DNA of 64,000 nt from Peribacillus simplex (GTDB lineage: Bacteria; Bacillota; Bacilli; Bacillales; DSM-1321): positions 1-64,000 of the forward strand of contig NZ_LNNH01000055.1 in assembly GCF_001542915.1 (NCBI RefSeq). The letters run 5' to 3'. A program made the translations under genes and the position numbers. The notes below the pieces were generated by a model. That model worked only from the letters and a program-made list of their open reading frames with translations. It did not search any database and was not told the DNA's origin. Of this stretch, positions 1 through 64,000 are shown piece by piece. Position 1 is the stretch's first letter. Every line of letters begins with the position of its first letter.

Positions 1-190
1 GTTTAACTAAAATAACTGGATCAATACTTGGGCGTCCTACCTCTGAGTACATATCTTTCACCAAGTCATAAATGAAAGTGAAGTCAATGGCAGCCTCCAT
101 CTTACGAACCAAATGGTTCGGTGGCACCAGTTGATCTAAAGTAATCATTTCAAGTTGATCTCGCTGAATAGAATCATGTTTAGAAAGCAT
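1..190 (-). CDS. IS1182-family transposase, N-terminal part (cut by window edge)
   Basis: The minus strand reads from an ATG at 188-190 to the window edge without a stop (63 codons). It begins MLSKHDSIQRDQLEMITLDQ and continues with LVPPNHLVRKMEAAIDF and a GRPSIDPVILVK segment. This N-terminal pattern (a 'dQLVPxxHLvRkie' stretch, then 'GRPSxDPvvL') is what I know from IS1182-family (IS5-like, DDE) transposases. The rest of the gene lies outside the window, so whether it is intact cannot be judged. Its leader to the right carries a 131-bp GC-rich repeat and a terminal hairpin. Confidence 0.85.
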   Translation of the reverse strand, partial: MLSKHDSIQRDQLEMITLDQLVPPNHLVRKMEAAIDFTFIYDLVKDMYSEVGRPSIDPVILVK

Positions 191-269
191 CCTCATCACC
201 TCAAGTTTTAATCCTTCAATTTTAAAACAAAAATGACTCCAGTCAAAAGTGTTCTATCTAAAAGGTAAG

Positions 270-400
270 ACAAAGTTGATTGGAACGGAAGGTACGAGAC
301 TCCTGCGGGAAAAGCGCGTCTAGGGGAGACCCCGCAGGCAAAGCCGAGGAGGCTCCCCGACCGCCCGCGGAAAGCGAGTGCCTGGAGTGGAAATCAACGT
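270..400 (+). repeat. GC-rich 131-bp repeat inside the IS leader (copy 1)
   Basis: This stretch is far more GC-rich than its surroundings and starts ACAAAGTTGATTGGAACG. It contains self-complementary blocks such as CTCCTGCGGG / CCCCGCAGG and ends GGAGTGGAAATCAACG. A second copy lies inverted at 61783-61917. Such repeats are, from memory, common between genes of Bacillaceae. No protein-coding role is apparent. Confidence 0.8.
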
Positions 401-464
401 CTAAATTGTACAGGCCATAAAAATAGACAAACTCGATTTTTATCGAGTTTGTCTACAGTCTGAA

Positions 465-495
465 AGCCTGATCCAAATTGGATACAGGCTTTTTA
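465..495 (+). terminator. Terminator palindrome next to the IS end
   Basis: The 26-bp inverted repeat 465-490 (AGCCTGATCC ... GGATACAGGCT) is followed on the plus strand by TTTTTATTTT, a rho-independent terminator layout. On the minus strand it could have ended the lacD operon before the IS landed beside it. From 496 to 716 I see no convincing gene. Confidence 0.55.
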
Positions 496-716
496 TTTTC
501 CTTATAGATGAAAAAGGCAAGAATGTGCGATAGTACAACTTTTCAACATATAAATAAAACTCCGTCACTTCTGTATCCCAACTTTCTTTGGGTCTTGTTG
601 GTTTAATGTTTGAAGACTCCATTTTCCATATCTAAGCAAAAATGATGTCAAACATTTGAATTCGGTGCATTATTATATAAAACTATAGTTGCAGTCTTCA
701 ATAAAAGGCGATCGGT

Positions 717-1712
717 TCAAGTTGAAGCGCTTATTTTCCCAAACCAGGATTTAGCTGTCTCTTTCAAAACGACATTCAGTTCTTCAATATTTTTCTTACC
801 AGTATCTTGTAACCAGACACGTCCTGCTTGCTCTCCATCTATGGCAAAAGGTGACACGCCCTCCTTCCAGGTTGCCCGTCCACATAATACACCGTTAAAG
901 GTGGAACCGGATCTTTTGGCAAATTTCAATGTTTCTTGGAATAGTTTTGCACTCACCCCAGCACTCAAGAAAATAAAGGGCAGTTCAGTTGCTTTACTTT
1001 GTTCATTGAAAAGAAAGGCAGCTTCTTCTTTACTGTGAACAGCTTCTCCCTCCGCATACCCTTCGACAAAGTTCATATTTACCGGAACCTCGACCTTCAA
1101 TACATCTACTTGGTATTCGGGTTTGGAGAACTCCTTCATCGCCCCAATCACTTTATTCGGTTTCACTTTTGCATACTCTCTACTTTTCACATCTTCGTTT
1201 TTAGCATCATAAGTTACAATTTCCAAGAAAAATGGAATATCTTCAGCCGCACACTCGGATCCAACACGTTCCATATAAACATGTTTAGCGTTATTAATTT
1301 TTTCTTCTTCATCCACATCATAATACAGGAGGAATTTGATCGCATCGGCGCCGGCTTCCTTCAAGCGTTTCACTGACCATTCCGGTAGTAAATCAGGTAA
1401 CCGTCCCACGTCTGACGCATCGTAGCCTGTTTTTTCATAGGCTACTAATAAACCGGCTTTCTTGTCCCGGACCTTTGCCGCTGGCATACCATATTCAGGG
1501 TCCAAAAGAATAGCCGTTGCAAATGGTGTTAATTCCTCAGAAACCAATCTTTTGAAACGAATGATGCCTTCATCTCCCACATGACTTGCATTACCTGTTG
1601 CAATCATTTTTTTTAATGAGCCACGTTGATCAATGGCTAATGCTCCAATCACACCATTTTCATCCGATAAACGTTTAAGAGCATCCACTTTATTTTTTGA
1701 TAGGTCTAACAT
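717..1712 (-). CDS. lacD: Tagatose 1,6-bisphosphate aldolase (LacD family)
   Basis: This class I aldolase would cleave tagatose 1,6-bisphosphate to glyceraldehyde 3-phosphate and dihydroxyacetone phosphate in the cytoplasm. It has about 331 residues, the usual LacD length. Family features seen are the N-terminal '[16 protein letters not shown]', '[11 protein letters not shown]' in the middle with the Schiff-base lysine expected nearby, '[11 protein letters not shown]', and 'FIFLSAGVS' near the C terminus. The second ATG (1712) is preferred because GAGGAG lies 7 bases upstream of it. It is the last gene of the amino-sugar operon, 15 bases after lacC. LacD also accepts fructose 1,6-bisphosphate in known cases. 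Confidence 0.88.
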
Positions 1713-1727
1713 CGGCATTCTCCTCTT

Positions 1728-2663
1728 TCAATCTATTTTTTCAACTTTTACGAAATCGAAGTACTGTTTAAATTTGTTTTTATTAATATAGCCGGTTCCG
1801 GCTTCCATCGTATTTAACATCCCTGTGGTCATTGCCGTTTTCAGCACAGTTGCCACGTTTTGATTGCGGTTCAAGGCCACAGAAAATCCGGCAACGGTCG
1901 CATCTCCTGACCCTACTGGGTTGACCACATCTATTTCCGGAATCGTAACCTGATAGTAATCAGTCCCATGCTTGACAAAAGCCCCCTTACTACCCATGGA
2001 CACGACAATCCATTCAATCCCCTCGAAAATCTTATGGCTTAACGTTCGTTTCAAATCAATGATTTCAGCTTCCACTTCGAACCCCATTAGCTGTGAAAAT
2101 TCCGCCGTATTCGGCTTGATGGCAAAAGGTTTTTTCTCATGCATCAAGACTTGTTTTAACGATTCACCTGAAGAATCGACAATCACACGTTTCCCTTTTT
2201 TATGACTGATTTCAATCATTTTGCAGTAATAATGAGTCGGTAAGCCTTTCGGTAGACTTCCTGAAATGGTTACTAGAGAAGCAGATGTAATCAAACCTTC
2301 GAATTTTTCAAGAAAAGCTATACCTTCTTGTTCAGATAATGTCGGTCCTGATTCTAAGATTTCAGTTTGCATACCCTCATGAAGGATGGCGATGCAATTT
2401 CTTGATTCACTTTCGATTCTCAAAAAGTCATTTCGAATATGCCTTCCATCTAATTGCTGAACAATGTAATCGCCAATCGTTCCGCCTACAACCCCTGTGC
2501 ATATGACATCTTCTTTCATTTGCGCGATCACTCGGGCAACATTCAAGCCCTTTCCACCAGCCGTTTTACTCACCGATTCTACACGGTTGACATCGTCAAA
2601 TTTAAATCGATTTAATGGGTAGGATATGTCAACCGAGGGATTCATTGTTACAGCTACAATCAT
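1728..2663 (-). CDS. lacC: Tagatose-6-phosphate kinase / 1-phosphofructokinase-type (PfkB family)
   Basis: Ribokinase/PfkB-family sugar-phosphate kinase of about 311 residues. The N terminus 'MIVAVTMNPSVDISYPL' and 'TAGGKGLNVARV' bind sugar phosphate, and the C-terminal 'NPVGSGDATVAGF' is the PfkB signature with the catalytic Asp and anion hole. Placed between AgaS and LacD, it most likely makes tagatose 1,6-bisphosphate. A fructose-1-phosphate kinase role fits the sequence less well in this context. Start choice: GGAAAGAGGG precedes two close ATGs (2669, 2663), and the second has the better spacing and the canonical N terminus. An upstream in-frame extension to 2711 runs into the broken deacetylase remnant and is not convincing. 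Confidence 0.85.
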   Translation of the reverse strand: MIVAVTMNPSVDISYPLNRFKFDDVNRVESVSKTAGGKGLNVARVIAQMKEDVICTGVVGGTIGDYIVQQLDGRHIRNDFLRIESESRNCIAILHEGMQTEILESGPTLSEQEGIAFLEKFEGLITSASLVTISGSLPKGLPTHYYCKMIEISHKKGKRVIVDSSGESLKQVLMHEKKPFAIKPNTAEFSQLMGFEVEAEIIDLKRTLSHKIFEGIEWIVVSMGSKGAFVKHGTDYYQVTIPEIDVVNPVGSGDATVAGFSVALNRNQNVATVLKTAMTTGMLNTMEAGTGYINKNKFKQYFDFVKVEKID

Positions 2664-2704
2664 CGTCATCCCTCTTTCCGATTGTTGATTAGGCTTGATA
2701 ACGA

Positions 2705-3055
2705 CCGACACCTTTCAAATAAGTTGCAAGTAAAATCAAGCCCTGAATTCAATACGATAAAATCAGCTGCGTACCCCGTTGCAATTTTCCCGCATTCGTA
2801 ATTTAATTGAACACTATGGCAGGAGCAGTACTTGCCATATAGATGGCTTTTTCCGGGGTGGCCACACCCCATTGGACAACATTTTTGACGGCATCTTTCA
2901 ATTGCAAAGCACTGCCTGCTGAACTTCCACCTTTCCATACAGGCAGCCCCACCTTTAACCTCCACAGGTAATACTCCCAATTGATAAATTCCTTCTGACA
3001 TACCACCAGCCATCATACAATCGGCAAAAATATATGTTGACATGCCTAATCTTCT
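2705..3055 (-). pseudogene. Remnant of an N-acetylglucosamine/galactosamine-6-phosphate deacetylase (NagA/AgaA type)
   Basis: Only about 110 C-terminal residues remain, spread over two reading frames. One frame holds FADCMMAGGMSEGIYQLG and LPVEVKGG, a second holds GSSAGSALQLKDAVKNVV and WGVATPEKAIYMASTAPA, and the first frame resumes with YECGKIATGYAADFIVLN. In order these match the end of NagA: the catalytic-Asp strand, then 'AGS', 'A.r.v.w.G.s..eA..maS..PA' and 'G.i..G..AD.vvl'. Two frameshifts and loss of the first two thirds, including the metal ligands, make it non-functional. It sits exactly where an active deacetylase would be expected, between AgaS and LacC. Confidence 0.8.
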
Positions 3056-3087
3056 CATTCTATAAAACAACTACATGCGCAAGGACA

Positions 3088-4260
3088 TTACATTTTGTTA
3101 TACTCGTATAGGGTTACGCCTTTGACCACACGGTTAACTGTTCCAGTCGGAGAAGGTGTATCAGGTGTATTACCGACTTTTATGGAAGCTAGCAGTGAGA
3201 CAGTTTGCCCAATCATGACAAATGGCAATGCCAGGTAAGCATCCGGTACGGATTGAGCATCACTATTAAATAAAAATGAGTTTCCAGCATATCTGGATTT
3301 CCCATCAACTTCTATGGCACAGATGTAGTTAGCAATGTTATCTCGCTTCAATTCATTTAACAGATCCAAATCATATTGACGTGTATAAGGATGATTCGAA
3401 ACAAAAACAAAAACCACCGCCTTTTCATTGACAAATGATTTAGGTCCATGACGGAAACCTAATGGCGAATCGAATGCTGTTACGATTTTACCAGCCGTCA
3501 GCTCTAATATTTTTAACTGAGCTTCCCTCGCTAAGCCTTCTAGGCACCCTGAGCCAAGATAAATTATCCTTTCAAAATCATGATCGATGATTTGTTGGAT
3601 ATCTTCTTCTCTACCAATAACAGTTTTTCCCATTTGAGAGATTGTGCTTACAAGTGATCCCTTTTCCTCCAATGACAGCGTATCGAAAACCAGTAATGCT
3701 GATAGAGTCATGCATGAGTAGCTTCCGGTCATAGCAAATCCTTGATCATTGGCTTTTTCGGGCATCAACAACAAAAGATTGTCTTCGTCACCTTTTGCCC
3801 TTTTCGCTAACTCTCCATCACTTGCACAAGTAATCGTCAACTGGTAGAAATTCGTGATGATGTTTTGCGCTAATTCTACGGCAGCCAAACTTTCGGGGCT
3901 GTTGCCACTTCGAGCAAATGAAACCAATAAGGTTGGGCAATCTGCTTTTAAAAATTCATAGGGGTTTGACACTAATGTGGTAGTCGGAATATTCAGCAAA
4001 TCCCACTTTTTTTCATCCACTTTTCCTTTTAAATAGGGTGTAACCGTGTCACCCACGTAGGCAGAAGTTCCAGCACCTGTAAAAATGACACGAATCCGAT
4101 CATATTGTTTAGCTAATTTTTGTAAAAACGATTGAATTTCTAAACGTTTCTTTGTATACAGTGAATAGGTTTCATCCCATAGAACAGGTTGTTGCTTGAT
4201 TTCATCTGTTGTAATCGATGCACCTAACGAAACTAATTTTTCCTGATTAAGTGTAAACAT
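3088..4260 (-). CDS. agaS: AgaS-type SIS-domain sugar-phosphate deaminase/isomerase
   Basis: About 390 residues with two SIS (sugar isomerase) domains. The first contains 'RVIFTGAGTSAYVGD' and 'LLVSFARSGNSPES', the second 'IIYLGSGCLEGLAREAQLK' and 'TAFDSPLGFRHGPKSFV'. AgaS proteins convert galactosamine 6-phosphate to tagatose 6-phosphate plus ammonia, which fits the downstream LacC and LacD genes. The start at 4260 (MFTLNQEKL) is chosen because GAGGAG lies 8 bases upstream. A longer frame to 4320 would overlap the ROK kinase gene. With the 4260 start the gap to the kinase stop is 16 bases, so co-transcription is likely. A glucosamine-6-phosphate isomerase role cannot be excluded. Confidence 0.85.
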   Translation of the reverse strand: MFTLNQEKLVSLGASITTDEIKQQPVLWDETYSLYTKKRLEIQSFLQKLAKQYDRIRVIFTGAGTSAYVGDTVTPYLKGKVDEKKWDLLNIPTTTLVSNPYEFLKADCPTLLVSFARSGNSPESLAAVELAQNIITNFYQLTITCASDGELAKRAKGDEDNLLLLMPEKANDQGFAMTGSYSCMTLSALLVFDTLSLEEKGSLVSTISQMGKTVIGREEDIQQIIDHDFERIIYLGSGCLEGLAREAQLKILELTAGKIVTAFDSPLGFRHGPKSFVNEKAVVFVFVSNHPYTRQYDLDLLNELKRDNIANYICAIEVDGKSRYAGNSFLFNSDAQSVPDAYLALPFVMIGQTVSLLASIKVGNTPDTPSPTGTVNRVVKGVTLYEYNKM

Positions 4261-4276
4261 CCAAGACACTCCTCTT

Positions 4277-5182
4277 TTATAATCTCTCGAATACGCGCAA
4301 TCCTGCCCCAACGACACCATTATCTTGCTTCAATGTACTGATGCTCATTTGGCTTAAAATATGTTGTTGTTCAGGTAATAGGTAACTTCTTAGCTTTTCT
4401 TTAATTAACTTAAGCAGAAAGGGATTATTTACGATTACACTGCCGCCGAAAACCATTTTATGTGGATCCAATAAACAGGAAATCGCATAAAGTCCTTGAG
4501 CTAAGTTGTCAGTCACTTCGTCGATGATGGGTAGAAATTCACAAGCTCCCTTTATATAGCCTTCAAAGACTTCCTTGGTGGAAATTTGGTCGGATTGCAA
4601 TTCCGTTTTGGCCAACTTTTTAATGGCCGGTCCAGCCGCCACGTTTTCCAATCGCCTATTTTCCCCATTGTTCGCCTTAAAAAGTACTGGTATTAACCCA
4701 AGTTCCCCGGCAAATCCCGCCCCCCTGAAAAATGATCCATTTTGAATGATTGAACAGGAGATGCCGGTACTAATCGTCACATAGACAAATGTTTCATTCC
4801 GCTTTTCCTTTGCAGCCTTCCACTCTGCAAATGCTGCCATATAGACATCATTGTCAATGCTAATCCTTTCAAAGCCGAATTGCTCTCGTAAACGAGCGAT
4901 GACGGGGAATTGTTCCCAAGGTAAATTATTTTGAAAAATAGCGATGCCATTCTCACAATCCACTTTACCTGGTACACCCACGCCGATACCCTCTATGTCA
5001 GCCAGGGAAAAAGAGGTTTTTTTAAAGAGTTGTTCCACCGCTTCCAAGACTCTAGCAAACATTTTTTCCCGATCTGAAGGATCACTTTCAATATCCTCAC
5101 GCCTTAGCAATTTTCCGGAATCTGTAATGATCCCTGCTGTTATCTTAGTCCCTCCAATATCAATGCCGATCGCCTGTTTCAT
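4277..5182 (-). CDS. ROK-family sugar kinase (probable amino-sugar kinase)
   Basis: 301 residues with the ATPase fold of ROK kinases: 'AIGIDIGGTKITAGI' (phosphate-1 loop), 'GIGVGVPGKVD', 'ISIDNDVYMAAFAEW' (the NDV/NDA motif with the catalytic Asp), 'VTISTGISCSII' and 'GELGLIPV' (the usual E-x-G-H His position is replaced by L-I). The typical ROK zinc motif C-x-C-G-x-x-G-C-x-E is not seen. There is no DNA-binding N-terminal extension, so it is an enzyme rather than a regulator. Since the operon has an ABC importer and no PTS, it is the likely step that phosphorylates the imported sugar. The exact sugar (GalNAc, GalN or another) is inferred from AgaS-LacC-LacD. Confidence 0.8.
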   Translation of the reverse strand: MKQAIGIDIGGTKITAGIITDSGKLLRREDIESDPSDREKMFARVLEAVEQLFKKTSFSLADIEGIGVGVPGKVDCENGIAIFQNNLPWEQFPVIARLREQFGFERISIDNDVYMAAFAEWKAAKEKRNETFVYVTISTGISCSIIQNGSFFRGAGFAGELGLIPVLFKANNGENRRLENVAAGPAIKKLAKTELQSDQISTKEVFEGYIKGACEFLPIIDEVTDNLAQGLYAISCLLDPHKMVFGGSVIVNNPFLLKLIKEKLRSYLLPEQQHILSQMSISTLKQDNGVVGAGLRVFERL

Positions 5183-5268
5183 TTTCCTGCACCCCTTATT
5201 CCTCTCGATCGCCTACTTTTTAGTCCAAGCTTTTTACTTTTTCTATCTTCATCGCTCTTAAAAAAAGA

Positions 5269-5286
5269 TGGGTTGTTGGTACAAGT
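5269..5286 (+). repeat. 18-bp direct repeat, copy 1
   Basis: TGGGTTGTTGGTACAAGT here matches TGGGTTGTAGGTACAAGT at 11413-11430 in 17 of 18 positions and in the same orientation. The two copies bracket the transporter-oxidoreductase-LacI module. See the finding on that module. Confidence 0.6.
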
Positions 5287-5293
5287 TACTTTC

Positions 5294-5329
5294 ATGAAAA
5301 ACTCATAGCCAATACTATGAGTTTTTCAT
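5294..5329 (-). terminator. Long stem-loop between the ABC permease and ROK kinase genes
   Basis: A perfect 15-bp inverted repeat (ATGAAAAACTCATAG / CTATGAGTTTTTCAT) with a 6-base loop. Its symmetric A and T runs could work as a terminator in either direction. It would limit read-through from the transporter genes into the catabolic genes. The core ACTCATAG / CTATGAGT recurs in the hairpin at 11637-11660. Confidence 0.6.
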
Positions 5330-5403
5330 GCGATAAAGACTTTCCATTTTTCTTGAAATTCATACGGCGTTACATCTGCATATTCCTCATCAAGAAAACT
5401 CAT
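5327..5403 (-). CDS. Possible 25-residue small protein
   Basis: An ATG at 5401-5403 opens a frame of 25 codons (MSFLDEEYADVTPYEFQEKW, then KVFIA) ending in TGA inside the 5294-5329 hairpin. AGGTGGGGG lies 9-14 bases upstream, a plausible ribosome binding site. It starts about 80 bases after the end of the ABC permease gene. The peptide is acidic and aromatic, with no signal or membrane segment. I do not recognise it. It may be a real small protein, a leader peptide affecting the overlapping hairpin, or chance. Confidence 0.35.
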
Positions 5404-5483
5404 TGGGTCACCCCCACCTAATAAGGTGGTTAAAATGATGCGAACTAAAGGTTAGCCCCCTTTGTCCTTATTTATTCTTGTCT

Positions 5484-6317
5484 TTATTTGCCGCCTGTTA
5501 CGGCAATACCTTCAATGAATTGTTTTTGCAAGATGATGAATAATACGAGCATGGGCAGTATCGCTAAAAAGGAGCCTGCCATAAGTATAGGGTAGTTCGT
5601 TAAATATTGACCTTGAAGAGATGACAATCCAACTGAAAGTGTCATTGATCCGGGAGAACTGTTTACAATCATTGGCCACATCAATTCATTCCAGCTCCAA
5701 AGAGTCGTGAAAATACCCAATGCAATCAAACCAGGTTTGGCGAGAGGAAGCATTACTTTCCAGTAAATTTGAAAATGGTTACAGCCATCAAGTCTTGCTG
5801 CCTCTTCCAGTTCTTTTGGAAGGCCCATAAAGAATTGCCTTAGCAGGAACGTACCGAATGCGCTAAACATTCCTGGGACTATTACCGCCTGTAATGTATT
5901 CAACCACCCAAGTTTAACCATAATCATATATTGCGGGAGTAAAAACACTTGCCCTGGTACCATTAAAACGGATAAAGCTAACAAAAACAGGATATTCCTG
6001 CCCGGAAATTCAATCCTGGCGAATGCATAGGCGGCTAACGAACACAAAAATAATTGCCCCGCTGTCCTTACGACCGTAACAATAACTGTATTAAACATAA
6101 ATTTAAAAAATGGCAAAAGTCCAAAAATCTCTATATAATTTCCCCATTGCAAGTCCTTCGGAAAGATTATAGGCGGAACGTGAATGGACTCAGCATACGT
6201 TTTTAAGGAGGTTAAGATCATCCATAAAAAAGGCGTGACCATTGCTACAGATCCCAAAATGAGCACAAAATGGATAAGGAATGTTTTACTTGTCACAAGC
6301 TGCCTCGTTCTTTCCAT
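5484..6317 (-). CDS. Sugar ABC transporter permease (MalG/UgpE type)
   Basis: 277 residues with six predicted membrane helices, the MalG-like half of a carbohydrate uptake (CUT1) ABC transporter. The cytoplasmic EAA loop, which docks the ATPase, is seen as 'EEAARLDGCNHFQIYWKVML' near residue 180, and the protein ends in the usual 'FIEGIAVTGGK'. It follows the MalF-like permease by 14 bases. No ATPase gene is in the window, so the importer probably uses a shared MsmX-type ATPase encoded elsewhere, as is common in Bacillus. Confidence 0.9.
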   Translation of the reverse strand: MERTRQLVTSKTFLIHFVLILGSVAMVTPFLWMILTSLKTYAESIHVPPIIFPKDLQWGNYIEIFGLLPFFKFMFNTVIVTVVRTAGQLFLCSLAAYAFARIEFPGRNILFLLALSVLMVPGQVFLLPQYMIMVKLGWLNTLQAVIVPGMFSAFGTFLLRQFFMGLPKELEEAARLDGCNHFQIYWKVMLPLAKPGLIALGIFTTLWSWNELMWPMIVNSSPGSMTLSVGLSSLQGQYLTNYPILMAGSFLAILPMLVLFIILQKQFIEGIAVTGGK

Positions 6318-6331
6318 TGTTTCTACCTCCT

Positions 6332-7279
6332 TTAGTCATAGTGAACCCATTTTTTCTGTAAGACCATTTGGATTGCAGTGATAATCAAGATTACTATCAA
6401 TAAAAGAACAGCGATTGCTGCTGCGTATCCCTTATCGTTTAAAACGAATGCGTGCTGATAGAATAGATAAACAACTGATTGCGTACTTTCCAAGGCTGTA
6501 CTACTTTTACCAATCATCATGAAAATTAAATCAAAAACTTGAAAAGCTCCAATTAGGGACGTGATACTTACAAAGAAAATAACAGGGGAGAGCAGCGGCA
6601 GTGTAATATTAAAGAATACCTTAAGCGGGCCAGCTCCATCCATTTCCGCTGCTTCATAATAGGACTTCGGAATTCCTTGTAATCCGGAAAGGAAAATGAT
6701 CATGTTATAACCGATTCCACTCCAGATTGCTACGACAATAATTGAATATAAAGCAATTTTCGGATCACTTACCCATTGTGGGCCCTTGATTCCGAATAGA
6801 GATAAAAGATAGTTTAGCAGTCCGTAATCCGAATTGTATAGCCATTTCCAAACCATGGCGATGGCAGCTGGCATAGTGATTACGGGTAAGAAATATAATG
6901 TGCGATAAACGGATTTCCCTTTAATATTTTGATTCAGGAGTACAGCTAGTAGAATAGATAAGAATATACCGATGGGAACAGTAAAGATAATATATATCGC
7001 TGTATTCTTAAATGATTTAATGAGGTTGGTATCCTCTAGCATGCGCTTATAGTTATCCAGCCCCGTCCACTCATATTGACCAAAGGCTCCCCATTCGGTG
7101 AAGCTAAAGTAAAAGTTCTGAAAGATGGGCCAGAGATAGAAAATGAACAAACCTAACATGGTAGGAGCAATCATGAGATAAGCCCAAAAAAGGTCTGAAC
7201 TTTTCCTTGTCTTCGTTAAGTTAGAAACCTTAAATTTTGAATTTGCTTTGACCTCGGCCTGTAGAGAATGTTCCTGCAC
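6332..7279 (-). CDS. Sugar ABC transporter permease (MalF/UgpA type)
   Basis: About 315 residues with a cytoplasmic N terminus, then 'AYLMIAPTMLGLFIFYLWPI' as the first membrane helix and five more. The EAA loop reads 'EAAEMDGAGPLKVFFNITLP' near residue 220. Two GTG starts are possible (7288, 7279). The first overlaps the GGAG ribosome site, while the second has it 8 bases upstream, so 7279 is preferred. It lies between the binding-protein gene (57-base gap) and the second permease, in the order binding protein, MalF-like, MalG-like. Confidence 0.9.
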   Translation of the reverse strand: MQEHSLQAEVKANSKFKVSNLTKTRKSSDLFWAYLMIAPTMLGLFIFYLWPIFQNFYFSFTEWGAFGQYEWTGLDNYKRMLEDTNLIKSFKNTAIYIIFTVPIGIFLSILLAVLLNQNIKGKSVYRTLYFLPVITMPAAIAMVWKWLYNSDYGLLNYLLSLFGIKGPQWVSDPKIALYSIIVVAIWSGIGYNMIIFLSGLQGIPKSYYEAAEMDGAGPLKVFFNITLPLLSPVIFFVSITSLIGAFQVFDLIFMMIGKSSTALESTQSVVYLFYQHAFVLNDKGYAAAIAVLLLIVILIITAIQMVLQKKWVHYD

Positions 7280-7336
7280 CGTTCTCACTCCTTTTATGGA
7301 AAGAAGAGAAGAAACATCTTCTCTCCTTCATTTTTT

Positions 7337-8584
7337 CTATTTCTTGGATAGTGCCCCATCTGCCTTGTCTGTTAACTCTTTTACGGCATCTTCCACACTT
7401 TCTTCTTCGCTCCAAACCTTTTTAAGAACGTCCGTTTCGTACTGCCAAATTTCTCCGGTATTTTTAACACTAGGCAGCGGAACAGAATAATCAGCACCAT
7501 CAATAAAGGCTTGAAGATTGATATTTGGAACGGCTTGAACCCAAGCCTCTTGCGTACCATTATAGGCTGGAATGACCGTCCCTGTTTTGGCAAATATCTC
7601 TGCCGCTTCTTTAGATCCTAGAAATTGGACAAACTTCCATGCAGCCTCTTTATGCTTTGTGTTAGCCGCTATAACATTGGCTAGCCCATGAATGGCCACT
7701 GCACGCTGTTTTCCTTTTGGTACTACAGCAACATTTATATCCGGATTATTCTTATACTCTTGTAACATCCAAGGTCCATCGAACATCATAGCTACTTTTC
7801 CTGAAGAGAATAATTCAGAAGCGGCTGTTTCTGTCATTTGAGCTTGTGTCGGAGATAATCCTTCCTTTATGAAACTAGTATTATAATGAAGTGCCTCAAT
7901 CGCTTCCGGTTGATCGAATCCTACAGACTTTTCATCGTCAGAAATGATATAACCCCCATTTTGCCAAATGAAATCATAATAACCACCTTGGTTCCCCATT
8001 AAAGCAGCATAGCCCCAAATACCTTTATTTTTATCCGTCAGTTTTTTGGCGTTTTCCTTTAACTTATTCCAGTCCCAGGTGTCATCTGGATATGGCACAC
8101 CTGCTTCATCAAAGATTTTTTTGTTATACCATAAGCCTGTTGTATCAAAATCTTTTGGTATACCATATATATCTCCTTTAACAGTATAAAGATCAATTAA
8201 AGATTCCGGATAATTATCTAAGCTATAGTTTTCTTTTTTTGCAAGATCAGTAAGTGGAAGGATTACCTTTCCCTCAGCATATTGTTGAACATGTGCCCCA
8301 TTCATCCACATAACATCAGGTAGCGCCGCACCAGTGGCAGCAGTTTCAAGTTTTTGGAAATATTGACCGTAAGGAGTGATCTCCGTTTTGACTTTAATGT
8401 TCGGATATTTTTCGTTAAATAATTTGATAACTTCATCTATGGCAGAGACTTGCTTTTTATCCCAAAATCCATAAGTGATTTCAACATTCCCGTCCCCTGA
8501 TGCAGCGTCATCATTGCTGCATCCAACTAGTGCCATTAATCCTAAAATCGCGGTAAAAACTATCATTAGCCATTTTTTCATCAT
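7337..8584 (-). CDS. Sugar ABC transporter substrate-binding lipoprotein (family 1)
   Basis: 415 residues. The N terminus 'MMKKWLMIVFTAILGLMALVGC' is a lipoprotein signal with the lipobox L-V-G-C, so the mature protein would be tethered to the outer face of the membrane. The body is a family 1 solute-binding protein ('EITYGFWD...' , 'WNKLKENAKKLTDK', 'GKVAMMFDGPWMLQEYK', 'EAAWKFVQFLGSKEAAEIFA'). The sugar bound cannot be told from sequence; context suggests an amino sugar or an oligosaccharide containing one. It is the first gene of the transporter set, with 281 non-coding bases before the next gene upstream. Confidence 0.9.
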   Translation of the reverse strand: MMKKWLMIVFTAILGLMALVGCSNDDAASGDGNVEITYGFWDKKQVSAIDEVIKLFNEKYPNIKVKTEITPYGQYFQKLETAATGAALPDVMWMNGAHVQQYAEGKVILPLTDLAKKENYSLDNYPESLIDLYTVKGDIYGIPKDFDTTGLWYNKKIFDEAGVPYPDDTWDWNKLKENAKKLTDKNKGIWGYAALMGNQGGYYDFIWQNGGYIISDDEKSVGFDQPEAIEALHYNTSFIKEGLSPTQAQMTETAASELFSSGKVAMMFDGPWMLQEYKNNPDINVAVVPKGKQRAVAIHGLANVIAANTKHKEAAWKFVQFLGSKEAAEIFAKTGTVIPAYNGTQEAWVQAVPNINLQAFIDGADYSVPLPSVKNTGEIWQYETDVLKKVWSEEESVEDAVKELTDKADGALSKK

Positions 8585-8865
8585 ATTTCCCTTCCTTCAA
8601 ATAAAGTTAGTAGTATTCTAAAAACTCCCAGGACATGATGGTTTTATGCTTAGTTCCCCCTTGGTAGCCCTTACATTTGCTTCATCCCTTGAAACATTTC
8701 CTATTAAGTAACTTCGAAACCCCTCCAAATGCTGATAGCTTACCACCCCCACTAAATAAAATGGTCTCATGATGTAATTTTTTTATTTTTAAAGCTTCAG
8801 TCATCAGATGATATCTTGTTTAAAAACCTGGATGAGAACAAACTTCCTTTATAATCTCCAAGTTC

Positions 8866-10140
8866 TTAACTATTGGTATTTTCTTCTAAACTACGGTAAT
8901 ACTGGTCTATATTAATGGATTGACCATTATTTAACCTCGACTCTTCAGCAGCAAATGCCATAAGGTGACTTCTTACTGAAGCTAAGGCAGATGACACGCC
9001 ATCTTGTTTATCTCCAAATTGAATTTCTTTCAAAAAAGTCCTCATGATGCTATTATCTCCACCACCATGTCCACCAATAGGATTGTCAAATTTTTTTACC
9101 GTTTCATGCTTGGTGAGAAAATCAAAAATCGAAATACTATTTTCCTCCATATTTCCACGTATTTCCCCTTTTGTTCCCATTATTTGCACGATACGTGTTT
9201 GTTCCCTTGTAAACCCGCACATACTAAATGTCGCTGTTGCCCCACCTTCGAATTCCATGTTTACTACTTGATGATCGACGACATTATTATCTGAACGATA
9301 AACACATTTTCCATATGGAGTTTCATTTAATGCTTTTATGATTCCTTCATTCGTATAATCTTCTGTAAATTTCCTTGCCCACCCTTTACCTTCACCAAGA
9401 TAATACCTGCCAGCATGATATGGACATTCATATTCAACTGGACAACCGTCCAAACATCTTTTTGGGGCTCCTTTAGGTGCATGATCTTCTTTAAAATGCA
9501 TAAGCGAACCATATGAACTTACACGTTTACAATCCTTGCCTATTACAAAAGAAATGATATCCATGTCATGACAGGACTTTTGCAGAATCATGGGGCTCGT
9601 TCTTTCTTTGTTATTCCAATTTCCACGTACAAAACTATGAGACATATGCATCACTTCTACATTTTCATTCAATTGCAGCGATACTACCTCTCCAATTTCC
9701 CCAGTGGAAATAACCTTTTTTATCGCTGACCAAAATTCTGTGTACCTTAATACATGACATATTGTAAGATTTCGATTATATTTTTGCGCTGCTTGTTCCA
9801 TTTCTATGCATTCCATCGGATCTGGGGACATCGGTTTTTCCAAAAGAACATGATAACCTAGTTCCAATGCTCTCATGGTAGGTTTAAAGTGATGGCGATC
9901 TAGTGTACATATTATGGCAATATCTGCTATTTTTCTTTTTAAATTGAATACCTCCTCCCACGACTCAAAGCAATTTTCATTGGAAATATCATGTTCTTTT
10001 TGAAATTTGGCCCTTCTTTCTTTAAACGGCTCTGCCACACCTGTGATCTTCAATTCATTTGGGTTCTTTAGGGCATATGGTGCATAAGCTCTTCCCCCTC
10101 TGTCACCTGCTCCGATAATTATTGCTTTCATTTGTTTCAT
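8866..10140 (-). CDS. Gfo/Idh/MocA-family NAD(P)-dependent oxidoreductase
   Basis: 424 residues. The N-terminal Rossmann fold is seen in 'KAIIIGAGDRGGRAYAPYAL', followed by 'HVLLEKPMSPDP', the E-K-P motif with the family's catalytic lysine. A cysteine-rich stretch (C-x3-C-x5-C, 'CLDGCPVEYEC') near residue 230 and 'GGHGGGDNSIM' near residue 355 place it with YteT-like sugar oxidoreductases. The GGHGG stretch is also shared with NAD-dependent glycosidases of GH109 (alpha-N-acetylgalactosaminidase), so a hydrolase role via transient oxidation is possible but unproven. AGGGGAA precedes the ATG. It is 84 bases from the LacI gene, with a LacI-type palindrome between. Confidence 0.8.
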   Translation of the reverse strand: MKQMKAIIIGAGDRGGRAYAPYALKNPNELKITGVAEPFKERRAKFQKEHDISNENCFESWEEVFNLKRKIADIAIICTLDRHHFKPTMRALELGYHVLLEKPMSPDPMECIEMEQAAQKYNRNLTICHVLRYTEFWSAIKKVISTGEIGEVVSLQLNENVEVMHMSHSFVRGNWNNKERTSPMILQKSCHDMDIISFVIGKDCKRVSSYGSLMHFKEDHAPKGAPKRCLDGCPVEYECPYHAGRYYLGEGKGWARKFTEDYTNEGIIKALNETPYGKCVYRSDNNVVDHQVVNMEFEGGATATFSMCGFTREQTRIVQIMGTKGEIRGNMEENSISIFDFLTKHETVKKFDNPIGGHGGGDNSIMRTFLKEIQFGDKQDGVSSALASVRSHLMAFAAEESRLNNGQSINIDQYYRSLEENTNS

Positions 10141-10187
10141 GGCATATTCCCCTATCTTTAATTTTCCTATTATTTTCCCGATTTAAG

Positions 10188-10200
10188 CCAAACGTTTTCC
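10188..10200. promoter_or_regulatory. Candidate LacI-family operator
   Basis: CCAAACGTTTTCC has the perfect inner palindrome AAACGTTT with a central CG, the hallmark of LacI/GalR operators. It lies about 48 bases upstream of the oxidoreductase start and just after the lacI-type gene, where the encoded repressor could act. Confidence 0.5.
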
Positions 10201-10210
10201 AATGAGTTTT

Positions 10211-10233
10211 AAAAAAAGAACCGCTTAGGTTCG
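10211..10233 (-). terminator. Terminator of the LacI-family gene
   Basis: On the minus strand GAACC-TAAGC-GGTTC is followed by seven T, a compact rho-independent terminator. It overlaps the last codons of the regulator gene and separates it from the oxidoreductase gene. Confidence 0.7.
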
Positions 10234-11274
10234 TTTTATGTTAGAAGATTCTCGAAGGACTAATTCAAATGGCAGGATGATTTTCACCGGGAGTTTAATT
10301 TTCTCTTCTACCATTTCTATAATCGTTTTAGCTGCCATTCTCCCCATTTCATATTTAGGGATATCTACCGTTGACAGCTGGGGTGACGAATATTTGCCCA
10401 TCTCAATATTATCTACTCCAAAGAAGGCGATGTCCTCTGGAATTCTAATGTTATTTTCCCTGGCAGATCTCATGGCAGCGATCGCCATCAAATCACTCGC
10501 ACAGACCATAGCTGTTGGCAGGTGCAACGAATCCTTTTTAATCAATTTTTTCATTTCCACATAGCTATTATCCATTTTCCACCGTGTATTCATTACCCAA
10601 TCAGGTTGGATTTTCAGCCCGGTTTCTTCCATGGCACGTTGAAAGCCTTTAAACCGTTGTTCAGCATATAAATCTTCAAAGTTTTCATTTACGCCTCCGC
10701 CAATAAAGCCTATATCGTGGTGACCTTGCTTAACTAAATGCTTAACAACCATTTTGATAGAAGCCTCGCGATCGTAATCGACAATCGCTATATTTTTATC
10801 TGCATAAAAAAAGTCCAACCCTACTAGTGGTATATATTGTTGAATATATTCGATAATACGATCATTAATCTTATCGATTAGAAGCAGTCCTTCAATTCCT
10901 GAATCATGAATGGTCTTAAGAAGCAGGGCCTCATTTTCAAGTTCATCCTTGGTAATACTAATCAAGTTGTACTCATTATTTGTTAATTCATCACGAATGC
11001 CTGTATAAATATTTGCAAAGTAAGGGTTAATTTCCGCTTGTTTGGGATTGGCTACCCATCCAATTTTCATTGTTCTTATGTTCCGCTTCTCTTGCTTATT
11101 AGCAACTAAATTTCGGGCATGCTGATTTGGTATATACCCTAACTCCTTAACCGCTTCCCAAATTCTCGCTTTTGTTTCCTGGTTAACATTTCTGGTTTGA
11201 TCATTTTGAATTACTCTCGAAACAGTAGAGATAGAAACTCCTACCCGTTCAGCAATATCCTTTAGTCTTATCAC
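10225..11274 (-). CDS. LacI-family transcriptional regulator
   Basis: 349 residues. The N-terminal helix-turn-helix 'RLKDIAERVGVSISTVSRVI' is the classic LacI motif, with the hinge around 'PNQHARNLVANK'. The rest is a periplasmic-binding-protein-like sensor ('IGFIGGGVNENFED', 'LPTAMVCASDLMAIAAM', 'IAFFGVDNIEMG'). It would repress the adjacent oxidoreductase, and probably the ABC transporter, until a sugar binds. It has its own terminator and an AT-rich upstream region of about 400 bases. Confidence 0.9.
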   Translation of the reverse strand: MIRLKDIAERVGVSISTVSRVIQNDQTRNVNQETKARIWEAVKELGYIPNQHARNLVANKQEKRNIRTMKIGWVANPKQAEINPYFANIYTGIRDELTNNEYNLISITKDELENEALLLKTIHDSGIEGLLLIDKINDRIIEYIQQYIPLVGLDFFYADKNIAIVDYDREASIKMVVKHLVKQGHHDIGFIGGGVNENFEDLYAEQRFKGFQRAMEETGLKIQPDWVMNTRWKMDNSYVEMKKLIKKDSLHLPTAMVCASDLMAIAAMRSARENNIRIPEDIAFFGVDNIEMGKYSSPQLSTVDIPKYEMGRMAAKTIIEMVEEKIKLPVKIILPFELVLRESSNIKRT

Positions 11275-11412
11275 GAATAAAACACCTCTTAATTATGTAC
11301 TTAATAGCCTTCTTAAATAGGATAACAAATTTTGTATCCTTTTAAGAAATACTTTTGCATCTTAAAAATGTTTTAAGAGAAGTTTTACTTTTTACTATGG
11401 ATTCGAAGTTAA

Positions 11413-11430
11413 TGGGTTGTAGGTACAAGT
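11413..11430 (+). repeat. 18-bp direct repeat, copy 2
   Basis: TGGGTTGTAGGTACAAGT, 17 of 18 identical and same orientation as 5269-5286. It lies in the AT-rich gene-free stretch 11275-11670, in which I see no gene. Confidence 0.6.
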
Positions 11431-11636
11431 CAAATTAAAAAAAAGATTCCAGCAAAAATCGTCTTCTTTACCTTCCTTTATTGACAGAAAATTTTAACTA
11501 ATACAAATATATACGCTGTGAGTTAACCTGTCAACCCAACAACTTAAATAATTTAAACCATAATATGTTTCTTTAATCCTTGTAATTTACTATTTCGTCC
11601 TTCTTGTATGTTTAGGAGTTATTAGCTTATAAGAAA

Positions 11637-11660
11637 ACTCATAGACACAATGCTATGAGT
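11637..11660 (-). terminator. Hairpin after the GntR gene
   Basis: Arms ACTCATAG / CTATGAGT with an 8-base loop, followed on the minus strand by TTTTCTT. It starts 10 bases past the end of the GntR gene and is a plausible weak terminator. Its core arms equal those of the 5294-5329 hairpin. Confidence 0.5.
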
Positions 11661-11670
11661 GATGGAATCT

Positions 11671-12402
11671 TTATGTAAGTTCTGTATAAAAACGGCAGCG
11701 ATCGCCCCGAACAATAGAAATACAAAATTCCACAGGCTTTCCATTGATATCATAAGCAGTCCGTTCAAGCAACAGAGCAGGACGACCTTCTTCCGTTTGG
11801 AGATGCTCACTTTCTTCGGCACGAATAAGAACTGGTTCAAATGATTCTTTTGCTCTGGTTACTACGATATTGAATTGTTGTGAAAATAAATCATATAGTG
11901 AAACTTCACCAACTTTTTTAAGTTGCTCCGTATCGGAAACCACGTTTTTCGGTATGAAAGATGATTCCAAAATATACGGTTCATCGTTTGCACAACGGAG
12001 GCGTTTCATTTCAATTACCTTCTCATCTTCCCCAACCAGCAACGCTTCCCTGATTTTTGAAGTGGGATGGACTTCCTCTATTTTTAGAATGATATCTTTG
12101 GGATTCATTCCTTTTTCCTTCAATACCTTACTAAAGCTGTAAAACCCCATCAATGACTGTTGCAATTTTGGTTTTGCCACGAAGGTACCTTTTCCTTGAA
12201 TTCGGTAAAGAATTCCTTCCTGTACTAACTCTTCAATAGCTTTTTTTGCAGTGTTCCGACTCACACCAAATTGGTCCATTAATTGATTTTCAGATGGGAT
12301 TTTATCACCGAGCGCCCAATGACCCTTTTCAATTGACCCCTTTAACCTCTCCATTAATTGGTGATAAAGAGGTATTACACTTCCATGCTCCAGTGGTTTC
12401 AT
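11671..12402 (-). CDS. GntR-family regulator with UTRA sensor domain (HutC/NagR type)
   Basis: About 243 residues. The N-terminal winged helix reads 'PLYHQLMERLKGSIEKG', 'IPSENQLMDQFGVSRNTAKK' and 'GKGTFVAKP', followed by a UTRA ligand domain ('KIREALLVGEDEKVIEMKRL', 'LLLERTAYDINGKPVEF'). UTRA regulators of this type usually sense phosphorylated sugars, so this is the likely regulator of the amino-sugar genes. The start at 12402 (MKPLEHGS) follows AAGGTAGG at about 11 bases. A longer frame to 12447 lacks a good ribosome site. It is preceded by a near-consensus promoter carrying its own candidate operator. Confidence 0.85.
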   Translation of the reverse strand: MKPLEHGSVIPLYHQLMERLKGSIEKGHWALGDKIPSENQLMDQFGVSRNTAKKAIEELVQEGILYRIQGKGTFVAKPKLQQSLMGFYSFSKVLKEKGMNPKDIILKIEEVHPTSKIREALLVGEDEKVIEMKRLRCANDEPYILESSFIPKNVVSDTEQLKKVGEVSLYDLFSQQFNIVVTRAKESFEPVLIRAEESEHLQTEEGRPALLLERTAYDINGKPVEFCISIVRGDRCRFYTELT

Positions 12403-12447
12403 TATCGTAAGCCTACCTTCCATCCAAACTTGCATTCTTATTACCAA

Positions 12448-12475
12448 ATTATATCATCGACACTAATTGTGTCAA
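12448..12475 (-). promoter_or_regulatory. Sigma-A promoter with overlapping palindromic operator for the GntR gene
   Basis: On the minus strand: -35 TTGACA (12470-12475), 16-base spacer, -10 TATAAT (12448-12453), about 45 bases upstream of the GntR start. The palindrome GACAC-TAATT-GTGTC (12459-12473) covers part of the -35 and the spacer, a position suited to autorepression. Confidence 0.75.
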
Positions 12476-12646
12476 ACGAGCACGCACAGTTGTCTTTGGC
12501 ATCAGTTTTGCGAAGGGGAATGAAAAATTCCATTAGGCTCAGTGTTTTTTAGTAAGGATCGCCTGTATATGAATCGTTACCCAGTCACCATATTATTCCC
12601 ATTTCAAGACTCCTCTGTTTAATCTCCTTAACAACCCCCTTCATGT

Positions 12647-13879
12647 TTACAGGGTCATGGAATTCGAATGTTCACCCTGTACGGATCGCCTTTTTTTTAA
12701 TAAATCATTTAATTTTTCCGATCCCAAGAACATCGCTGCCACAAAAAAGGCAATGAAAAACGGAAAAATCCCGATTGATGTGTGAGATGCGAAGAATCCA
12801 AGAAGAGGAGGCATGGACATGCTGCCAGTATAGGCCATGGCCATTTGAAAGCCCATGATGGTCTGGGAATGTTCCTTTCCAAATCGCGCTGGCGTTTCAT
12901 GCAGCATGCATGGGAATATCGGAGCAAAGCCTAATCCGATCATGATGAACCCTGCTAGCAAGAAGCCTGACGGCAAGGGTAATAATAAAAGTGCTGTTCC
13001 TAACAAGGCTGTCACTTGACCGACTCGAATCAGCGTGCGATTTCTGACTTTTAATGTAATGAAGCCTGTAATGAACCGTCCGATCGTTATTCCTGCATAA
13101 TATAACGAAACCCATTTTGCCGCTACATCAACAGGCAATTCCTTTACATTCACGAGGAAGCTGCTTCCCCAAAGACCTATTGTTGCTTCGGCCCCGCAAT
13201 AAAACAAAAAGGAAACCAGAGCAAGCTTCACGCCTTTAATTCGCAAAGGTTTTGTTTGTATAGCATCTTCTTCAAGCAAGGCAGCAGCCGGTTCGTCCTT
13301 CTTTTCCGAAGACGCGGCAGCGCTGTTTTTTGCGATTTTATTCCATAAAGGCAAGGTGAAGAAAAGGATGATGACCAATGCGAACTGAATGCCGGCAATT
13401 GCAAGATACCCGCTTCTCCAAGAATTCCCCCCTGAAATGGACTGGGCCATAATGATGGGACCAAGAGTGGCCCCGACGCCCCAAAAGCAATGCAGCCAAC
13501 TCATGTGGTGCGCTTTGTAATGCGTAGCCACGTAATTGTTCAATCCAGCATCAACAGACCCTGCGCCTATCCCCAATGGTATGGCGAATATGACCAGCCA
13601 GACAACCGATGGAGCAAAATGAAAACCTAGCAGGCTCCCCGCAGTCAGTAAGCAGCTGACAAATGTGACTTGGCCGGTTCCAAACCGCTTAAGGACGATT
13701 CCACTGACTAAACTGGAAACGATGGTACCGGCTGCAATCGTCATAAAAAGCCATCCAGCCGTCTCAAGCGGTGCACCATATTCCTCACTCATCACAGGCC
13801 AAGCGACTCCTAACAATGAATCAGGTAAACCTAGGCTGATAAAAGCCAAATAGATGATGACCAAAAAAAATGTAGCCAT
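12647..13879 (-). CDS. Major facilitator superfamily transporter
   Basis: 410 residues with twelve predicted membrane helices. The N-terminal 'FISLGLPDSLLGVAWPVM' and 'GIGAGSVDAGLNNYV' segments are typical of a sugar-porter-like MFS group in Firmicutes. A charged loop of about 35 residues near position 185-220 separates the two halves. The substrate cannot be told from sequence. The ROK-type repressor gene 50 bases upstream on the same strand suggests a sugar. It is the last gene of its transcript. Confidence 0.8.
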   Translation of the reverse strand: MATFFLVIIYLAFISLGLPDSLLGVAWPVMSEEYGAPLETAGWLFMTIAAGTIVSSLVSGIVLKRFGTGQVTFVSCLLTAGSLLGFHFAPSVVWLVIFAIPLGIGAGSVDAGLNNYVATHYKAHHMSWLHCFWGVGATLGPIIMAQSISGGNSWRSGYLAIAGIQFALVIILFFTLPLWNKIAKNSAAASSEKKDEPAAALLEEDAIQTKPLRIKGVKLALVSFLFYCGAEATIGLWGSSFLVNVKELPVDVAAKWVSLYYAGITIGRFITGFITLKVRNRTLIRVGQVTALLGTALLLLPLPSGFLLAGFIMIGLGFAPIFPCMLHETPARFGKEHSQTIMGFQMAMAYTGSMSMPPLLGFFASHTSIGIFPFFIAFFVAAMFLGSEKLNDLLKKRRSVQGEHSNSMTL

Positions 13880-13928
13880 AGTAGAATTCGCCTCCCGTTC
13901 ATTTATTCACGTACATTTGTTTCTCTTT

Positions 13929-14975
13929 TTAACTACTTTTTTCAGTAATCATCAAATCAAGGCCAAGGACTTGTAAGCCGTATAAATAGTCTTGTTTCCA
14001 ATTACTTGCGACAAGCTCAGGAAGATGTTTTTCCGGGATATACGTCGAGCTTCTTCCTGCAATCTGTTCCAATATTGATTCGTCCACCTCATCATTGCAA
14101 AAAATGATGGTTTTCGGATTGATGATGGCTGTAAAAGAAGCCACCAGCCTGCTGATCGCATCGATTTCATATTCCTCACGAATGGCCTTCTTCTGTGTCT
14201 GCTTTCCTTTTGCCAAAGCTTGCAGAAAGTTTCGGTCATCATACTGAGGGACAAAGGAAACCTCTCCCGAAAAATAAGTGCTCCCTCGAACCACGCCCCC
14301 GTTGATCATGATTCCTGCGCCTGGACCATTTTGACCGGAATATACATAAATAAGAGAATGATCGTGCTTGATTTTCCGATTATTGTGATAGCCAAGTACT
14401 GCAGCATTCATATCGTTCTCCACGACTACCGGTATGGAAAAATGAGCTTCAAAATACCCTTTTAAATCAAAATCCTGAATATGCTCGTAGCCTGGAATGA
14501 AAAAAATCCGTCCATTCTCTACGGAACCGGGCACACCGATTGCCATGGAGCTGACCTGCGGATAGTGATCCATGAGGTCTTCTATGTCTTTGGTTAAGAA
14601 GCGAAATGCACCATCCATTAAGGCAGGTGCCGTTCTCCCCTGCTCCTTCACTTCCCCGAAACAATTAAAGACCACATAATTCGTTTCATGTTCCTCCATA
14701 AACAAGGCCAAACCCAACTTATACTCCGGATTGTATGTATATCTTTTTGCTCTTCGTCCGCCACTGGAGTCATCGAGACCTGTCAAAATCAGTTCTCCAT
14801 CCTTCTCCATCTGCCGCAGAAATTTACTTATGGTCGGGAAACTGATTCCCAATTTTTCGCTGAGCTCAACCTTTGTAGCACTTCCATGTTCTAATAGAGC
14901 AGCACGAATGCCATGAAGGATCGATTTTTTCATCGATTTTGGCTTAAATACTAACTCATCCATTTGGTTCATCAC
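13929..14975 (-). CDS. ROK-family transcriptional regulator (NagC/XylR type)
   Basis: 348 residues. The N-terminal winged helix ('LLEHGSATKVELSEKLGISF' then 'TISKFLRQMEKDGEL') distinguishes it from ROK kinases. The sugar-binding ROK domain follows ('MAIGVPGSVENG', 'VVENDMNAAVLGY', 'GPGAGIMINGGVVRGSTYFS'). It would repress the co-oriented MFS gene until sugar binds. The cysteine-rich zinc motif of the family is not obvious. Confidence 0.85.
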   Translation of the reverse strand: MMNQMDELVFKPKSMKKSILHGIRAALLEHGSATKVELSEKLGISFPTISKFLRQMEKDGELILTGLDDSSGGRRAKRYTYNPEYKLGLALFMEEHETNYVVFNCFGEVKEQGRTAPALMDGAFRFLTKDIEDLMDHYPQVSSMAIGVPGSVENGRIFFIPGYEHIQDFDLKGYFEAHFSIPVVVENDMNAAVLGYHNNRKIKHDHSLIYVYSGQNGPGAGIMINGGVVRGSTYFSGEVSFVPQYDDRNFLQALAKGKQTQKKAIREEYEIDAISRLVASFTAIINPKTIIFCNDEVDESILEQIAGRSSTYIPEKHLPELVASNWKQDYLYGLQVLGLDLMITEKSS

Positions 14976-15086
14976 CCCCTTTTACACACTTATTAAATAA
15001 CTTTAATAAGTTCTGGACCAATATACCATATCCAGGAATTGAAAACAATGGCTACTAAGTTGTTATATTCATAATCGATGAAAACG

Positions 15087-15117
15087 CAAAAAAGCCTTCG
15101 TATCCATTACAAAGGCT
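15087..15117 (-). terminator. Terminator of the MarR gene
   Basis: On the minus strand AGCCTT-(loop)-AAGGCT is followed by TTTTTTGCG, a rho-independent terminator about 30 bases past the MarR stop. Confidence 0.7.
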
Positions 15118-15145
15118 GGGGATTAAACCCTCCCGTTTTACAGGG

Positions 15146-15634
15146 TTATTTCTCTAAGGTTACGAATGTTGTACCGGCAAGATCCTGAAGAAAAGCGGAG
15201 ATTACTAGCAGCTCGCTTTCGCTGTACTTTTGTAAAAATTGGCCAAAGTTCTTTTCCATTTCCTTATGTAATTCTTGATGAAGATTGAAAAGCTCTTGGC
15301 CCAACAGTGTTGTATGGTAAAGCACTTCTTTTTTATTGTTGGGGAGAAATTCTGCCCTGATCAATTTTTTAGCCATTAGCTTCCGGGTGATTTTTGATAC
15401 ACTGCCTTTAGGGATATTCAGCTGTCTTGAAATCGTGATCCCATTGACGGGCTCAAAACGACCGATGCCATCGAGGACATGCAGCATCAAGGTCGTCATT
15501 CCTTTTATCATGTCGGTGATGGTATCATGACTGCTTTTTTGCATTAACCATTGTTTTTCTTCGTCATTCTCTGATTCTCTTTCCATTAATTTAATAAAAG
15601 AATCCATAATTTTTTTCTGTGAAGAATCATTCAT
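15146..15634 (-). CDS. MarR-family transcriptional regulator
   Basis: 162 residues. The central winged helix reads 'GITISRQLNIPKGSVSKITR' followed by 'KLMAKKLIRAEFLPNNKKEV', where the wing holds the usual D/N-x-R/K-like turn. AAGGAGG lies upstream of the ATG. It is divergent from the NfrA-type gene at 15803, and two matching palindromes lie in the shared promoter region, so it most likely represses both genes in response to an electrophile or oxidant. That response is inferred from the partner gene. Confidence 0.85.
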   Translation of the reverse strand: MNDSSQKKIMDSFIKLMERESENDEEKQWLMQKSSHDTITDMIKGMTTLMLHVLDGIGRFEPVNGITISRQLNIPKGSVSKITRKLMAKKLIRAEFLPNNKKEVLYHTTLLGQELFNLHQELHKEMEKNFGQFLQKYSESELLVISAFLQDLAGTTFVTLEK

Positions 15635-15704
15635 AAAAAAAAGACCTCCTTTGAATACTTATCATAATTTTATTTAACCGATATATCAAGACATAGCTAA
15701 CTGT

Positions 15705-15781
15705 ATTGTTTCCAAGAAACAATATTGACAACCATTTAAAGCATTGGTATTATAGTTTCCAGGAAACAAAAATACCAATGC
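15705..15781. promoter_or_regulatory. Promoter of the oxidoreductase gene with two MarR-type operators
   Basis: Plus-strand promoter: -35 TTGACA (15725-15730), 17-base spacer, -10 TATTAT (15748-15753). Two inverted repeats with the same core flank it: ATTGTTTCCAAGAAACAAT (15705-15723) upstream of the -35, and GTTTCCAGGAAAC (15755-15767) just after the -10. A further perfect 10-bp pair, GCATTGGTAT (15741-15750) and ATACCAATGC (15772-15781), encloses the second one. Confidence 0.75.
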
Positions 15782-15802
15782 CCATTAGGAGATGTAGCCT
15801 TA

Positions 15803-16552
15803 ATGAATCCAGTCATTGACACGATAATGAGCCATCGCTCCATTCGCCAGTTCAAGGATGAAGCCATGACAAAAGAACAAATGAAGACCATCATAGAAGC
15901 AGCACAAATGGCCCCTTCTTCCAGATTCATGCAAACATATTCGATTATCGGGATAACCAACCCACTATTAAAAAAAGACCTCGGAACGATCACTGGCTTA
16001 ACCTATGTTGAAAACAATGGCCACTTCCTCATATTTTGTGCCGATTTACATAGATTGACGATCATGGCCTCTGAAGAGGAAAAACAAAACATGCAAGACA
16101 TGCTCGAAAGTACACAGTTCTATCAGATAGCGACGATAGATGCATCGTTAGCCGCTCAAAATGCCGCTCTCGCAGCAGAATCAATGGGACTGGGAGTCGT
16201 CTATATCGGAGCCATCGCGAAGAATTTACCGGAAATAGACAAGCTATTGAACCTACCTTCCCACGTCATTCCTTTGTTTGGAATGGCAATCGGCATCCCG
16301 GACCAGAAACCGGAAATTAAGCCTCGTTTACCGATACAGGCCGTTTATTTTGAAAATCAATACAACAGCGATGCAGAAGAGCAGCGAGAATTTACAGAAA
16401 GCTATGACCAAAAAATGAAAGCCTATTACCAAACACGATCGGAAAATCCGCGGGCGGATACATGGTCCGGAAAGAATATTGCTCTCTTTCAAAAAAAGGC
16501 GGATGCGAACTATTCACAATATGTAAAAAGTAAAAGAATGAATGTAAAGTAG
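15803..16552 (+). CDS. NfrA-type FMN-dependent NADPH oxidoreductase (nitroreductase family)
   Basis: 249 residues, the usual length for NfrA/Frp enzymes that reduce nitroaromatics, quinones and FMN with NAD(P)H. The FMN-binding N terminus 'MNPVIDTIMSHRSIRQFKD' and 'MAPSSRFMQTYSIIGI' are seen, then 'ESMGLGVVYIGAI' and 'GMAIGIPDQKPEIKPRLP'. The C-terminal tail 'TWSGKNIALFQKKA' is the cofactor-binding extension. AGGAGATG precedes the ATG. It is the only gene of its transcript and is probably induced when the divergent MarR repressor lets go. Confidence 0.85.
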   Translation: MNPVIDTIMSHRSIRQFKDEAMTKEQMKTIIEAAQMAPSSRFMQTYSIIGITNPLLKKDLGTITGLTYVENNGHFLIFCADLHRLTIMASEEEKQNMQDMLESTQFYQIATIDASLAAQNAALAAESMGLGVVYIGAIAKNLPEIDKLLNLPSHVIPLFGMAIGIPDQKPEIKPRLPIQAVYFENQYNSDAEEQREFTESYDQKMKAYYQTRSENPRADTWSGKNIALFQKKADANYSQYVKSKRMNVK

Positions 16553-16603
16553 CGCTTTGATCGAAAACGAGTCGAACAGTACGTGAGGCAAGGTCTTCTC
16601 CTA

Positions 16604-16639
16604 TCAATCACCTTCATTGATTGGATTTAGGGTGATTGA
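16604..16639. terminator. Hairpin between convergent genes
   Basis: Perfect 9-bp arms TCAATCACC / GGTGATTGA with an 18-base loop. It lies between the convergent NfrA-type and GntR genes and could stop both transcripts. T-tracts are short, so this is tentative. Confidence 0.4.
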
Positions 16640-16686
16640 ATAGTTGCGGACGGTAAAGCGATTATCCTTGAATAAGGAATGTCCCC

Positions 16687-17415
16687 TTACGATGACCTCT
16701 CCATTTCAATCGTAAGCTTATATCGATCTGCGCGGTAAACAGAATGGGCAACTTCAAACGGTTTGTTCGTATCCAGCCTGCTAATTCGTTCAATTCGCAA
16801 TACCGGGTCCCCTACGGCTACCCCAAGCATCTCGGCCTCGATCTTTTGTGCGATGGAGGCCTCAATGGATTGCCTTCCATACTGAATTTTCAGGCCAAAC
16901 GTTTTTTCTACATAGCCATAAATGGAGGTAAGGGCCATTTCCTCCGTCAATCCCCGTGAAAGCGCCTTTGAAAGATAAACCGTTTCATAAGCCATCGGCA
17001 ATTGGTCAGCCAGCCTTACCCGTTTCAGCTCAAGAATTGGCGTTCCCGCCTCCACCTCAAGTTTGGCAGCAAGATCCCGATCAGCATGGACCTCCGATAA
17101 CCGGATAACACGTGTACTCGGCTCATGCCCCCTAGACTGCATATCTTCGGAAAAGCTTGTTAATCCTTTCAGGGGCTGCTCGATTTTTTGGTGGGCAACG
17201 AATGTGCCTACTCCCCGCTTCCTATATAAATATCCTTCGTTCACAAGATTGGTTACGGCTTGTCTTACCGTCATCCTGCTTATTTCATATTTTTCCGTGT
17301 ATTCCCGTTCAGAAGGAATCATCTCGCCAGGCAGTAATCGTTGGGTTTGAATTGCATTTTTAATCACTTCTTCAAGTTGATGGTATATTGGAAGCGGCGA
17401 ATTCTTATCGATCAT
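16687..17415 (-). CDS. GntR/UTRA regulator similar to NagR (YvoA)
   Basis: 242 residues. Winged helix 'PLPIYHQLEEVIKNAIQ', 'IPSEREYTEKYEISRMTVRQ' and 'RGVGTFVAH', then a UTRA domain ('EVEAGTPILELKRVRLADQL', 'EAEMLGVAVGDPVLRIERIS', 'FEVAHSVYRADRYKLTIE'). The overall pattern matches NagR, which represses N-acetylglucosamine genes and responds to amino-sugar phosphates. Its place at the end of the cell-wall-sugar island supports that role. No nagA or nagB gene is near it, so its targets may be elsewhere. Confidence 0.82.
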   Translation of the reverse strand: MIDKNSPLPIYHQLEEVIKNAIQTQRLLPGEMIPSEREYTEKYEISRMTVRQAVTNLVNEGYLYRKRGVGTFVAHQKIEQPLKGLTSFSEDMQSRGHEPSTRVIRLSEVHADRDLAAKLEVEAGTPILELKRVRLADQLPMAYETVYLSKALSRGLTEEMALTSIYGYVEKTFGLKIQYGRQSIEASIAQKIEAEMLGVAVGDPVLRIERISRLDTNKPFEVAHSVYRADRYKLTIEMERSS

Positions 17416-17443
17416 ATAGGATACAACATCCTTTCAAGGTGAT

Positions 17444-17466
17444 GTAGGTTTTCCAAAATATCCTAC
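17444..17466. promoter_or_regulatory. Inverted repeat upstream of the NagR-like gene
   Basis: GTAGG (17444-17448) and CCTAC (17462-17466) form an inverted repeat about 30 bases upstream of the NagR-like start. It could be an autoregulatory operator; the arms are short, so this is weak. Confidence 0.3.
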
Positions 17467-17550
17467 CTGGAATCTTCTGTACTATCGAAGAAATCAGTTT
17501 CTTCCTATCAAATCCCGAGCATACGATACATCTTTCTTGCAGGTTTATCT

Positions 17551-18426
17551 TCACTTTTCTGGCGTTTCCTGATTTCTTTTGGTGAATTTCAATACAGATT
17601 CCCTCGAACGCTCAATCCCGTTTTTATTTTCATTATAATATTTTGAAACGTACGCATAGAAAATAATACTCACCGTTAACAATTGTGCGAACAGCGAGCT
17701 TGTTGCAGCACTTCGAAATTTAGCTTCCGGTGCCCGTACGTGGTGTAATGGCATATCGACTTTTTTGGTCAACCCATTGTTGCCCAATCGTGATAAGCCG
17801 ATCGTTTTGATACCATATGCTTTAGCGATATCAACAAGCTGGAGGATTTCTTCCGTTTCACCGCTATTGGAAATACAGAAAAAAACGGTATTTTTGGATG
17901 CCGCAGCAAGTGCTGTTGCCGTAATGTGAGGATCTTGATTAGCACTTACGATTTTTCCGAGCCGCAACCATTTCTGGCTGATGTCCTCCGCTATCAGCCA
18001 TGAAGCCCCCAGGCCATAAACATAAATGACATCGGCCACCTTCAAGGTTTCGACGATTTGATCAAGGACGTCTTCATCCAAATAATGTGCGGTTTCTTGA
18101 ATGGCCTGGACAGAGTTGGAAACGATCTTGTCCTTGATGGAGGCGATCGTTTCGTCAGGTTCTATGTCATGAAAGCCTTTTTTTTCCGGTTGCGAAATAA
18201 GAGATGATAAAGATACCTTCAATTCCGAAAAACTGTTCACTTTTATGGAACGGCAAAATCTTGTCACAGCCGAACTGCTGGCCTCGGCATGTGCAGCTAA
18301 TTCATGTATGGTCATCCTTATGGTTTCCGCAGGGTTATCTAAAATATATTGGGCGATTTTTCTTTCTGATTTAGGCAATAGATTCAGTAGACTTTCAATT
18401 CTCAGTAAAATATTTTCAACGTGCAT
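17551..18426 (-). CDS. murR: MurR/RpiR-family regulator of the cell-wall-sugar genes
   Basis: About 291 residues. The N-terminal RpiR helix-turn-helix reads 'LPKSERKIAQYILDNP' and 'TIHELAAHAEASSSAVTRFC', followed by a SIS sugar-phosphate domain ('VIYVYGLGASWLIAEDIS', 'KNTVFFCISNSGETEEIL'). MurR of this family responds to MurNAc 6-phosphate, and its place between the kinase, MupG and MurQ genes supports that role. The start at 18426 (MHVENILL) follows GAGGGAG by about 7 bases. A longer frame to 18483 would overlap murK. Confidence 0.85.
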   Translation of the reverse strand: MHVENILLRIESLLNLLPKSERKIAQYILDNPAETIRMTIHELAAHAEASSSAVTRFCRSIKVNSFSELKVSLSSLISQPEKKGFHDIEPDETIASIKDKIVSNSVQAIQETAHYLDEDVLDQIVETLKVADVIYVYGLGASWLIAEDISQKWLRLGKIVSANQDPHITATALAAASKNTVFFCISNSGETEEILQLVDIAKAYGIKTIGLSRLGNNGLTKKVDMPLHHVRAPEAKFRSAATSSLFAQLLTVSIIFYAYVSKYYNENKNGIERSRESVLKFTKRNQETPEK

Positions 18427-18449
18427 ATCATTGCTCCCTCGACCTTGTC

Positions 18450-19346
18450 TTAACTTATATGCTTCACCGCTATGTAATAACACCCCAACGTTGATGATAC
18501 TTCATCCACGATAAAATTCACATCTGGTTTTTCAAGTTGGATATGTTCGATAAAGGAGCTTTGAACCAATCGGACTTGGGTCAGGATGCTGCCTTTCATT
18601 GCAATTGTAACATTCTCTCCAACATTTAACTTCCTGCAAACATCGAGGGCATTTTTTGCAAGGTGATATCCTGCCTGAATAAGTATTTTCTCTGAAATCT
18701 CATCGCTTGCCTCTGCTTGTTCGACAATCAATGGAACAAATGCGGCAATATCTGCCTTCGTCGCGGAATAGATGAATTTTTTCAAATCCCCTACACGTTG
18801 AAAGCCCAGTTTTGACAAAAGCGCTCCCGTTAATTGGCTCTGCTCCAGGCCTTCGTCATCTTCTTTTGTCATATTGATGAATGCCTTCATCGCAATCCAA
18901 TAGCCACTGCCTTCGTCCCCAAGGAGATGTCCCCAGCCCCCAGCCTGCTCCACGGCACCATCATGGGTTCCGATACTTACAGCTCCTGTTCCTGAAATCG
19001 TCAAAACACCATCTTTTCCTTTCAATAAGGCAGCATGGGCGATAATTCCATCATTAACGATCGTAAAAGGGATATTGAACGCCTTCGTTAATGCACTTTT
19101 TATTCCTTGTGGGTTTTTCACCCCGCCATATCCAGCTAATCCTAAACAGATGTAAAGGCATTTTCCATTTTCAATCGGTGCCTTGCATTGTTCAATGGCC
19201 TGGATGATGTTCGTTATCGCATGTTCTTCATTTATGAGCAAATTACCATAGCCGGCTTTGCTTTCACTAATTATATTCCCCGCTACTCCATAGGCAACTG
19301 CTTCTGTTTTAGTGCCGCCGCCATCAACACCGATAATATAGTTCAT
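18450..19346 (-). CDS. murK: N-acetylglucosamine / N-acetylmuramic acid kinase (BadF/BcrA-type ATPase fold)
   Basis: 298 residues with the ASKHA fold of the GlcNAc-kinase group: 'YIIGVDGGGTKTEAVAYG' (phosphate-1), 'YICLGLAGYGGVKNPQ', 'FTIVNDGIIAHAALL' (the N-D pair near the catalytic site), 'VLTISGTGAVSIGTHDG' and 'GGWGHLLGDEGSGYWI'. MurK from Clostridium, of this family, phosphorylates both MurNAc and GlcNAc. Here it would salvage free GlcNAc released by MupG or the GH4 enzyme. It lies just upstream of murR, and a strong terminator separates it from mupG. Confidence 0.8.
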   Translation of the reverse strand: MNYIIGVDGGGTKTEAVAYGVAGNIISESKAGYGNLLINEEHAITNIIQAIEQCKAPIENGKCLYICLGLAGYGGVKNPQGIKSALTKAFNIPFTIVNDGIIAHAALLKGKDGVLTISGTGAVSIGTHDGAVEQAGGWGHLLGDEGSGYWIAMKAFINMTKEDDEGLEQSQLTGALLSKLGFQRVGDLKKFIYSATKADIAAFVPLIVEQAEASDEISEKILIQAGYHLAKNALDVCRKLNVGENVTIAMKGSILTQVRLVQSSFIEHIQLEKPDVNFIVDEVSSTLGCYYIAVKHIS

Positions 19347-19364
19347 ATCATTCTCCTATTCATT

Positions 19365-19402
19365 AAAAAAAGGGAGGAATGTATACTGTTCCTTCCCTTT
19401 TC
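19365..19402 (-). terminator. Terminator between mupG and murK
   Basis: On the minus strand GGGAAGGAA-(loop)-TTCCTCCC is followed by TTTTTTTAATG. A strong rho-independent terminator inside an otherwise continuous gene row, so murK-murR may have partial read-through or their own promoter. Confidence 0.75.
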
Positions 19403-19414
19403 ACCTTTAAACCA

Positions 19415-20500
19415 TTAATTTGAACTGAATTGGAATTTACCCCATGGCTCCAAATGATCAAGCAGGAACACTTCCTCGTCTGCGATACGGCCCACTACGT
19501 TCGTTTTGCCTGAGTTCTTCATATCTTTCAACGCAATTTGCAATTCACCTTTATATTGTCCGTAGAGCTCATTTTCAATTAAAAGGTCACCGCGTTTAAT
19601 ATCAGGCGTGTAGGTTGGCTTAAACTCTTCATTCTTATACTTGACGCGTGATTGAGTCGAACGGATAAGATAATCGGACACATCTCCACGGTAAAAATGA
19701 AATTCTTCCAGGACGATTTTTTTCTCTAAATCCGTTATGGTTTCATGGAGATTTACATTGAATGTCAACAATCCACGATCGAGCATGCTAAGCTGTTTCA
19801 ATTCCGCTTCCGATGCATAGGCATTTGCAATGATCACGTCATCTATCAATCCGGTTGCAAACAAGTGCTTCGCTTGAGTGGTAATGGCTAATTCCCGGTG
19901 CATTTCCAATGTACACAATCCCTCTGTTATGGGCCACGGTCCGTAAGTCGCCGCCTTTGAGCTTATGAAGGCTGCCGTGCGGATATTATGCTTTTTGAAA
20001 GATTCACAGCATTTTACAAAATGAGGGTAGCTCAATCCTGCATAGCGATGAGGATAGAAGTTGTGTGATCCGATCAAATTTTCTTTTTTCGGTTTATAAT
20101 TCATGATATTTTCTAAATAATTCGTTGCATTGCTCATGTTTATTTCAATTTTCAAACCATATGGATTATGTGTCATGATCGACTCTTCATTACCTGTAAA
20201 GCCCATATCCAGCCTAATTCCATATGCACCCAGCTCAGCAAAAAATGAAAGATCGTCATAAGAAATCCCTAGAGTACCGAAGACCCGCGGCGCAATATCG
20301 ACCATCACTTCCATATTCAATTGATTGGCATATACAATCGTTTCTTTGAATTCGTTCATGACCTTCTCTTTATCACCTTCGACTGAAAGCAGGCATGTAA
20401 AGATCTTTTTGAAACCGTACTTATGTGCAATAGCAATGTACTCGATATCTTTTGCAACGGTTGAATGTTCTGGATAGATGGAAATACCTAGTTTGCCCAT
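19415..20500 (-). CDS. mupG: 6-phospho-N-acetylmuramidase MupG (DUF871 family)
   Basis: About 361 residues. It is a TIM-barrel protein of the DUF871 family, seen in 'LGISIYPEHSTVAKDIEYI', 'VMVDIAPRVFGTLGISY', 'GIRLDMGFTGNEE' and 'GSHNFYPHRYAGLSYPHF', with a small C-terminal beta domain ending 'EVFLLDHLEPWGKFQF'. MupG of Staphylococcus aureus splits MurNAc 6-phosphate-GlcNAc, taken up by a PTS, into MurNAc 6-phosphate and GlcNAc. Its neighbours here (MurQ, MurR, MurK) fit exactly that route. The start at 20500 (MGKLGISIYP) follows GAGGTGA; a GTG four codons upstream overlaps the ribosome site. Confidence 0.85.
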   Translation of the reverse strand: MGKLGISIYPEHSTVAKDIEYIAIAHKYGFKKIFTCLLSVEGDKEKVMNEFKETIVYANQLNMEVMVDIAPRVFGTLGISYDDLSFFAELGAYGIRLDMGFTGNEESIMTHNPYGLKIEINMSNATNYLENIMNYKPKKENLIGSHNFYPHRYAGLSYPHFVKCCESFKKHNIRTAAFISSKAATYGPWPITEGLCTLEMHRELAITTQAKHLFATGLIDDVIIANAYASEAELKQLSMLDRGLLTFNVNLHETITDLEKKIVLEEFHFYRGDVSDYLIRSTQSRVKYKNEEFKPTYTPDIKRGDLLIENELYGQYKGELQIALKDMKNSGKTNVVGRIADEEVFLLDHLEPWGKFQFSSN

Positions 20501-20520
20501 TTGTCTCACCTCTTTCTTTA

Positions 20521-20850
20521 TTACTGTTGCGGGGCTAATTTTTTGATGATCCGAATCATATGTTCAATCAGTTTTTGCTCACTCATCGCCGTCATTAAAT
20601 GATCCTGTGCGTGGATCATCAACAAAGTCTTTTCACTGGGAACACCATTCAATTCGGCTTGAATTAATTTGGTTTGTGTCTTATGAGCCAAATTCAATTC
20701 TTCCTGACCTTGTTTTATTAGCTCTTCCGCCTTTTCAAAATTGAATTCTTCCGCTTCCGTCAATGCATCAAAGGCCAGTCCTCTGGCATTTCCACTATGT
20801 GAGATGATTTCAAAGATTTCCATTTCGTTATTGTTCAGTTCAGTTGACAT
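20521..20850 (-). CDS. PTS lactose/cellobiose-class component IIA
   Basis: 109 residues, helical, typical of LacF/CelC/ChbA. The phosphorylated histidine is expected in 'MIHAQDHLMTAMS', the family signature (H-A-Q-D-H-L-M). It passes phosphate from HPr to the IIB cysteine. It lies 20 bases upstream of mupG and downstream of the GH4 gene, so IIA is separated from IIB and IIC by two genes but kept in the same row. Confidence 0.9.
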   Translation of the reverse strand: MSTELNNNEMEIFEIISHSGNARGLAFDALTEAEEFNFEKAEELIKQGQEELNLAHKTQTKLIQAELNGVPSEKTLLMIHAQDHLMTAMSEQKLIEHMIRIIKKLAPQQ

Positions 20851-20920
20851 ATTTCTACACTCCTATTTATGTTAAAGTATGATCGGTATGTTTTCATGAA
20901 AAAAATTCAGTTGATTGGAT

Positions 20921-22270
20921 TTATCCCTGTATGTCCGCCAAAGCCTTTTCATGGAAGAATTGTGGTAAGTATTCCTCATGTGCTTTCAACAGTTTTTGCA
21001 AAACCTCTTCAGCCAGGTCATCACTGGGAATCAGCGGATTAATGGTCAATGCGAGCAACGCTTTGTCATAGGAGCCTGTAACGGCTGCTTCCGCTCCTAT
21101 TCTTTCGAATGATTTAATTTGCTGAATCAAGCCGAGTATTGGGACAGGCAGTTTTCCCATAGTCAGGGGGATTGGGCCATTTTTGGTGACGATACAGCTA
21201 ACCTCGACAGCTGAATCGAAATCAACTTCGGCGAGCGCCCCTTTGTTTTGGACATTCAAAACTTGAATGTCCTTTTTATCATTATAAATGGACGAAATGA
21301 CATTACACGCAGCATCGCTATAGTAAGCCCCGCCACGTTGCTCCAACTGCGGAGGCTTGACGGCAAGGGTTTCATCCTTGTATAGATCAAACAGTCCCTC
21401 TTCCAATGTTTTCACAATTTCAGCCCGGGTTTGCCCTGATTTGAACGCTGCCAACTCTTCTTCTAAAATCGTTTTTGTTTTGTAATAATAGCGATGGTAT
21501 GGGCAAGGAACTACGCCTAATGATTTCAAGAACCTCCTGTTCCAAGGAAGCGGGGCAATATTCTTCATCGTCAGCTGAATTTCCGGATTAGCGAGCATTT
21601 CGAGCACCTCATCGGTCACTTCCCGATCATCAATGTATACATGAATCCCAAATACCATATGGTTCAGTCCCGCGAAGTCTATATGTACGCTCTCCCTATC
21701 AACACCCATCATTTTTGAAATCGACATATGCATATTAAATGGCACATTGCATACCCCGATGACTTTTTTATGGCTGCTGTAGCGGAGAAGTGCTTCCGTC
21801 ACCATTCCGGCAGGGTTCGTGAAGTTAATTAGCCATGCATCCGGACACAGCTCCTGCATTTCTTCGGCGATTTCAAGGAGAACGGGTATCGTTCGCAAAC
21901 CCTTAAACAAACCGCCAGCTCCATTCGTTTCCTGCCCTATCAATCCCAGTTCCAATGGGATGCGCTCATCTTTGACTCGTGCATCCAATAAACCGACTCT
22001 CATCTGCGTAGTGACAAAATCCGCATTTTTCAATGCTTGACGCCTGTCCAATGTTAAATGGATCTCCATGGGTACGCCCGCCTTTTTGACCATCCTCCTA
22101 GCCAACGTCCCAACGATCTCCAGCTTTTCCTTTCCAGCTTCGATGTCCACTAACCAAAGTTCTTTAATCGGCAGCTCATCAAAACGTTTAATGAAACCTT
22201 CTATTAATTCAGGTGTATAACTGGATCCGCCTCCAATCGTGGCTACCTTCAACCCTTTTGACACTTTCAT
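20921..22270 (-). CDS. GH4-family 6-phospho-glycosidase (NAD- and metal-dependent)
   Basis: 449 residues. The Rossmann start 'LKVATIGGGSSYTPELIEGF' binds NAD. 'GLIGQETNGAGGLFKGLRTI', 'NFTNPAGMVTEALLRY' and 'VIGVCNVPFNMHM' carry the metal-binding cysteine and active-site region of GH4 enzymes of the LicH/CelF/ChbF group. These cleave 6-phosphorylated beta-disaccharides such as phosphorylated cellobiose or chitobiose. Next to MupG and a lactose-class PTS, a phosphorylated wall disaccharide or chitobiose is a reasonable guess. It is unclear whether it acts after or beside MupG. Confidence 0.85.
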   Translation of the reverse strand: MKVSKGLKVATIGGGSSYTPELIEGFIKRFDELPIKELWLVDIEAGKEKLEIVGTLARRMVKKAGVPMEIHLTLDRRQALKNADFVTTQMRVGLLDARVKDERIPLELGLIGQETNGAGGLFKGLRTIPVLLEIAEEMQELCPDAWLINFTNPAGMVTEALLRYSSHKKVIGVCNVPFNMHMSISKMMGVDRESVHIDFAGLNHMVFGIHVYIDDREVTDEVLEMLANPEIQLTMKNIAPLPWNRRFLKSLGVVPCPYHRYYYKTKTILEEELAAFKSGQTRAEIVKTLEEGLFDLYKDETLAVKPPQLEQRGGAYYSDAACNVISSIYNDKKDIQVLNVQNKGALAEVDFDSAVEVSCIVTKNGPIPLTMGKLPVPILGLIQQIKSFERIGAEAAVTGSYDKALLALTINPLIPSDDLAEEVLQKLLKAHEEYLPQFFHEKALADIQG

Positions 22271-22293
22271 TTACCCCTCACCACTTTCTACTT

Positions 22294-22578
22294 TTATGCA
22301 TAGATGATTGCATGACATACAACGGCGCTGACTGCCAATAAAGACAAAAATAAGAGTGACGCCTGTTTCTTGTTTTTAAACTTACCTTCAACCAAACATA
22401 TGACAATCGTCAATCCTGCACTGATCGCACATGTATTTCCTAAGTACAGTGATAATTGCTTATCCATTCCGAGGGCATCCATCAATGCGTTAAAGATAAA
22501 ATTAAAAACAAGAATGAAACTGAAAAAGATAAATGCACTTTTGTAACTAAAAAAGTGAATTTTTGTTGTCGTATTCAT
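22294..22578 (-). CDS. Unknown small membrane protein in the wall-sugar PTS operon
   Basis: 94 residues with three predicted membrane helices (about residues 11-35, 44-62 and 72-93) and a short basic loop 'EGKFKNKKQ' between the last two. The N terminus is hydrophilic, without a cleavable signal. I do not recognise the family. It lies between the IIC gene and the GH4 gene on the same strand, 23 bases from the GH4 start, and a stem-loop precedes it. It could be an accessory subunit of the PTS permease or a small multidrug-like membrane protein; only its location supports the first idea. Confidence 0.7.
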   Translation of the reverse strand: MNTTTKIHFFSYKSAFIFFSFILVFNFIFNALMDALGMDKQLSLYLGNTCAISAGLTIVICLVEGKFKNKKQASLLFLSLLAVSAVVCHAIIYA

Positions 22579-22604
22579 CGTACTCCACCTTCTCCATCCT
22601 AATT

Positions 22605-22644
22605 AAAGGGAGTTTGGAGCATTCCGTTCCAAACTCCCTTTTTT
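22605..22644. terminator. Stable stem-loop between the IIC gene and the small membrane protein
   Basis: Arms AAAGGGAGTTTGGA / TCCAAACTCCCTTT, a perfect 14-bp stem with a 9-base loop. On the minus (coding) strand only TTT follows, so it may be an attenuator or an mRNA-stabilising element. On the plus strand it has TTTTTT and would be a good terminator. Confidence 0.6.
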
Positions 22645-22652
22645 GCTCTCAC

Positions 22653-23942
22653 TTATAAAGCGATATTTTTGCTATCTGTTGTTTCTACCGTATTTTCTTG
22701 AGCCAAGAGTTTTTTATCGTACATTTTAAAGAATGGCAGATAAACAATTACAGAGATTGATAGATTGACCAGGACAAGAATGATCGCTCTCCAATCACCG
22801 CCTGTTGAAAGATAGGCGCCTATCGGAGCAGGCAATGTCCAAGGCACCATTACATATGTAGGGTTGACCAGCCCTATGGACGTTGCTATATAGGCAAGTG
22901 TCGCACCAATCAATGGAGTTATGATGAATGGGATGATCAAGATCGGATTTAGTACAATCGGCATCCCAAATATGACTGGTTCATTGATGTTAAAGATGCT
23001 TGGAACGATCGTTGCTTTCCCCATCGCTTTGCTATAGGTCGATTTTGCCGTTAACAGCATTGCAATGACCAGGCCGAGTGTTGCACCAGAGCCACCAATC
23101 CAAATAAACCATTGGAAGAATGTTTCAGGCGCTACATGCGGTATTGTCGATCCCGCTGCAACCGCTGCCGAGTTATTCGCTAAATACACTTCCCAAACCG
23201 GGCGAGCAACGGCGCCCACAACAGACACGCCATGAATGCCAAACGACCAGAAGAAAGTAATCAAAAACACTGGAATCAATACACCTGGTAAAGTGTCACC
23301 TGCACTGATTAGCGGTGCAACCGCTTTATCGACAAGGGAATGTAAATCGACTGCAAACACGACGGTAATGAACGTCATCACTAGCAGTACGATCGAAACC
23401 GGTATTAACGCTTCAAAGGAACGGGCCACGGATGTTGGAACCGAATCCGGCATTTTAATGGTGATGTTTTTCGTCTTGCATAGCCGTAAAACTTCAACTG
23501 CGAAAATGGATACAAGCATTCCCACAAATAGACCATGGCCACCGAGATTTGTCATGGGCAGCACAAACCCCACGTCATCCATCGTTTTTACACCGATTGT
23601 GAACAAGAAGGCAGCCAATGAGAGCAGGCCTCCTGATAGCGGATCAAGTTTATAGCTTTGGGATAAACTGTAGCCTATACCAAATGTAATATAAAGCGTC
23701 ATGATGAACATCGTTAACCGATATGGAATTAAAATTTCTGCTATGTGCTTTGCAGACCATTCACCAATTGCCGAGTCTGCTGCGACAGGCGGGAAAGCGA
23801 TGATTAAAAACAAACTCCCAAAGATGATGAATGGCAATGCAGAAACCACTCCATCCCGAATTGCCCGTAAATGTTTTTGCTCAGACAGTTTAGCCATCGG
23901 TGTTGAAAGATTATTTTCTAAAAACGCTACAAACTTGTCCAT
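22653..23942 (-). CDS. PTS lactose/cellobiose-class permease IIC
   Basis: 429 residues with about ten membrane helices. The N-terminal 'HLRAIRDGVVSALPFIIFGS' and later 'PSIFNINEPVIFGMPIVLNP' are the signatures of CelB-type IIC proteins; the N-E-P motif lies in the sugar-binding region. With the separate IIA (20521) and IIB (23994) it forms a full PTS that imports and 6-phosphorylates a disaccharide. In this cluster the likely cargo is a MurNAc/GlcNAc disaccharide or chitobiose, in contrast to MurP-type (glucose-class) permeases usually found with MurQ. Confidence 0.9.
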   Translation of the reverse strand: MDKFVAFLENNLSTPMAKLSEQKHLRAIRDGVVSALPFIIFGSLFLIIAFPPVAADSAIGEWSAKHIAEILIPYRLTMFIMTLYITFGIGYSLSQSYKLDPLSGGLLSLAAFLFTIGVKTMDDVGFVLPMTNLGGHGLFVGMLVSIFAVEVLRLCKTKNITIKMPDSVPTSVARSFEALIPVSIVLLVMTFITVVFAVDLHSLVDKAVAPLISAGDTLPGVLIPVFLITFFWSFGIHGVSVVGAVARPVWEVYLANNSAAVAAGSTIPHVAPETFFQWFIWIGGSGATLGLVIAMLLTAKSTYSKAMGKATIVPSIFNINEPVIFGMPIVLNPILIIPFIITPLIGATLAYIATSIGLVNPTYVMVPWTLPAPIGAYLSTGGDWRAIILVLVNLSISVIVYLPFFKMYDKKLLAQENTVETTDSKNIAL

Positions 23943-23993
23943 GGTTGTTTTCCCCTTTTACTTATGATAGATAAGAAGCTTTTTGGTGATTCA

Positions 23994-24299
23994 TTATTTT
24001 ACTAGTTCTGTTACTAGCTTTAAAAGCTTAGGACCGCCAAGCGGGCTGTAAGCTTGGGCAGGTATCGCTTCACATGGCACTCCCGCATCATCGGCGGATG
24101 CCTTGAAGCCGTCAAAACGATGCTTGACCTGAGGTGCCACCATGGCAACATCCCAGCCGTTCCGGACCTCTGAATCGAATTCTTGAGAGCCCACTGCTAA
24201 CACTTCAATATTCATACCTTGTTTTTCGCCTTCCTTTTTTAAAGCGCTTACAACGATTGCGCTTGACATTCCACCTGAACATACGAATAATACCTTCAT
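23994..24299 (-). CDS. PTS lactose/cellobiose-class component IIB
   Basis: 101 residues of the CelA/ChbB type. The phosphocysteine is Cys7 in 'KVLFVCSGGMSSAIVVSAL'. The fold follows with 'NIEVLAVGSQEF' and 'DVAMVAPQVKHRFDGF'. It passes phosphate from IIA to the sugar on IIC. It is 51 bases upstream of the IIC start and 32 bases after murQ. Confidence 0.9.
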   Translation of the reverse strand: MKVLFVCSGGMSSAIVVSALKKEGEKQGMNIEVLAVGSQEFDSEVRNGWDVAMVAPQVKHRFDGFKASADDAGVPCEAIPAQAYSPLGGPKLLKLVTELVK

Positions 24300-24331
24300 T
24301 ATTAATTCCTCCCATTTTTTTTATAAAAAGC

Positions 24332-25216
24332 TTAAATCGTTTTTCTTATGAAACCTTTTCCGATTTCCAAACGGTTTGTCGCTTCTTCATATGAAACATT
24401 CGTTAAAATCATCACGATGGCAATTTTAGGCTGTGAATGTGCCTTTGCTAAATATTCATCTGCCACATCATAACTGCAGTCGGTGGCATCCATGATGATC
24501 CGTTTTGCCCGTTCGACCAGCTTTTCATTAGTCAACTGTAAATCCACCATTAAATTCCCATAGACTTTCCCGATGCCCACCATTGAAGCTGTGGAAAGCA
24601 TGTTGCACACTAGTTTCTGGGATGTGCCCGCTTTCAATCGTGTAGAACCAGTCAGAACTTCAGGCCCGTTTACGACTTCGATGGCAACTTTGGCGATTTT
24701 CCCTATCTCTGAACCTTTGTTACAGCTTATCGATACCGTGCCTGCGCCAACTTGATTGGCATATTCAAGGCCGGCAATGACATATGGCGTTCGCCCGCTT
24801 GCGGCAATGCCGACAACAACGTCTTTGCTTGTTAATTCGATTTTCTTTAAATCCTCGGGTCCCAATTCAAAGCTGTCTTCAGCACCTTCAACCGCTTTGA
24901 TGAAAGCCTTTTCTCCTCCTGCTATAAGACCCACCACTTCCCCGGGGTCAGTGTTGAAGGTAGGGGGACATTCCACGGCGTCCAATAAACCGATGCGTCC
25001 ACTCGTTCCGGCACCCATATAGATCAATCTGCCCTTCGCATTCATTGCTGCAACGATCATATCCACGGCTTTTGAAATTTGCGGCAATTCCTTCTTAACG
25101 CATTGTGCAACTTTCATGTCTTCCTCGTTCATCACTTCTAAAAATTCAATCGTTTTCATTTCATCCAAACTCATGGTCTTTTCGTTACGACGTTCTGTCG
25201 TTAAATGCTCTAGCAT
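24332..25216 (-). CDS. murQ: N-acetylmuramic acid 6-phosphate etherase
   Basis: About 294 residues. MurQ removes the lactate ether from MurNAc 6-phosphate to give GlcNAc 6-phosphate and D-lactate. The SIS-domain motifs 'LIYMGAGTSGRIGLLDAVEC', 'PPTFNTDPGEVVGLIAGG' (with the active-site Glu region), 'VVGIAASGRTPYVIAGL' and 'LTGSTRLKAGTSQKLVCNML' are clear family marks. The start at 25216 (MLEHLTTERRNEKT) is the canonical N terminus and follows AAGGATG by about 9 bases. First gene of the leftward wall-sugar operon. Confidence 0.93.
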   Translation of the reverse strand: MLEHLTTERRNEKTMSLDEMKTIEFLEVMNEEDMKVAQCVKKELPQISKAVDMIVAAMNAKGRLIYMGAGTSGRIGLLDAVECPPTFNTDPGEVVGLIAGGEKAFIKAVEGAEDSFELGPEDLKKIELTSKDVVVGIAASGRTPYVIAGLEYANQVGAGTVSISCNKGSEIGKIAKVAIEVVNGPEVLTGSTRLKAGTSQKLVCNMLSTASMVGIGKVYGNLMVDLQLTNEKLVERAKRIIMDATDCSYDVADEYLAKAHSQPKIAIVMILTNVSYEEATNRLEIGKGFIRKTI

Positions 25217-25266
25217 GCCTATCATCCTTTTTATTTCTGTAGTGATGCTGTTGAATCTCTAAAAAG

Positions 25267-25326
25267 AATATAACATTACTAAAAATTAATTTCAATATCG
25301 TATATACATTTTTGAAAATTAATTTT
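25267..25326 (-). promoter_or_regulatory. murQ operon promoter with two candidate MurR sites
   Basis: Minus-strand promoter: -35 TTGAAA (25290-25295), 17-base spacer, -10 TATATT (25267-25272). Two near-identical AT-rich palindromes, AAAATTAATTTC (25282-25293) and GAAAATTAATTTT (25314-25326), have centres about 32 bp apart, three DNA turns. The first overlaps the -35. The layout suits cooperative binding of an RpiR/MurR dimer pair. Confidence 0.55.
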
Positions 25327-25427
25327 AAAATAAGCATAATACCTCTATATTTTTATGAATTTCTGCATACTTTTAATATTTTCAGGCATTCCCTTTCATT
25401 TTTTAAGTGAATAGGTATATTCATTAT

Positions 25428-25456
25428 TTGTTAACGCTTACAAATAATCATATAAA
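25428..25456 (+). promoter_or_regulatory. Promoter of the YngK-like gene with cre site
   Basis: -35 TTGTTA (25428-25433), 17-base spacer, -10 TATAAA (25451-25456). TGTTAACGCTTACA (25429-25442) matches the CcpA-binding cre consensus TGWAANCGNTNWCA at 13 of 14 positions and lies over the -35 and spacer, so glucose repression of yngK-anmK is likely. Confidence 0.6.
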
Positions 25457-25487
25457 AATTACTAGCTGAAAAGAGGTTGTACGATTG

Positions 25488-27098
25488 ATGAATGGAAGAA
25501 TGACAAAAAGAAAACTAGGTTCATTGGCACTGACTGCTTTAGTGGGGGGATCGCTTCTCCTTCCCGCTGACTTGATGGCAGGTGCAGATGCTCACTCGCC
25601 ATCTCCCAAAACGGCCCATGTTAAGCAGGAACTTCGTGCCACCTGGATTGCAAGCGTCCTAAACATCGACTGGCCATCGAAGCCCGGATTGACAGTTACG
25701 GCTCAGAAAGAAGAATTCATCAAGTATTTGGATGAGCAAAAAGCGATGGGGATGAATGCTGTCGTCATGCAGATCAAACCGACAGCCGATGCTTTTTATC
25801 CTTCCCGCTATGGACTTTGGTCACAATATTTAACAGGTGTACAAGGAAAGGATCCAGGGTACAATCCCCTTGCATTCATGATTGAGGAAGCCCACAAACG
25901 GAATATGGAATTTCACGCTTGGTTCAATCCTTATCGAATCACCATGCCTTTAGGAAAAACGGCTGAACTCTCTGACCTTGATAAACTACCGGAATCCCAT
26001 CCTGCCAGAAAGCATCCAAATTGGGTCATCCCCTACGGACAGCAATTGTACTTTGATCCAGGCATCCCTGAAGTACAACAGTTCGTGATTGACGGTATTA
26101 TGGAAGTTGTTAGGAAGTATGATATCGACGCGGTTCACATGGATGATTATTTCTACCCTTATAAGATTGCCGGCATACCTTTTCCAGATGATGACTCCTA
26201 TCAAAGGTATGGCGCAGCTGAATTTTCGAATGTAGAAGATTGGCGCAGGGACAATGTTAACAATCTAGTTAAACATATTAATGAACAAATCAAGGCGGAA
26301 AAATCTTATGTGAAGTTTGGTATCAGTCCATTTGGCGTCTGGCGTAACAAAGCGGTTGATCCAACAGGCTCGGACACCGCTGCCGGGCAAACCAATTATG
26401 ATGATTTATATGCGGATACACGAACATGGATCAATAATGGCTACATCGATTACATTGCGCCTCAATTATACTGGAACATAGGATTGCCCGTAGCCGACTA
26501 TGCGAAGCTTCTTGATTGGTGGACAAAAGAAGTCAAAGGTAAAAATGTCCAGCTCTATATTGGACAGGCAGATTACAAAATCAATACGGAGTCCAACGGC
26601 GTGCAAAACTGGTTTGATCCGGAAGAACTGCCAAACCAGATAAAATTAAATCGATCTTTTAAAGAGTTCGATGGCAGCATGCATTTCAGTGCAAAAGATT
26701 TACGGAATAACCCCCTCGGGATAGCAGACCGTTTACGTGAAGACATTTACCGCCATCCTGCCTTGGTTCCATCGATGTCTTGGATAGATAATGAAGCGCC
26801 AAAAGCTCCTAAGGTTGGCAAGGCAAAGCAGAAGGGGGCCGAAATCCAATTCAAGATTCGCGACCACAAGCATTCAGATGCATCTTATTATGCCATTTAT
26901 CGTTTTGATGGGAAGCATGAAGGAAATCTTGAGGATTCAACGAACTTACTGGCTACAGTCCACAAAGAAAAGGATGATCAATCGTTCAACGACCGTACCG
27001 TCGAAAAAGGAAAGACTTACACTTATGTAGTGACTGCCTTGGACCGTACCCACAATGAAAGCAAACAAACCAAGCAGATTAAAATAAAGGTAAGATAA
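25488..27098 (+). CDS. Secreted glycosyl hydrolase-like protein, GHL10/DUF187 (YngK type)
   Basis: About 536 residues. A signal peptide (positive MTKRK, hydrophobic '[16 protein letters not shown]', A-x-A-like cut near 'MAGADAH') sends it outside. The catalytic (TIM-barrel) domain, about residues 45-440, shows '[20 protein letters not shown]', '[19 protein letters not shown]', '[11 protein letters not shown]' and '[12 protein letters not shown]' (acidic pair), the DUF187 marks. A C-terminal fibronectin-III-like module follows. YngK-type proteins are thought to attack wall or extracellular polysaccharide. Here it may release the muropeptide sugars that the PTS takes up. A TTG at 25485 is an alternative start. 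Confidence 0.82.
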
Positions 27099-27142
27099 CA
27101 TTCCTTGTTATGATAAAACTAGCAAAGATGGGTGGCATGAAA

Positions 27143-28297
27143 ATGTACATAGTAGGATTAATGTCCGGAACCTCATTGGATGGCATCGATGCGGCACTTG
27201 TTCGTGTGAATGATAGCGGCCTGAAGACGGAAATTGAAATGATCGAATTCATCACCTACCCTTTTCCGAAAGCCGTGGAAGAAGAAATCGTTCAGTCTTT
27301 ATCCGTTGATACATCCAATGTGCAATTGATTTGCAGTTTGAATTTCAAGTTAGGAAAATTATTTTCAGAGGCAACCAAGGAAGTTTGCAAGAAAGCCGGA
27401 CTTCCCCTGGAGCACCTGGATCTAATAGGAAGCCATGGACAAACGATCTATCATCAGCCTTTGCGGGAAAAGAACCTGGTTCCGTCAACCCTTCAAATTG
27501 GGGAACCAGCCGTGATAGCTTACGATACGAATACACCAGTCATATCCAATTTCCGCACCATGGACATGGCCGCTGGCGGTCAGGGTGCCCCGCTCGTACC
27601 TTATACCGAATATGTTCTTTACAGAAGTGAAACGAAGGGGAGATTGCTTCAAAATATCGGGGGAATCGGAAATGTGACGGTGCTGCCCAAGCAAGCCACC
27701 CTCGAAGACATGTATGCCTTCGATACCGGTCCAGGCAATATGATCATTGATGAGGTATGCCGCCAGTTATTTCATAGGAAATATGATGAAGGCGGGAAAA
27801 TGGCGAAGCAGGGGCAAATGAATGAAGAGCTATTAGCTTATTGCCTTAGCCACCCCTATATTATGAGCCAGCCACCAAAGTCGACAGGCAGGGAGCTGTT
27901 CGGCAAACAATATGTTGAAACCCTATTAAGGAAATTCAACACGCTTCCGGGCGAAGACATCTTAGCGACGGTAACGATGTTTACCGCCAAGTCCATCGTC
28001 GACAACTATCGAGCATTCATCCTGCCGAAAACCGACATAGAAGAAGTGATCATCGGCGGGGGCGGCAGCTACAATAACACGTTAATTGAAATGATCCGCT
28101 CATTGCTTGGAGATTCCATAACCGTCCTCACGCAGGAAGAACTCGGATACTCATCTGAAGCAAAAGAAGCCGTAGCATTTGCCTTGCTTGCAAACGAGAC
28201 GTTTCATGGCAAACCAAGTAATGTCCCCTGCGCTACAGGTGCAAAAAAGGATGTCATCCTGGGGAACATCACCTTCCCCCCTTTAACAGGATATTGA
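27143..28297 (+). CDS. anmK: Anhydro-N-acetylmuramic acid kinase
   Basis: About 384 residues. AnmK hydrolyses the 1,6-anhydro ring and phosphorylates, turning anhydroMurNAc into MurNAc 6-phosphate, the MurQ substrate. Marks seen are '[20 protein letters not shown]', '[14 protein letters not shown]', '[12 protein letters not shown]', '[17 protein letters not shown]', '[10 protein letters not shown]' and '[12 protein letters not shown]'. GGTGG lies 7 bases before the ATG at 27143; an ATG at 27137 is an alternative. It follows the YngK-like gene by 44 bases and is likely co-transcribed. Confidence 0.92.
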
Positions 28298-28315
28298 TTA
28301 AGAAGCTTACATTCT

Positions 28316-28356
28316 TAAAAATTCCCCTTGGAACTGAATCTTAGGGGAATTTTTTT
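28316..28356 (+). terminator. Terminator of anmK
   Basis: AAAATTCCCC-(loop)-GGGGAATTTTTTT, a rho-independent terminator about 20 bases past the stop of anmK. Confidence 0.8.
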
Positions 28357-28687
28357 AATGCGAGTCCGCTACTGTAGCATTTGAAATAGGCCAGGTGATA
28401 ACCGCCTACACCATATCAGGTTCAGCTTTCCGGATGTCTGCAGCTTGTGTTCATTACCTGATGCTTGAAAACAAGAGGAGCCAACCCTCCAATTGGCTCC
28501 TACATAACATACTTTAAATTGAACTTCAGGCATTCATGGATTTCTCCTCCTGCCCCCTCCTAATCCATTAGATCACTGAGAATAAGCATCTGGAAAATGA
28601 AAAGTCCAATTCATGATCAGAGGTAGAGAAAAAGACTGCCCCATTCTGTTGCCGCTTTAACGATCGATCACCGCTCGCCCTATACTC
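28357..28687. other. Gene-free stretch between convergent genes, with two inverted repeats
   Basis: About 330 bases without a convincing gene. ATCAGGT / ACCTGAT (28415-28421 and 28456-28462) and GGAGCCAA / TTGGCTCC (28478-28485 and 28493-28500) are inverted repeats; the second is a likely terminator-type stem. I do not recognise a known riboswitch or small RNA. Confidence 0.4.
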
Positions 28688-29572
28688 TTAAACTTTTGCC
28701 AAATCCACTTCGAATTCAGTTCCCCATGAACTCAAACCTTCCCAAACTCTCGGCTTAAGCGGTAAATATTTATGCCATGGACGCGGCTCAAACATACCAA
28801 GTTCAGGGATGAATACATCAAGATCCGTGTAAAGCTCGATGATATTCCCATCTGGATCATGGTGGTATGAAGCAATGTTATGGCCAGCCGTATGGCGCGA
28901 AGGTCCCCAAAGTATCGGGCGGCCATGTTTCGCCAATACATCTGAACTGTTGCATTGATGACTAGCATCTTTCAGCTGGAAGGCAATATGATGCATTCTG
29001 GTCTCGTTGGATGCAACAATATTCAATACATGATGATCCGAATTACATGTTAAAAAGTTGCAAAAGTCTTCACCAATTTGATCTGTAAACCAGAAGCCTA
29101 ATGATTCTTGGTAAAATTGAACCACTTCCTTGTGATTGTCCGCATAAAAAGCGATATGTCCAAGTTTCAGGGGAACGATACCCGAAGAACCATAGCCAAC
29201 AGCTGAGTGTTCCATGTCCGTAAATAATTCAATGATATTTCCAGCAGGATCATTTAATTCAATGAGCGTGGCAATTCCAGGCTTTCCTTTTCTCAGTTTT
29301 GATGCGATGCCCTGTAATTGTAATTGTTCCTGTACTTCCTCCAAGCTCAGCTTGCCATCCAATTGATATCCATAGCTGCGAATGGCCGTTTTTTCAGCTG
29401 GTGTGATGATAATATTATGATGATCGAGACCGTTACTTAAATATGTAATGCCTGCTGTCTTTTCCGTGACCCGGTAACCCATTACATTTGTATAATAATT
29501 AATCATATCTTCTGGATTTTTCGTCATGAAATCTGCATATGCTAACCGAAAAACTTTTATTTTGGTCATCAT
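28688..29572 (-). CDS. Extradiol ring-cleavage dioxygenase (VOC superfamily, catechol 2,3-dioxygenase-like)
   Basis: 294 residues with two vicinal-oxygen-chelate modules (about 8-125 and 135-260). The metal triad of type I extradiol enzymes is seen in the second: His in 'LKLGHIAFYADN', His in 'RMHHIAFQLKD' and Glu in 'DGNIIELYTDLD'. It probably opens a catechol-type ring next to the diol, using iron(II) and oxygen. It lies in one row with a flavin hydroxylase and a fumarylacetoacetase-like hydrolase, which matches a meta-cleavage route. The ring compound is unknown. Confidence 0.82.
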   Translation of the reverse strand: MMTKIKVFRLAYADFMTKNPEDMINYYTNVMGYRVTEKTAGITYLSNGLDHHNIIITPAEKTAIRSYGYQLDGKLSLEEVQEQLQLQGIASKLRKGKPGIATLIELNDPAGNIIELFTDMEHSAVGYGSSGIVPLKLGHIAFYADNHKEVVQFYQESLGFWFTDQIGEDFCNFLTCNSDHHVLNIVASNETRMHHIAFQLKDASHQCNSSDVLAKHGRPILWGPSRHTAGHNIASYHHDPDGNIIELYTDLDVFIPELGMFEPRPWHKYLPLKPRVWEGLSSWGTEFEVDLAKV

Positions 29573-29769
29573 TCATTCCTCCATTATCATTTGCTATATG
29601 AATAAACTTATAAGTCGGATTTCCAATATTCAGCTAATTCATTAATAATAGATCGATAGTTATGCTATACTTAATTCACGGATATGATTGGTCCTGCCTC
29701 CCACAGGCAATACCCAATCAACAAATCTTGACTAGATACATGCAGGGTGATGACACACCCTTTACTCTC

Positions 29770-31362
29770 TTATTGAGTGATGTATCTAGTGTTATCTGTC
29801 TTCCTATTCAGCTTTATTTGTCTCGAAAGATCATCGATCAAAATAGGCAGCCGATCGAATGACGAAACAGCACCAAATATATAAAAGTCCGGACGGACAA
29901 TGACCGCTTTGAATCCGGTTTCATCAAAAAACTGTGCGTACTTCCCCTTTACATCCACTACAGCATCCCTGCTTATTTCTTGATTCGGAATAATGGTTAT
30001 GAATCTTGTTCCCAGTTGCTCCATAAACTCTATCTGCCCACTCCCTAAAAACCTGCTTGCATCGTCAAGGAAACTTAAAACCTTCCATCCCTGTCCAACT
30101 GCATCGTCCAACAGGCTTGTCACGCCTTTGTAGGTCACTTCACTTTGCAACGACAACCGACCTGCATGCAATTCACTGGCTGCTTCATCGTTTTTATAAA
30201 GAATTCCGTCCGTCATGTTCGGGAATTCTGGAAATTCCGGTGCCTTTCCAGTTAAAAAGGCTTCGTCCCTTTCCTTCGCAGCTTCTGGATCGGTTACACA
30301 AATCATCTTGCCTAAAAATAGAGCGGCTTCAATAACCGCTTGTGTATGAGGTTTTCTTTCTGTGGTATACGTATCCAGGATGGCTTCATCAGCTACGCCG
30401 CGTAAAACAAGATCTAGCTTCCAAGCCAAATTCTTCGAATCACGAAGCCCTGAGCATAGTCCCTGCCCCATGAACGGTGGAGTCAAGTGAGCAGCATCGC
30501 CTGCTAACATAAGCCTTCCTTTTCGCCAGTCGTCCACCCACATTGCCCGAAATGTATAAACGGCATGCCGCTCCAAAATCGCATTATCAGCTGAAATATT
30601 CCACGGTTCCAGTAAACGCCAAGCGACTTCTTCATGATTAAGCTCTTCCTTTGTTTCATCAGGAAGAACCATGAATTCCCAACGCCTCCTTCCTGGTCCT
30701 CCAGAAACCACGGTTGTTGGTCGTGCTGGGTCACATAATTGCAGATTGCTAGGTTTCCACTCCCGTTCTTCTTTTGGGATGATATCCACCACGAGCCAGT
30801 CGGATTGAAATCCCAGATCGGTGAACGTATGGTCCATCTGTTTACGAACGAAACTATTGGATCCATCACATCCTACAACATACCGAGCTGTTACTTTTGT
30901 TTGTACACCCTGAAAATCTTTGACGATCAAATCCACCCTATCCTGATATTCAGAAAGTCCGACTGCCTCATATCCAAGATTGATGCTTACTGTAGATAGA
31001 CTTTTGCACGATATATCCATTTTTCGTTCCAGTTCAGGTTGATTGAAAAACATATCCCGCGGCCATCCAGAGATGCCAAACTCCGACCAATCCAATTTTA
31101 AAAGGGCTTGATGATCCGCATTACACCACTCGTACATATCTTGAACTCTTTCGGAAATCGTTTTGATATCAATCGTAGGGATTACCGTTTGAAGGATCCT
31201 CGCTACTTCATGATCATAATGTACGGCTCTAGGTAATGAAAAGGCCTCTGGGAATCGTTCATACACACCCACTTTCCAGCCTTTTTGGCCAAGCAAGGCT
31301 GCTAACAATTTCCCTGCTGGACCATAACCGACGATCGCTACATCGAAAATCTCATTTTTCAT
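29770..31362 (-). CDS. FAD-dependent aromatic hydroxylase (MhpA-like)
   Basis: About 530 residues. FAD binding is shown by 'FDVAIVGYGPAGKLLAALLG' (G-x-G-x-x-G), the D-G motif in 'RYVVGCDGSNSFVR' and 'RLMLAGDAAHLTPPFMGQGL' (the G-D motif). The C-terminal thioredoxin-like domain is typical of phenol-hydroxylase-type enzymes such as 3-(3-hydroxyphenyl)propionate hydroxylase. It would add an OH group to a phenolic acid, making the diol for the dioxygenase. The start at 31362 (MKNEIFDVAIVG) follows AAGGGG by about 8 bases; a longer frame to 31422 lacks a good ribosome site. Confidence 0.85.
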   Translation of the reverse strand: MKNEIFDVAIVGYGPAGKLLAALLGQKGWKVGVYERFPEAFSLPRAVHYDHEVARILQTVIPTIDIKTISERVQDMYEWCNADHQALLKLDWSEFGISGWPRDMFFNQPELERKMDISCKSLSTVSINLGYEAVGLSEYQDRVDLIVKDFQGVQTKVTARYVVGCDGSNSFVRKQMDHTFTDLGFQSDWLVVDIIPKEEREWKPSNLQLCDPARPTTVVSGGPGRRRWEFMVLPDETKEELNHEEVAWRLLEPWNISADNAILERHAVYTFRAMWVDDWRKGRLMLAGDAAHLTPPFMGQGLCSGLRDSKNLAWKLDLVLRGVADEAILDTYTTERKPHTQAVIEAALFLGKMICVTDPEAAKERDEAFLTGKAPEFPEFPNMTDGILYKNDEAASELHAGRLSLQSEVTYKGVTSLLDDAVGQGWKVLSFLDDASRFLGSGQIEFMEQLGTRFITIIPNQEISRDAVVDVKGKYAQFFDETGFKAVIVRPDFYIFGAVSSFDRLPILIDDLSRQIKLNRKTDNTRYITQ

Positions 31363-31407
31363 AAAACATCCCCTTCCATCATTCATACCAATATCGTAAA
31401 TCCGGAT

Positions 31408-31421
31408 TGTAAGCGCATACA
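31408..31421. promoter_or_regulatory. Candidate cre site upstream of the hydroxylase gene
   Basis: TGTAAGCGCATACA matches the cre consensus TGWAANCGNTNWCA at 13 of 14 positions. It lies 46 bases upstream of the hydroxylase start, overlapping a possible promoter (TTGTAT ... TACGAT on the minus strand). Suggests catabolite repression. Confidence 0.5.
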
Positions 31422-31511
31422 AATAATCGAGCTGTTTAACTTAAGCGAGGAATAAAGCTGGGATTGACCTCAAAACAAGGTACATGCACGATCCCAACCT
31501 TTTACATCCAC

Positions 31512-32504
31512 TTAAGAATTTAGGAGACTAGCAACTTGACTTGGAATGACTGTATTAATCTGTTCGCCAAGGTCTATCTTCCCATCCTGGCTTTTGATTG
31601 TACAACGAATTACATCGCCATCCCGAAGGTATTTTGCGCTTGTTTTTTGATTCTCAACGAGCAAATCCAGTTTCTCTTGCCCAGGGACCGCCAGACTGGA
31701 TACTTTACCCATGATTTCTGCTGAAAGATTTAGAGCGACCCCGCCTGTTGTTCCAGTAATGATCAAGTCTCCTTTTGATAAGTCCATGATTTCACTTAGC
31801 TCCGTTAATGTTTCTGCTGGCTTAAATAATAATTGATTCGTATTAGCAGACTGACGTAATTCGTCATTCACCCAAAGATTCACCTCTAAATCATGGATTA
31901 ACGGGATTTCTTCTTCATCAAGCAGGTAAAGGTAAGGACCTGTGGGGCCGAATGTCCGATAGCTTTTCCCTTTTAACCATTGACCTTCGGGAAGCTGGAT
32001 ATCCCTTGCTGAGACATCATCCACAATGACTAAACCTGCCACATATCGATGAAGGTTCTTATCGGTAACATGGGCTGGCGCTGTAATATCCGTACCGATC
32101 ACAAGACCAAGCTCTATTTCATAATCCAGCAATTTCACGTGCGCAGGACGAACGATTTCCGTGTAGGCCCCACAAAGGGAACTGTCCGCTTTACTAAAAA
32201 TCATATTAAAGGGCGGACGTCCCGTTTCAAGCCCTGCCTCGGCACGATGTGTGGAATAGTTCGCCCCTTGGCAAACGATCCTCGCCGGTTTCGTAACCGG
32301 ACTCAGGATATTCACTTCCTTTAATGAAACAAAATCGGCTGTTCCTTGCTTCATTATCCCACGAGCCTTCTCGGCCCCTTTCTCGAGAAATTCGGCCAGG
32401 GTGCCATATGCTTCATTAAGGACGAGGATTTTGTCTCCAGCAACAACCCCCCAGCTTGCTTTATTTTCTTTTTCGAATCTAACAACTTGTATACCCAACT
32501 CCAT
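31512..32504 (-). CDS. Fumarylacetoacetate hydrolase-family protein
   Basis: 330 residues with an N-terminal domain of about 70 residues and the FAH barrel: 'RIVCQGANYSTHRAEAGLE', 'LLDYEIELGLVIGTDI' (metal-ligand Glu residues), 'GLVIVDDVSARDIQLPEGQW' (Asp ligands) and 'DLIITGTTGGVALN'. Such enzymes hydrolyse, hydrate or decarboxylate the beta-diketo acids and 2-oxo-dienoates formed by ring cleavage. It is the second gene of the aromatic row, after the GntR regulator. Confidence 0.85.
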   Translation of the reverse strand: MELGIQVVRFEKENKASWGVVAGDKILVLNEAYGTLAEFLEKGAEKARGIMKQGTADFVSLKEVNILSPVTKPARIVCQGANYSTHRAEAGLETGRPPFNMIFSKADSSLCGAYTEIVRPAHVKLLDYEIELGLVIGTDITAPAHVTDKNLHRYVAGLVIVDDVSARDIQLPEGQWLKGKSYRTFGPTGPYLYLLDEEEIPLIHDLEVNLWVNDELRQSANTNQLLFKPAETLTELSEIMDLSKGDLIITGTTGGVALNLSAEIMGKVSSLAVPGQEKLDLLVENQKTSAKYLRDGDVIRCTIKSQDGKIDLGEQINTVIPSQVASLLNS

Positions 32505-32553
32505 TACTCCTCTCTTTTAGAAAAATGATGATTAGCATGTATCATGGAGAACT

Positions 32554-33279
32554 TCATGATACATATATCTCTTCCAGCAACCGCTTGACACGTAAGATCA
32601 GGTCTGTCATTTTTTGACGTGCCAGGTCTTCATCACGTGCAAGCACGGCCTCATATATTGCCCGATGCCGATCCAACACTTCCTTTGTTGGAGAATCGAA
32701 GGTCGGATCTGCATATTCCTTCACCGCATGAAACGTTTTTTCACGGCTTATTATGAGCGCTTTATGCAGGGACTGGATGGTGCCGATCATTAAGTCGTTA
32801 TAAGACGCGTGTAATATGCTTTGATGGAATTCAAAATCAGCCTTTGCCCAGGCTCTCTCGTCCCCGACAGATTGCTCAAGCTTTTCGAAGCATGCCTTGA
32901 TCTTGACATGATCTTGGTCCGTTGCCCTTTTAGCTGCCAAGGCTGCTGCCATTGGTTCAAGCCCCAGCCGAACATCGGTCAAATGAAGGATAAAGTCACT
33001 ATTGTTTTCATCTTCAATGATCCAGGTCAATACATCAATATCCCACCACTGCCACATGGCCCTTGGCAATACACTCGTTCCTGACCTTTGATTGGACCTT
33101 ATAAGTTTACGGGTAGCCAACCCCTTAAGGGCTTCACGGACCACAGTTCGACTGACTCCATGCATTTCACTCAATACTTCAGCCTTTGGCAATATTTCGC
33201 CAGGAAGGTATTCTCCGTTCACGATTTTCCGTCCAAGCTCATGGACCAATTCTTCACTTCTATTTTGCATTGCCTGCAT
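32554..33279 (-). CDS. GntR-family regulator with FCD domain (FadR type)
   Basis: 241 residues. Winged helix 'LGRKIVNGEYLPGEILP', 'LSEMHGVSRTVVREALKGLA' and 'RSGTSVLPR', then the all-helical FCD domain with a metal/ligand pocket ('LTDVRLGLEPMAAALAA', 'ADFEFHQSILHASYND', 'RHRAIYEAVLARDEDLARQ', where Asp and His residues are the usual ligands). It heads the aromatic operon and is the likely repressor, responding to an organic acid intermediate. GGGAGG lies just before two close ATG codons; the exact start (33279 or 33270) is uncertain. Confidence 0.85.
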   Translation of the reverse strand: MQAMQNRSEELVHELGRKIVNGEYLPGEILPKAEVLSEMHGVSRTVVREALKGLATRKLIRSNQRSGTSVLPRAMWQWWDIDVLTWIIEDENNSDFILHLTDVRLGLEPMAAALAAKRATDQDHVKIKACFEKLEQSVGDERAWAKADFEFHQSILHASYNDLMIGTIQSLHKALIISREKTFHAVKEYADPTFDSPTKEVLDRHRAIYEAVLARDEDLARQKMTDLILRVKRLLEEIYVS

Positions 33280-33441
33280 TGCCTCCCTTTCTTATACCTT
33301 TACCAACAGTATACATGGTAACGGGTCTTAAATGAGAATGGGAGTCATATCTCACGAAAATCCAGTAATCGTTTGCCTTTTCTTTATGACGAAAGAATCA
33401 ACTTACCCATTACCAGCCTCCTTTGAATTTATAGGGAGAAA

Positions 33442-33483
33442 ATAAATACTATTTATCTGTTTATTCTAATAAGTAGTATTTAT
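33442..33483. repeat. Long AT-rich inverted repeat upstream of the GntR-FCD gene
   Basis: Perfect 10-bp arms ATAAATACTA (33442-33451) and TAGTATTTAT (33474-33483) about 32 bp centre to centre. It lies about 160 bases upstream of the GntR gene in a gene-free stretch. It could hold two operator half-sites; function unknown. Confidence 0.45.
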
Positions 33484-33572
33484 TTAATCTTAAAGGGCTT
33501 CTATATAATTGTCAATCTATTTTATTTTGTTCTGACAGTACCCTGTGAGTACGGCAAAAGAACCTTTAATAT

Positions 33573-33613
33573 GAAAAAATGACCCGTTCGCCATTTCTGC
33601 GAACGAGTCATTT
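33573..33613 (-). terminator. Terminator of the amino acid permease gene
   Basis: On the minus strand AATGACTCGTTCGC-(loop)-GCGAACGGGTCATTTTTTC, a long stem (one mismatch) followed by T residues, 8 bases past the permease stop. Confidence 0.8.
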
Positions 33614-33620
33614 CTCATGA

Positions 33621-35042
33621 CTACATCAATTTCTCATTACCATTTTCCATTTGCATCGTTGACGGAATCTTCTTGGCCAATTTGAACTTATAGAATAAAA
33701 GGCAGGCTGCCAAAAATCCGATTCCGTAGAACAAGCCAACCCGTTGAGTCGGATCAAAAGCAAGGAATACTAATACCATTAAACAAAAGCCTAAGCAAAA
33801 CAAAGGGACAAAAGGATAAAAAGGCACTTTGTATTGTAACTCCTCCGTTTTCCCGCCGGCTTTTATAAATTTCCTGCGGAACATATATTGTGATAAGGCA
33901 ATCCCCATCCAGGAGATCGTAACGGAAATGCCCGCAATCGACATGAGCAAAACGAACACCGTATCAGCAGCCATGAAACTGGTCAATAACGATAATAGTG
34001 AAAAGATTATGGTGAATAAAAGGGCATTCAAAGGCACTTTCCTTTTGGATAATAAACCGAAAACCTTTGGTGCCATTCCATCATGGGCCATCGCCCAAAG
34101 CAATCGTGTTGAGGCATATAGACACGAATTCCCGACGGAAAGTATCGCTGTCAAAATGATGAAGTTCATGATGCCTGCTGCATAAGGTACCCCCGCTATC
34201 TTCATCAAGGTAACAAATGGACTTTCCAATAAGCCCAATTCCGACGAAGGGAATATCGCTGAAAGGATGATGATGGATGCAAGGTAAAAGACGATGATTC
34301 TAAAAAGGACATTGCGAATTGCCTTAGGGATGTTCTCTTCCGGTTTTTCACTCTCCCCCGCTGCGATTCCGATCAGTTCCGAGCCTTGATATGAGAATAT
34401 GACATTCATCATGGTAACAAAGATAATCGTTATCCCCCCTGCTGGAAAAAGACCGGAAGGAGCAAGATTCTCAAAGAATGGGGTCGGACGATCCGATAAA
34501 GAGACGAAACCAAAGATGCCAGCGATTCCTATTAAGATGAACAAGATTACGGCAATGATTTTTATTCCGGAGAACCAATATTCAGCCTCTGCGAACCCTC
34601 TGGTCGTCAAGGCATTCAAGGAGAATAAAAGCAGAATGAACACCGCACACCATATCCAGGTGGGAACGTGGGGAAACCAGTGCTTCATTAAGATTCCTGC
34701 TGCTGTAAATTCAACACCCGCAGTTGCAGCCGAGCCGACGAAATACATCCAACCAAGTGAAAATCCGGCGGATGGCCCAATATATTCAGCCGCGTATTTT
34801 TGGAAGGAACCAGTAACCGGCATATGAACCGCCAGTTCTCCAAGACAGACCATGACCATATATAAAATGATACCGCCCGCTAAATAACCAATCAAAGCCC
34901 CTCCTGCACCTGCTTGATTAATGGTATAGCCTGCATTCAGAAAAAGGCCCGTACCGATTACGCCGCCAAGCGAAAGCATGAATAAATGGCGCCGCTTCAT
35001 TGAGCGCTGCAGTTGATCATCTTTCTCCAGTCCATTCCCCAT
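33621..35042 (-). CDS. Amino acid permease (APC superfamily, RocE-like)
   Basis: About 473 residues with twelve predicted membrane helices. The signature of the AAT family is seen: 'LSLGGVIGTGLFLNAGYTI', 'GELAVHMPVTGSFQKYAAEY', 'FSYQGSELIGIAAGESEKPE'. Similar permeases carry arginine, ornithine, lysine or other basic or neutral amino acids. Next to RocB and the guanidino enzymes, an arginine-like substrate is likely. The ATG at 35042 follows AAGGA. It is last in the row 41296 to 33621; whether all six genes form one transcript is not certain. Confidence 0.85.
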   Translation of the reverse strand: MGNGLEKDDQLQRSMKRRHLFMLSLGGVIGTGLFLNAGYTINQAGAGGALIGYLAGGIILYMVMVCLGELAVHMPVTGSFQKYAAEYIGPSAGFSLGWMYFVGSAATAGVEFTAAGILMKHWFPHVPTWIWCAVFILLLFSLNALTTRGFAEAEYWFSGIKIIAVILFILIGIAGIFGFVSLSDRPTPFFENLAPSGLFPAGGITIIFVTMMNVIFSYQGSELIGIAAGESEKPEENIPKAIRNVLFRIIVFYLASIIILSAIFPSSELGLLESPFVTLMKIAGVPYAAGIMNFIILTAILSVGNSCLYASTRLLWAMAHDGMAPKVFGLLSKRKVPLNALLFTIIFSLLSLLTSFMAADTVFVLLMSIAGISVTISWMGIALSQYMFRRKFIKAGGKTEELQYKVPFYPFVPLFCLGFCLMVLVFLAFDPTQRVGLFYGIGFLAACLLFYKFKLAKKIPSTMQMENGNEKLM

Positions 35043-35129
35043 AATTTCCACGTCCTTATCTTATCAATTAACTATCTTCTCCCGGCTATCTAAAATTTTA
35101 ATCCGGAGTGAATTCCGGACAGCCGCGAT

Positions 35130-36368
35130 TCATTCGGCCATGTTACCCGTTTTTGGCTCACCCGCCATGCTTCCTTTAATGGATGGCTGCTGACCGCACA
35201 ATTTATCGGCAATCCCGACAAAATATCTTACACCATACTCCAAGGCCCTTTCGTCGATTTTAAATTTAGGATGGTGTAAAGGGTAAGCTTTTCCCAACTC
35301 ATCACTATGAACCCCAAGGAACTGCATGGAAGCTGGAACGATTTCTGAAAACGCCGAAAAATCTTCCGTTCCAAACATCGGATCATCGACCACAATGATC
35401 TGTTTTTCTTCAAAAATCTCTCCCATGACCGTTCGCGAAATATCAACGGCAGCCTTATCATTCACTACGGCTGGATAACCTAAATGCCAAGTTAATTCGT
35501 ATCTTGCTCCATGAGCCTCGGTAACACCTTTGACGATTTGCTCCAAGTACTCCCTAGCCTTCACTCGGCTATCGGAGTGTAAGGAGCGAATCGTACCGCC
35601 GATTTCAGCATATTCCGGAATGACATTGAGCGCACTTCCAGCATGAAACTGAGTGATTGAAATGACGGGTGCCCTAAGGGCGGAAATCTTTCTGGAGACG
35701 ATGTTTTGAATATTGGTTGTCATTTCTGCACCGATCATTAGCGGGTCGATCGTCAATTCAGGGGTCGAAGCATGTCCGCCCTGACCAATGATCTTGATTT
35801 CAAAGTCATCTGCTGCTGCACAGAACACTCCGTCCCTTAAACATATCGTCCCTGTTCTTTCATAAGGAGTAACATGAAGGGCAAATGCAAAATCGACTCC
35901 TTCCATGACCCCTTTTTTCACCAACTCTTGAGCTCCCCCTGGCAAAACCTCTTCGGCGTGCTGGAAAATGAACCTGATTTCCCCATTGATGGCTGCTTTT
36001 TTTTCAGAAAGGATTTTGGCCGCACCCAATAACATCGCTGCATGCGCATCATGTCCGCATGCATGCATGACGCCAGGATTTCTTGATTTACATTCCAATT
36101 CTGTTTCCTCTTCGATCGGAAGAGCATCAATATCTGCACGAAATGCGATGATATTCTGTTTTTGCGCCGCAGCCTTGTCTCCTTTGAGAACCGCCATGAC
36201 GCTTGTCTTGGTCGGCCTAGTCACTTCTAATCCTGAAAGGGCGCTTAATATCGTGTAGATATATTCTGAAGTCTCGTGCTCCTCGTACGAGAGTTCAGGG
36301 TTTTCGTGAAAATGGCGTCTCCACGAAATCACCTCATCAACCATCGTCTCCTGTACATGCTTCAACAT
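35130..36368 (-). CDS. M20-family amidohydrolase (N-acyl-amino-acid hydrolase type)
   Basis: 412 residues. The dinuclear metal site of the M20D/hippurate-hydrolase group is seen in 'AFRADIDALPIEEE', 'MHACGHDAHAAMLLGAAKIL', 'FIFQHAEEVLPGGAQELVKK' (the catalytic E-E pair), 'GQGGHASTPELTIDP' (dimerisation domain) and 'GTEDFSAFSEIVPASMQFLG'. It would deacylate an N-acylated amino acid in the cytoplasm. In this cluster an acylated arginine or ornithine is possible. No signal peptide. Confidence 0.85.
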   Translation of the reverse strand: MLKHVQETMVDEVISWRRHFHENPELSYEEHETSEYIYTILSALSGLEVTRPTKTSVMAVLKGDKAAAQKQNIIAFRADIDALPIEEETELECKSRNPGVMHACGHDAHAAMLLGAAKILSEKKAAINGEIRFIFQHAEEVLPGGAQELVKKGVMEGVDFAFALHVTPYERTGTICLRDGVFCAAADDFEIKIIGQGGHASTPELTIDPLMIGAEMTTNIQNIVSRKISALRAPVISITQFHAGSALNVIPEYAEIGGTIRSLHSDSRVKAREYLEQIVKGVTEAHGARYELTWHLGYPAVVNDKAAVDISRTVMGEIFEEKQIIVVDDPMFGTEDFSAFSEIVPASMQFLGVHSDELGKAYPLHHPKFKIDERALEYGVRYFVGIADKLCGQQPSIKGSMAGEPKTGNMAE

Positions 36369-36411
36369 AAAAGGCCTCCTTGATTGTTAATTTGGAAAAT
36401 TCTGATATTAT

Positions 36412-37881
36412 TTAAAAAGGACCATATTGAATGCTTTGGGCAATGATTAAAAAAATTATCGCCACGGCAATCTGGATGATAAGGAAAGGAAGCACCCATT
36501 TCACCCATTTCGTAAATGAGATTCCCGCTACGGCAAGACCGGCCAAAAGCACTCCAGACGTTGGGAATATCATATTCGATATCCCGTCCCCCAATTGGAA
36601 AGCCAATACGGCAGTTTGTCTTGTCACTCCCATTATATCCGCCAACGGCGCCATAATCGGCATCGTCAATGCTGCTTGGCCGCTACCGGACGGAACGATG
36701 AAGTTAAGGAACATTTGCACAATGAACATTCCAAGTGCATTGATGGCGGGCGGTAGATGCTCGACCATTCCTGCCGCATAATATAAAATCGTATCCAGCA
36801 GGCCGCCGCTTGTAATGATGACCAAGATCGTCTGCGCAACCCCTATAATCAATGCCCCCGAAACCATATCGCCCGCTCCTGAGATAAAGCCATTGGCCAT
36901 CTTGGATGCTGATAAGCCCCCGATCATTCCCATGATGATCGCGCTCAATAAGAACAACCCGCCAATTTCGCTTATATACCAGCCTAGTTTAATGACACCA
37001 TAGATTAATAGTATGAAATTCAGCAATAAGACGAATAAAGCCATGGAATGTCGTATACTCATCTTGAAGTCTTCATCAACCATCGTATGATCTTCACGCC
37101 TGAATTTACCGTATTCACCTAATTCAGGATTTCGTTTCACTTTCATGGCATGAAAATATATATATAAAACGGTGATGACGTAAAACACAGCAAGGATTGC
37201 AATTCTCAACCCCATTCCCGAATACATGGGCAGTTCCGCAATGCTTTGGGCGACCCCAACATTGAATGGATTGGTGATTCCGGAAATAAATCCCGTTGCC
37301 AAGGTTCCTAGGATGACGATCGCAAACCCCGTGAGGGCGTCGAAGCCCAAGGCAATCGTCATCGGAACGATGATCGCGATATAGACGAGCGCATCTTCAG
37401 CTGAACCTATCAATGTCCCTAATGATGCGAAAATCAATACCATCAACGGAATAAGCAATTTTTCTTTTGTCCCGAATCGGACCGCCACGAATTTGATGAA
37501 TGAATCAAGTGCCCCTGTTGCCTGCATGATTCCAAGTGCCCCTCCAAATAAAAAGACAAACAAGATGATCGATGACCCTTCGATCATTCCAGCGTGAATG
37601 CTGCTGAACATTTGCAATAGCCCTACTGGTTTTGAATCGATAAATTCAAAGGACGTTGGATCGACGACACTTCGACCATCTTGTTCAATCCTCTCATATT
37701 GGCCAGCAGGCAATATGTAGGTTAATATCGTCACAATTACGATGACGATGAACATTAACACAAAAGGGTTGATTCCTTTTTCCGGTAACTCGGATAGTTG
37801 GTTCGGCACATTATTTTTAGGATTAAGCGGCTCGGATGTGATTTGCTCGTTTGGTAGGTTATCCATATTTGACCCTCCCAT
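36412..37881 (-). CDS. YfcC-family membrane transporter
   Basis: 489 residues with a hydrophilic N-terminal tail of about 35 residues and about twelve membrane helices. 'FVLMFIVIVIVTILTYILPAGQYE', 'GSAEDALVYIAIIVPMTIALGF', 'FISGITNPFNVGVAQSIAEL' and 'NFIVPSGSGQAALTMPIMAP' are typical of the YfcC group (ion transporter superfamily). Relatives carry arginine, ornithine or C4-dicarboxylates. Its place between RocB and the M20 gene suggests a basic amino acid or its derivative. Two ATG starts (37881, 37866) both have possible ribosome sites. Confidence 0.8.
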   Translation of the reverse strand: MGGSNMDNLPNEQITSEPLNPKNNVPNQLSELPEKGINPFVLMFIVIVIVTILTYILPAGQYERIEQDGRSVVDPTSFEFIDSKPVGLLQMFSSIHAGMIEGSSIILFVFLFGGALGIMQATGALDSFIKFVAVRFGTKEKLLIPLMVLIFASLGTLIGSAEDALVYIAIIVPMTIALGFDALTGFAIVILGTLATGFISGITNPFNVGVAQSIAELPMYSGMGLRIAILAVFYVITVLYIYFHAMKVKRNPELGEYGKFRREDHTMVDEDFKMSIRHSMALFVLLLNFILLIYGVIKLGWYISEIGGLFLLSAIIMGMIGGLSASKMANGFISGAGDMVSGALIIGVAQTILVIITSGGLLDTILYYAAGMVEHLPPAINALGMFIVQMFLNFIVPSGSGQAALTMPIMAPLADIMGVTRQTAVLAFQLGDGISNMIFPTSGVLLAGLAVAGISFTKWVKWVLPFLIIQIAVAIIFLIIAQSIQYGPF

Positions 37882-37950
37882 ATATTTTCTCCTTTATGAG
37901 CTGCAACTTGGACCTTTTATCAAAGTAATCCTTGCTTTTTCTGCTGGGGA

Positions 37951-39567
37951 TCAATGCGCATCCTTGACTTTGATCATGCTCTTTATTAACACTTCCAGCA
38001 TGAGAGGCGTATGAATGAAGGCACTATCGATATGAAGCCGCTCAGTTCGCTGGTGTGCATCCTTTCCGAACGGACCTACATTGAGCACCGGCGCCTGAAG
38101 TTTTAGCATATCGGCAAAAGGAATGCTGTAACTATCCCCCCAAACTGGCGTGTTCTTCTCAAAAGCGGTCCAGCCATCCGATTCATCTTTATATTGGACA
38201 TAGCTCAGGTCACAAAGACCATTGAAATAATGAACCTGGCTGATTTCTTCATTAAACAATTGCGCCGTTTCCTTTAATAGTTTAACGGACTCGATGACAA
38301 GCGGATCACTTGATGTATTGACGGCAGGATAATACGGCGGCGCAAACAGCAATACAATGGCAGGTGCAAGCTCCTGGCATTGTATCATCAGTTTTTCTAC
38401 GATCCGCAGTGATTTTTCCCGCTCATCCCAATCCCCATTTGCCTGGACCTCTCCTTTAATTTGCTCAACAAGATTCGCCCCGAATTTCCCCACGGCATAG
38501 GATAGGAGTTTTTCGTAGCGAAGCACCTGAACTTCACCTACCCCTTCAATCCGTTCACGAATGCATAAGGCCTTATAGGACTCATTGCACCTGATCGCCG
38601 CTTCCTCTGCAACCTTCTCGAAAATATCCATGATTTCCCCAGCGCTTCTCTTCATGATGAAAACATTATAAAGCGCTGCTGCGCGGTAAGGCGTTTGTGT
38701 TGAATACTGCAATTTGAGATCTTTTTGCTGAAGCGATACTGGCAAAGGTGTTTTTTCCGAGAAATCGCTTTCCAAAAAAGAAGTGTTCCACTCCATTAGC
38801 TGTGTAAGGAACGAGGCCATATAGTTAGCTGTCATCCCCTTCAATGGCTCTCCCACATGTGTTTCCTTTCCATAAAAAAGCGCTGCCGGCATGATTTTCC
38901 CCATCGTTCCCGAGTAAATATAATGGGTCTCGTCTCCAGGTTTCTGTGAAAAAGATGGTTCACTATTGAGAAACATCTTATATGAAAGACGATACTTATC
39001 ACGCAGCGCAACAAGCTCCTTGACTGCCGCCCTCATGCCAGCAGAATTGACTTCTTCGTCTGGAACGGTCAGCAGTAAAAGATTGACCGGCCACTTTTCG
39101 ATGCTTGCTTTTTCGATGAGGGCCATGTGTAGGGCTAGCCCCATTTTCATATCCATCGTTCCACGCCCAAACAGGTAGTTACCCGATTCGAGGTCGATGC
39201 GCGCCTCTTCCGGCAGATCATCTTTTCGATCAAGGAGTTTTTTCGTGAGCTGTTCCGGCTGAAAGGCCAGCATCTCGAGATCACCATATTCCTCCGTCTG
39301 TACCGTATCGAAATGACTTATCAAAACAATTGTCTCGTCCGCTTCAGGATGCTTATAAAAAGCATGGACGAAATGCCTTCCCATATCCACTTCATGAAGT
39401 GATAAATTGGCAGGATTCTTCTTAAAAAAATCAAGATCGCCTAATTTCTCCTGGACTTTATAAGGAAACGTGATTTCACCTTCTGTAAGCGTCCTGCTTT
39501 CCCAGCTCACAAGCTCACATAGTAATGCACGCAGTTTTTCCGGAGTTCCCCATCTTAATTGGACCAT
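37951..39567 (-). CDS. rocB: RocB-type peptidase (M20 family, arginine utilisation)
   Basis: 538 residues, the usual RocB length. M20-like metal-site motifs are seen: 'ETIVLISHFDTVQTEEYGDL', 'YLFGRGTMDMKMGLALHMAL' and 'LLLLTVPDEEVNSAGMRAAV'. RocB belongs to the Bacillus arginine utilisation regulon, where its exact reaction is not settled; an amidohydrolase role is inferred from the fold. Here it lies between the DDAH-like genes and the YfcC transporter, which supports arginine-derivative catabolism. Confidence 0.88.
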   Translation of the reverse strand: MVQLRWGTPEKLRALLCELVSWESRTLTEGEITFPYKVQEKLGDLDFFKKNPANLSLHEVDMGRHFVHAFYKHPEADETIVLISHFDTVQTEEYGDLEMLAFQPEQLTKKLLDRKDDLPEEARIDLESGNYLFGRGTMDMKMGLALHMALIEKASIEKWPVNLLLLTVPDEEVNSAGMRAAVKELVALRDKYRLSYKMFLNSEPSFSQKPGDETHYIYSGTMGKIMPAALFYGKETHVGEPLKGMTANYMASFLTQLMEWNTSFLESDFSEKTPLPVSLQQKDLKLQYSTQTPYRAAALYNVFIMKRSAGEIMDIFEKVAEEAAIRCNESYKALCIRERIEGVGEVQVLRYEKLLSYAVGKFGANLVEQIKGEVQANGDWDEREKSLRIVEKLMIQCQELAPAIVLLFAPPYYPAVNTSSDPLVIESVKLLKETAQLFNEEISQVHYFNGLCDLSYVQYKDESDGWTAFEKNTPVWGDSYSIPFADMLKLQAPVLNVGPFGKDAHQRTERLHIDSAFIHTPLMLEVLIKSMIKVKDAH

Positions 39568-39601
39568 TGAAATCCCTCTTTCCGTTTGTCATCAAATGCA
39601 A

Positions 39602-39623
39602 GGAAGCATGGAGGCATGCTTCC
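39602..39623. terminator. Hairpin between DDAH-like gene and rocB
   Basis: GGAAGCATG-GAGG-CATGCTTCC is a perfect 9-bp stem with a 4-base loop, about 15 bases past the DDAH-like stop on the coding strand. No T-tract follows, so it may only slow transcription or protect the mRNA end. Confidence 0.45.
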
Positions 39624-39637
39624 TTCATTCACCTTTA

Positions 39638-40399
39638 TTAGAAGCGAAGCGATAAACAGCTCAATCCGCCATCCTGCTTCCGGAACTCTGACATTTCCAG
39701 CTCGATCGTTTTATATCCAGCTTCATTCAATTTACTTTTCGTCTGATCATATCCGCTAGGGATAATGACATAATCATTGACGAGAATGCAGTTCGCCGAG
39801 TATTCATCTTCAGCTGAAACGATGATTTTCTTATATTGGGCAAAGTCTGGATGTTCGATGAACTCCCCAGCCGCAACGATCAAATCATCTCCTAGGTAGG
39901 CAATTCCCGTTTTTAAATGGAAGAACTCTTTTAACGGAACAATCGTCCCTTTATAGCCTTCGGATTCTACGATTCTCTTTAACTGCTGTGCACCTTCCTC
40001 ATTTGTACGCTCGGAAATGCCAATATAAAAATGGTCATTGACTTGAAGCACATCTCCCCCATCTAAAGTTCCCGGAGCATGTATATGGTGAATGGTTTCA
40101 TGAAACTCCTTCAAGACGGGTTCCATTTCCACTATTTCCTTGTTTCTGGTAGCATCCCCCGGATTCGTTATGACCGCAAATTCAGGGGTAATGACAGCCG
40201 TATCTTCTACGAATGTCGAATCTGGAAACTCCTCATTTGCCGGGAGGTGCGTCACCTCGACCCCGCATTTTTCCAATGCTTCCACATAAGCGGCATGCTG
40301 TTCCAATGCTATATCATAGTCGGGCGTACCCAGGTCCGATGTTGTTAATCCATTTACATAACTTCTACCTGGTGTTTTTACGATGACATGTTTATACAA
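39638..40399 (-). CDS. Dimethylarginine dimethylaminohydrolase-like enzyme (DDAH family)
   Basis: 253 residues with the five-bladed guanidino-modifying fold. Marks: 'FPDSTFVEDTAVITPEFAVI' (substrate-binding acidic residues), 'HIHAPGTLDGGDVLQ' (catalytic His plus the G-G-D motif) and the C-terminal 'GGLSCLSLRF' with the nucleophilic Cys. DDAH hydrolyses N-methylated arginine to citrulline and methylamines; the group also includes enzymes for other guanidino compounds. It follows the second amidino-type gene by 21 bases, so both are likely made together. Confidence 0.85.
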   Translation of the reverse strand: MYKHVIVKTPGRSYVNGLTTSDLGTPDYDIALEQHAAYVEALEKCGVEVTHLPANEEFPDSTFVEDTAVITPEFAVITNPGDATRNKEIVEMEPVLKEFHETIHHIHAPGTLDGGDVLQVNDHFYIGISERTNEEGAQQLKRIVESEGYKGTIVPLKEFFHLKTGIAYLGDDLIVAAGEFIEHPDFAQYKKIIVSAEDEYSANCILVNDYVIIPSGYDQTKSKLNEAGYKTIELEMSEFRKQDGGLSCLSLRF

Positions 40400-40420
40400 A
40401 GCTCATTCCCCCATTATTCA

Positions 40421-41296
40421 CTATTTTTTTCGAACTACCGGGCAAGTTAAACAGGTAGGCCCGCCCGTGCCCTTATAACTGATTTCAGTTCCTTTATATT
40501 CATATACCGTGGCTTTCGCATCGAGAAGCTTTTGCTTCGTATATTCATTCCCGGCAGTCATTACACAAACCCGCGGAGCTAATGCAAGCACATTGCAGCC
40601 AAGATTCATGTACTCTTCTTCCGGTACCTCTATTAGCTGAACTCCCCGTTCAATGAGGAGTTTTCTGAAGTAGACTGGCATGAGCCGTGAATGAACGACA
40701 GCCAAATCATGGTCAATCATGCTAATGAAAGACATGAGGTGAAGACACTCTGCCTCCCCTTGATCATGGGGAAGCTGGACTACGATGAATTCATCCACTA
40801 AATGGGCCGTCATTTCTTTTAATTGCCTAATTGCCTCGGCGTTTGTCCGGTAACCATGTCCTACAACTAGAGTCCTATCATCAAGCCAAACCAAATCACC
40901 GCCATCCGCGACCGCATCACCCGTTAGTTCGCCTATGATCGGGATGTTATTTTCCATGCAAAAATGCTTGTATACAGCGGCCTCTGGCTGCCTGAGTTTT
41001 TTCCCCGACTTTAAAAGGATCGCTCCTTCGCTTGTGAACTTGACAGGGTCATGCGCGTACAGGGAGTCAATGCCCACTTCCTTCGATGCTGGCAAGTAAC
41101 TGATGTCGGGAACATACTTCTCCAAAATGGAAATGAAATCAGCAAACTCTCTTGCGGCTTCTTTTAAATCCGGCTCTTCGGAAAAATTGAATCTTTGCCA
41201 TTCATCACTTAAATGCGCCTGACTAATGAACGCATCATTCGGATGTTTTACAATGACACGTTGCAAAGATTTGTACATTGATGAACAATATGACAC
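40421..41296 (-). CDS. Second guanidino-modifying enzyme (amidinotransferase/DDAH superfamily)
   Basis: 291 residues of the same superfamily but only distantly like its neighbour. 'VGIDSLYAHDPVKFTSEGAI', 'GDAVADGGDLVWLDDRTLVV' (G-G-D motif), 'GHGYRTNAEAIRQLK' and the C-terminal 'GGPTCLTCPVV' (active-site Cys) are seen. The substrate may be arginine, a methylated arginine or another guanidino acid. A GTG start at 41296 has AGGAGG 7 bases upstream, better than the ATG six codons later. First gene of the leftward arginine row, divergent from the IclR gene. Confidence 0.78.
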   Translation of the reverse strand: MSYCSSMYKSLQRVIVKHPNDAFISQAHLSDEWQRFNFSEEPDLKEAAREFADFISILEKYVPDISYLPASKEVGIDSLYAHDPVKFTSEGAILLKSGKKLRQPEAAVYKHFCMENNIPIIGELTGDAVADGGDLVWLDDRTLVVGHGYRTNAEAIRQLKEMTAHLVDEFIVVQLPHDQGEAECLHLMSFISMIDHDLAVVHSRLMPVYFRKLLIERGVQLIEVPEEEYMNLGCNVLALAPRVCVMTAGNEYTKQKLLDAKATVYEYKGTEISYKGTGGPTCLTCPVVRKK

Positions 41297-41320
41297 TTCC
41301 TCTCCTCCTTTTCCACTATG

Positions 41321-41385
41321 CGGAAAACATTTCCGTTAATAGGAATTTTTATTAAATTATAAAATTTTTTATGGTATAATGTCAA
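41321..41385 (-). promoter_or_regulatory. Promoter and IclR-type operator for the arginine row
   Basis: Minus-strand promoter: -35 TTGACA (41380-41385), 18-base spacer, -10 TATAAT (41356-41361). Between it and the first gene lies the palindrome CGGAAAACATTTCCG (41321-41335), of the GGAAA-N-TTTCC form seen for IclR-family operators. It is downstream of the -10, a place suited to block transcription. A plus-strand TATAAT (41375-41380) for the IclR gene overlaps the minus -35. Confidence 0.65.
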
Positions 41386-41451
41386 TATGTTTTAAATATT
41401 CAAATAATATAATCTTCATGACTTCTGTATGGAAAGATAGGTGGAATGTTT

Positions 41452-42192
41452 ATGCAATCGATTGACCGTGCGATGAATGTCATTAACGTATTAGTTTCCA
41501 ATTCATCGGTAAATGGGCTTGCCATTACGGATCTCTCCCAAGAATGTGAGCTTCCGGTAAGTTCCATGCACCGCTTGTTAAAAGCCATGTCCAAGCACGG
41601 CCTCATTCAACAAGATGAGCAATCCAAACACTATGGTTTGGGGAATATTTGGCTCGAATATGGCCTGAGGATGTATGACAAAATGGATTATATCAGTCAA
41701 ATCAGGCCAGAGCTGGAAAGGCTGATGAATAGGGTGAAAGAAAGTGTCTACCTTAGCCAGCCAATGGAAATGGAGTCCCTCATCATCGAACGTATCGATA
41801 GTGAAAAAAGCCAAATTCGCGTATATGATCAGCTCGGCTCACGGATCCCGATGCATATCGGTGCCGCCAATAAGGCAATGCTAGCCTACATGCCATATAT
41901 CCAAGCGAACGAAATCATAGATGCTCTTGTTCCTGAAGATGAAAGAGCCGCATTATGGGATATCTTGAAAGAAACGAAAGTAAGAGGATATGGCATCAGC
42001 CACAATGAAAGAACGGAAGGAACCTCTTCTGTGGCCGTTCCGATCTTAAACCATTTCGGGGAAGTGCATGGGGCAGTGAGTATCGGATTTGTCAGCTTTA
42101 ATCTGACAGAGGACAGACTGGATTTCCTCATTCAACATGTGATGGAAACAGGCAGTCGGATTTCTTCCAAATTAGGATATAGGGGACCATGA
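41452..42192 (+). CDS. IclR-family transcriptional regulator
   Basis: About 246 residues. The N-terminal helix-turn-helix ('AITDLSQECELPVSSMHRLL', 'KHGLIQQDEQSKHYGLG') and the GAF-like effector domain ('SQIRVYDQLGSRIPMHIGAA', 'YGISHNERTEGTSSVAVPIL', 'HGAVSIGFVSFNLTED') are clear. It most likely controls the divergent guanidino genes through the GGAAAACATTTCC palindrome. Effector unknown. The ATG at 41452 follows AGGTGG by 7 bases; an ATG at 41446 is too close to it. Confidence 0.88.
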   Translation: MQSIDRAMNVINVLVSNSSVNGLAITDLSQECELPVSSMHRLLKAMSKHGLIQQDEQSKHYGLGNIWLEYGLRMYDKMDYISQIRPELERLMNRVKESVYLSQPMEMESLIIERIDSEKSQIRVYDQLGSRIPMHIGAANKAMLAYMPYIQANEIIDALVPEDERAALWDILKETKVRGYGISHNERTEGTSSVAVPILNHFGEVHGAVSIGFVSFNLTEDRLDFLIQHVMETGSRISSKLGYRGP

Positions 42193-42255
42193 CCATTCCA
42201 CCCCATCGATCGCTGTCCCTAACCAGAGAGCTGGGAAGGATTTCGGAAAAACAAA

Positions 42256-42286
42256 AAAAGAAGATGAGTCATTTCATCTTCTTTCG
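42256..42286. terminator. Bidirectional terminator between IclR gene and the GDH operon
   Basis: GAAGATGA / TCATCTTC stem with AAAAAAA on the left and TTTC on the right. On the minus strand it is followed by TTTTTTTGTTTTT, a strong terminator for the small gene at 42294. Confidence 0.75.
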
Positions 42287-42293
42287 CTTATCA

Positions 42294-42542
42294 TTAATCG
42301 CTGCCGGTCACGAATAAGTCTTCTTTAAAATAAGCAAGGACCTCCCCTGTCACCACTTCTTCCCCCTCCATTACCTCCAATGATTGTATTTCCCCGCTGA
42401 CGCCAATTTCTATGATCTCCACACTCCCATCCGCTTTCTTGATTTGAAATAGTTGTTCCCATTCGTAAAATCTGGAATTTTCGGATAGTGAAATTTTTTC
42501 AAGCGTACCTTCACACGGGCTAAGAATCACATCAATGTACAT
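42294..42542 (-). CDS. Small biotinyl/lipoyl-like domain protein lacking the modified lysine
   Basis: 82 residues. The two half-barrel repeats of a biotinyl/lipoyl domain are seen in 'SPCEGTLEKISLSENSRFYE' and 'GVSGEIQSLEVMEGEEVVTG' followed by EVLAYFKED. The E-A-M-K-M motif expected between the repeats is replaced by 'QIKKADGSVEII', so biotin attachment is not supported. It lies 16 bases after the DUF3055-like gene, third in the glutamate dehydrogenase transcript. Function unknown; it may be a structural or regulatory partner. Confidence 0.65.
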   Translation of the reverse strand: MYIDVILSPCEGTLEKISLSENSRFYEWEQLFQIKKADGSVEIIEIGVSGEIQSLEVMEGEEVVTGEVLAYFKEDLFVTGSD

Positions 42543-42558
42543 GGCACTATTCCTCCTT

Positions 42559-42849
42559 TTAGTATTGTTCCAAATTAAATGGGGATTGCAGGACTAACTT
42601 AAGAAAATCCTGGAATTCAGGAATATCTTCTTGTTCGATGCCAAGCGTCTGGACCCAATTTTGATCCAAAGGAATATCGCCGGCACACATCAGGATCATT
42701 CTTCCGTTTTGCAAGGAGGTTACCATCGCTTTACCGAAGAACTGCGCCGAATATACAATGGTCACATCATAACGATAATTTTTGGACAATAGGCAATAAT
42801 GATGGATCGCTTGATTTTCTTTATTTTCGGAAAGAATGTCAAAGTTCAA
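42559..42849 (-). CDS. DUF3055-like (SAV0927 family) small protein
   Basis: 96 residues, soluble. The segment 'YRYDVTIVYSAQFFGKAMVT' then 'LQNGRMILMCAGD' resembles the DUF3055 family of Firmicutes ('YDFGIVYT..FFGKPLV..MQTGRS'). No function is known for that family. It lies 29 bases after the glutamate dehydrogenase gene and 16 bases before the lipoyl-like gene, so the three are likely one transcript. Confidence 0.6.
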   Translation of the reverse strand: MNFDILSENKENQAIHHYCLLSKNYRYDVTIVYSAQFFGKAMVTSLQNGRMILMCAGDIPLDQNWVQTLGIEQEDIPEFQDFLKLVLQSPFNLEQY

Positions 42850-42878
42850 TGGATAGCCCCCTATCTTATTTCATCATT

Positions 42879-44156
42879 TTAGTACCTGACCCAGCCACGA
42901 AGCCGGGAAGCTTCCGCGATCTTGCGTATCCCTTCAATATAAGCAGCAACTTTCATATTCACCGAAAATTTTTGTGAGGTATGATGGACATTCAAAAAGC
43001 TCTCTGCCATCTTTTCCTTCAATCGTTCATCCACAAGTTCTTCCGTCCAGTAATATCCTTGATTGTTTTGGCACCATTCAAAATATGAAACGATCACTCC
43101 CCCTGAATTGGCCAGAATATCGGGTACCAAAACAATCTCTTTTTCATCAAGAATTTTGATTGCTTCTTTTGTTGTCGGCCCGTTCGCTGCTTCGATCAAG
43201 ATTTTACATTGCACTCGTTCGGCATTTCCTTTATGGACCACCCCGCTAATTGCCGCAGGAATCAGCACATCGCATTCCTTCTCCAATATGTCGGAATTCG
43301 ATAATGAATCGTTGAATAAATTGGAGACGACACCGAAAGAGTCCCTGTTCTCCAAAAGGTACGGAATATCCAACCCGTTTGGGTCATAAATTCCCCCAAG
43401 CTCATCCGCTATCCCGACCACCTTTGCCCCCCATTCATGCAAATACATTGCCAAATGGCTGCCAACATTCCCGAATCCCTGGATGATCACGCGCAAGCCT
43501 TCAATGGGAATTCCCTCTAATTCACAGACCATTTGAAGGGTATATAACACGCCCTTGGAGGTAGCTGTTTCCCGTCCCTTCGATCCGCCTAATGTCAGCG
43601 GCTTACCGGTAATGAAGCCGGGTGAATCGAATTCCCTGATATGATCGTACTCATCGAGCATCCACGCCATGATTTGGGAATTCGTATACATATCCGGTGC
43701 AGGAATATCCTTCGTCGGTCCCACTATCTGGCTGACTGCCCTGACGTACCCTCTGCTTAATCGTTCTAGCTCAGACGAACTCATCAATCTGGTATCACAG
43801 ACAATACCGCCCTTAGCCCCTCCATATGGAAGATCCGTAATTCCACATTTCAAGCTCATCCATCCCGCCAACGCCTTAACCTCGTCAGGTGTGACTTGCG
43901 GATGAAACCGAATCCCGCCTTTCGTCGGTCCGGTCGCATCATTATGCTGGGCACGGTATCCTTGGAACATCCGCGTTTCACCATTATCCATTTGTATGGA
44001 AATGCTGACTTCCAAAAAGCGCATCGGCGTTTTCAAAAATTGATATACAGAATCTGGATACCCTAAAACAAGAACCGCTTCTTTTAAAATATCCTGGAAC
44101 TCTTGCAGCGGATTGTCACTTTGACGGGTTTCCATCAGCTTTGTTTTGCCTGTCAT
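42879..44156 (-). CDS. rocG: Glutamate dehydrogenase (RocG/GudB type)
   Basis: 425 residues, NAD-linked catabolic type. 'GPTKGGIRFHPQVTPDEVKA', 'GWMSLKCGITDLPYGGAKGG' (catalytic Lys), 'DIPAPDMYTNSQIMAWM', 'VIIQGFGNVGSHLAMYLHEW' (Rossmann G-x-G-x-x-G) and 'ANSGGVIVSYFEWCQN' are all canonical. It converts glutamate to 2-oxoglutarate and ammonia, the last step of arginine and proline use in Bacillus. I prefer RocG over GudB because of the arginine genes nearby and the sigma-54 promoter in front. GAGGTG lies 7 bases before the ATG. Confidence 0.88.
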   Translation of the reverse strand: MTGKTKLMETRQSDNPLQEFQDILKEAVLVLGYPDSVYQFLKTPMRFLEVSISIQMDNGETRMFQGYRAQHNDATGPTKGGIRFHPQVTPDEVKALAGWMSLKCGITDLPYGGAKGGIVCDTRLMSSSELERLSRGYVRAVSQIVGPTKDIPAPDMYTNSQIMAWMLDEYDHIREFDSPGFITGKPLTLGGSKGRETATSKGVLYTLQMVCELEGIPIEGLRVIIQGFGNVGSHLAMYLHEWGAKVVGIADELGGIYDPNGLDIPYLLENRDSFGVVSNLFNDSLSNSDILEKECDVLIPAAISGVVHKGNAERVQCKILIEAANGPTTKEAIKILDEKEIVLVPDILANSGGVIVSYFEWCQNNQGYYWTEELVDERLKEKMAESFLNVHHTSQKFSVNMKVAAYIEGIRKIAEASRLRGWVRY

Positions 44157-44191
44157 TTTAGCACCTCACTTTTATTCTTATTAAACTAGTA

Positions 44192-44208
44192 AGCAACTTT
44201 CATGCCAG
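44192..44208 (-). promoter_or_regulatory. Sigma-54 (SigL) promoter of glutamate dehydrogenase
   Basis: On the minus strand CTGGCATGAAAGTTGCT fits the -24/-12 consensus TGGCAY-N5-TTGCW at every fixed position and the exact spacing. It lies 35-52 bases upstream of the start codon, so the transcript would begin about 25 bases before the gene. B. subtilis rocG is also SigL-dependent. Confidence 0.75.
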
Positions 44209-44431
44209 CTTTAAAAACTTGTGTAAACGGCCATAAATCGTGAGGTTGCCTTCATCGCCGGTGAACGTAACTTTTTCTTGGGTATGTATGAATTCATAAG
44301 CCATTCAGGTCTGCATATTATGAAACTGCAAGGAACAGGACATCCATAGGCTACTTTACAAACTCCATATCTGGATGATTACTTTAGTAGAAATATTGGA
44401 CTAGTTGGCAGCTGATGTATGCAAAAAACAC

Positions 44432-44457
44432 AAAAGGGCACGCATGCACGCCCTTTT
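44432..44457 (-). terminator. Terminator of the NanE/PTS operon
   Basis: On the minus strand AAAAGGGCGTG-CATG-CGTGCCCTTTT followed by GTGTTTTTT. It ends the transcript about 80 bases after nanE. The rest of 44209-44534 holds no gene that I can support. Confidence 0.7.
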
Positions 44458-44534
44458 CACTTGACCTAAGAAAACTTTCTTTGCATTTGTGCGAAGAAGA
44501 CCTACACCGCCATATAGATCGGTTTTGGAAGCTT

Positions 44535-45236
44535 CTATTTCTCAGCCAGCAGCTTCAATTCATCCACGAACCATTTCGTGATAATTTCCGGACGAGTAAT
44601 GGCCGTTCCAACCACGACAGCGAAGGCACCGCTTTCAATGGCTTTTCGAGCATGATCCTTCGTGTGAATATGACCTTCAGCAATGATGGGGATATTACAT
44701 GCAGAAGAGAGTTTATGAATAAGAACATAATCGACTTCCTTCACGTTTTTCGTTTCCTCCGTATATCCACACAATGTCGTTGATACGATATCCGCTCCCA
44801 GTTCTTCTGCGATCTGCCCATCTTCAAAAGTCGCACAATCTGCCATCACTAAAATATTGGGATGGTCACTATTGATTTTTTTTATGATGCTTTCAAGCGT
44901 TTCACCCCCAGGTCGCCTTCGTTGGGTGCCATCAAGGGCTACAATGCTGGCACCAGCCTCAATGATGCTTTTAGCACTTTCATAGGTCGGAGTGATATAA
45001 ACCTCGCTTTCATCAAACCATTGTTTGTGAATCCCCATGATAGGCAAGGTCGTTACCTTCCTGATCGCTTCGATATTTTCAGGCGCGTTTGCCCTTATTC
45101 CAACGGCGCCTCCTTTTTCAGCAGCCTTGCTTAACGCGCCCATGATATTCGCCCCATACATGGGCCAGCCTACCCTTGCCTGGCACGACACAATCAATCC
45201 ATTTTTGATCTTGTTCAATACGTTTTTTTTACCCAT
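44535..45236 (-). CDS. nanE: N-acetylmannosamine-6-phosphate 2-epimerase
   Basis: About 233 residues, TIM barrel. 'GLIVSCQARVGWPMYGANIM', 'GAVGIRANAPENIEAIRKVT', 'ASIVALDGTQRRRPGGETLE', 'ILVMADCATFEDGQIAEELG' and 'IIAEGHIHTKDHARKAIESG' are the standard NanE marks. It turns ManNAc 6-phosphate into GlcNAc 6-phosphate. No sialic acid lyase or ManNAc kinase is in the window, so here the PTS probably delivers ManNAc 6-phosphate directly. The ATG at 45236 follows AGGTGA, 9 bases after the PTS IICD stop. Confidence 0.92.
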   Translation of the reverse strand: MGKKNVLNKIKNGLIVSCQARVGWPMYGANIMGALSKAAEKGGAVGIRANAPENIEAIRKVTTLPIMGIHKQWFDESEVYITPTYESAKSIIEAGASIVALDGTQRRRPGGETLESIIKKINSDHPNILVMADCATFEDGQIAEELGADIVSTTLCGYTEETKNVKEVDYVLIHKLSSACNIPIIAEGHIHTKDHARKAIESGAFAVVVGTAITRPEIITKWFVDELKLLAEK

Positions 45237-45245
45237 CTTTATCAC

Positions 45246-46832
45246 CTACAAGACTCCAAATGATTTTCCAACTAGACCGACAGCAAAGCAAAAAAGGATG
45301 AGCCAGTAGATTGCCTTCTTATATTTATGCAGAACCCATAAGAAGCCAAGCGTCAAGAGAAGGGGCAAAAGCCCGGGCAAGATCGAATCGAGAAGTTCTT
45401 GCAAGATGATTTCTTTGCCAGCGTAGTTCCATTTAGCGGCCACTCCCACCTGAACAAAATGGACAATCATCGAACCTGTGACCATTAATCCGACAATGGT
45501 TGCCCCCTGTACAAACTTATTGAGGATATCCGAATCTTTCATTTTCAAGATAAGGTTCATTCCAAACCTGTACCCATAAATCAATCCATAATAGCGGGAG
45601 ATAATGTTTAGCAATACGTTTGGCACGATGAATAGGACCGGACCTATCGGGTTTCCCTCCAACGCCAAGCCAGCGCCAATTGCCGCAAAAATGGTCATGA
45701 AGGTCGCTTTAAACACAGAGTCACCAATTCCAGAAAGTGGTCCCATCAATGCCGCTTTGGTTGAAGAAATAGTCTCAGAGGTGATCGGTTTTCCTTGTGC
45801 CCGTTGCTCTTCCAAGGCAAGTGTCACACCGATGACGGCATTGGTAGTATATGGGTGACAGTTAAAAAACTCATTATGGCGGACAATCGCTTCTTTTAAT
45901 TCCTCATCGTCTCCATAAAGTCTTTTGAGTGCCGGAATTACCGCAAAACAAAAACCTAAACTGCCATAGCGCTCATAATTTATCGACGTCATGCTGAAGA
46001 AGGAACGGAAAAAGGTGCTGATTAAATCCTTTTTTGTCAGGATCGCCGTTTCCGCTTCATCTCGCTGGGACGAAGGAAGGGCGATATCACTGTTATCCGC
46101 CTTATTCATCACCACCGAAATGCTGATGGCGATTCCAAGACCCAACAAGGCAATCGATAGTACGGGGAGTTCCAAATAAACCGTCAGTACGAATCCAATC
46201 AGGAAAAATGACCAAAACTTCTTGAAGCTCATCATTTTCAGGAGCATCGCCATTCCTATGGCAGGCAGAATTCCTGCAGAAACCTTTAAACCATCCAGAA
46301 ACCACGCAGGCATGGAATCCACAAGGTGCTTTACAAAGTCGCTTCCAAACTGAATAGCCAAAAACGTCGGGATGAACATGACTGTGAAAAAAACGATCAA
46401 ACCGGACAGGTGCAGACGTCCTGCCCTCTTTAGATCAAGATCTTTTAGAGCATTTTCAGCACGATGCACGAGAAAAATATTGAAGTTCCAAGCAAGCATG
46501 ATCAAAAGCTGTGCCAGAATGCCAATTGGCAAGGCCAGGGCAATTCCAACTTCTGGTTTACCGCCAGCACTGACTGCAAAAATGGTACCAATCAGTCCTG
46601 CAATTTGTGCATTTGGGGGGATGCTCCCTCCAATCGGCAAGACCCCCATGAACATCAATTCGACGCTCGCCCCAACAATCAAACCTGTTTGGAGGTCGCC
46701 CATCATTAAACCTAGTAACGGGCCAGCAAAAATCGGACGGCTGATCATCCAATATCCGTACCCATAGTTTTCAGTCATGAGACCCGCAACAAAAGCGCTC
46801 AGCAAAACGGCTGGCAGGAAGCCAATATCCAC
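45246..46832 (-). CDS. PTS mannose-class permease, IIC and IID fused
   Basis: 528 residues. The first half (about 1-250) is a IIC protein with 'GDLQTGLIVGASVELMFMG' and 'GGSIPPNAQIAGLIGTIFAV'. A hydrophilic linker ('ALPSSQRDEAETAIL') leads into a IID protein ('MTSINYERYGSLGFCFAVIP', 'HNEFFNCHPYTTNAVIGVTL', 'ALMGPLSGIGDSVF'). IIC and IID are usually separate genes, so this fusion is uncommon. With IIB and IIA it makes a complete mannose-class PTS, and with NanE in the operon the likely substrate is N-acetylmannosamine. Confidence 0.88.
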   Translation of the reverse strand: MDIGFLPAVLLSAFVAGLMTENYGYGYWMISRPIFAGPLLGLMMGDLQTGLIVGASVELMFMGVLPIGGSIPPNAQIAGLIGTIFAVSAGGKPEVGIALALPIGILAQLLIMLAWNFNIFLVHRAENALKDLDLKRAGRLHLSGLIVFFTVMFIPTFLAIQFGSDFVKHLVDSMPAWFLDGLKVSAGILPAIGMAMLLKMMSFKKFWSFFLIGFVLTVYLELPVLSIALLGLGIAISISVVMNKADNSDIALPSSQRDEAETAILTKKDLISTFFRSFFSMTSINYERYGSLGFCFAVIPALKRLYGDDEELKEAIVRHNEFFNCHPYTTNAVIGVTLALEEQRAQGKPITSETISSTKAALMGPLSGIGDSVFKATFMTIFAAIGAGLALEGNPIGPVLFIVPNVLLNIISRYYGLIYGYRFGMNLILKMKDSDILNKFVQGATIVGLMVTGSMIVHFVQVGVAAKWNYAGKEIILQELLDSILPGLLPLLLTLGFLWVLHKYKKAIYWLILFCFAVGLVGKSFGVL

Positions 46833-46871
46833 TTTTTCTCCCCCTTTACGTTCTGACGGCCTTTCCCGTCT

Positions 46872-47342
46872 CTATATTTTCGTATATAAATCAATGGATT
46901 TGTCACTTGGAGATGTTCGGATTTCACAGGCAATCCCGTGATCTTTTATTTTTCGGAAAACGGCCTTATCTTCTTCGTCCAAATAGACTGTTTTACATAT
47001 TTCCTGTTTACCAGCTTTATAGTACATGCCGCCTACATTTATCGAAGGCAGCATAATCCCTTTTTCAATCAGGGATAAGAGAACATGGGGACTTTTCACG
47101 ACGATGAACGTTTTCATGGAATCCGGCTGCGCATCGAGATGGCTCACTGCATCTTCGACAGAAAGAATGGCAAGTTTTTTCCCAGAAGGAACCGCCATGC
47201 TTAGCAGCAAGATTTGGGTCGGGTCGTTCGCCGCTTCATCATCAACTACAAGGTATTCGGTGACTTGATAAGCAACGCTCCATGAATAAGCGACTTGTCC
47301 ATGTATAAGCCTTTCATCGATACGGGTAACAACAATGCTCAT
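46872..47342 (-). CDS. PTS mannose-class component IIB
   Basis: 156 residues. The phospho-histidine lies in the N-terminal motif 'RIDERLIHGQVAYSWS', typical of ManX/LevE/AgaB IIB proteins, followed by 'EYLVVDDEAANDPTQILLLS' and 'INVGGMYYKAGKQEICKTVY'. It passes phosphate from IIA to the sugar at IIC/IID. 39 bases separate it from the IICD gene and 12 from the IIA gene. Confidence 0.92.
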   Translation of the reverse strand: MSIVVTRIDERLIHGQVAYSWSVAYQVTEYLVVDDEAANDPTQILLLSMAVPSGKKLAILSVEDAVSHLDAQPDSMKTFIVVKSPHVLLSLIEKGIMLPSINVGGMYYKAGKQEICKTVYLDEEDKAVFRKIKDHGIACEIRTSPSDKSIDLYTKI

Positions 47343-47354
47343 GACAAACCTCCT

Positions 47355-47750
47355 TCACGATTCTCGAATGATTGCGGAGTTTATATGGCTAATGCTTTGG
47401 GAGGCATTGGCGATTAACTCTCTCGGACTTGCAGGTGATAGACAGCATTCAATCACTAAACCTAAATGGAAACCGGCGATTACCTGTACAGCTTCATCTT
47501 TCAACACTTGAAGTGTAGATGCATTGCATGGGGAACCGCCTTTAATATCAGCCAGTAGGATAATCTCTTTGTAGCGGACCCGCAATTGATCGACTGAAAT
47601 TCCCAGACGGCTTGAAAATGAGTCGAATGCTTCGTCAGCACCCATGTTCAATGCATAAAGGCGTTTTTGTTTTCCTGTAATCAGCTCCACACATTCCTTC
47701 ATTGCCGAGGCTAAGTTGCCATGACTTACAAGTATAATGGCCCTATTCAA
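47355..47750 (-). CDS. PTS mannose-class component IIA
   Basis: 131 residues. The phospho-histidine is His10 in 'AIILVSHGNLASAMKECVEL', followed by 'EIILLADIKGGSPCNASTLQ', the family marks of ManX/LevD. It receives phosphate from HPr. First gene of the leftward mannose-class PTS operon, about 200 bases from the divergent RpiR-type regulator. Confidence 0.92.
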   Translation of the reverse strand: MNRAIILVSHGNLASAMKECVELITGKQKRLYALNMGADEAFDSFSSRLGISVDQLRVRYKEIILLADIKGGSPCNASTLQVLKDEAVQVIAGFHLGLVIECCLSPASPRELIANASQSISHINSAIIRES

Positions 47751-47847
47751 CTTACCACCTCCTTATATTTAATTTTTTAAATATTCTATCTTTTACAATC
47801 ATAAATAAAAAGAATTAAAATATCAATAATTTAACGAAAAATTAAGA

Positions 47848-47915
47848 AATAAAATTTCACAAATGGCATTTTTCTCTGCATTTACTCACAATAAAATTTC
47901 ATTTGTGATATAAAT
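47848..47915. promoter_or_regulatory. Divergent control region with repeated AATAAAATTTCA elements
   Basis: AATAAAATTTCA occurs at 47848-47859 and again at 47890-47901, 42 bp apart (four DNA turns). The second lies inside an imperfect palindrome TCACAAT...ATTTGTGA (about 47886-47909). A TATAAA follows at about 47910 for the RpiR-type gene. Good candidate sites for that regulator. Confidence 0.5.
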
Positions 47916-47947
47916 GTAATAGGATATCTCTTATAAGGGGGACAATT

Positions 47948-48799
47948 ATGAGCACATCTTTATTACGAAAAATCAAAGAAAAAGCCGATTCCCTGTCACG
48001 TGCAGAACGGCAAGTAGCCCACTATATATTGGATCATGCCGATTTGGTGCAAACGTACACGATTTCTGAAATATCGAGTAACGCCAATGTTTCCCAAGCC
48101 AGCGTTGTCCGTTTTTGTAAACGGATGGGCATAGAAAGCTTTAAAACGTTTCAACATACTTTAGTGAAAGAACTGAGTTCAAACCATGCCAATATTAATG
48201 ACCTTTCTTTATTGCGTGAAAATGATACCCCTTACCAGCTTTTTCAAAAAGTAACGATGAGCAATAAAATTGCCTTGGATTCGCTTGAACAAACATTGAA
48301 CAAAAAAGAATTTGATAAAGCAGTCGAATGCTTAAGCAGGGCAAAACGGATTGCTTTTTTCGGTGTCGGCGGCTCCGCTACAGCTGCATTGGATGCCAGC
48401 CATAAATTCGCTAAACTTGGCGTCGCGACAGGGATGAACACGGATTTTCATACCGTGATCTCCTATGTTTCCAATTTCTCTTCCGAAGATGCTTTAGTCC
48501 TTTTTTCAACATCCGGAAAAACGAAGGATGTTTTGGAAATGGCTTCCTATGCAAAAAAGATCGCCGTTCCCATTGTTGCCATTACCGCCTATTCGAAGTC
48601 TCCTCTATTAAAATTGGCTACGATACAGCTTTGCTTTCCTGACATTGAACATGATCAGCGAATCGGCAGCATTGCATCGAGGATCATGCAGCTTAACATG
48701 GTCGACGCCCTTTACTTAAGCGTTTTTCACCGCATCGACAAACAAACCATCGATAATTATCATAAAGCACGTGAAGAAATCCTCCGACTAAGAAGGTAA
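47948..48799 (+). CDS. MurR/RpiR-family regulator of the mannose-class PTS
   Basis: 283 residues. N-terminal RpiR helix-turn-helix ('LSRAERQVAHYILDHADLV', 'TISEISSNANVSQASVVRFC') and a SIS sugar-phosphate domain ('RIAFFGVGGSATAALDASHK', 'DALVLFSTSGKTKDVLEMAS'). Divergent from the PTS-nanE operon, so it probably senses ManNAc 6-phosphate or GlcNAc 6-phosphate. AAGGGGG lies before the ATG. Confidence 0.88.
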   Translation: MSTSLLRKIKEKADSLSRAERQVAHYILDHADLVQTYTISEISSNANVSQASVVRFCKRMGIESFKTFQHTLVKELSSNHANINDLSLLRENDTPYQLFQKVTMSNKIALDSLEQTLNKKEFDKAVECLSRAKRIAFFGVGGSATAALDASHKFAKLGVATGMNTDFHTVISYVSNFSSEDALVLFSTSGKTKDVLEMASYAKKIAVPIVAITAYSKSPLLKLATIQLCFPDIEHDQRIGSIASRIMQLNMVDALYLSVFHRIDKQTIDNYHKAREEILRLRR

Positions 48800-48988
48800 G
48801 AGATCATTAATGCAAGGCTCGATAGGTGAAGCGCCTTCCATGCATCTGCAGCGAACCGTAAATCCTCTTGAAATGAATACGCAGCCTTTTGCTAGTTTTC
48901 ATGGTGTAGTATGTGTTCCCTGTAAAGGTAGAATAGTGGACAACATTTTCCACATACAGGCCGTCCCTTCACTCGAGGCGACCATATC

Positions 48989-49026
48989 AAAAGGGTACGG
49001 AATTGGAAGAATCCCGTACCCCTTTT
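48989..49026. terminator. Bidirectional terminator between convergent genes
   Basis: AAAAGGGTACGG / CCGTACCCCTTTT, a 12-bp stem with one bulged base and A/T runs on both sides, between the RpiR-type gene and the APC permease gene. The rest of 48800-49075 shows no supported gene. Confidence 0.75.
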
Positions 49027-49075
49027 CTCTGCAAACCGACCGGTCCTTGCATGTGACATTTTCCTTGCGAAGAGT

Positions 49076-50422
49076 CTATAGCTGAATTTCTTCCACTTGA
49101 TATTGAGGCGGTGCAGTGCGAAATGCCTTGGTAATGTACAGCAGATAACAAAATCCAACCAAAAACCAGCCAACCCCCATGATTAGTGAGCTTGTCTCAA
49201 GATTGATCCAAAGTATGCCAATGGCTATGGCCCCGATTAGGGGCATGATTAAGTAATGGAAATATCCCTTTATCGTTCGATGCTTTTTTTCCTTGATGAT
49301 AAAATGGCTGATCACTGACAGATTTACAAAAGTGAAGGCCATCAATGCACCAAAATTAATCAGTGACGCAGCCGTCACCAAATCAAAGAACAATGCCGAC
49401 AAGGCAATGCCCCCCACGATGAGGACATTGATGGCAGGTGTTTTCCACTTAGGATGAATATAGCCAAACCATTTTTCCGGAAACACCTTATCACGGCCCA
49501 TAACATACAATAGGCGGGATACGCTGGCATGCGATGCTAGTCCCGATGCTAGCGTATTGACAAGGGTGGTGCATAAGAAAATCGATTGAAACAGCTTCCC
49601 CCCTACATATAAGGCAATTTCCGGCAACGCAGCATCCGGTTCCTTGAAACGGGAGATATCAGGAAAAAAAAGCTGGATAAAGAAAGAGGAAATAATGAAT
49701 ATCACCCCTCCCCATAGTGCCGTTAAAAAGATCGCTTTGGGAATCGTTTTTTTCGGATCTGGCGTTTCCTCCGATAGTGTCGTTACGGCGTCAAACCCTA
49801 AAAAGGAAAAACAAAGAATGGTGGCCCCCGTGATGATGGCAGAATAGTCCATCCCATCCTGGACGAAGGGCTGGATCGTGAACACTTCCCCTGTCCCTTC
49901 TCCACTATGCAGGCCCCTGATTACAAGAATGATGAACACCGTCATGATGGCAATCTGAATCAAAACAAAAAGGGCATTGAAGTTAGCCAATACATTGACA
50001 CTCCGGAGATTGAGAATCGTGACAACCGCAACGAACAGTACTACCCATAACCATGTTGGCACCTCTGGAAATAATGCAGTAAGATAAATTTTGGTCAATA
50101 ATGCATTTACCATCGGTAAAAATAGGTAGTCCAACAACGAGGACCATCCTACCAGGAACCCCAAATGCCGGTTGATCGCCTTTTGCGTATACGTATACGC
50201 CGATCCTGCTGCTGGAAAAACCTTTACGAGTTTACCATAGCTTGCGGCGGTAAAGAGCATACCGACCAATGCAACGATATAAGCAGTCGGTACATGTCCC
50301 CCGGTGATTCCGGATACGATACCGAATGTATCGAATACGACCATAGGAGTCATATAGGCCAATCCCATCATAACAATTTGCCATAATTTTAGCGTTCGTT
50401 TCAGTTTCGCATCATTTTCCAC
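49076..50422 (-). CDS. APC-family amino acid/polyamine permease (PuuP-like)
   Basis: 448 residues with twelve membrane helices. '[21 protein letters not shown]', '[20 protein letters not shown]', '[20 protein letters not shown]', '[20 protein letters not shown]' and '[16 protein letters not shown]' match putrescine-importer-type APC proteins. Divergent from agmatinase, so it may carry agmatine, putrescine or a guanidino acid. It starts at a GTG with AAGGAGG 9 bases upstream; a perfect cre site overlaps the leader. Confidence 0.85.
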
Positions 50423-50436
50423 TTATCATCCCTCCT

Positions 50437-50450
50437 TGAAACCGCTTTCA
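50437..50450. promoter_or_regulatory. cre site in the leader of the APC permease gene
   Basis: TGAAACCGCTTTCA matches the cre consensus TGWAANCGNTNWCA at all positions. Lying 15 bases upstream of the GTG start, beside the ribosome site, it could block transcript elongation through CcpA. Confidence 0.65.
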
Positions 50451-50520
50451 ACTATTCGATTTGACATGTCCTAAATAAATGGTAAAACCTCCTTTTTTTA
50501 AAAATACAACCTGAATACCT

Positions 50521-50542
50521 AAATGCAAATATCGTGCCATTT
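50521..50542. promoter_or_regulatory. Possible upstream activator site for the sigma-54 promoter
   Basis: AAATGCAAATATCGTGCCATTT is an imperfect palindrome that resembles the TGCAAAATATTTTTGCA form of RocR sites as I remember it. It lies about 190 bases upstream of the sigma-54 promoter, a usual enhancer distance. Another palindrome, GCTGGCATTCCAGC, follows at 50553-50566. Confidence 0.35.
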
Positions 50543-50714
50543 AACGTAAATAGCTGGCATTCCAGCAGCATTCGTGTCATTTCAATCGTTCATGGGGAAA
50601 CGCGGCTCCGTTTTTTTACTGCATCTCGATTCATTTTCCGATAGATTATTCGCCCATGCATAATTCCCTAATAAAAAAACGTTTACGTATCTGCAGAAAA
50701 TCGCTTTAGGTGAC

Positions 50715-50732
50715 TTGGCATGTTAATTGCAT
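50715..50732 (+). promoter_or_regulatory. Sigma-54 (SigL) promoter of agmatinase
   Basis: TTGGCATGTTAATTGCAT fits the -24/-12 consensus TGGCAY-N5-TTGCW with exact spacing. Transcription would start near 50743, about 47 bases before the ATG. A sigma-54 activator (RocR-like) should be needed. Confidence 0.72.
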
Positions 50733-50789
50733 TTGATAATGGCGAGTATTCAGACCCTTAACATGATTAGAAAATGGAGGAATAAAAAA

Positions 50790-51758
50790 ATGAAATATCC
50801 TTTAACTCCCGATGTAAAACCAGAGTTTTGTACCACTGGAACATTTATGCGCTTACCTTCTTCAAGAGAAAATGCCAAATTGGCCGTGGTTGGCCTGCCC
50901 TTTGATACAGCCGCTTCATTCAGGGTAGGAGCAAGGTTCGCTCCACAGGCGGTCCGTCAGGCATCCATGACGTTGTTTCCTTATCATCCCATTCAGAAAG
51001 TTTTTCCATTTGACGAGTGTAATGCGATTGATATTGGGGATGTTTCAGTGATTCCCCATAATATCCACCGAAGCTATGAATTAATTGAATCGGCGATGGC
51101 AGACTTGATGAAAGCGGGCATCATCCCAATCGGAATTGGAGGAGATCACTCCGTAACATTGGCCAATTTAAGAGCTGCCGCAAAAATCCATGGACCAGTG
51201 GCGCTTCTCCATTTCGATTCACATACTGACACGTGGGATACTTATTATGAAGAGAAATATTGGCATGGTTCACCGTTCATCCGTGCTTATGAGGAAGGGC
51301 TGCTGCAGTCGGATAAAGTTTTCCAAATTGGAATTAGAGGAACACTCAATCATCCAGGCGATATTGATTCCAGTACAGATCTGGGCTATACCGTGATAAC
51401 AACGCCTCAACTGAAGGAAAGGGGAATCGCGGATGTCGTGAAGGAAGTCAAAAAGACGATTGGGGATACACCATGTTTCTTGAGCTTTGATATCGATTTC
51501 GTAGATCCATCGTGCGCACCTGGTACGGGCACCTTGGAGGTTGGAGGATTGAATAGTTTTGAAACATTGGAGTTGATTCGCTCCCTGCACGGATTCAACT
51601 TCATCGGTTTCGACTTGGTGGAAGTTCTCCCACCCTATGACCCAACCCAAATCACTTCCCTATTGGCAGCCACCATCATTCACGACTTTGCCAGTTTAGT
51701 AGCATTGAAATTGAGGGCAGAACAAGAAATGCCCGTCGAAAATAGTCAAAAAAACTAG
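50790..51758 (+). CDS. speB: Agmatinase-family ureohydrolase
   Basis: About 322 residues. The two-manganese ureohydrolase site is complete: 'PIGIGGDHSVTLANL' (His), 'LLHFDSHTDTWDTYY' (D-S-H-x-D) and 'LSFDIDFVDPSCAPGTGT' (D-x-D). Agmatinase splits agmatine to putrescine and urea; guanidinobutyrase and related enzymes share the same pattern, and the guanidino context keeps these open. TGGAGG lies before the ATG at 50790; an in-frame extension upstream to 50727 overlaps the transcription start and is rejected. Confidence 0.85.
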   Translation: MKYPLTPDVKPEFCTTGTFMRLPSSRENAKLAVVGLPFDTAASFRVGARFAPQAVRQASMTLFPYHPIQKVFPFDECNAIDIGDVSVIPHNIHRSYELIESAMADLMKAGIIPIGIGGDHSVTLANLRAAAKIHGPVALLHFDSHTDTWDTYYEEKYWHGSPFIRAYEEGLLQSDKVFQIGIRGTLNHPGDIDSSTDLGYTVITTPQLKERGIADVVKEVKKTIGDTPCFLSFDIDFVDPSCAPGTGTLEVGGLNSFETLELIRSLHGFNFIGFDLVEVLPPYDPTQITSLLAATIIHDFASLVALKLRAEQEMPVENSQKN

Positions 51759-51798
51759 GACAACAAGCGGTCGCGATTAACCCACAGACAGACAAAAA

Positions 51799-51900
51799 GA
51801 GCCATTTAATAAAAATGACCCTTCCAAACTGTAGACAAACTCTATGAAAATCGAGTTTGTCTACAGTTTTTTTCGGTTGTACAATCCGGACCCTTCACAC
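51799..51900 (+). mobile_element. Solo IS1182-type end acting as the agmatinase terminator
   Basis: The hairpin AACTGTAGACAAACTC..AT / AT.GAGTTTGTCTACAGTT (51827-51868) repeats the terminal hairpin of the IS copies at 425-454 and 61729-61758. It is followed by TTTTTTT and by 'CGGTTGTACAAT', which matches the sequence just inside those IS ends. No transposase follows. An imperfect palindrome (51800-51822) lies on the outer side, as with the other copies. It now serves as a terminator for speB. Confidence 0.6.
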
Positions 51901-52039
51901 GCCTCGAACACGCCCGATTGCCGAACCGGTGAATTCTGCTTGAGTATCAGTGCGTCATTACGCTTTTGTTCATATTATTTGATTTCGAGAACAGGTCATG
52001 GCCTAACTGACTGCATCTATCATGATCCGTTTGATGTGG

Positions 52040-52738
52040 TTATTGCGCTCCTTTTTTCATCAACATTCGTTCAATGTCTTTAAAGCCTTTCATTCGGGCG
52101 TGCTGTAATGGGGTCACCTTATCATGATCGGCTATATTCACATCAGCACCATGATCTATCAGCAATTGCACGGTTTGCTGTTGTTGCTCACCTCCATCAT
52201 TCAATACGATCGCCTCCAATAATGCCGTCCAACCAAGGTTATTGACATGATTTACATCAATATCAGTTTGGGTCAAAAGTTCCTTGATCACATGAACATA
52301 TCCATGTTCCGAAGCAGGTATGAGTGCAGTTCCGCCATATCGGTTGGTCAGCGCAGGGTCAGCGCCTGCATCGATCGCAGCCTTGAGGATTTCAAGGTAT
52401 CCTTCTGCACCGGCATAAAGGAAAGGATTGTTTTTCAAATCATCCTGGATGTTGACGTCTGCACCTGCTGCGATTAGGACCTTTGCCGTCCCAGCATCAT
52501 TATGATAAGTAGCGATCATAGTAGCTGTCCGCCCTTTTGAATCCTGTGAATCGATATCGGCACCTTCCTCAATCAACCTGCTTACCGTTTCCGTGTCTTC
52601 CTTTTCTGCAGCTTGAAAAAGCTGTTCATTCATTTCCATCTCCTCATTTCCAAGTTTTTTCAAATCCTTCTTGGAATCTGGGGCACATGCTTGAAGCAAG
52701 AGAAGACATCCTGCCATTACAACCATCCGCTTCCACAT
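52040..52738 (-). CDS. Ankyrin-repeat lipoprotein
   Basis: About 232 residues. 'MWKRMVVMAGCLLLLQAC' is a lipoprotein signal with the lipobox L-L-Q-A-C, so it should sit on the outer membrane face of the cell. About six ankyrin repeats follow ('NEQLFQAAEKEDTETVSRLI', 'GADIDSQDSKGRTATMIATY', 'GADVNIQDDLKNNPFLYAGA', 'GWTALLEAIVLNDGG', 'GADVNIADHDKVTPLQHARM'). Ankyrin repeats bind other proteins; the partner is unknown. GAAAGGGG precedes the chosen ATG. In-frame sequence upstream (to 52882) has no good start. Confidence 0.82.
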   Translation of the reverse strand: MWKRMVVMAGCLLLLQACAPDSKKDLKKLGNEEMEMNEQLFQAAEKEDTETVSRLIEEGADIDSQDSKGRTATMIATYHNDAGTAKVLIAAGADVNIQDDLKNNPFLYAGAEGYLEILKAAIDAGADPALTNRYGGTALIPASEHGYVHVIKELLTQTDIDVNHVNNLGWTALLEAIVLNDGGEQQQQTVQLLIDHGADVNIADHDKVTPLQHARMKGFKDIERMLMKKGAQ

Positions 52739-53003
52739 CCATGACACGCCCCTTTCACCATTCGTTTCCAACGCTCGTTGCATGTGCCTCCTATTCGGCT
52801 GTAACTTAACTGACTCAAGTTTAAAACGCAGCCCTGTTCGATCGCATCCCATAAACTTAGTGAGCTTTGTTATCCGTTTCATATGATGTTAACGCCCAAT
52901 CATTAACTCCCGCTATGCAATTTCCAAAAATCTTAACGTCTTTTTAAATTTTATTTATCATCCCAAAAACCGCCACTTTTGTGACAGGTAATGCAAAGAC
53001 CAT

Positions 53004-53690
53004 TTATACATTGAATCGATACCCGGCACCCCAAACCGTTTCCAGGTATTTAGGATGTGCCGGGTCTCTTTCGATTTTTTCACGTAATTTTCTAATATGG
53101 ACGGTGACAGTCGAGACATCCGCCGCCGACTCCATTCCCCAATTGCTCTCATATAGTTGCTCCTTGCTCAATACTTGGTTCGGGTGCATCACAAGAAACA
53201 GCAACAAATCGAATTCCTTTGTCGTGAAAGGCACTTCCCCGCCATTGATATGAACTTTACGCGATGACTTATCTATCGATATACCGTGAACGAAAACCGT
53301 ATTTATTTTGGAATGATTCCCTGCCAATCGATCATACCGGGCTAAATGCGCTTTCACTCTAGCAACCAGTTCACTTGGACTAAAAGGCTTTGTGATATAA
53401 TCGTCAGCGCCTAATCCAAGCCCTCGAATTTTATCGATATCCTCCTTTTTGGCGGAAACGATCAATATCGGTATATCCTTGGCAGCTCGTATTTGTTTGC
53501 AAATCTCAAACCCGTTCACGCCGGGAAGCATGATATCGAGAATGATTAAATCGTAGTTTTTTTGAAGGGCCTGCTGAAGTCCTGCATCACCTGTATGCTG
53601 AATGTTGACTATAAAATCATCAATCTCCAAATAATCCCGCTGCAGTTCTGCAATGCTGACATCATCTTCAATAAGTAATATTTTTTTCAT
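53004..53690 (-). CDS. OmpR-family response regulator
   Basis: 228 residues. Receiver domain with acidic pocket 'KILLIEDDVSIAEL', phospho-acceptor Asp in 'YDLIILDIMLPGVNG' and Lys in 'DDYITKPFSPSELVARV'. A winged-helix DNA-binding domain follows ('FTTKEFDLLLFLVMHPNQVL', 'DVSTVTVHIRKLREKIE', 'RGVGYRF'-like 'WGAGYRFNV'). Its ATG overlaps the histidine kinase stop by four bases (ATGA), so the two are translationally coupled. Confidence 0.93.
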   Translation of the reverse strand: MKKILLIEDDVSIAELQRDYLEIDDFIVNIQHTGDAGLQQALQKNYDLIILDIMLPGVNGFEICKQIRAAKDIPILIVSAKKEDIDKIRGLGLGADDYITKPFSPSELVARVKAHLARYDRLAGNHSKINTVFVHGISIDKSSRKVHINGGEVPFTTKEFDLLLFLVMHPNQVLSKEQLYESNWGMESAADVSTVTVHIRKLREKIERDPAHPKYLETVWGAGYRFNV

Positions 53691-55150
53691 GGCTCCTCAC
53701 CTTTCTTTAAGGTAAAGAAGACACTTGTGCCCTTTCCCATCTCGCTTGTAGCCCAAATATCCCCTTCATGCTCTCGTATGATTTGTTTGGCAATCGCCAG
53801 CCCTAAGCCGCTGCCACCAGTCTCTGAATTCCTGGATTGTTCAGCACGGTAAAAGCGATCAAAAATGAAAGGCAGGGCAGAAGGTTCTATTCCTTGGCCA
53901 TTATCCGTAACCTGTACAGCTACATCTTCTTGCCCTTCATGTAAAGCAATGGAAATGTTCACTTTATCCCTCTCCGCATACTTCACGCAATTACTGATTA
54001 AATTAGCCAATACTCGTCTTAATTTTTCCCTATCCGCTGTCACAAATATCGGTTCATACACTTGATTCCATTCAATTCGGGTCCCTTGTTGAAGGAAATC
54101 CAAATGAAATTCTTCCACGTAGTCCCCGATAAATTGATTCATTTCCACAGTTTCAAAAGTGAATGGTTCTTTATTTAAATCCAGCTTGGAGAATAGGAAC
54201 AATTCATCGATCAATGAATCCAAGTCTTTCGCCTTTAAATGGATAGTCGATAAATACTTTTCCATTTTTCGTGGGGTATTGGCGACACCATCTTGTATTC
54301 CCTCAACATATCCGATAATCGAAGTAATCGGCGTTTTCAAATCATGCGAAATATTGGATAGAAGTTCTTTCCTGTTTTCTTCATATTGAAGCTGAATCTT
54401 AACGGATTCTTTTAATTTTATTCTCATTTCATCGAATGTCCGATTTAATTGTCCGATTTCATCATTGGAGGCAGCTTTTATTTCGAAGTTTAAATCTCCT
54501 GATTTGATCCGACTGGCCCCTTCCTTAAGAAGTGAAATGGGTTTGATGATGCTTCTGGAAACTAAATAGTTTAACAGCCCGATAATCATGATGAATAGAA
54601 ATAATAATAGCCCGAATAAAATAGGGAATAACTCCCGAGCCAGCTCGGCAGAGGAACTCACCTTTCTCAACACAAAAATACTTCCTTGGCTTTTATCCGA
54701 GAAATAAAAATCAAATTTGACATATGTGTAAAAAAAATCATCGATTTTAATCGTATCCCTCGTATTGATGTTCGTTTCTTCGAATCCCGGGAGAGACCTG
54801 CCCAGTACCTGATAGTTAAAGGAAAGCGAAGTAAACTCGATCTTCGAATCTTTTCTGACGACGATGTCGATGTCCTTTTGTTTAATTTCCTTCAATTGTT
54901 CTACTTTAAGAAGCTGTTCAGGTTTATGTTTGGCCAAAAGCTTTAAATCAAGAAATGCGGTTTCTTCCACATTCGTCAATGGTTTCTGGACATAAGATTT
55001 TTTGTAAAAATTTTCAATCGAGTTTGCATCGCCTGTTATCGCAAAAATAATTAAAAACCCAGCGACCAATAGCAAGGCGATGGAAAAAAGGATTACTCCG
55101 ACGTAAGATAACAGAAACCTCGTTTTTATCGATATGTCAATCACCTCCAC
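53687..55150 (-). CDS. Sensor histidine kinase
   Basis: 487 residues. Membrane helices at about 12-38 and 182-206 frame an extracellular sensor domain of about 140 residues. A HAMP linker ('SRSIIKPISLLKEGASRIKS') follows, then the H-box 'LLSNISHDLKTPITSIIGYV', N-box 'RRVLANLISNCVKYAE', and the ATP lid 'DNGQGIEPSALPFIFDRFYR' / 'GGSGLGLAIAKQ'. The signal is unknown. The kinase precedes the regulator, the reverse of the usual order. The GTG start at 55150 is weakly supported. Confidence 0.9.
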   Translation of the reverse strand: MEVIDISIKTRFLLSYVGVILFSIALLLVAGFLIIFAITGDANSIENFYKKSYVQKPLTNVEETAFLDLKLLAKHKPEQLLKVEQLKEIKQKDIDIVVRKDSKIEFTSLSFNYQVLGRSLPGFEETNINTRDTIKIDDFFYTYVKFDFYFSDKSQGSIFVLRKVSSSAELARELFPILFGLLLFLFIMIIGLLNYLVSRSIIKPISLLKEGASRIKSGDLNFEIKAASNDEIGQLNRTFDEMRIKLKESVKIQLQYEENRKELLSNISHDLKTPITSIIGYVEGIQDGVANTPRKMEKYLSTIHLKAKDLDSLIDELFLFSKLDLNKEPFTFETVEMNQFIGDYVEEFHLDFLQQGTRIEWNQVYEPIFVTADREKLRRVLANLISNCVKYAERDKVNISIALHEGQEDVAVQVTDNGQGIEPSALPFIFDRFYRAEQSRNSETGGSGLGLAIAKQIIREHEGDIWATSEMGKGTSVFFTLKKGEEP

Positions 55151-55523
55151 AACTACTTATCTCTCTTTAGCTTTATAATTTCAATAAGAAATATGTAACT
55201 CTAATCCTGACAATTTGTTTTGGATTTCTCCTTGATGTGAACAAGCCACTTTACCGATGAAGACACTAAAGAAACCATACCATACAAATCTTAAAATTTT
55301 CTAAAGCTGGTATGAAAAATCCCTAAACGACGAAGGCAAGAATCGCAGAGGAGAAGATATTTTAGAGGAAAGTATACGGGGCATCCATTTCGTTGGTTCA
55401 ATCATTTTTCCTGAAAGCATGATTCATTCATAATTTTATTGCTTGTTATTCTTCATTCATCCATTTTATTTTTGGCTCTGCCCCCCTTCCGTGCTTGTCC
55501 TCATTTACAGTTATTTAAACAGA
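55151..55523. other. Gene-free stretch between the kinase gene and crtO
   Basis: About 370 AT-rich bases, likely holding the kinase promoter and the end of the carotenoid transcript. The frame around 55323-55430 on the plus strand reads like a protein end (DEGKNRRGEDILEESIRGI) but lacks a start and a ribosome site, so I do not call it a gene. Confidence 0.35.
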
Positions 55524-55955
55524 TTAGTTCTTCTTGGCCAACAATTGTTGCCAACGGGCAAAATTATATCTTTGAACGATGATGATTGGGATATTGAAAG
55601 AGATGGTATAGACTACCATGATCCACCCTGCCCAAACTGGATTCCATACAAAAAAGAAACCAGCTGGAAAGATGGAAAACCAGTGAGTTGATTCTGCCCG
55701 TTTTGTCTCCAACATGACCTTCGTCAAAGAAATTGTATCCGTTCCTTGAAGCTGTTTCTTTTCAAAACCGCGTTTAATTATTTTTGAACCATCCGGTATG
55801 TAATTTTTCCATTTCTCACCTTTTAATCCGCTATATAATATTGTTATGCGCGAATGGTGATTAGGTATATTGACAGTACACAAGGAAATACCCATACCCA
55901 TATGGAAGAAACACCATGCAACGATGTCAAGAATCATGATCCAGTGGTGCACCAC
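55524..55955 (-). CDS. crtO: Carotenoid acyltransferase CrtO-like (glycosyl-4,4'-diaponeurosporenoate type)
   Basis: About 143 residues, with membrane helices near the N terminus and around 'IFPAGFFFVWNPVWAGWIMV'. The stretch 'VMLETKRAESTHWFSIFPAG' and the end 'SFNIPIIIVQRYNFARWQQL' match S. aureus CrtO ('ETKRAELIHW', 'NVPIIIVQRYNR'), which adds the fatty acid in the last step of staphyloxanthin synthesis. A GTG at 55955 or 55952 is preferred because GGAGAAAG precedes it and the N terminus then aligns with CrtO. The frame is open upstream to an ATG at 56012. Confidence 0.8.
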   Translation of the reverse strand: MVHHWIMILDIVAWCFFHMGMGISLCTVNIPNHHSRITILYSGLKGEKWKNYIPDGSKIIKRGFEKKQLQGTDTISLTKVMLETKRAESTHWFSIFPAGFFFVWNPVWAGWIMVVYTISFNIPIIIVQRYNFARWQQLLAKKN

Positions 55956-56045
55956 TTCACTTTCTCCAACCCGCCAGGCAAAAGCCGGTTTAACCGCCTT
56001 GGCCTCATCCACTTAGACAAATGCCAGTCTACATAATCAATCTCG

Positions 56046-56255
56046 TTATACAATAAAGCCCTTCCGAAGCATAAGCTCGGCGCTTGGTTTACCCAAATTT
56101 GCCTTCAACGCCTCCAACCAAGCTTCTTCATGATCTCCAAGCCTGCTCTTTTATCGGGATAAAAGCTGGCGCCTGCACTTCAGGTTCACGGATTGTTCCG
56201 TCATGCTATGCACTTTCTGGCTTTTTGAAACCTTCTCCATTGCTCTAGTTGAGAT
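56046..56255 (-). pseudogene. Decayed coding remnant between crtP and crtO
   Basis: On the minus strand the gap between crtP and crtO holds two short frames that join by one frameshift: REPEVQAPAFIPIKEQAW (from about 56190) and GDHEEAWLEALKANLGKPS continuing AELMLRKGFIV, then a stop at 56046. Together they look like the end of a protein. I do not recognise the family. It may be what is left of another carotenoid gene such as the glycosyltransferase missing from this cluster. Confidence 0.35.
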
Positions 56256-56270
56256 AGATTTGCAGTCGAA

Positions 56271-57776
56271 TTAGCCATGAATGGAATCCTTTTGTACTAT
56301 TTTATCCCGAACTTGTTGGCCGCTTAATGTAACCATCGGCATCCCCCCGCCAGGATTAACGGTACCGCCCACGAAATAAAGGTTATCGTAGCGCTCACTT
56401 TGCTTTGCATGTTTGAATCCTCGGTTCTTTTTACGGTGGGAGACTGTACCATAAATGGATCCGCGATGTGATCCATACCTTCTTTCAATATCATGCGGCG
56501 TCCACATGTCTTCCGTTACAATATTTTGCCGCAAATCAGTCAAGCCCATTTTCTCCAATTTCATCAATACTTTTTCCCGTAGGGCTATGTAATCATTCTG
56601 TGTGAATGGTTTATCTTGAATATGTGGGATATGTGGAAGAATTTTAATATTCTCATGACCTGGAAGTGCTTGAGATGGATCGGTTTTATTAACATTGACT
56701 AAATAAATGGTAGGATCGTCTGGCAGTTCATGGTCACGGAAAACCTTATTCATTTGTTTTTGTAGATTATTAGAGAAAAAGAAGTTATGATGGGCAAGCT
56801 GAGGGTATGTTTTACGCACACCCAAGTGCAGAATTAGACCGGAACTGGAAGGCTCAAACCGTTTTTCAAGCTTCTTGATAAAGTGCTTTCCTTCATCCAA
56901 TAATTTTTCATAGGCTGGGATGACTTCCATATTGGAGATAAAATGTTCCGCCGTTCTCCTCGTCCCATCATCCAGCTCCGCTGCCAAGATTCCCTTTGAA
57001 CCTTCCTTGGTGATGAGTTTTCTGACTGCCATTCCAGTATGTAATTCAACACCTAATTCAGTTGCAAGTTTGACCATACCTTGAGCAATTCGATTCATCC
57101 CGCCAGGTACGTACCAAACACCTTGAGCATGTTGCATATAGATCATCATATTAAGAACGGCAGGAGCGTCGTATGGAGAAGACCCTACATATTTAATAAA
57201 ATAAGCAAGCATATTCCGAAGCTTTGGATGGCTGATCCGTTTCTGGATGGCATCATACATGGTTGAAAATAGATCAAAACCTTTAACCGATTCTATCAGC
57301 CCGTGTTGTTTAAAGATTTCCATCGTCGAATCCAAGCCCTTGGCAAAGTACCCTTCTTCAGTCACTTCATATATTCGCCTTGCATATTCTAAAAAATGTC
57401 CATACTCCTCCATGTCCTTTTCAGACAAGCAAGTATTTTCCTGTAACATCAAATTCAAGTCTCCATATAGATCTATGACCGAATCGTCTGGAAAGAAGGA
57501 TCGCCATTCATGCTTTAAGCGAAGCGTAGGAATATAGTCAGCCATATCGCGGCCGCTTTTTACAAACAATCGTTCAAATATTTGAGGCATGGTCAATATG
57601 GATGGACCAAGGTCAAAACCAAAGCCATCCTGTTCCAATCGATTCAATTTACCACCAAGATGGTCGTTCTTTTCATAAAGTGAAACCTTATATCCACTTT
57701 GCGCCATCGATATGGCGGCTGAAAGTCCTCCCAGCCCGCCTCCGATAACGACGACCGTTTTAGCGGTTTTGGTCAT
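56271..57776 (-). CDS. crtP: Diapocarotenoid oxygenase (CrtP/CrtNb type)
   Basis: About 501 residues, FAD-dependent and related to phytoene desaturases. 'TVVVIGGGLGGLSAAISMAQ' is the dinucleotide-binding motif; 'GFDLGPSILTMPQIFERLF' and the C-terminal 'LYFVGGTVNPGGGMPMVTLS' are typical of the CrtN/CrtP group. It is the better match to CrtP, which oxidises the end methyl group of 4,4'-diaponeurosporene to an aldehyde or acid, because a clear CrtN lies two genes upstream. The start at 57776 (MTKTAKT) follows AAGGGGAG. Confidence 0.82.
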   Translation of the reverse strand: MTKTAKTVVVIGGGLGGLSAAISMAQSGYKVSLYEKNDHLGGKLNRLEQDGFGFDLGPSILTMPQIFERLFVKSGRDMADYIPTLRLKHEWRSFFPDDSVIDLYGDLNLMLQENTCLSEKDMEEYGHFLEYARRIYEVTEEGYFAKGLDSTMEIFKQHGLIESVKGFDLFSTMYDAIQKRISHPKLRNMLAYFIKYVGSSPYDAPAVLNMMIYMQHAQGVWYVPGGMNRIAQGMVKLATELGVELHTGMAVRKLITKEGSKGILAAELDDGTRRTAEHFISNMEVIPAYEKLLDEGKHFIKKLEKRFEPSSSGLILHLGVRKTYPQLAHHNFFFSNNLQKQMNKVFRDHELPDDPTIYLVNVNKTDPSQALPGHENIKILPHIPHIQDKPFTQNDYIALREKVLMKLEKMGLTDLRQNIVTEDMWTPHDIERRYGSHRGSIYGTVSHRKKNRGFKHAKQSERYDNLYFVGGTVNPGGGMPMVTLSGQQVRDKIVQKDSIHG

Positions 57777-57851
57777 TACCTTCACTCCCCTTTTTCCATT
57801 CAAAAATTAAACGATAAACAATAAAGGATTATCTTCATTCACTATCCTTTT

Positions 57852-58733
57852 CTAAGTCGAAGCGGAAGCGAAAACCTTAATTTCTTGTTGAATTTGCTGC
57901 ATCTTCATTGGAGAAATGAAATTCTTCTTAAAAAAACAGTCATATTCATTATCTCTTACGGCGTTTAAGATTCCACGATAAAGACGTGCCGATAGCAAAA
58001 CCTGGAATTGGCTGTCTTTATCAAAATATCGGATCTCTTCTTGAAAGTCATCAAACAACGCTTCTGCACGGCTGGCCATCTTCTCCCAAATCCTGATAAA
58101 GCCCATATTGATCCTGGCTTGTTTAATATCTTCCTCAGTGTACGACTCCGATTCCATCTCGTATAACGGCAAATATATTCGGTTGTTTTTTCTATAGTCC
58201 TCCCCAACATCTCTTAATATATTAGTAATTTGCATAGCGACTCCAAGAGATATCGCTTGTTGGGTAAGATCTTGTTCCGATTCGGAAGCGATGATGGGCA
58301 AGAGCATTAAACCAACCGTTCCCGCTACGTAATAGCTATATTCCTCTACCTGACTCATTGTTTGGGGAATGGAGAAATCAATATCCCTTCTCTGACCTTC
58401 CAGCTGATCAAAGAAAGGCTGAATATCCATTTCATAACGATTAAATACATCTCGTAAAGCCCTCCAAAGCGGGTGATCAATTTCCTTATATGCCTGGAAC
58501 AGGCTTAACTCCTGACTTATACGGTTCCACGCGTTGATTTTTTCTGACCTGGTCCCTCCCAGATCCACACTATCATCGGCACTCCTGCAAAAAGCATAGA
58601 TGGCATAAACGGCGTTTGCTTTCTCCTTCGGTAAGCCTAAAAAAGCAAAATAGAAACTTTTAGAATTCTGCTTGATGATGTCCTCACAATACCGATAATC
58701 TTCATCCAATAGTGTTTGATCAGTCAATCTCAT
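57852..58733 (-). CDS. crtM: Dehydrosqualene (diapophytoene) synthase
   Basis: About 293 residues, all-helical head-to-head prenyl synthase. The two Asp-rich metal sites are 'CRSADDSVDLGG' (D-x-x-x-D) and 'QITNILRDVGEDYRKNNRIY' (D-x-x-E-D). It joins two farnesyl diphosphates to 4,4'-diapophytoene, the first step of C30 carotenoids. The second ATG (58733) is preferred, as GGAGG lies 7 bases upstream of it. It lies 11 bases after crtN. Confidence 0.9.
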   Translation of the reverse strand: MRLTDQTLLDEDYRYCEDIIKQNSKSFYFAFLGLPKEKANAVYAIYAFCRSADDSVDLGGTRSEKINAWNRISQELSLFQAYKEIDHPLWRALRDVFNRYEMDIQPFFDQLEGQRRDIDFSIPQTMSQVEEYSYYVAGTVGLMLLPIIASESEQDLTQQAISLGVAMQITNILRDVGEDYRKNNRIYLPLYEMESESYTEEDIKQARINMGFIRIWEKMASRAEALFDDFQEEIRYFDKDSQFQVLLSARLYRGILNAVRDNEYDCFFKKNFISPMKMQQIQQEIKVFASAST

Positions 58734-58744
58734 CGGCATACCTC

Positions 58745-60283
58745 CTAGTTATTCCCTGCATGTACTGCCTGCTTACTGCCGCGATCATCCAAAATCAGTT
58801 CTTCTGTAGCGATTTTAGCTGAAAGTAATACGATGGGCACTCCGGCACCAGGGTGCGTGCTGCTTCCAGTAAAATACAGATTTTCGCATTTTTTAGCTTT
58901 ACTCTGCGGGCGAAGATGATTACTTTGTGCTAGGTTAGGACGTAAGCCGAAGCATGCACCGTTATAGGCATTGAATTTCGATTCAAAATCAGGCGGTGTC
59001 ATATAGGATTCCGAAACAATTTCATTTTCAATATTTTCAAGACCTTCTATTTTTTTAAGAGCTTCGAACACTTTTGAACGGTAATGACTTATCGTTTCAT
59101 CATTCCATTCGTATTCGGAGGTTGATAGATCAGATACAGGAACTAGAATATATATCCCATCTTTCCCTTCAGGAGCCAATGATGGGTCCATTTTAGAGCC
59201 GAGATAGACATAAAAGGATGGGTCATCTAGAAGCCGTCCATCAAAAATGTCGTTTAAGTTCATCTCCAAACCTTCACTAAATACGAAATTATGGATCGTT
59301 TTTAACGATTCATATTTTCGATCCATTCCCAAGTACATAATAAAACACGAACAAGAGTACTTCATGCTGTCAATTTTTTTATCTGTATACTTGCCTTTCG
59401 ATTTCGTGTCTTTGACCAGATTTTTCATCGCATAGGGAAAGTCGGCATTACAAAGGACATAATCAGAGTGAATTTCTTTATCATCCACTTTAATGCCAAG
59501 GGCCTGCTGATTTTCAATGATTATTTCTTGAACACTCGCGTTATAGTGAACCATGCCGCCCAACTCCATAAACAGCCGTTCCATTGATTGGGCCATCGTA
59601 TACATGCCACCCTTGATGAACCACACGCCATAGAGTAATTCAATCATCGGGATAATGGTATATAAGGAAGGTCCATTATATGGTGAAACACCTATGTATA
59701 AAGTTTGAAAACTAATCATCTGCTTAAGGCGTTCATTTTTCACATATTTTCCAATAAAATGATCGGCATTATCGAATGTTTTCAATTTCAACGCTTGACG
59801 AATCATGAAAGGATTATAGAAATCGGATGCGTGCCGGAATGGGCGTTGAATAAAATGATTTTTTGCAACAATGAAACGTTCATAGATTTTTTGAAGATAT
59901 TTCAGGAAACCTTCTGCATCTTTGTCACTAATGTCCTCCAAGGTTTTCATTAAATCGACTAAGTCTGAAGAAATTTCGTAAGTATCTTCCGCTTTGCTTC
60001 CAAAGAACACGGAATACATCGGATTTAATTTCTCCATTGGGATATAATCATCCGGATTACGGCCTGCCAATTCGAAAATTTCCTGATAAAGCTCTGGCAT
60101 CATGACTATACTTGGTCCTAAGTCGAATTTGTAACCATCCTTTTCAATTTTGTGCATTTTTCCACCCGGTATTGCTTCTTTTTCAAAAAGTTCCACCTGA
60201 TACCCCGCATGCTGCAATCTAATCGCACTTGCCAACCCTGCTACTCCCGCTCCAACAACAATTACCTTCTTTTTATTAATCAT
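58745..60283 (-). CDS. crtN: Diapophytoene (dehydrosqualene) desaturase
   Basis: About 512 residues. FAD-binding 'VIVVGAGVAGLASAIRLQHA', 'GYKFDLGPSIVMMPELYQEI', 'FQTLYIGVSPYNGPSLYTII' and C-terminal 'LYFTGSSTHPGAGVPIVLLS' are the hallmarks of bacterial CrtI/CrtN desaturases. It adds double bonds to diapophytoene to form yellow diaponeurosporene. First gene of the leftward crt row (crtN-crtM-crtP-crtO). The ATG at 60283 follows TTGGGGGAA; a longer frame to 60313 lacks a ribosome site. Confidence 0.9.
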   Translation of the reverse strand: MINKKKVIVVGAGVAGLASAIRLQHAGYQVELFEKEAIPGGKMHKIEKDGYKFDLGPSIVMMPELYQEIFELAGRNPDDYIPMEKLNPMYSVFFGSKAEDTYEISSDLVDLMKTLEDISDKDAEGFLKYLQKIYERFIVAKNHFIQRPFRHASDFYNPFMIRQALKLKTFDNADHFIGKYVKNERLKQMISFQTLYIGVSPYNGPSLYTIIPMIELLYGVWFIKGGMYTMAQSMERLFMELGGMVHYNASVQEIIIENQQALGIKVDDKEIHSDYVLCNADFPYAMKNLVKDTKSKGKYTDKKIDSMKYSCSCFIMYLGMDRKYESLKTIHNFVFSEGLEMNLNDIFDGRLLDDPSFYVYLGSKMDPSLAPEGKDGIYILVPVSDLSTSEYEWNDETISHYRSKVFEALKKIEGLENIENEIVSESYMTPPDFESKFNAYNGACFGLRPNLAQSNHLRPQSKAKKCENLYFTGSSTHPGAGVPIVLLSAKIATEELILDDRGSKQAVHAGNN

Positions 60284-60374
60284 GGTTTCCCCCAATGTCT
60301 TTTTCCATATCACTCATGTAATATTGCCAAATATTTTAATAAGCTTAAGAACTCCTGTAATGTTATTGAGTTAA

Positions 60375-60441
60375 TTATTGCTAGGAAGTTGTTTAGTTGT
60401 CAACCGTTTTGTATAATGTTTTTATACAAACGTTATACAAA
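60375..60441 (-). promoter_or_regulatory. crtN promoter with repeated LitR-type half-sites
   Basis: Minus-strand -35 TTGACA (60398-60403) with a weak -10 (CAATAA, 60375-60380) at 17 bases. Just upstream lie three copies of one 9-mer: TTTGTATAA (60408-60416), and its inverse TTATACAAA at 60422-60430 and 60433-60441. The first two form an inverted repeat with a 5-base spacer. They are placed for repressor or activator binding next to the -35. Confidence 0.65.
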
Positions 60442-60515
60442 CTTATTGTTTTTTTAAAAGCTGACATGTTCACTAGCGAAAATAAGGTTTTTCCTATGTA
60501 CATTCGGCTCGTCGC

Positions 60516-60541
60516 CTTGTACAATGTTATAGGATTTTCAT
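60516..60541 (+). promoter_or_regulatory. Promoter of the LitR-like gene with a further half-site
   Basis: CTTGTACAA (60516-60524) differs by two bases from the TTTGTATAA half-site and overlaps a possible -35 TTGTAC (60517-60522), followed after 18 bases by TTATAT. Autoregulation is likely. Confidence 0.45.
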
Positions 60542-60598
60542 TATATGTTTGAACCGACAGATAATACCTAAAATATTTTGATATAAGGGATGAAAACT

Positions 60599-61519
60599 AT
60601 GAACCATGCCCGTGGTGGCAAGTTTTATATAAAAGACGTTTCTGCTCTTACAGGACTTTCCAAACAAGTGATTCGAAAATGGGAAGAAAGATATGATATC
60701 ATACAGCCTGTTCGCCATGAGAATGGATACCGACTTTACAGCGAGGAAGATATCAACACTCTTTTAACTATTAAATCGCTTCAAAAAAAGGGATTTTCTA
60801 TTAAACAAGCATCTAACCTGGCAAAAGAGAAGCTCGATACGATGGAAAACGCAACGGTTCAAACGAAGACCGCTCTTGACACAGAACTGAATTATTATGT
60901 GATTCAGTTGATGGAAATAGGGTATACGTGTAACGAATTGGATTTACTGATCGTTCTGAAGCAGGCTTATCACTTTTACGGTTTGGAAAAATTTTTGACT
61001 TCTGTCGTCTCACCTTTTTTACAAGAAGTCGGAGATATGTGGGAAAGCGGCGAATGGGATGAATATCAGGAATCTGTTTCGAGTATGGTAGTCAAGGACT
61101 TCCTTGTGCAAATCCGCCGTAACTTTCAATACTCGGATAAAGCGGAATTAGTTTTAGGTGCTTGTCTTCCACATGAATATCATGAAATTCCTGTACACTA
61201 TATTTTGTTACGGTTCATGTTGAGAGGGTGGAAAACGACACTGATCGGAGCTTCACCGGCTCCTGGGTCGATCCAATCACTAATAACACGGTTACAGCCC
61301 GTTAAAGTCCTGCTGTCTGCATCGACGACGCTTCCATTTGAAAAGGATCCTGATTTGCTTAGCACCCTGGATTTATTCGCTGCTGAAAATAAAGAAATCG
61401 AGTTTTATTTAGGAGGAGCGGGTGCAATGCAATACACTAAAGATAAAACGATCAATAATATTTGTGTTACCAACAGCATCGAAGAAATCTTACTTACGAA
61501 GCAAGGGAAGGGATCCTGA
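60599..61519 (+). CDS. litR: MerR-family regulator with B12-binding domain (LitR/CarH-like)
   Basis: About 306 residues. N-terminal MerR helix-turn-helix ('FYIKDVSALTGLSKQVIRKW', 'RHENGYRLYSEEDINTL'), then a four-helix B12-cap domain (about 80-175) and a Rossmann B12-binding domain (about 180-300; 'LGACLPHEYHEIPVHY', 'GWKTTLIGASPAPGSIQSLI', 'FYLGGAGAM'). LitR of Bacillus megaterium and CarH of Thermus are light sensors that use adenosyl-B12 and repress carotenoid genes in the dark. The divergent crt operon fits. Here W-x9-E-H of the cap reads W-x9-E-S and E-x-H-x-x-G reads E-x-H-x-x-P. AAGGGA lies 8 bases before the ATG at 60599. Confidence 0.85.
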   Translation: MNHARGGKFYIKDVSALTGLSKQVIRKWEERYDIIQPVRHENGYRLYSEEDINTLLTIKSLQKKGFSIKQASNLAKEKLDTMENATVQTKTALDTELNYYVIQLMEIGYTCNELDLLIVLKQAYHFYGLEKFLTSVVSPFLQEVGDMWESGEWDEYQESVSSMVVKDFLVQIRRNFQYSDKAELVLGACLPHEYHEIPVHYILLRFMLRGWKTTLIGASPAPGSIQSLITRLQPVKVLLSASTTLPFEKDPDLLSTLDLFAAENKEIEFYLGGAGAMQYTKDKTINNICVTNSIEEILLTKQGKGS

Positions 61520-61696
61520 ATTTTAGGTCAATGAAGGGTGAATTTAAACAAGTCAGCGAAAGGCTGATATTCATTGCGCATGGATGTCTTTGTTAATCAT
61601 TTCACCCTTGATTCAAAAACGGGTACCGATATATCTCGACTCACAGGTCTATCCCGTCATGTTTGCTTAATCATAAAAGTGTCGCGATATAAAAAA

Positions 61697-61718
61697 ACGA
61701 CCATTTTTTAATGGTCGT
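61697..61718 (-). terminator. Terminator palindrome, left copy of a duplicated target
   Basis: ACGACCATTTTTTAATGGTCGT, a 22-bp palindrome, followed on the minus strand by TTTTTTTATATCG. It looks like the original terminator of the gene at 62839, now split from it by the IS. A near-identical copy is at 62808-62829. The stretch 61520-61696 shows no gene. Confidence 0.7.
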
Positions 61719-61782
61719 TACAGACTATAGACAAACTCGATGATAATCGAGTTTGTCTATTTTTATGGTTGGACAATGTGGC

Positions 61783-61917
61783 CGTTGATTTCCACTCCAG
61801 GCACTCGCTTATCCAGAGGCGGTCGGGGAGCCTCCTTGGCGCTTTGCGCCTACGGTGTCTCCCCTAGACGCGCTTTTCCCGCAGGAGTCTCATACCTTAC
61901 GTTCCAATCAACTTTGT
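61783..61917 (-). repeat. GC-rich 135-bp repeat inside the IS leader (copy 2)
   Basis: Inverted copy of 270-400, starting CGTTGATTTCCACTCCAGG and ending TTCCAATCAACTTTGT, most bases identical. A frame of 80 codons across it (61740-61982) is only a translation of this repeat and is not a gene. Confidence 0.8.
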
Positions 61918-61984
61918 TTAAATTCATAGGTAGAAGCCTTTTCCACCGGTTAAATTTGATAAGAACGAAATCAAAGAAATAAAA

Positions 61985-62752
61985 GAAAGGACAACGGATT
62001 CTGAGAGTGGCTACTAGGTAAACGTTGAACGAACAAAACAGTTGCCTATTCATTCCACGCGCTGCAGACCGCAACGGTTTTGTATTAGGAACGATTGTAA
62101 CACCTGGAAATACACATGATAGGTTTTAGAGCCTCTTATTGATCAAGTGATTGAGAAAGTTGGAAACCCACAAGCTGTTGCCGCAAATGCCGCTTATAAA
62201 ACACCGGCAATTACAAACTATCTATTTAACAAAGAATCATACCGGCTTTACCCTGTACACGTCCTCGAACAGAAGAGGGGTTCTTTCGCAAACATGACTA
62301 GGTATACGATGAACATTTTGATTGTTAGCTTTTAACGTACTCAACAACCAACGAATAAAGAGGGCTATCGTGAGTACAAATCTCCCCAATACACCTGTGC
62401 AACCTGCTCATCTTTATCACGATGTACAGACAACGAAATTCATCAGAAAGTGGTGACACAGCATATCTGGCAAACACATGTGGAAGGTCAGATCATCTGC
62501 GTCATCAACAAGATGGAAACCCTATCTATCCGAAACGTAAAGAAACGATTGAGCGTGTATTCGCAGATGCAAAAGAAATGGTATGCGTTGGACTACTTTA
62601 AGGGGACTTAAAAAATTGTCGTTGCAGGCGATGCTTACTTTCGCTGCCATGAATGTAAAGAAGATGGCCAATTGGACATGGAAAGGTCCAATACTGGCCT
62701 TACAAAGGGGACGAGCCCTGATCTCTAAAATTCAGGCGAACATTCGAAGATA
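61985..62752 (+). pseudogene. IS1182-family transposase, decayed 3' half
   Basis: Pieces of the transposase C-terminal half appear in several frames: 'AADRNGFVLGTIVTPGNTHD' (about 62050-62120), 'PLIDQVIEKVGNPQAVAANA' (about 62132-62195, then AYKTPAITNYLF), 'KRKETIERVFADAKEM' (about 62535-62582), 'LKKLSLQAMLTFAAMNVKKM' and 'ISKIQANIRR' before the stop near 62752. Stop codons and frameshifts interrupt it, and the N-terminal third is missing. The order matches a DDE-type IS1182 transposase (the E-R-x-F-A-D-A-K-E segment holds the catalytic Glu). Confidence 0.82.
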
Positions 62753-62807
62753 ATTTAAAAGGGGTTCGGAGTAATAGATTCCGAACCCCTTTTGTCTACA
62801 AACTGAA

Positions 62808-62829
62808 ACGACCATTTAAAAATGGTCGT
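62808..62829 (-). terminator. Terminator palindrome, right copy of the duplicated target
   Basis: ACGACCATTTAAAAATGGTCGT, 10 bases past the stop of the gene at 62839. On the minus strand the T-run that should follow was displaced by the IS; it is now next to the left copy at 61697. Confidence 0.65.
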
Positions 62830-62838
62830 TAATCCTTG

Positions 62839-63315
62839 TTATTTAAATATGATGGATATGATTTTTTCTGTCGTCATTTCACTGTCCACCTCATATGTTC
62901 CAGGGCGTAAACCGTTGGCCTTGCCTTTCTTCTCAACCTCTTTAGAAAATGCATTAGCATTTTTAATGACTTTTGCTTTTTGAAGGTCTTTCCCTACATC
63001 GATGCTTGTCGAACCTTTAGACACACGCAGGACTGTGCGGTAAACGATTTTTTCCTTCGGTTCTTTTTCTGTTTCTGCCGCTTTTGCCGCATCCATCTGT
63101 TTTTTAATGGATTCCGCTTCAGCAATCTGATCTTCCCATTCTTTTTCTGAATGAATGACATACCCTTTGCTCGTGAGGGAATCTTTCATTTCATCTTCAG
63201 AAAGTTTCTCCGAAGTGCCCGTAGCTTCCCCTGGGCCAAAGAAGTATACTGCTCCGCACAGACCGGCAGCAACAATGAGGCCACCTGCAAAACTGCGCAA
63301 TGATTTAGATGTCAT
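62839..63315 (-). CDS. Small YceG/MltG-like membrane-anchored protein
   Basis: About 158 residues. An N-terminal membrane anchor ('SFAGGLIVAAGLCGAVYFFG') is followed by a charged coiled-coil stretch (about 40-95) and a C-terminal module 'VLRVSKGSTSIDVGKDLQKA', 'KVIKNANAFSKEVEKKGKAN', 'GLRPGTYEVDSEMTTEKIIS'. That module resembles the LysM-like N-terminal part of YceG/MltG lytic transglycosylases ('v.G.s...i...L...gvI.s...F'). The catalytic domain is absent, so it is probably a binding protein, not an enzyme. Start at 63315 has GGAGG about 12 bases upstream. Confidence 0.75.
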   Translation of the reverse strand: MTSKSLRSFAGGLIVAAGLCGAVYFFGPGEATGTSEKLSEDEMKDSLTSKGYVIHSEKEWEDQIAEAESIKKQMDAAKAAETEKEPKEKIVYRTVLRVSKGSTSIDVGKDLQKAKVIKNANAFSKEVEKKGKANGLRPGTYEVDSEMTTEKIISIIFK

Positions 63316-63685
63316 TGGCAACGGTCCTCCTTTCATTCTTCGCTTTTATGTAAGGAGTAAGCAAGTTTTCAATCTCATTTTCTGGATGTTTTGTTTTCAA
63401 TGCAATGCTTTCAGTTGAATAGCCCCGCTTATGTAAATCAAGCACTTCACGCAATAAGTTCCGTTTTTCCGAAGACAGAGCAAGAACGCCTGCCTCTTGT
63501 GCCGTAATTTCTGCATCTATCTCGATGTTCCTGATTTTTTCTTGTAATACACTCATTTCATCTGCAAATGAGCTGGCAAGCTGCTCCATTTGTTCGTCCA
63601 CTTTTACGGAATCCTTTTTACTAAACGATAAAATGAACAGTAAAACTGCTGCACCAAACAAAATGACAAGAGCCCATTCCATCAT
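63305..63685 (-). CDS. Membrane-anchored coiled-coil protein with HTH-like tail
   Basis: 126 residues. One N-terminal membrane helix ('MMEWALVILFGAAVLLFILS'), a coiled coil of about 50 residues ('VDEQMEQLASSFADEMSVLQ', 'EKIRNIEIDAEI'), then a short helix-turn-helix-like end 'REVLDLHKRGYSTESIALKT' and 'HPENEIENLLTPY'. The layout recalls SwrB/YlxL of B. subtilis but I see no firm identity. It overlaps the next gene by 11 bases, so the two products are probably made together and may interact at the membrane. Confidence 0.72.
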   Translation of the reverse strand: MMEWALVILFGAAVLLFILSFSKKDSVKVDEQMEQLASSFADEMSVLQEKIRNIEIDAEITAQEAGVLALSSEKRNLLREVLDLHKRGYSTESIALKTKHPENEIENLLTPYIKAKNERRTVANDI

Positions 63686-63843
63686 TCTATGTCCCTCCTT
63701 AATCTTTGTATCTATTGTCTCGCTTTCTAATTATATATTGATTTGTCTCAAAACTCGATTTAAAAGAACAAAATACCACAATAGTCACATTTTTATGTAA
63801 AAAAAAGGCGCAATATGTCCATCACTCCCGATTCTTCTTGATT

Positions 63844-63867
63844 AACTGGAAGATCGACCTTCCAGTT
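63844..63867. terminator. Inverted repeat in the right-end gene-free stretch
   Basis: AACTGGAAG / CTTCCAGTT, a perfect 9-bp stem with a 6-base loop, within 63686-64000. It could end a transcript that comes from beyond the right edge. No gene is supported in this stretch. Confidence 0.45.
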
Positions 63868-64000
63868 AAGGACTATTTTACCACATGTCCATACTTTTTG
63901 ATAGCTAGGGAGGCCAGGTCTAATGTTGGGACTACTTGTGAGCAATTTTTGATGCATGTTTAGAAACCTTACCGACCCTTGCTGATTTATTCGCTTTTCA

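Follow-up and report, generated by a model that had tools for sequence, protein, structure and literature searches.

A Bacillales lineage of LitR/CarH-like regulators with an altered cap motif and candidate inverted-repeat operators

By sequence, the LitR/CarH-like regulator encoded beside the carotenoid genes of Peribacillus simplex belongs to a Bacillales lineage that is separate from the CarH copies of the same order that carry W-x9-E-H, and we lean, with a little better than even confidence, towards reading it as a cobalamin-dependent, light-relieved repressor of the LitR/CarH kind, with a rebuilt face above the cobalt, for photo-oxidative and porphyrin-stress genes. A CarH-type regulator beside carotenoid genes is the ordinary side of this locus; the new side would be a single branch that combines a rebuilt sensor with inverted operators and with neighbouring genes that were not expected. 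In the dark, a cobalamin-loaded oligomer would sit on two candidate operators, O1 beside the −35 of crtN and O2 at the regulator's own promoter, and would keep both promoters shut; light would break the cobalt–carbon bond, the oligomer would loosen, and the carotenoid genes would be expressed. In other members, regulation of this kind probably extends to an HrtBA-like exporter, a haem-globin chemoreceptor and a photolyase, targets that together would look like a defence response to light and to porphyrins that act as photosensitisers. If this is true, nature offers dozens of B12-light-sensor relatives that are without the cap His and keep the rest of the core, and what that His does for light sensing, for the oligomer state and for the choice of ligand becomes directly testable. 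There would also be new parts for green-light switches, and B12 light sensing would be linked to a haem-type exporter, a link that did not come up in our searches of open-access papers.

The locus and the regulator protein

The window, i.e. the whole 64-kb stretch of contig NZ_LNNH01000055.1 that was analysed, contains the features collected in Table 1; residues are numbered from the ATG at 60599, and papers given by PMC number are cited from excerpts of their text. An alternative ATG at 60590 is in frame with this start, and crtN begins at an ATG at 60283, with the reading frame upstream open as far as a GTG at 60313. A response regulator and a histidine kinase at 53004–55150 (−) adjoin the end of the carotenoid genes. 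On the 3′ side of the regulator, at 61980–62760 (+), decayed-transposase-like fragments can be seen by eye in three frames, with stops. Since Rfam at gathering score gave no match over the whole window, a leader RNA element was rejected.

Table 1. Genes, candidate operators and promoter-like sites at the P. simplex locus (window coordinates)
Feature	Coordinates	Strand	Basis or description
LitR/CarH-like regulator, 306 aa	60599..61519 (stop included; coding 60599-61516)	+	MerR HTH, four-helix cap, Rossmann B12 domain
crtN-type desaturase, presumed target, divergent from regulator	58745..60283	-	TIGR02734 438 bits, cut-off 238.1
crtM-type squalene/phytoene synthase	57852..58739	-	PF00494 E 4.2e-67
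Second CrtN-type desaturase	56271..57803	-	TIGR02734 357.8 bits, cut-off 238.1
CrtO-type glycosyl-diaponeurosporenoate acyltransferase	55524..56012	-	PF18927 E 1.2e-23
Candidate operator O1	60408..60441	.	Inverted repeat TTTGTATAATGTT-N8-AACGTTATACAAA
crtN promoter-like site	60374..60403	-	TTGACA-N18-AATAAT, 11/12 consensus
Candidate operator O2	60497..60525	+	Over regulator's own promoter-like site TGTACA-N17-TACAAT (9/12)

The first-pass annotation of this DNA had called the protein LitR/CarH-like, and both its domain matches and its predicted fold bear this out. Pfam finds MerR_1 (E 1.5e-18) and the cap domain B12-binding_2 (E 5.9e-05), together with a weak match to B12-binding (21.9 bits against a cut-off of 32.1). 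The top NCBIfam match is CarH (NF052513) at 92.6 bits, below the 400-bit equivalog cut-off, which the canonical-type CarH-like copy of the host also fails to reach (142.5 bits). The regulator has the class I LitR/CarH layout, in which an N-terminal MerR HTH is followed by a four-helix bundle and a Rossmann B12 domain at the C-terminal end, whereas the class II LitR of Pseudomonas is described in the excerpt as having the four-helix bundle only, without the Rossmann B12 domain (PMC9758184). An AlphaFold2 model built on 84 aligned rows has a mean pLDDT of 89.4 and a pTM of 0.68; its alignment took in four canonical rows and left out seven rows of the lineage described below, the degenerate L140, L143, L144 and L145 and the near copies L109, L115 and L131. 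The best structural match of the modelled sensor part is the B12 domain of TtCarH (Z 21.9, rmsd 2.6, 196 residues), and further fold matches are photocobilin (Z 20.4), CtMerR (18.5), AerR (17.0), MetH (16.6) and AppA SCHIC (16.5). With TtCarH (PDB 5c8d, 8c31 and others) the regulator shares the order of MerR, four-helix cap and Rossmann domain, the cap Trp and Glu, the cobalt His and a TnnACA near the −35. It differs in having Ser for the cap His, E149 where a His follows the cap Trp in TtCarH, and an inverted repeat where TtCarH has three tandem 11-bp repeats (PMC9304148); the two sensor parts are about 22% identical.

Selection on the gene falls most heavily on the sensor. Against three close relatives, dN/dS is 0.066–0.090 in the sensor part and 0.13–0.28 in the DNA-binding part, with the sensor the more constrained in all three comparisons. 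A pseudogene or sequencing error is ruled out by the open frame and by whole-gene dN/dS values of 0.12–0.13 in the same number of comparisons. A TAG that seemed to lie inside the gene in two relatives (G013 and G017) was also dismissed: the stops are near the ends of the matches, and a profile search finds none inside. Among the best 80 of 236 relatives, the nearest named protein is that of Peribacillus sp. SI8-4, with 88% identity in the best segment and 92% over 289 columns of the tree alignment.

The lineage and its pocket residues

How far does this type of protein extend? Those 236 relatives come from a scan with two peptide patterns over one genome per species (84,980 species), and the best 80 were used. 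The lineage set of 87 rows consists of the window, all 80 scan loci and L031, L034, L037, L038, L040 and L041; nine genes fetched twice were entered once, and a 180-bit floor removed none of the scan loci. The record titles of the 80 scan loci name Bacillales genera. Since the set draws on the best 80 of 236 relatives, more members may exist, and the limit of 35% identity drawn around the lineage is arbitrary. In a separate search of 150 relatives, all 150 had some match at E 0.001 and 15 besides the host had a close match (46–92% identity); a second family, with W-x9-E-H and 25–30% identity, was found in many relatives and in the host. From this search, 34 canonical rows were chosen (31 genes, with three same-gene duplicates), omitting L060, which has a split frame; 14 of them (L017–L030) passed through a script filter on the cap motif, and all 14 passed. 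The host's own canonical-type copy (G000:C54:177461-178252) is 27% identical to the regulator and shares with it, as does the CarH/LitR of B. megaterium, the order of bacteria and the domains; the host copy is flanked by ypbG-like and ypbH-like genes. A profile search of 16 lineage genomes finds a canonical-type or other CarH-like copy (E < 1e-50) in nine and none in seven.

A single branch with an SH-aLRT of 100 splits the 87 lineage rows from the 34 canonical ones in a maximum-likelihood tree built quickly from all 121; this tree comes with a long-branch warning, has many unsettled forks and includes no CarH from other phyla. The lineage is large and coherent and, going by searches of open-access papers, seemingly undescribed.

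The first-pass annotation had pointed to two altered motifs, W-x9-E-S for W-x9-E-H and E-x-H-x-x-P for E-x-H-x-x-G. Both are present, as W148-x9-E158-S159 and E193-Y-H195-E-I-P198, and both are features of the lineage, not private changes or errors. Position 159, the cap His in CarH, holds Ala in 38, Ser in 34, Thr in 8, His in 4, Gly in 2 and Met in 1 of the 87 lineage rows (Ala, Ser or Thr in 80), against His in 32 and Arg in 2 of the 34 canonical Bacillales rows. Position 198 is Pro in 81/87 lineage rows and Gly in 34/34 canonical rows; unlike the regulator, then, the canonical rows have W-x9-E-H in 32/34 and E-x-H-x-x-G in 34/34. The loss of the cap His proved to extend over most of the lineage, whereas the supposed oddness of the Pro fell away: E-x-H-x-x-P by itself means little, because the published classic motif, D/ExHx2G/P-x41-SxT/V-x22-27-GG, allows G or P there (PMC9304148). 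Against that motif, E-x-H-x2-P-x41-S fits, S242 stands where Thr or Val is expected, and the residues before GG number 29 in 84/87 lineage rows as compared with 26 in 34/34 canonical rows and 22–27 in the published form.

The rest of the core is kept. W148 is found in 84 of the 87 rows, E158 in 86, E193 in 87, H195 in 85, S240 in 86, G272 in 84 and G273 in 86. Since the cap Trp and Glu, the cobalt His, the Ser and the Gly-Gly are conserved and the sensor is under strong selection, cobalamin is probably still bound, as the first-pass annotation had expected, and it is the retained Trp, Glu and cobalt His that lead us to infer cobalamin as the ligand. Counting against a cobalamin-light reading is the fact that Wx9EH, termed crucial for CarH photoreceptor activity (PMC9304148), is not intact in the regulator. 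The light signature of B12 domains defined with SignatureFinder comprises GxxW, EH, GxxH and GxxxP together (PMC11796333), and the regulator keeps GxxW only. Among these four motifs only EH cleanly separates the lineage from the canonical rows, because the latter fail others too (28/34 are without GxxxP and 11/34 without GxxH).

Over the tree, two changes suffice for the cap-His state, one loss in the lineage and one change for the two canonical Arg rows. The four lineage rows that have the His are L126 (a Bacillaceae MAG), L129 (Paenibacillus turpanensis), L137 (Brevibacillus fluminis) and L146 (Alicyclobacillus tolerans); a fork with support 85 unites 84 rows, L126 among them on an unresolved branch, and the remaining three His rows fall outside it. 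The pocket has also acquired fixed residues of its own, W153 (86/87), Q157 (87/87) and P220 (86/87); at the W153 and Q157 positions, which are beside the cap motif, canonical rows have Ile or Leu and mostly His. Does the protein then hold a cobalamin other than adenosylcobalamin (methyl-, hydroxo- or reduced), and report light, oxygen or cobalamin status in a manner unlike CarH? Such a sensor would agree with a single, lasting loss of the cap His next to a conserved Trp, Glu and cobalt His, and with the fixed W153 and Q157, and AerR binds hydroxocobalamin under a Trp/Phe cap (PMC9144470). However, Trp131 and Glu141 of TtCarH, which stack on and hydrogen-bond to the adenosyl group, have counterparts here (PMC10442372), and we regard this alternative as unlikely. 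A point against the cobalamin-dependent repressor that we favour comes from a photocobilin, in which the Glu-His pair links two subunits across the dimer, over the adenosyl group (PMC10979010). The loss of the cap His, taken with the mirror-image operator described below, suggests a changed oligomer or upper ligand.

A few rows depart further from the core. The cobalt-His position is Arg in L112 (Anoxybacillus tepidamans) and Asp in L145, and the cap Trp is changed in L140, L143 and L145; these four proteins are possibly natural B12-independent versions or decaying copies.

Half-sites, candidate operators and promoter-like sites

The three exact 9-mers and one variant previously seen in the divergent region were all located: TTTGTATAA lies at 60408–60416 (+), 60422–60430 (−) and 60433–60441 (−), and the variant CTTGTACAATG at 60516–60526. 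The window holds five copies of TTTGTATAA against 1.15 expected, a number reached in 1 of 100 shuffles, and three of the five lie inside 34 bp. When the window is scanned for half-sites, a score of 10 yields 13 matches and two pairs within 40 bp, the pair between crtN and the regulator being the stronger. The lineage half-site, AACATT[AG]TACAAA, contains TnnACA, the published CarH half-site core (PMC9304148).

At O1 an extra TATACA (60423–60428) lies 11 bp ahead of the TATACA at 60434–60439, and the crtN −35, TTGACA (60403–60398), itself fits TnnACA, 12 bp from the nearest half-site core, the TATACA of the O1 arm. At O2, TGTACA at 60497–60502 and at 60518–60523 overlaps the −35 and the −10 of the regulator's own promoter-like site. 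These promoters are likely but not established, because a consensus scan of the region gives five sites and shuffles give a mean of 5.0. We infer repression from the position of the sites beside and over the promoter-like sites.

The cluster before crtN noted in the first-pass annotation is real, of the published TnnACA type and conserved. Using a matrix trained on the same 81 upstream regions that it scored (the window plus the 80 scan loci), with random windows of the same loci as the control, half-sites are found at score 6 in 78/81 upstream regions, 84/405 random windows and 9/20 canonical upstream regions, and at score 14 in 62/81, 5/405 and 2/20, respectively. Inverted pairs 14–16 apart, counted at score 9, occur in 35/81 upstream regions vs 2/405 random windows, including 10/14 carotenoid-linked and 22/39 HrtAB-linked loci. 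Direct pairs at 11 bp occur in 17/81 vs 2/405, excluding the window's own 11-bp pair, whose inner half-site reaches a score of only 8; direct pairs with another close spacing are found in 1/81 and the opposite inverted order in 0/81. Since only 0/14 carotenoid-linked and 1/39 HrtAB-linked loci contribute to those 17, direct repeats with the published spacing do exist in the lineage, mostly beside other genes. Published CarHBm operators, by comparison, have four 11-bp repeats over the −35 or −10 (PMC9304148), whereas the regulator's type is mainly inverted. A TnnACA outside the arm facing the divergent gene is present at 18 of the 35 inverted loci, at 11 bp in 14 and 12 bp in 4, and 17 of these 18 outer sites are within one mismatch of TTGACA. 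At score 9 the loci of the cap-His rows have no site (L129 and L146), one (L126) or two (L137), and at score 6 no half-site was found upstream of L121, L122 or L123.

The DNA-binding part is distinctive as well. The recognition helix reads RKWEERY here and mostly RAWERRY in canonical rows, with K27 in 87/87 lineage rows vs Ala in 33/34 canonical rows, and Glu or Asp at position 30 in 81/87 vs Arg in 31/34; further along, N42 (87/87) and Y44 (81/87) stand against Ser, Ala or Gly and His.

An inverted-repeat operator fits a dimer, and this bears on a second alternative, in which B12 would be bound weakly or not for function, a B12-independent dimer would bind the DNA and the signal would come from another protein. 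CarA of Myxococcus xanthus, a CarH relative, is such a case, having lost part of Wx9EH, kept the B12 motif and become B12-independent (PMC9304148), and within the lineage L112 (the same gene as L039) is without the cobalt His and has an open frame. CarA, however, lost the Trp and kept EH, whereas in the lineage it is the His that has gone, with Trp and Glu still in place; moreover, the retention of W148, E158 and H195 in 84, 86 and 85 of the 87 rows and the tighter constraint on the sensor than on the DNA-binding part argue against a CarA-like protein, which we likewise consider unlikely.

Neighbouring genes and the candidate signal

Neighbours were counted by similarity searches within 6 kb, with the canonical loci and six lineage loci reaching about 5 kb on each side and 5/80 scan loci shorter than 10 kb. 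An HrtA- plus HrtB-like pair is near 40/87 members, a haem-globin chemoreceptor near 28/87, a photolyase near 16/87 and crtN plus crtM near 16/87; within the shorter reach of about 5 kb, the corresponding counts for the canonical loci are 0/20, 0/20, 0/20 and 1/20, with a lone HrtB-like match at 1/20. No crtN plus crtM was found beside 71/87 members, and 20/87 have none of the four neighbour types. At 71/81 loci the regulator is preceded by a divergently oriented gene, and the preceding gene is most commonly an unnamed small membrane protein (20), a crtN-type gene (13), an HrtB-like gene (12) or a HemAT-like gene (10). The small membrane protein (L096:5426-5878 (−) and 22 other loci) has no Pfam or NCBIfam match over the cut-off. 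TspO, considered as an identity for neighbour family 144, was dropped because Pfam and NCBIfam give no match. With carotenoids, photolyase, porphyrin-type export and oxygen sensing as the neighbours, light or photo-oxidative stress is the probable signal for the cobalamin-dependent repressor that we favour.

The exporter and the chemoreceptor raise a further alternative, namely that haem or a porphyrin sits in the B12 fold, as in AppA SCHIC, and that haem is sensed for the HrtBA-like exporter. The frequency of both neighbours in the lineage and their absence within about 5 kb of the 20 canonical loci would agree with this, as would two other observations. Of the 40 HrtAB-linked loci, 1 has a kinase match and 3 have a match to a response regulator, so that an HssRS-type pair is mostly not seen there, and the beta3-alpha3 stretch has 12 residues in 86/87 lineage rows vs 9 in 34/34 canonical rows, three longer. 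SCHIC, however, has its His displaced by two positions and its Trp cap substituted, and a longer, eight-residue beta3-alpha3 loop likely hinders cobalamin in this haem-binding domain (PMC9144470), whereas the regulator has its His in register, keeps the cap Trp and the Ser and Gly-Gly of the tail pocket, and aligns gap-free with TtCarH through the beta3-alpha3 stretch up to residue 252, so that TtCarH has a stretch of at least the same length. For these reasons we treat a haem-filled pocket as the less likely rival and judge it very improbable. Haem export itself is probable: the HrtB-like permease matches a chain of PDB 7w78 end to end (E 5.4e-23), the same chain being present in 7w7d, the HrtBA of C. 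diphtheriae (PMC11442138), yet in 41/42 rows, counted along the alignment, a Gln stands opposite the C. diphtheriae haem ligand Glu219, and the position that precedes this Gln is an invariant Glu. The chemoreceptor matches HemAT (E 7.9e-23).

A broader claim is conceivable, and we hold it as a doubtful one: that this is an undescribed, widespread lineage of Bacillales B12-domain repressors that lost the adenosyl-side His, use mirror-image operators, respond to another ligand or light state (a different cobalamin form or a porphyrin) and are coupled to porphyrin export, oxygen taxis, DNA repair and carotenoids.

Seven cobalamin riboswitch matches and two adenosyltransferase matches in the host genome count in favour of the cobalamin reading. 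B12 economy was discarded as a test of the ligand: adenosyltransferase (PF01923) is present in 66/66 lineage genomes but also in 149/150 relatives; being nearly universal in the order, it says little.

At L122 and L123 the carotenoid cluster is larger and encloses the regulator; it includes several desaturase-like genes and one gene that by eye resembles isopentenyl-diphosphate isomerase. Over the whole host genome, two half-site patterns match the site between crtN and the regulator and one site before an ArsC/Spx-like gene, and reverse-read controls gave 1 and 1 match with the first pattern, as against 0 and 0 with the second. The ArsC/Spx-like site (L151:6175-6193; G000:C17:26174-26192) has, by eye, three TnnACA repeats 11 bp apart, and the CarH of B. 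megaterium is said to control an spx gene.
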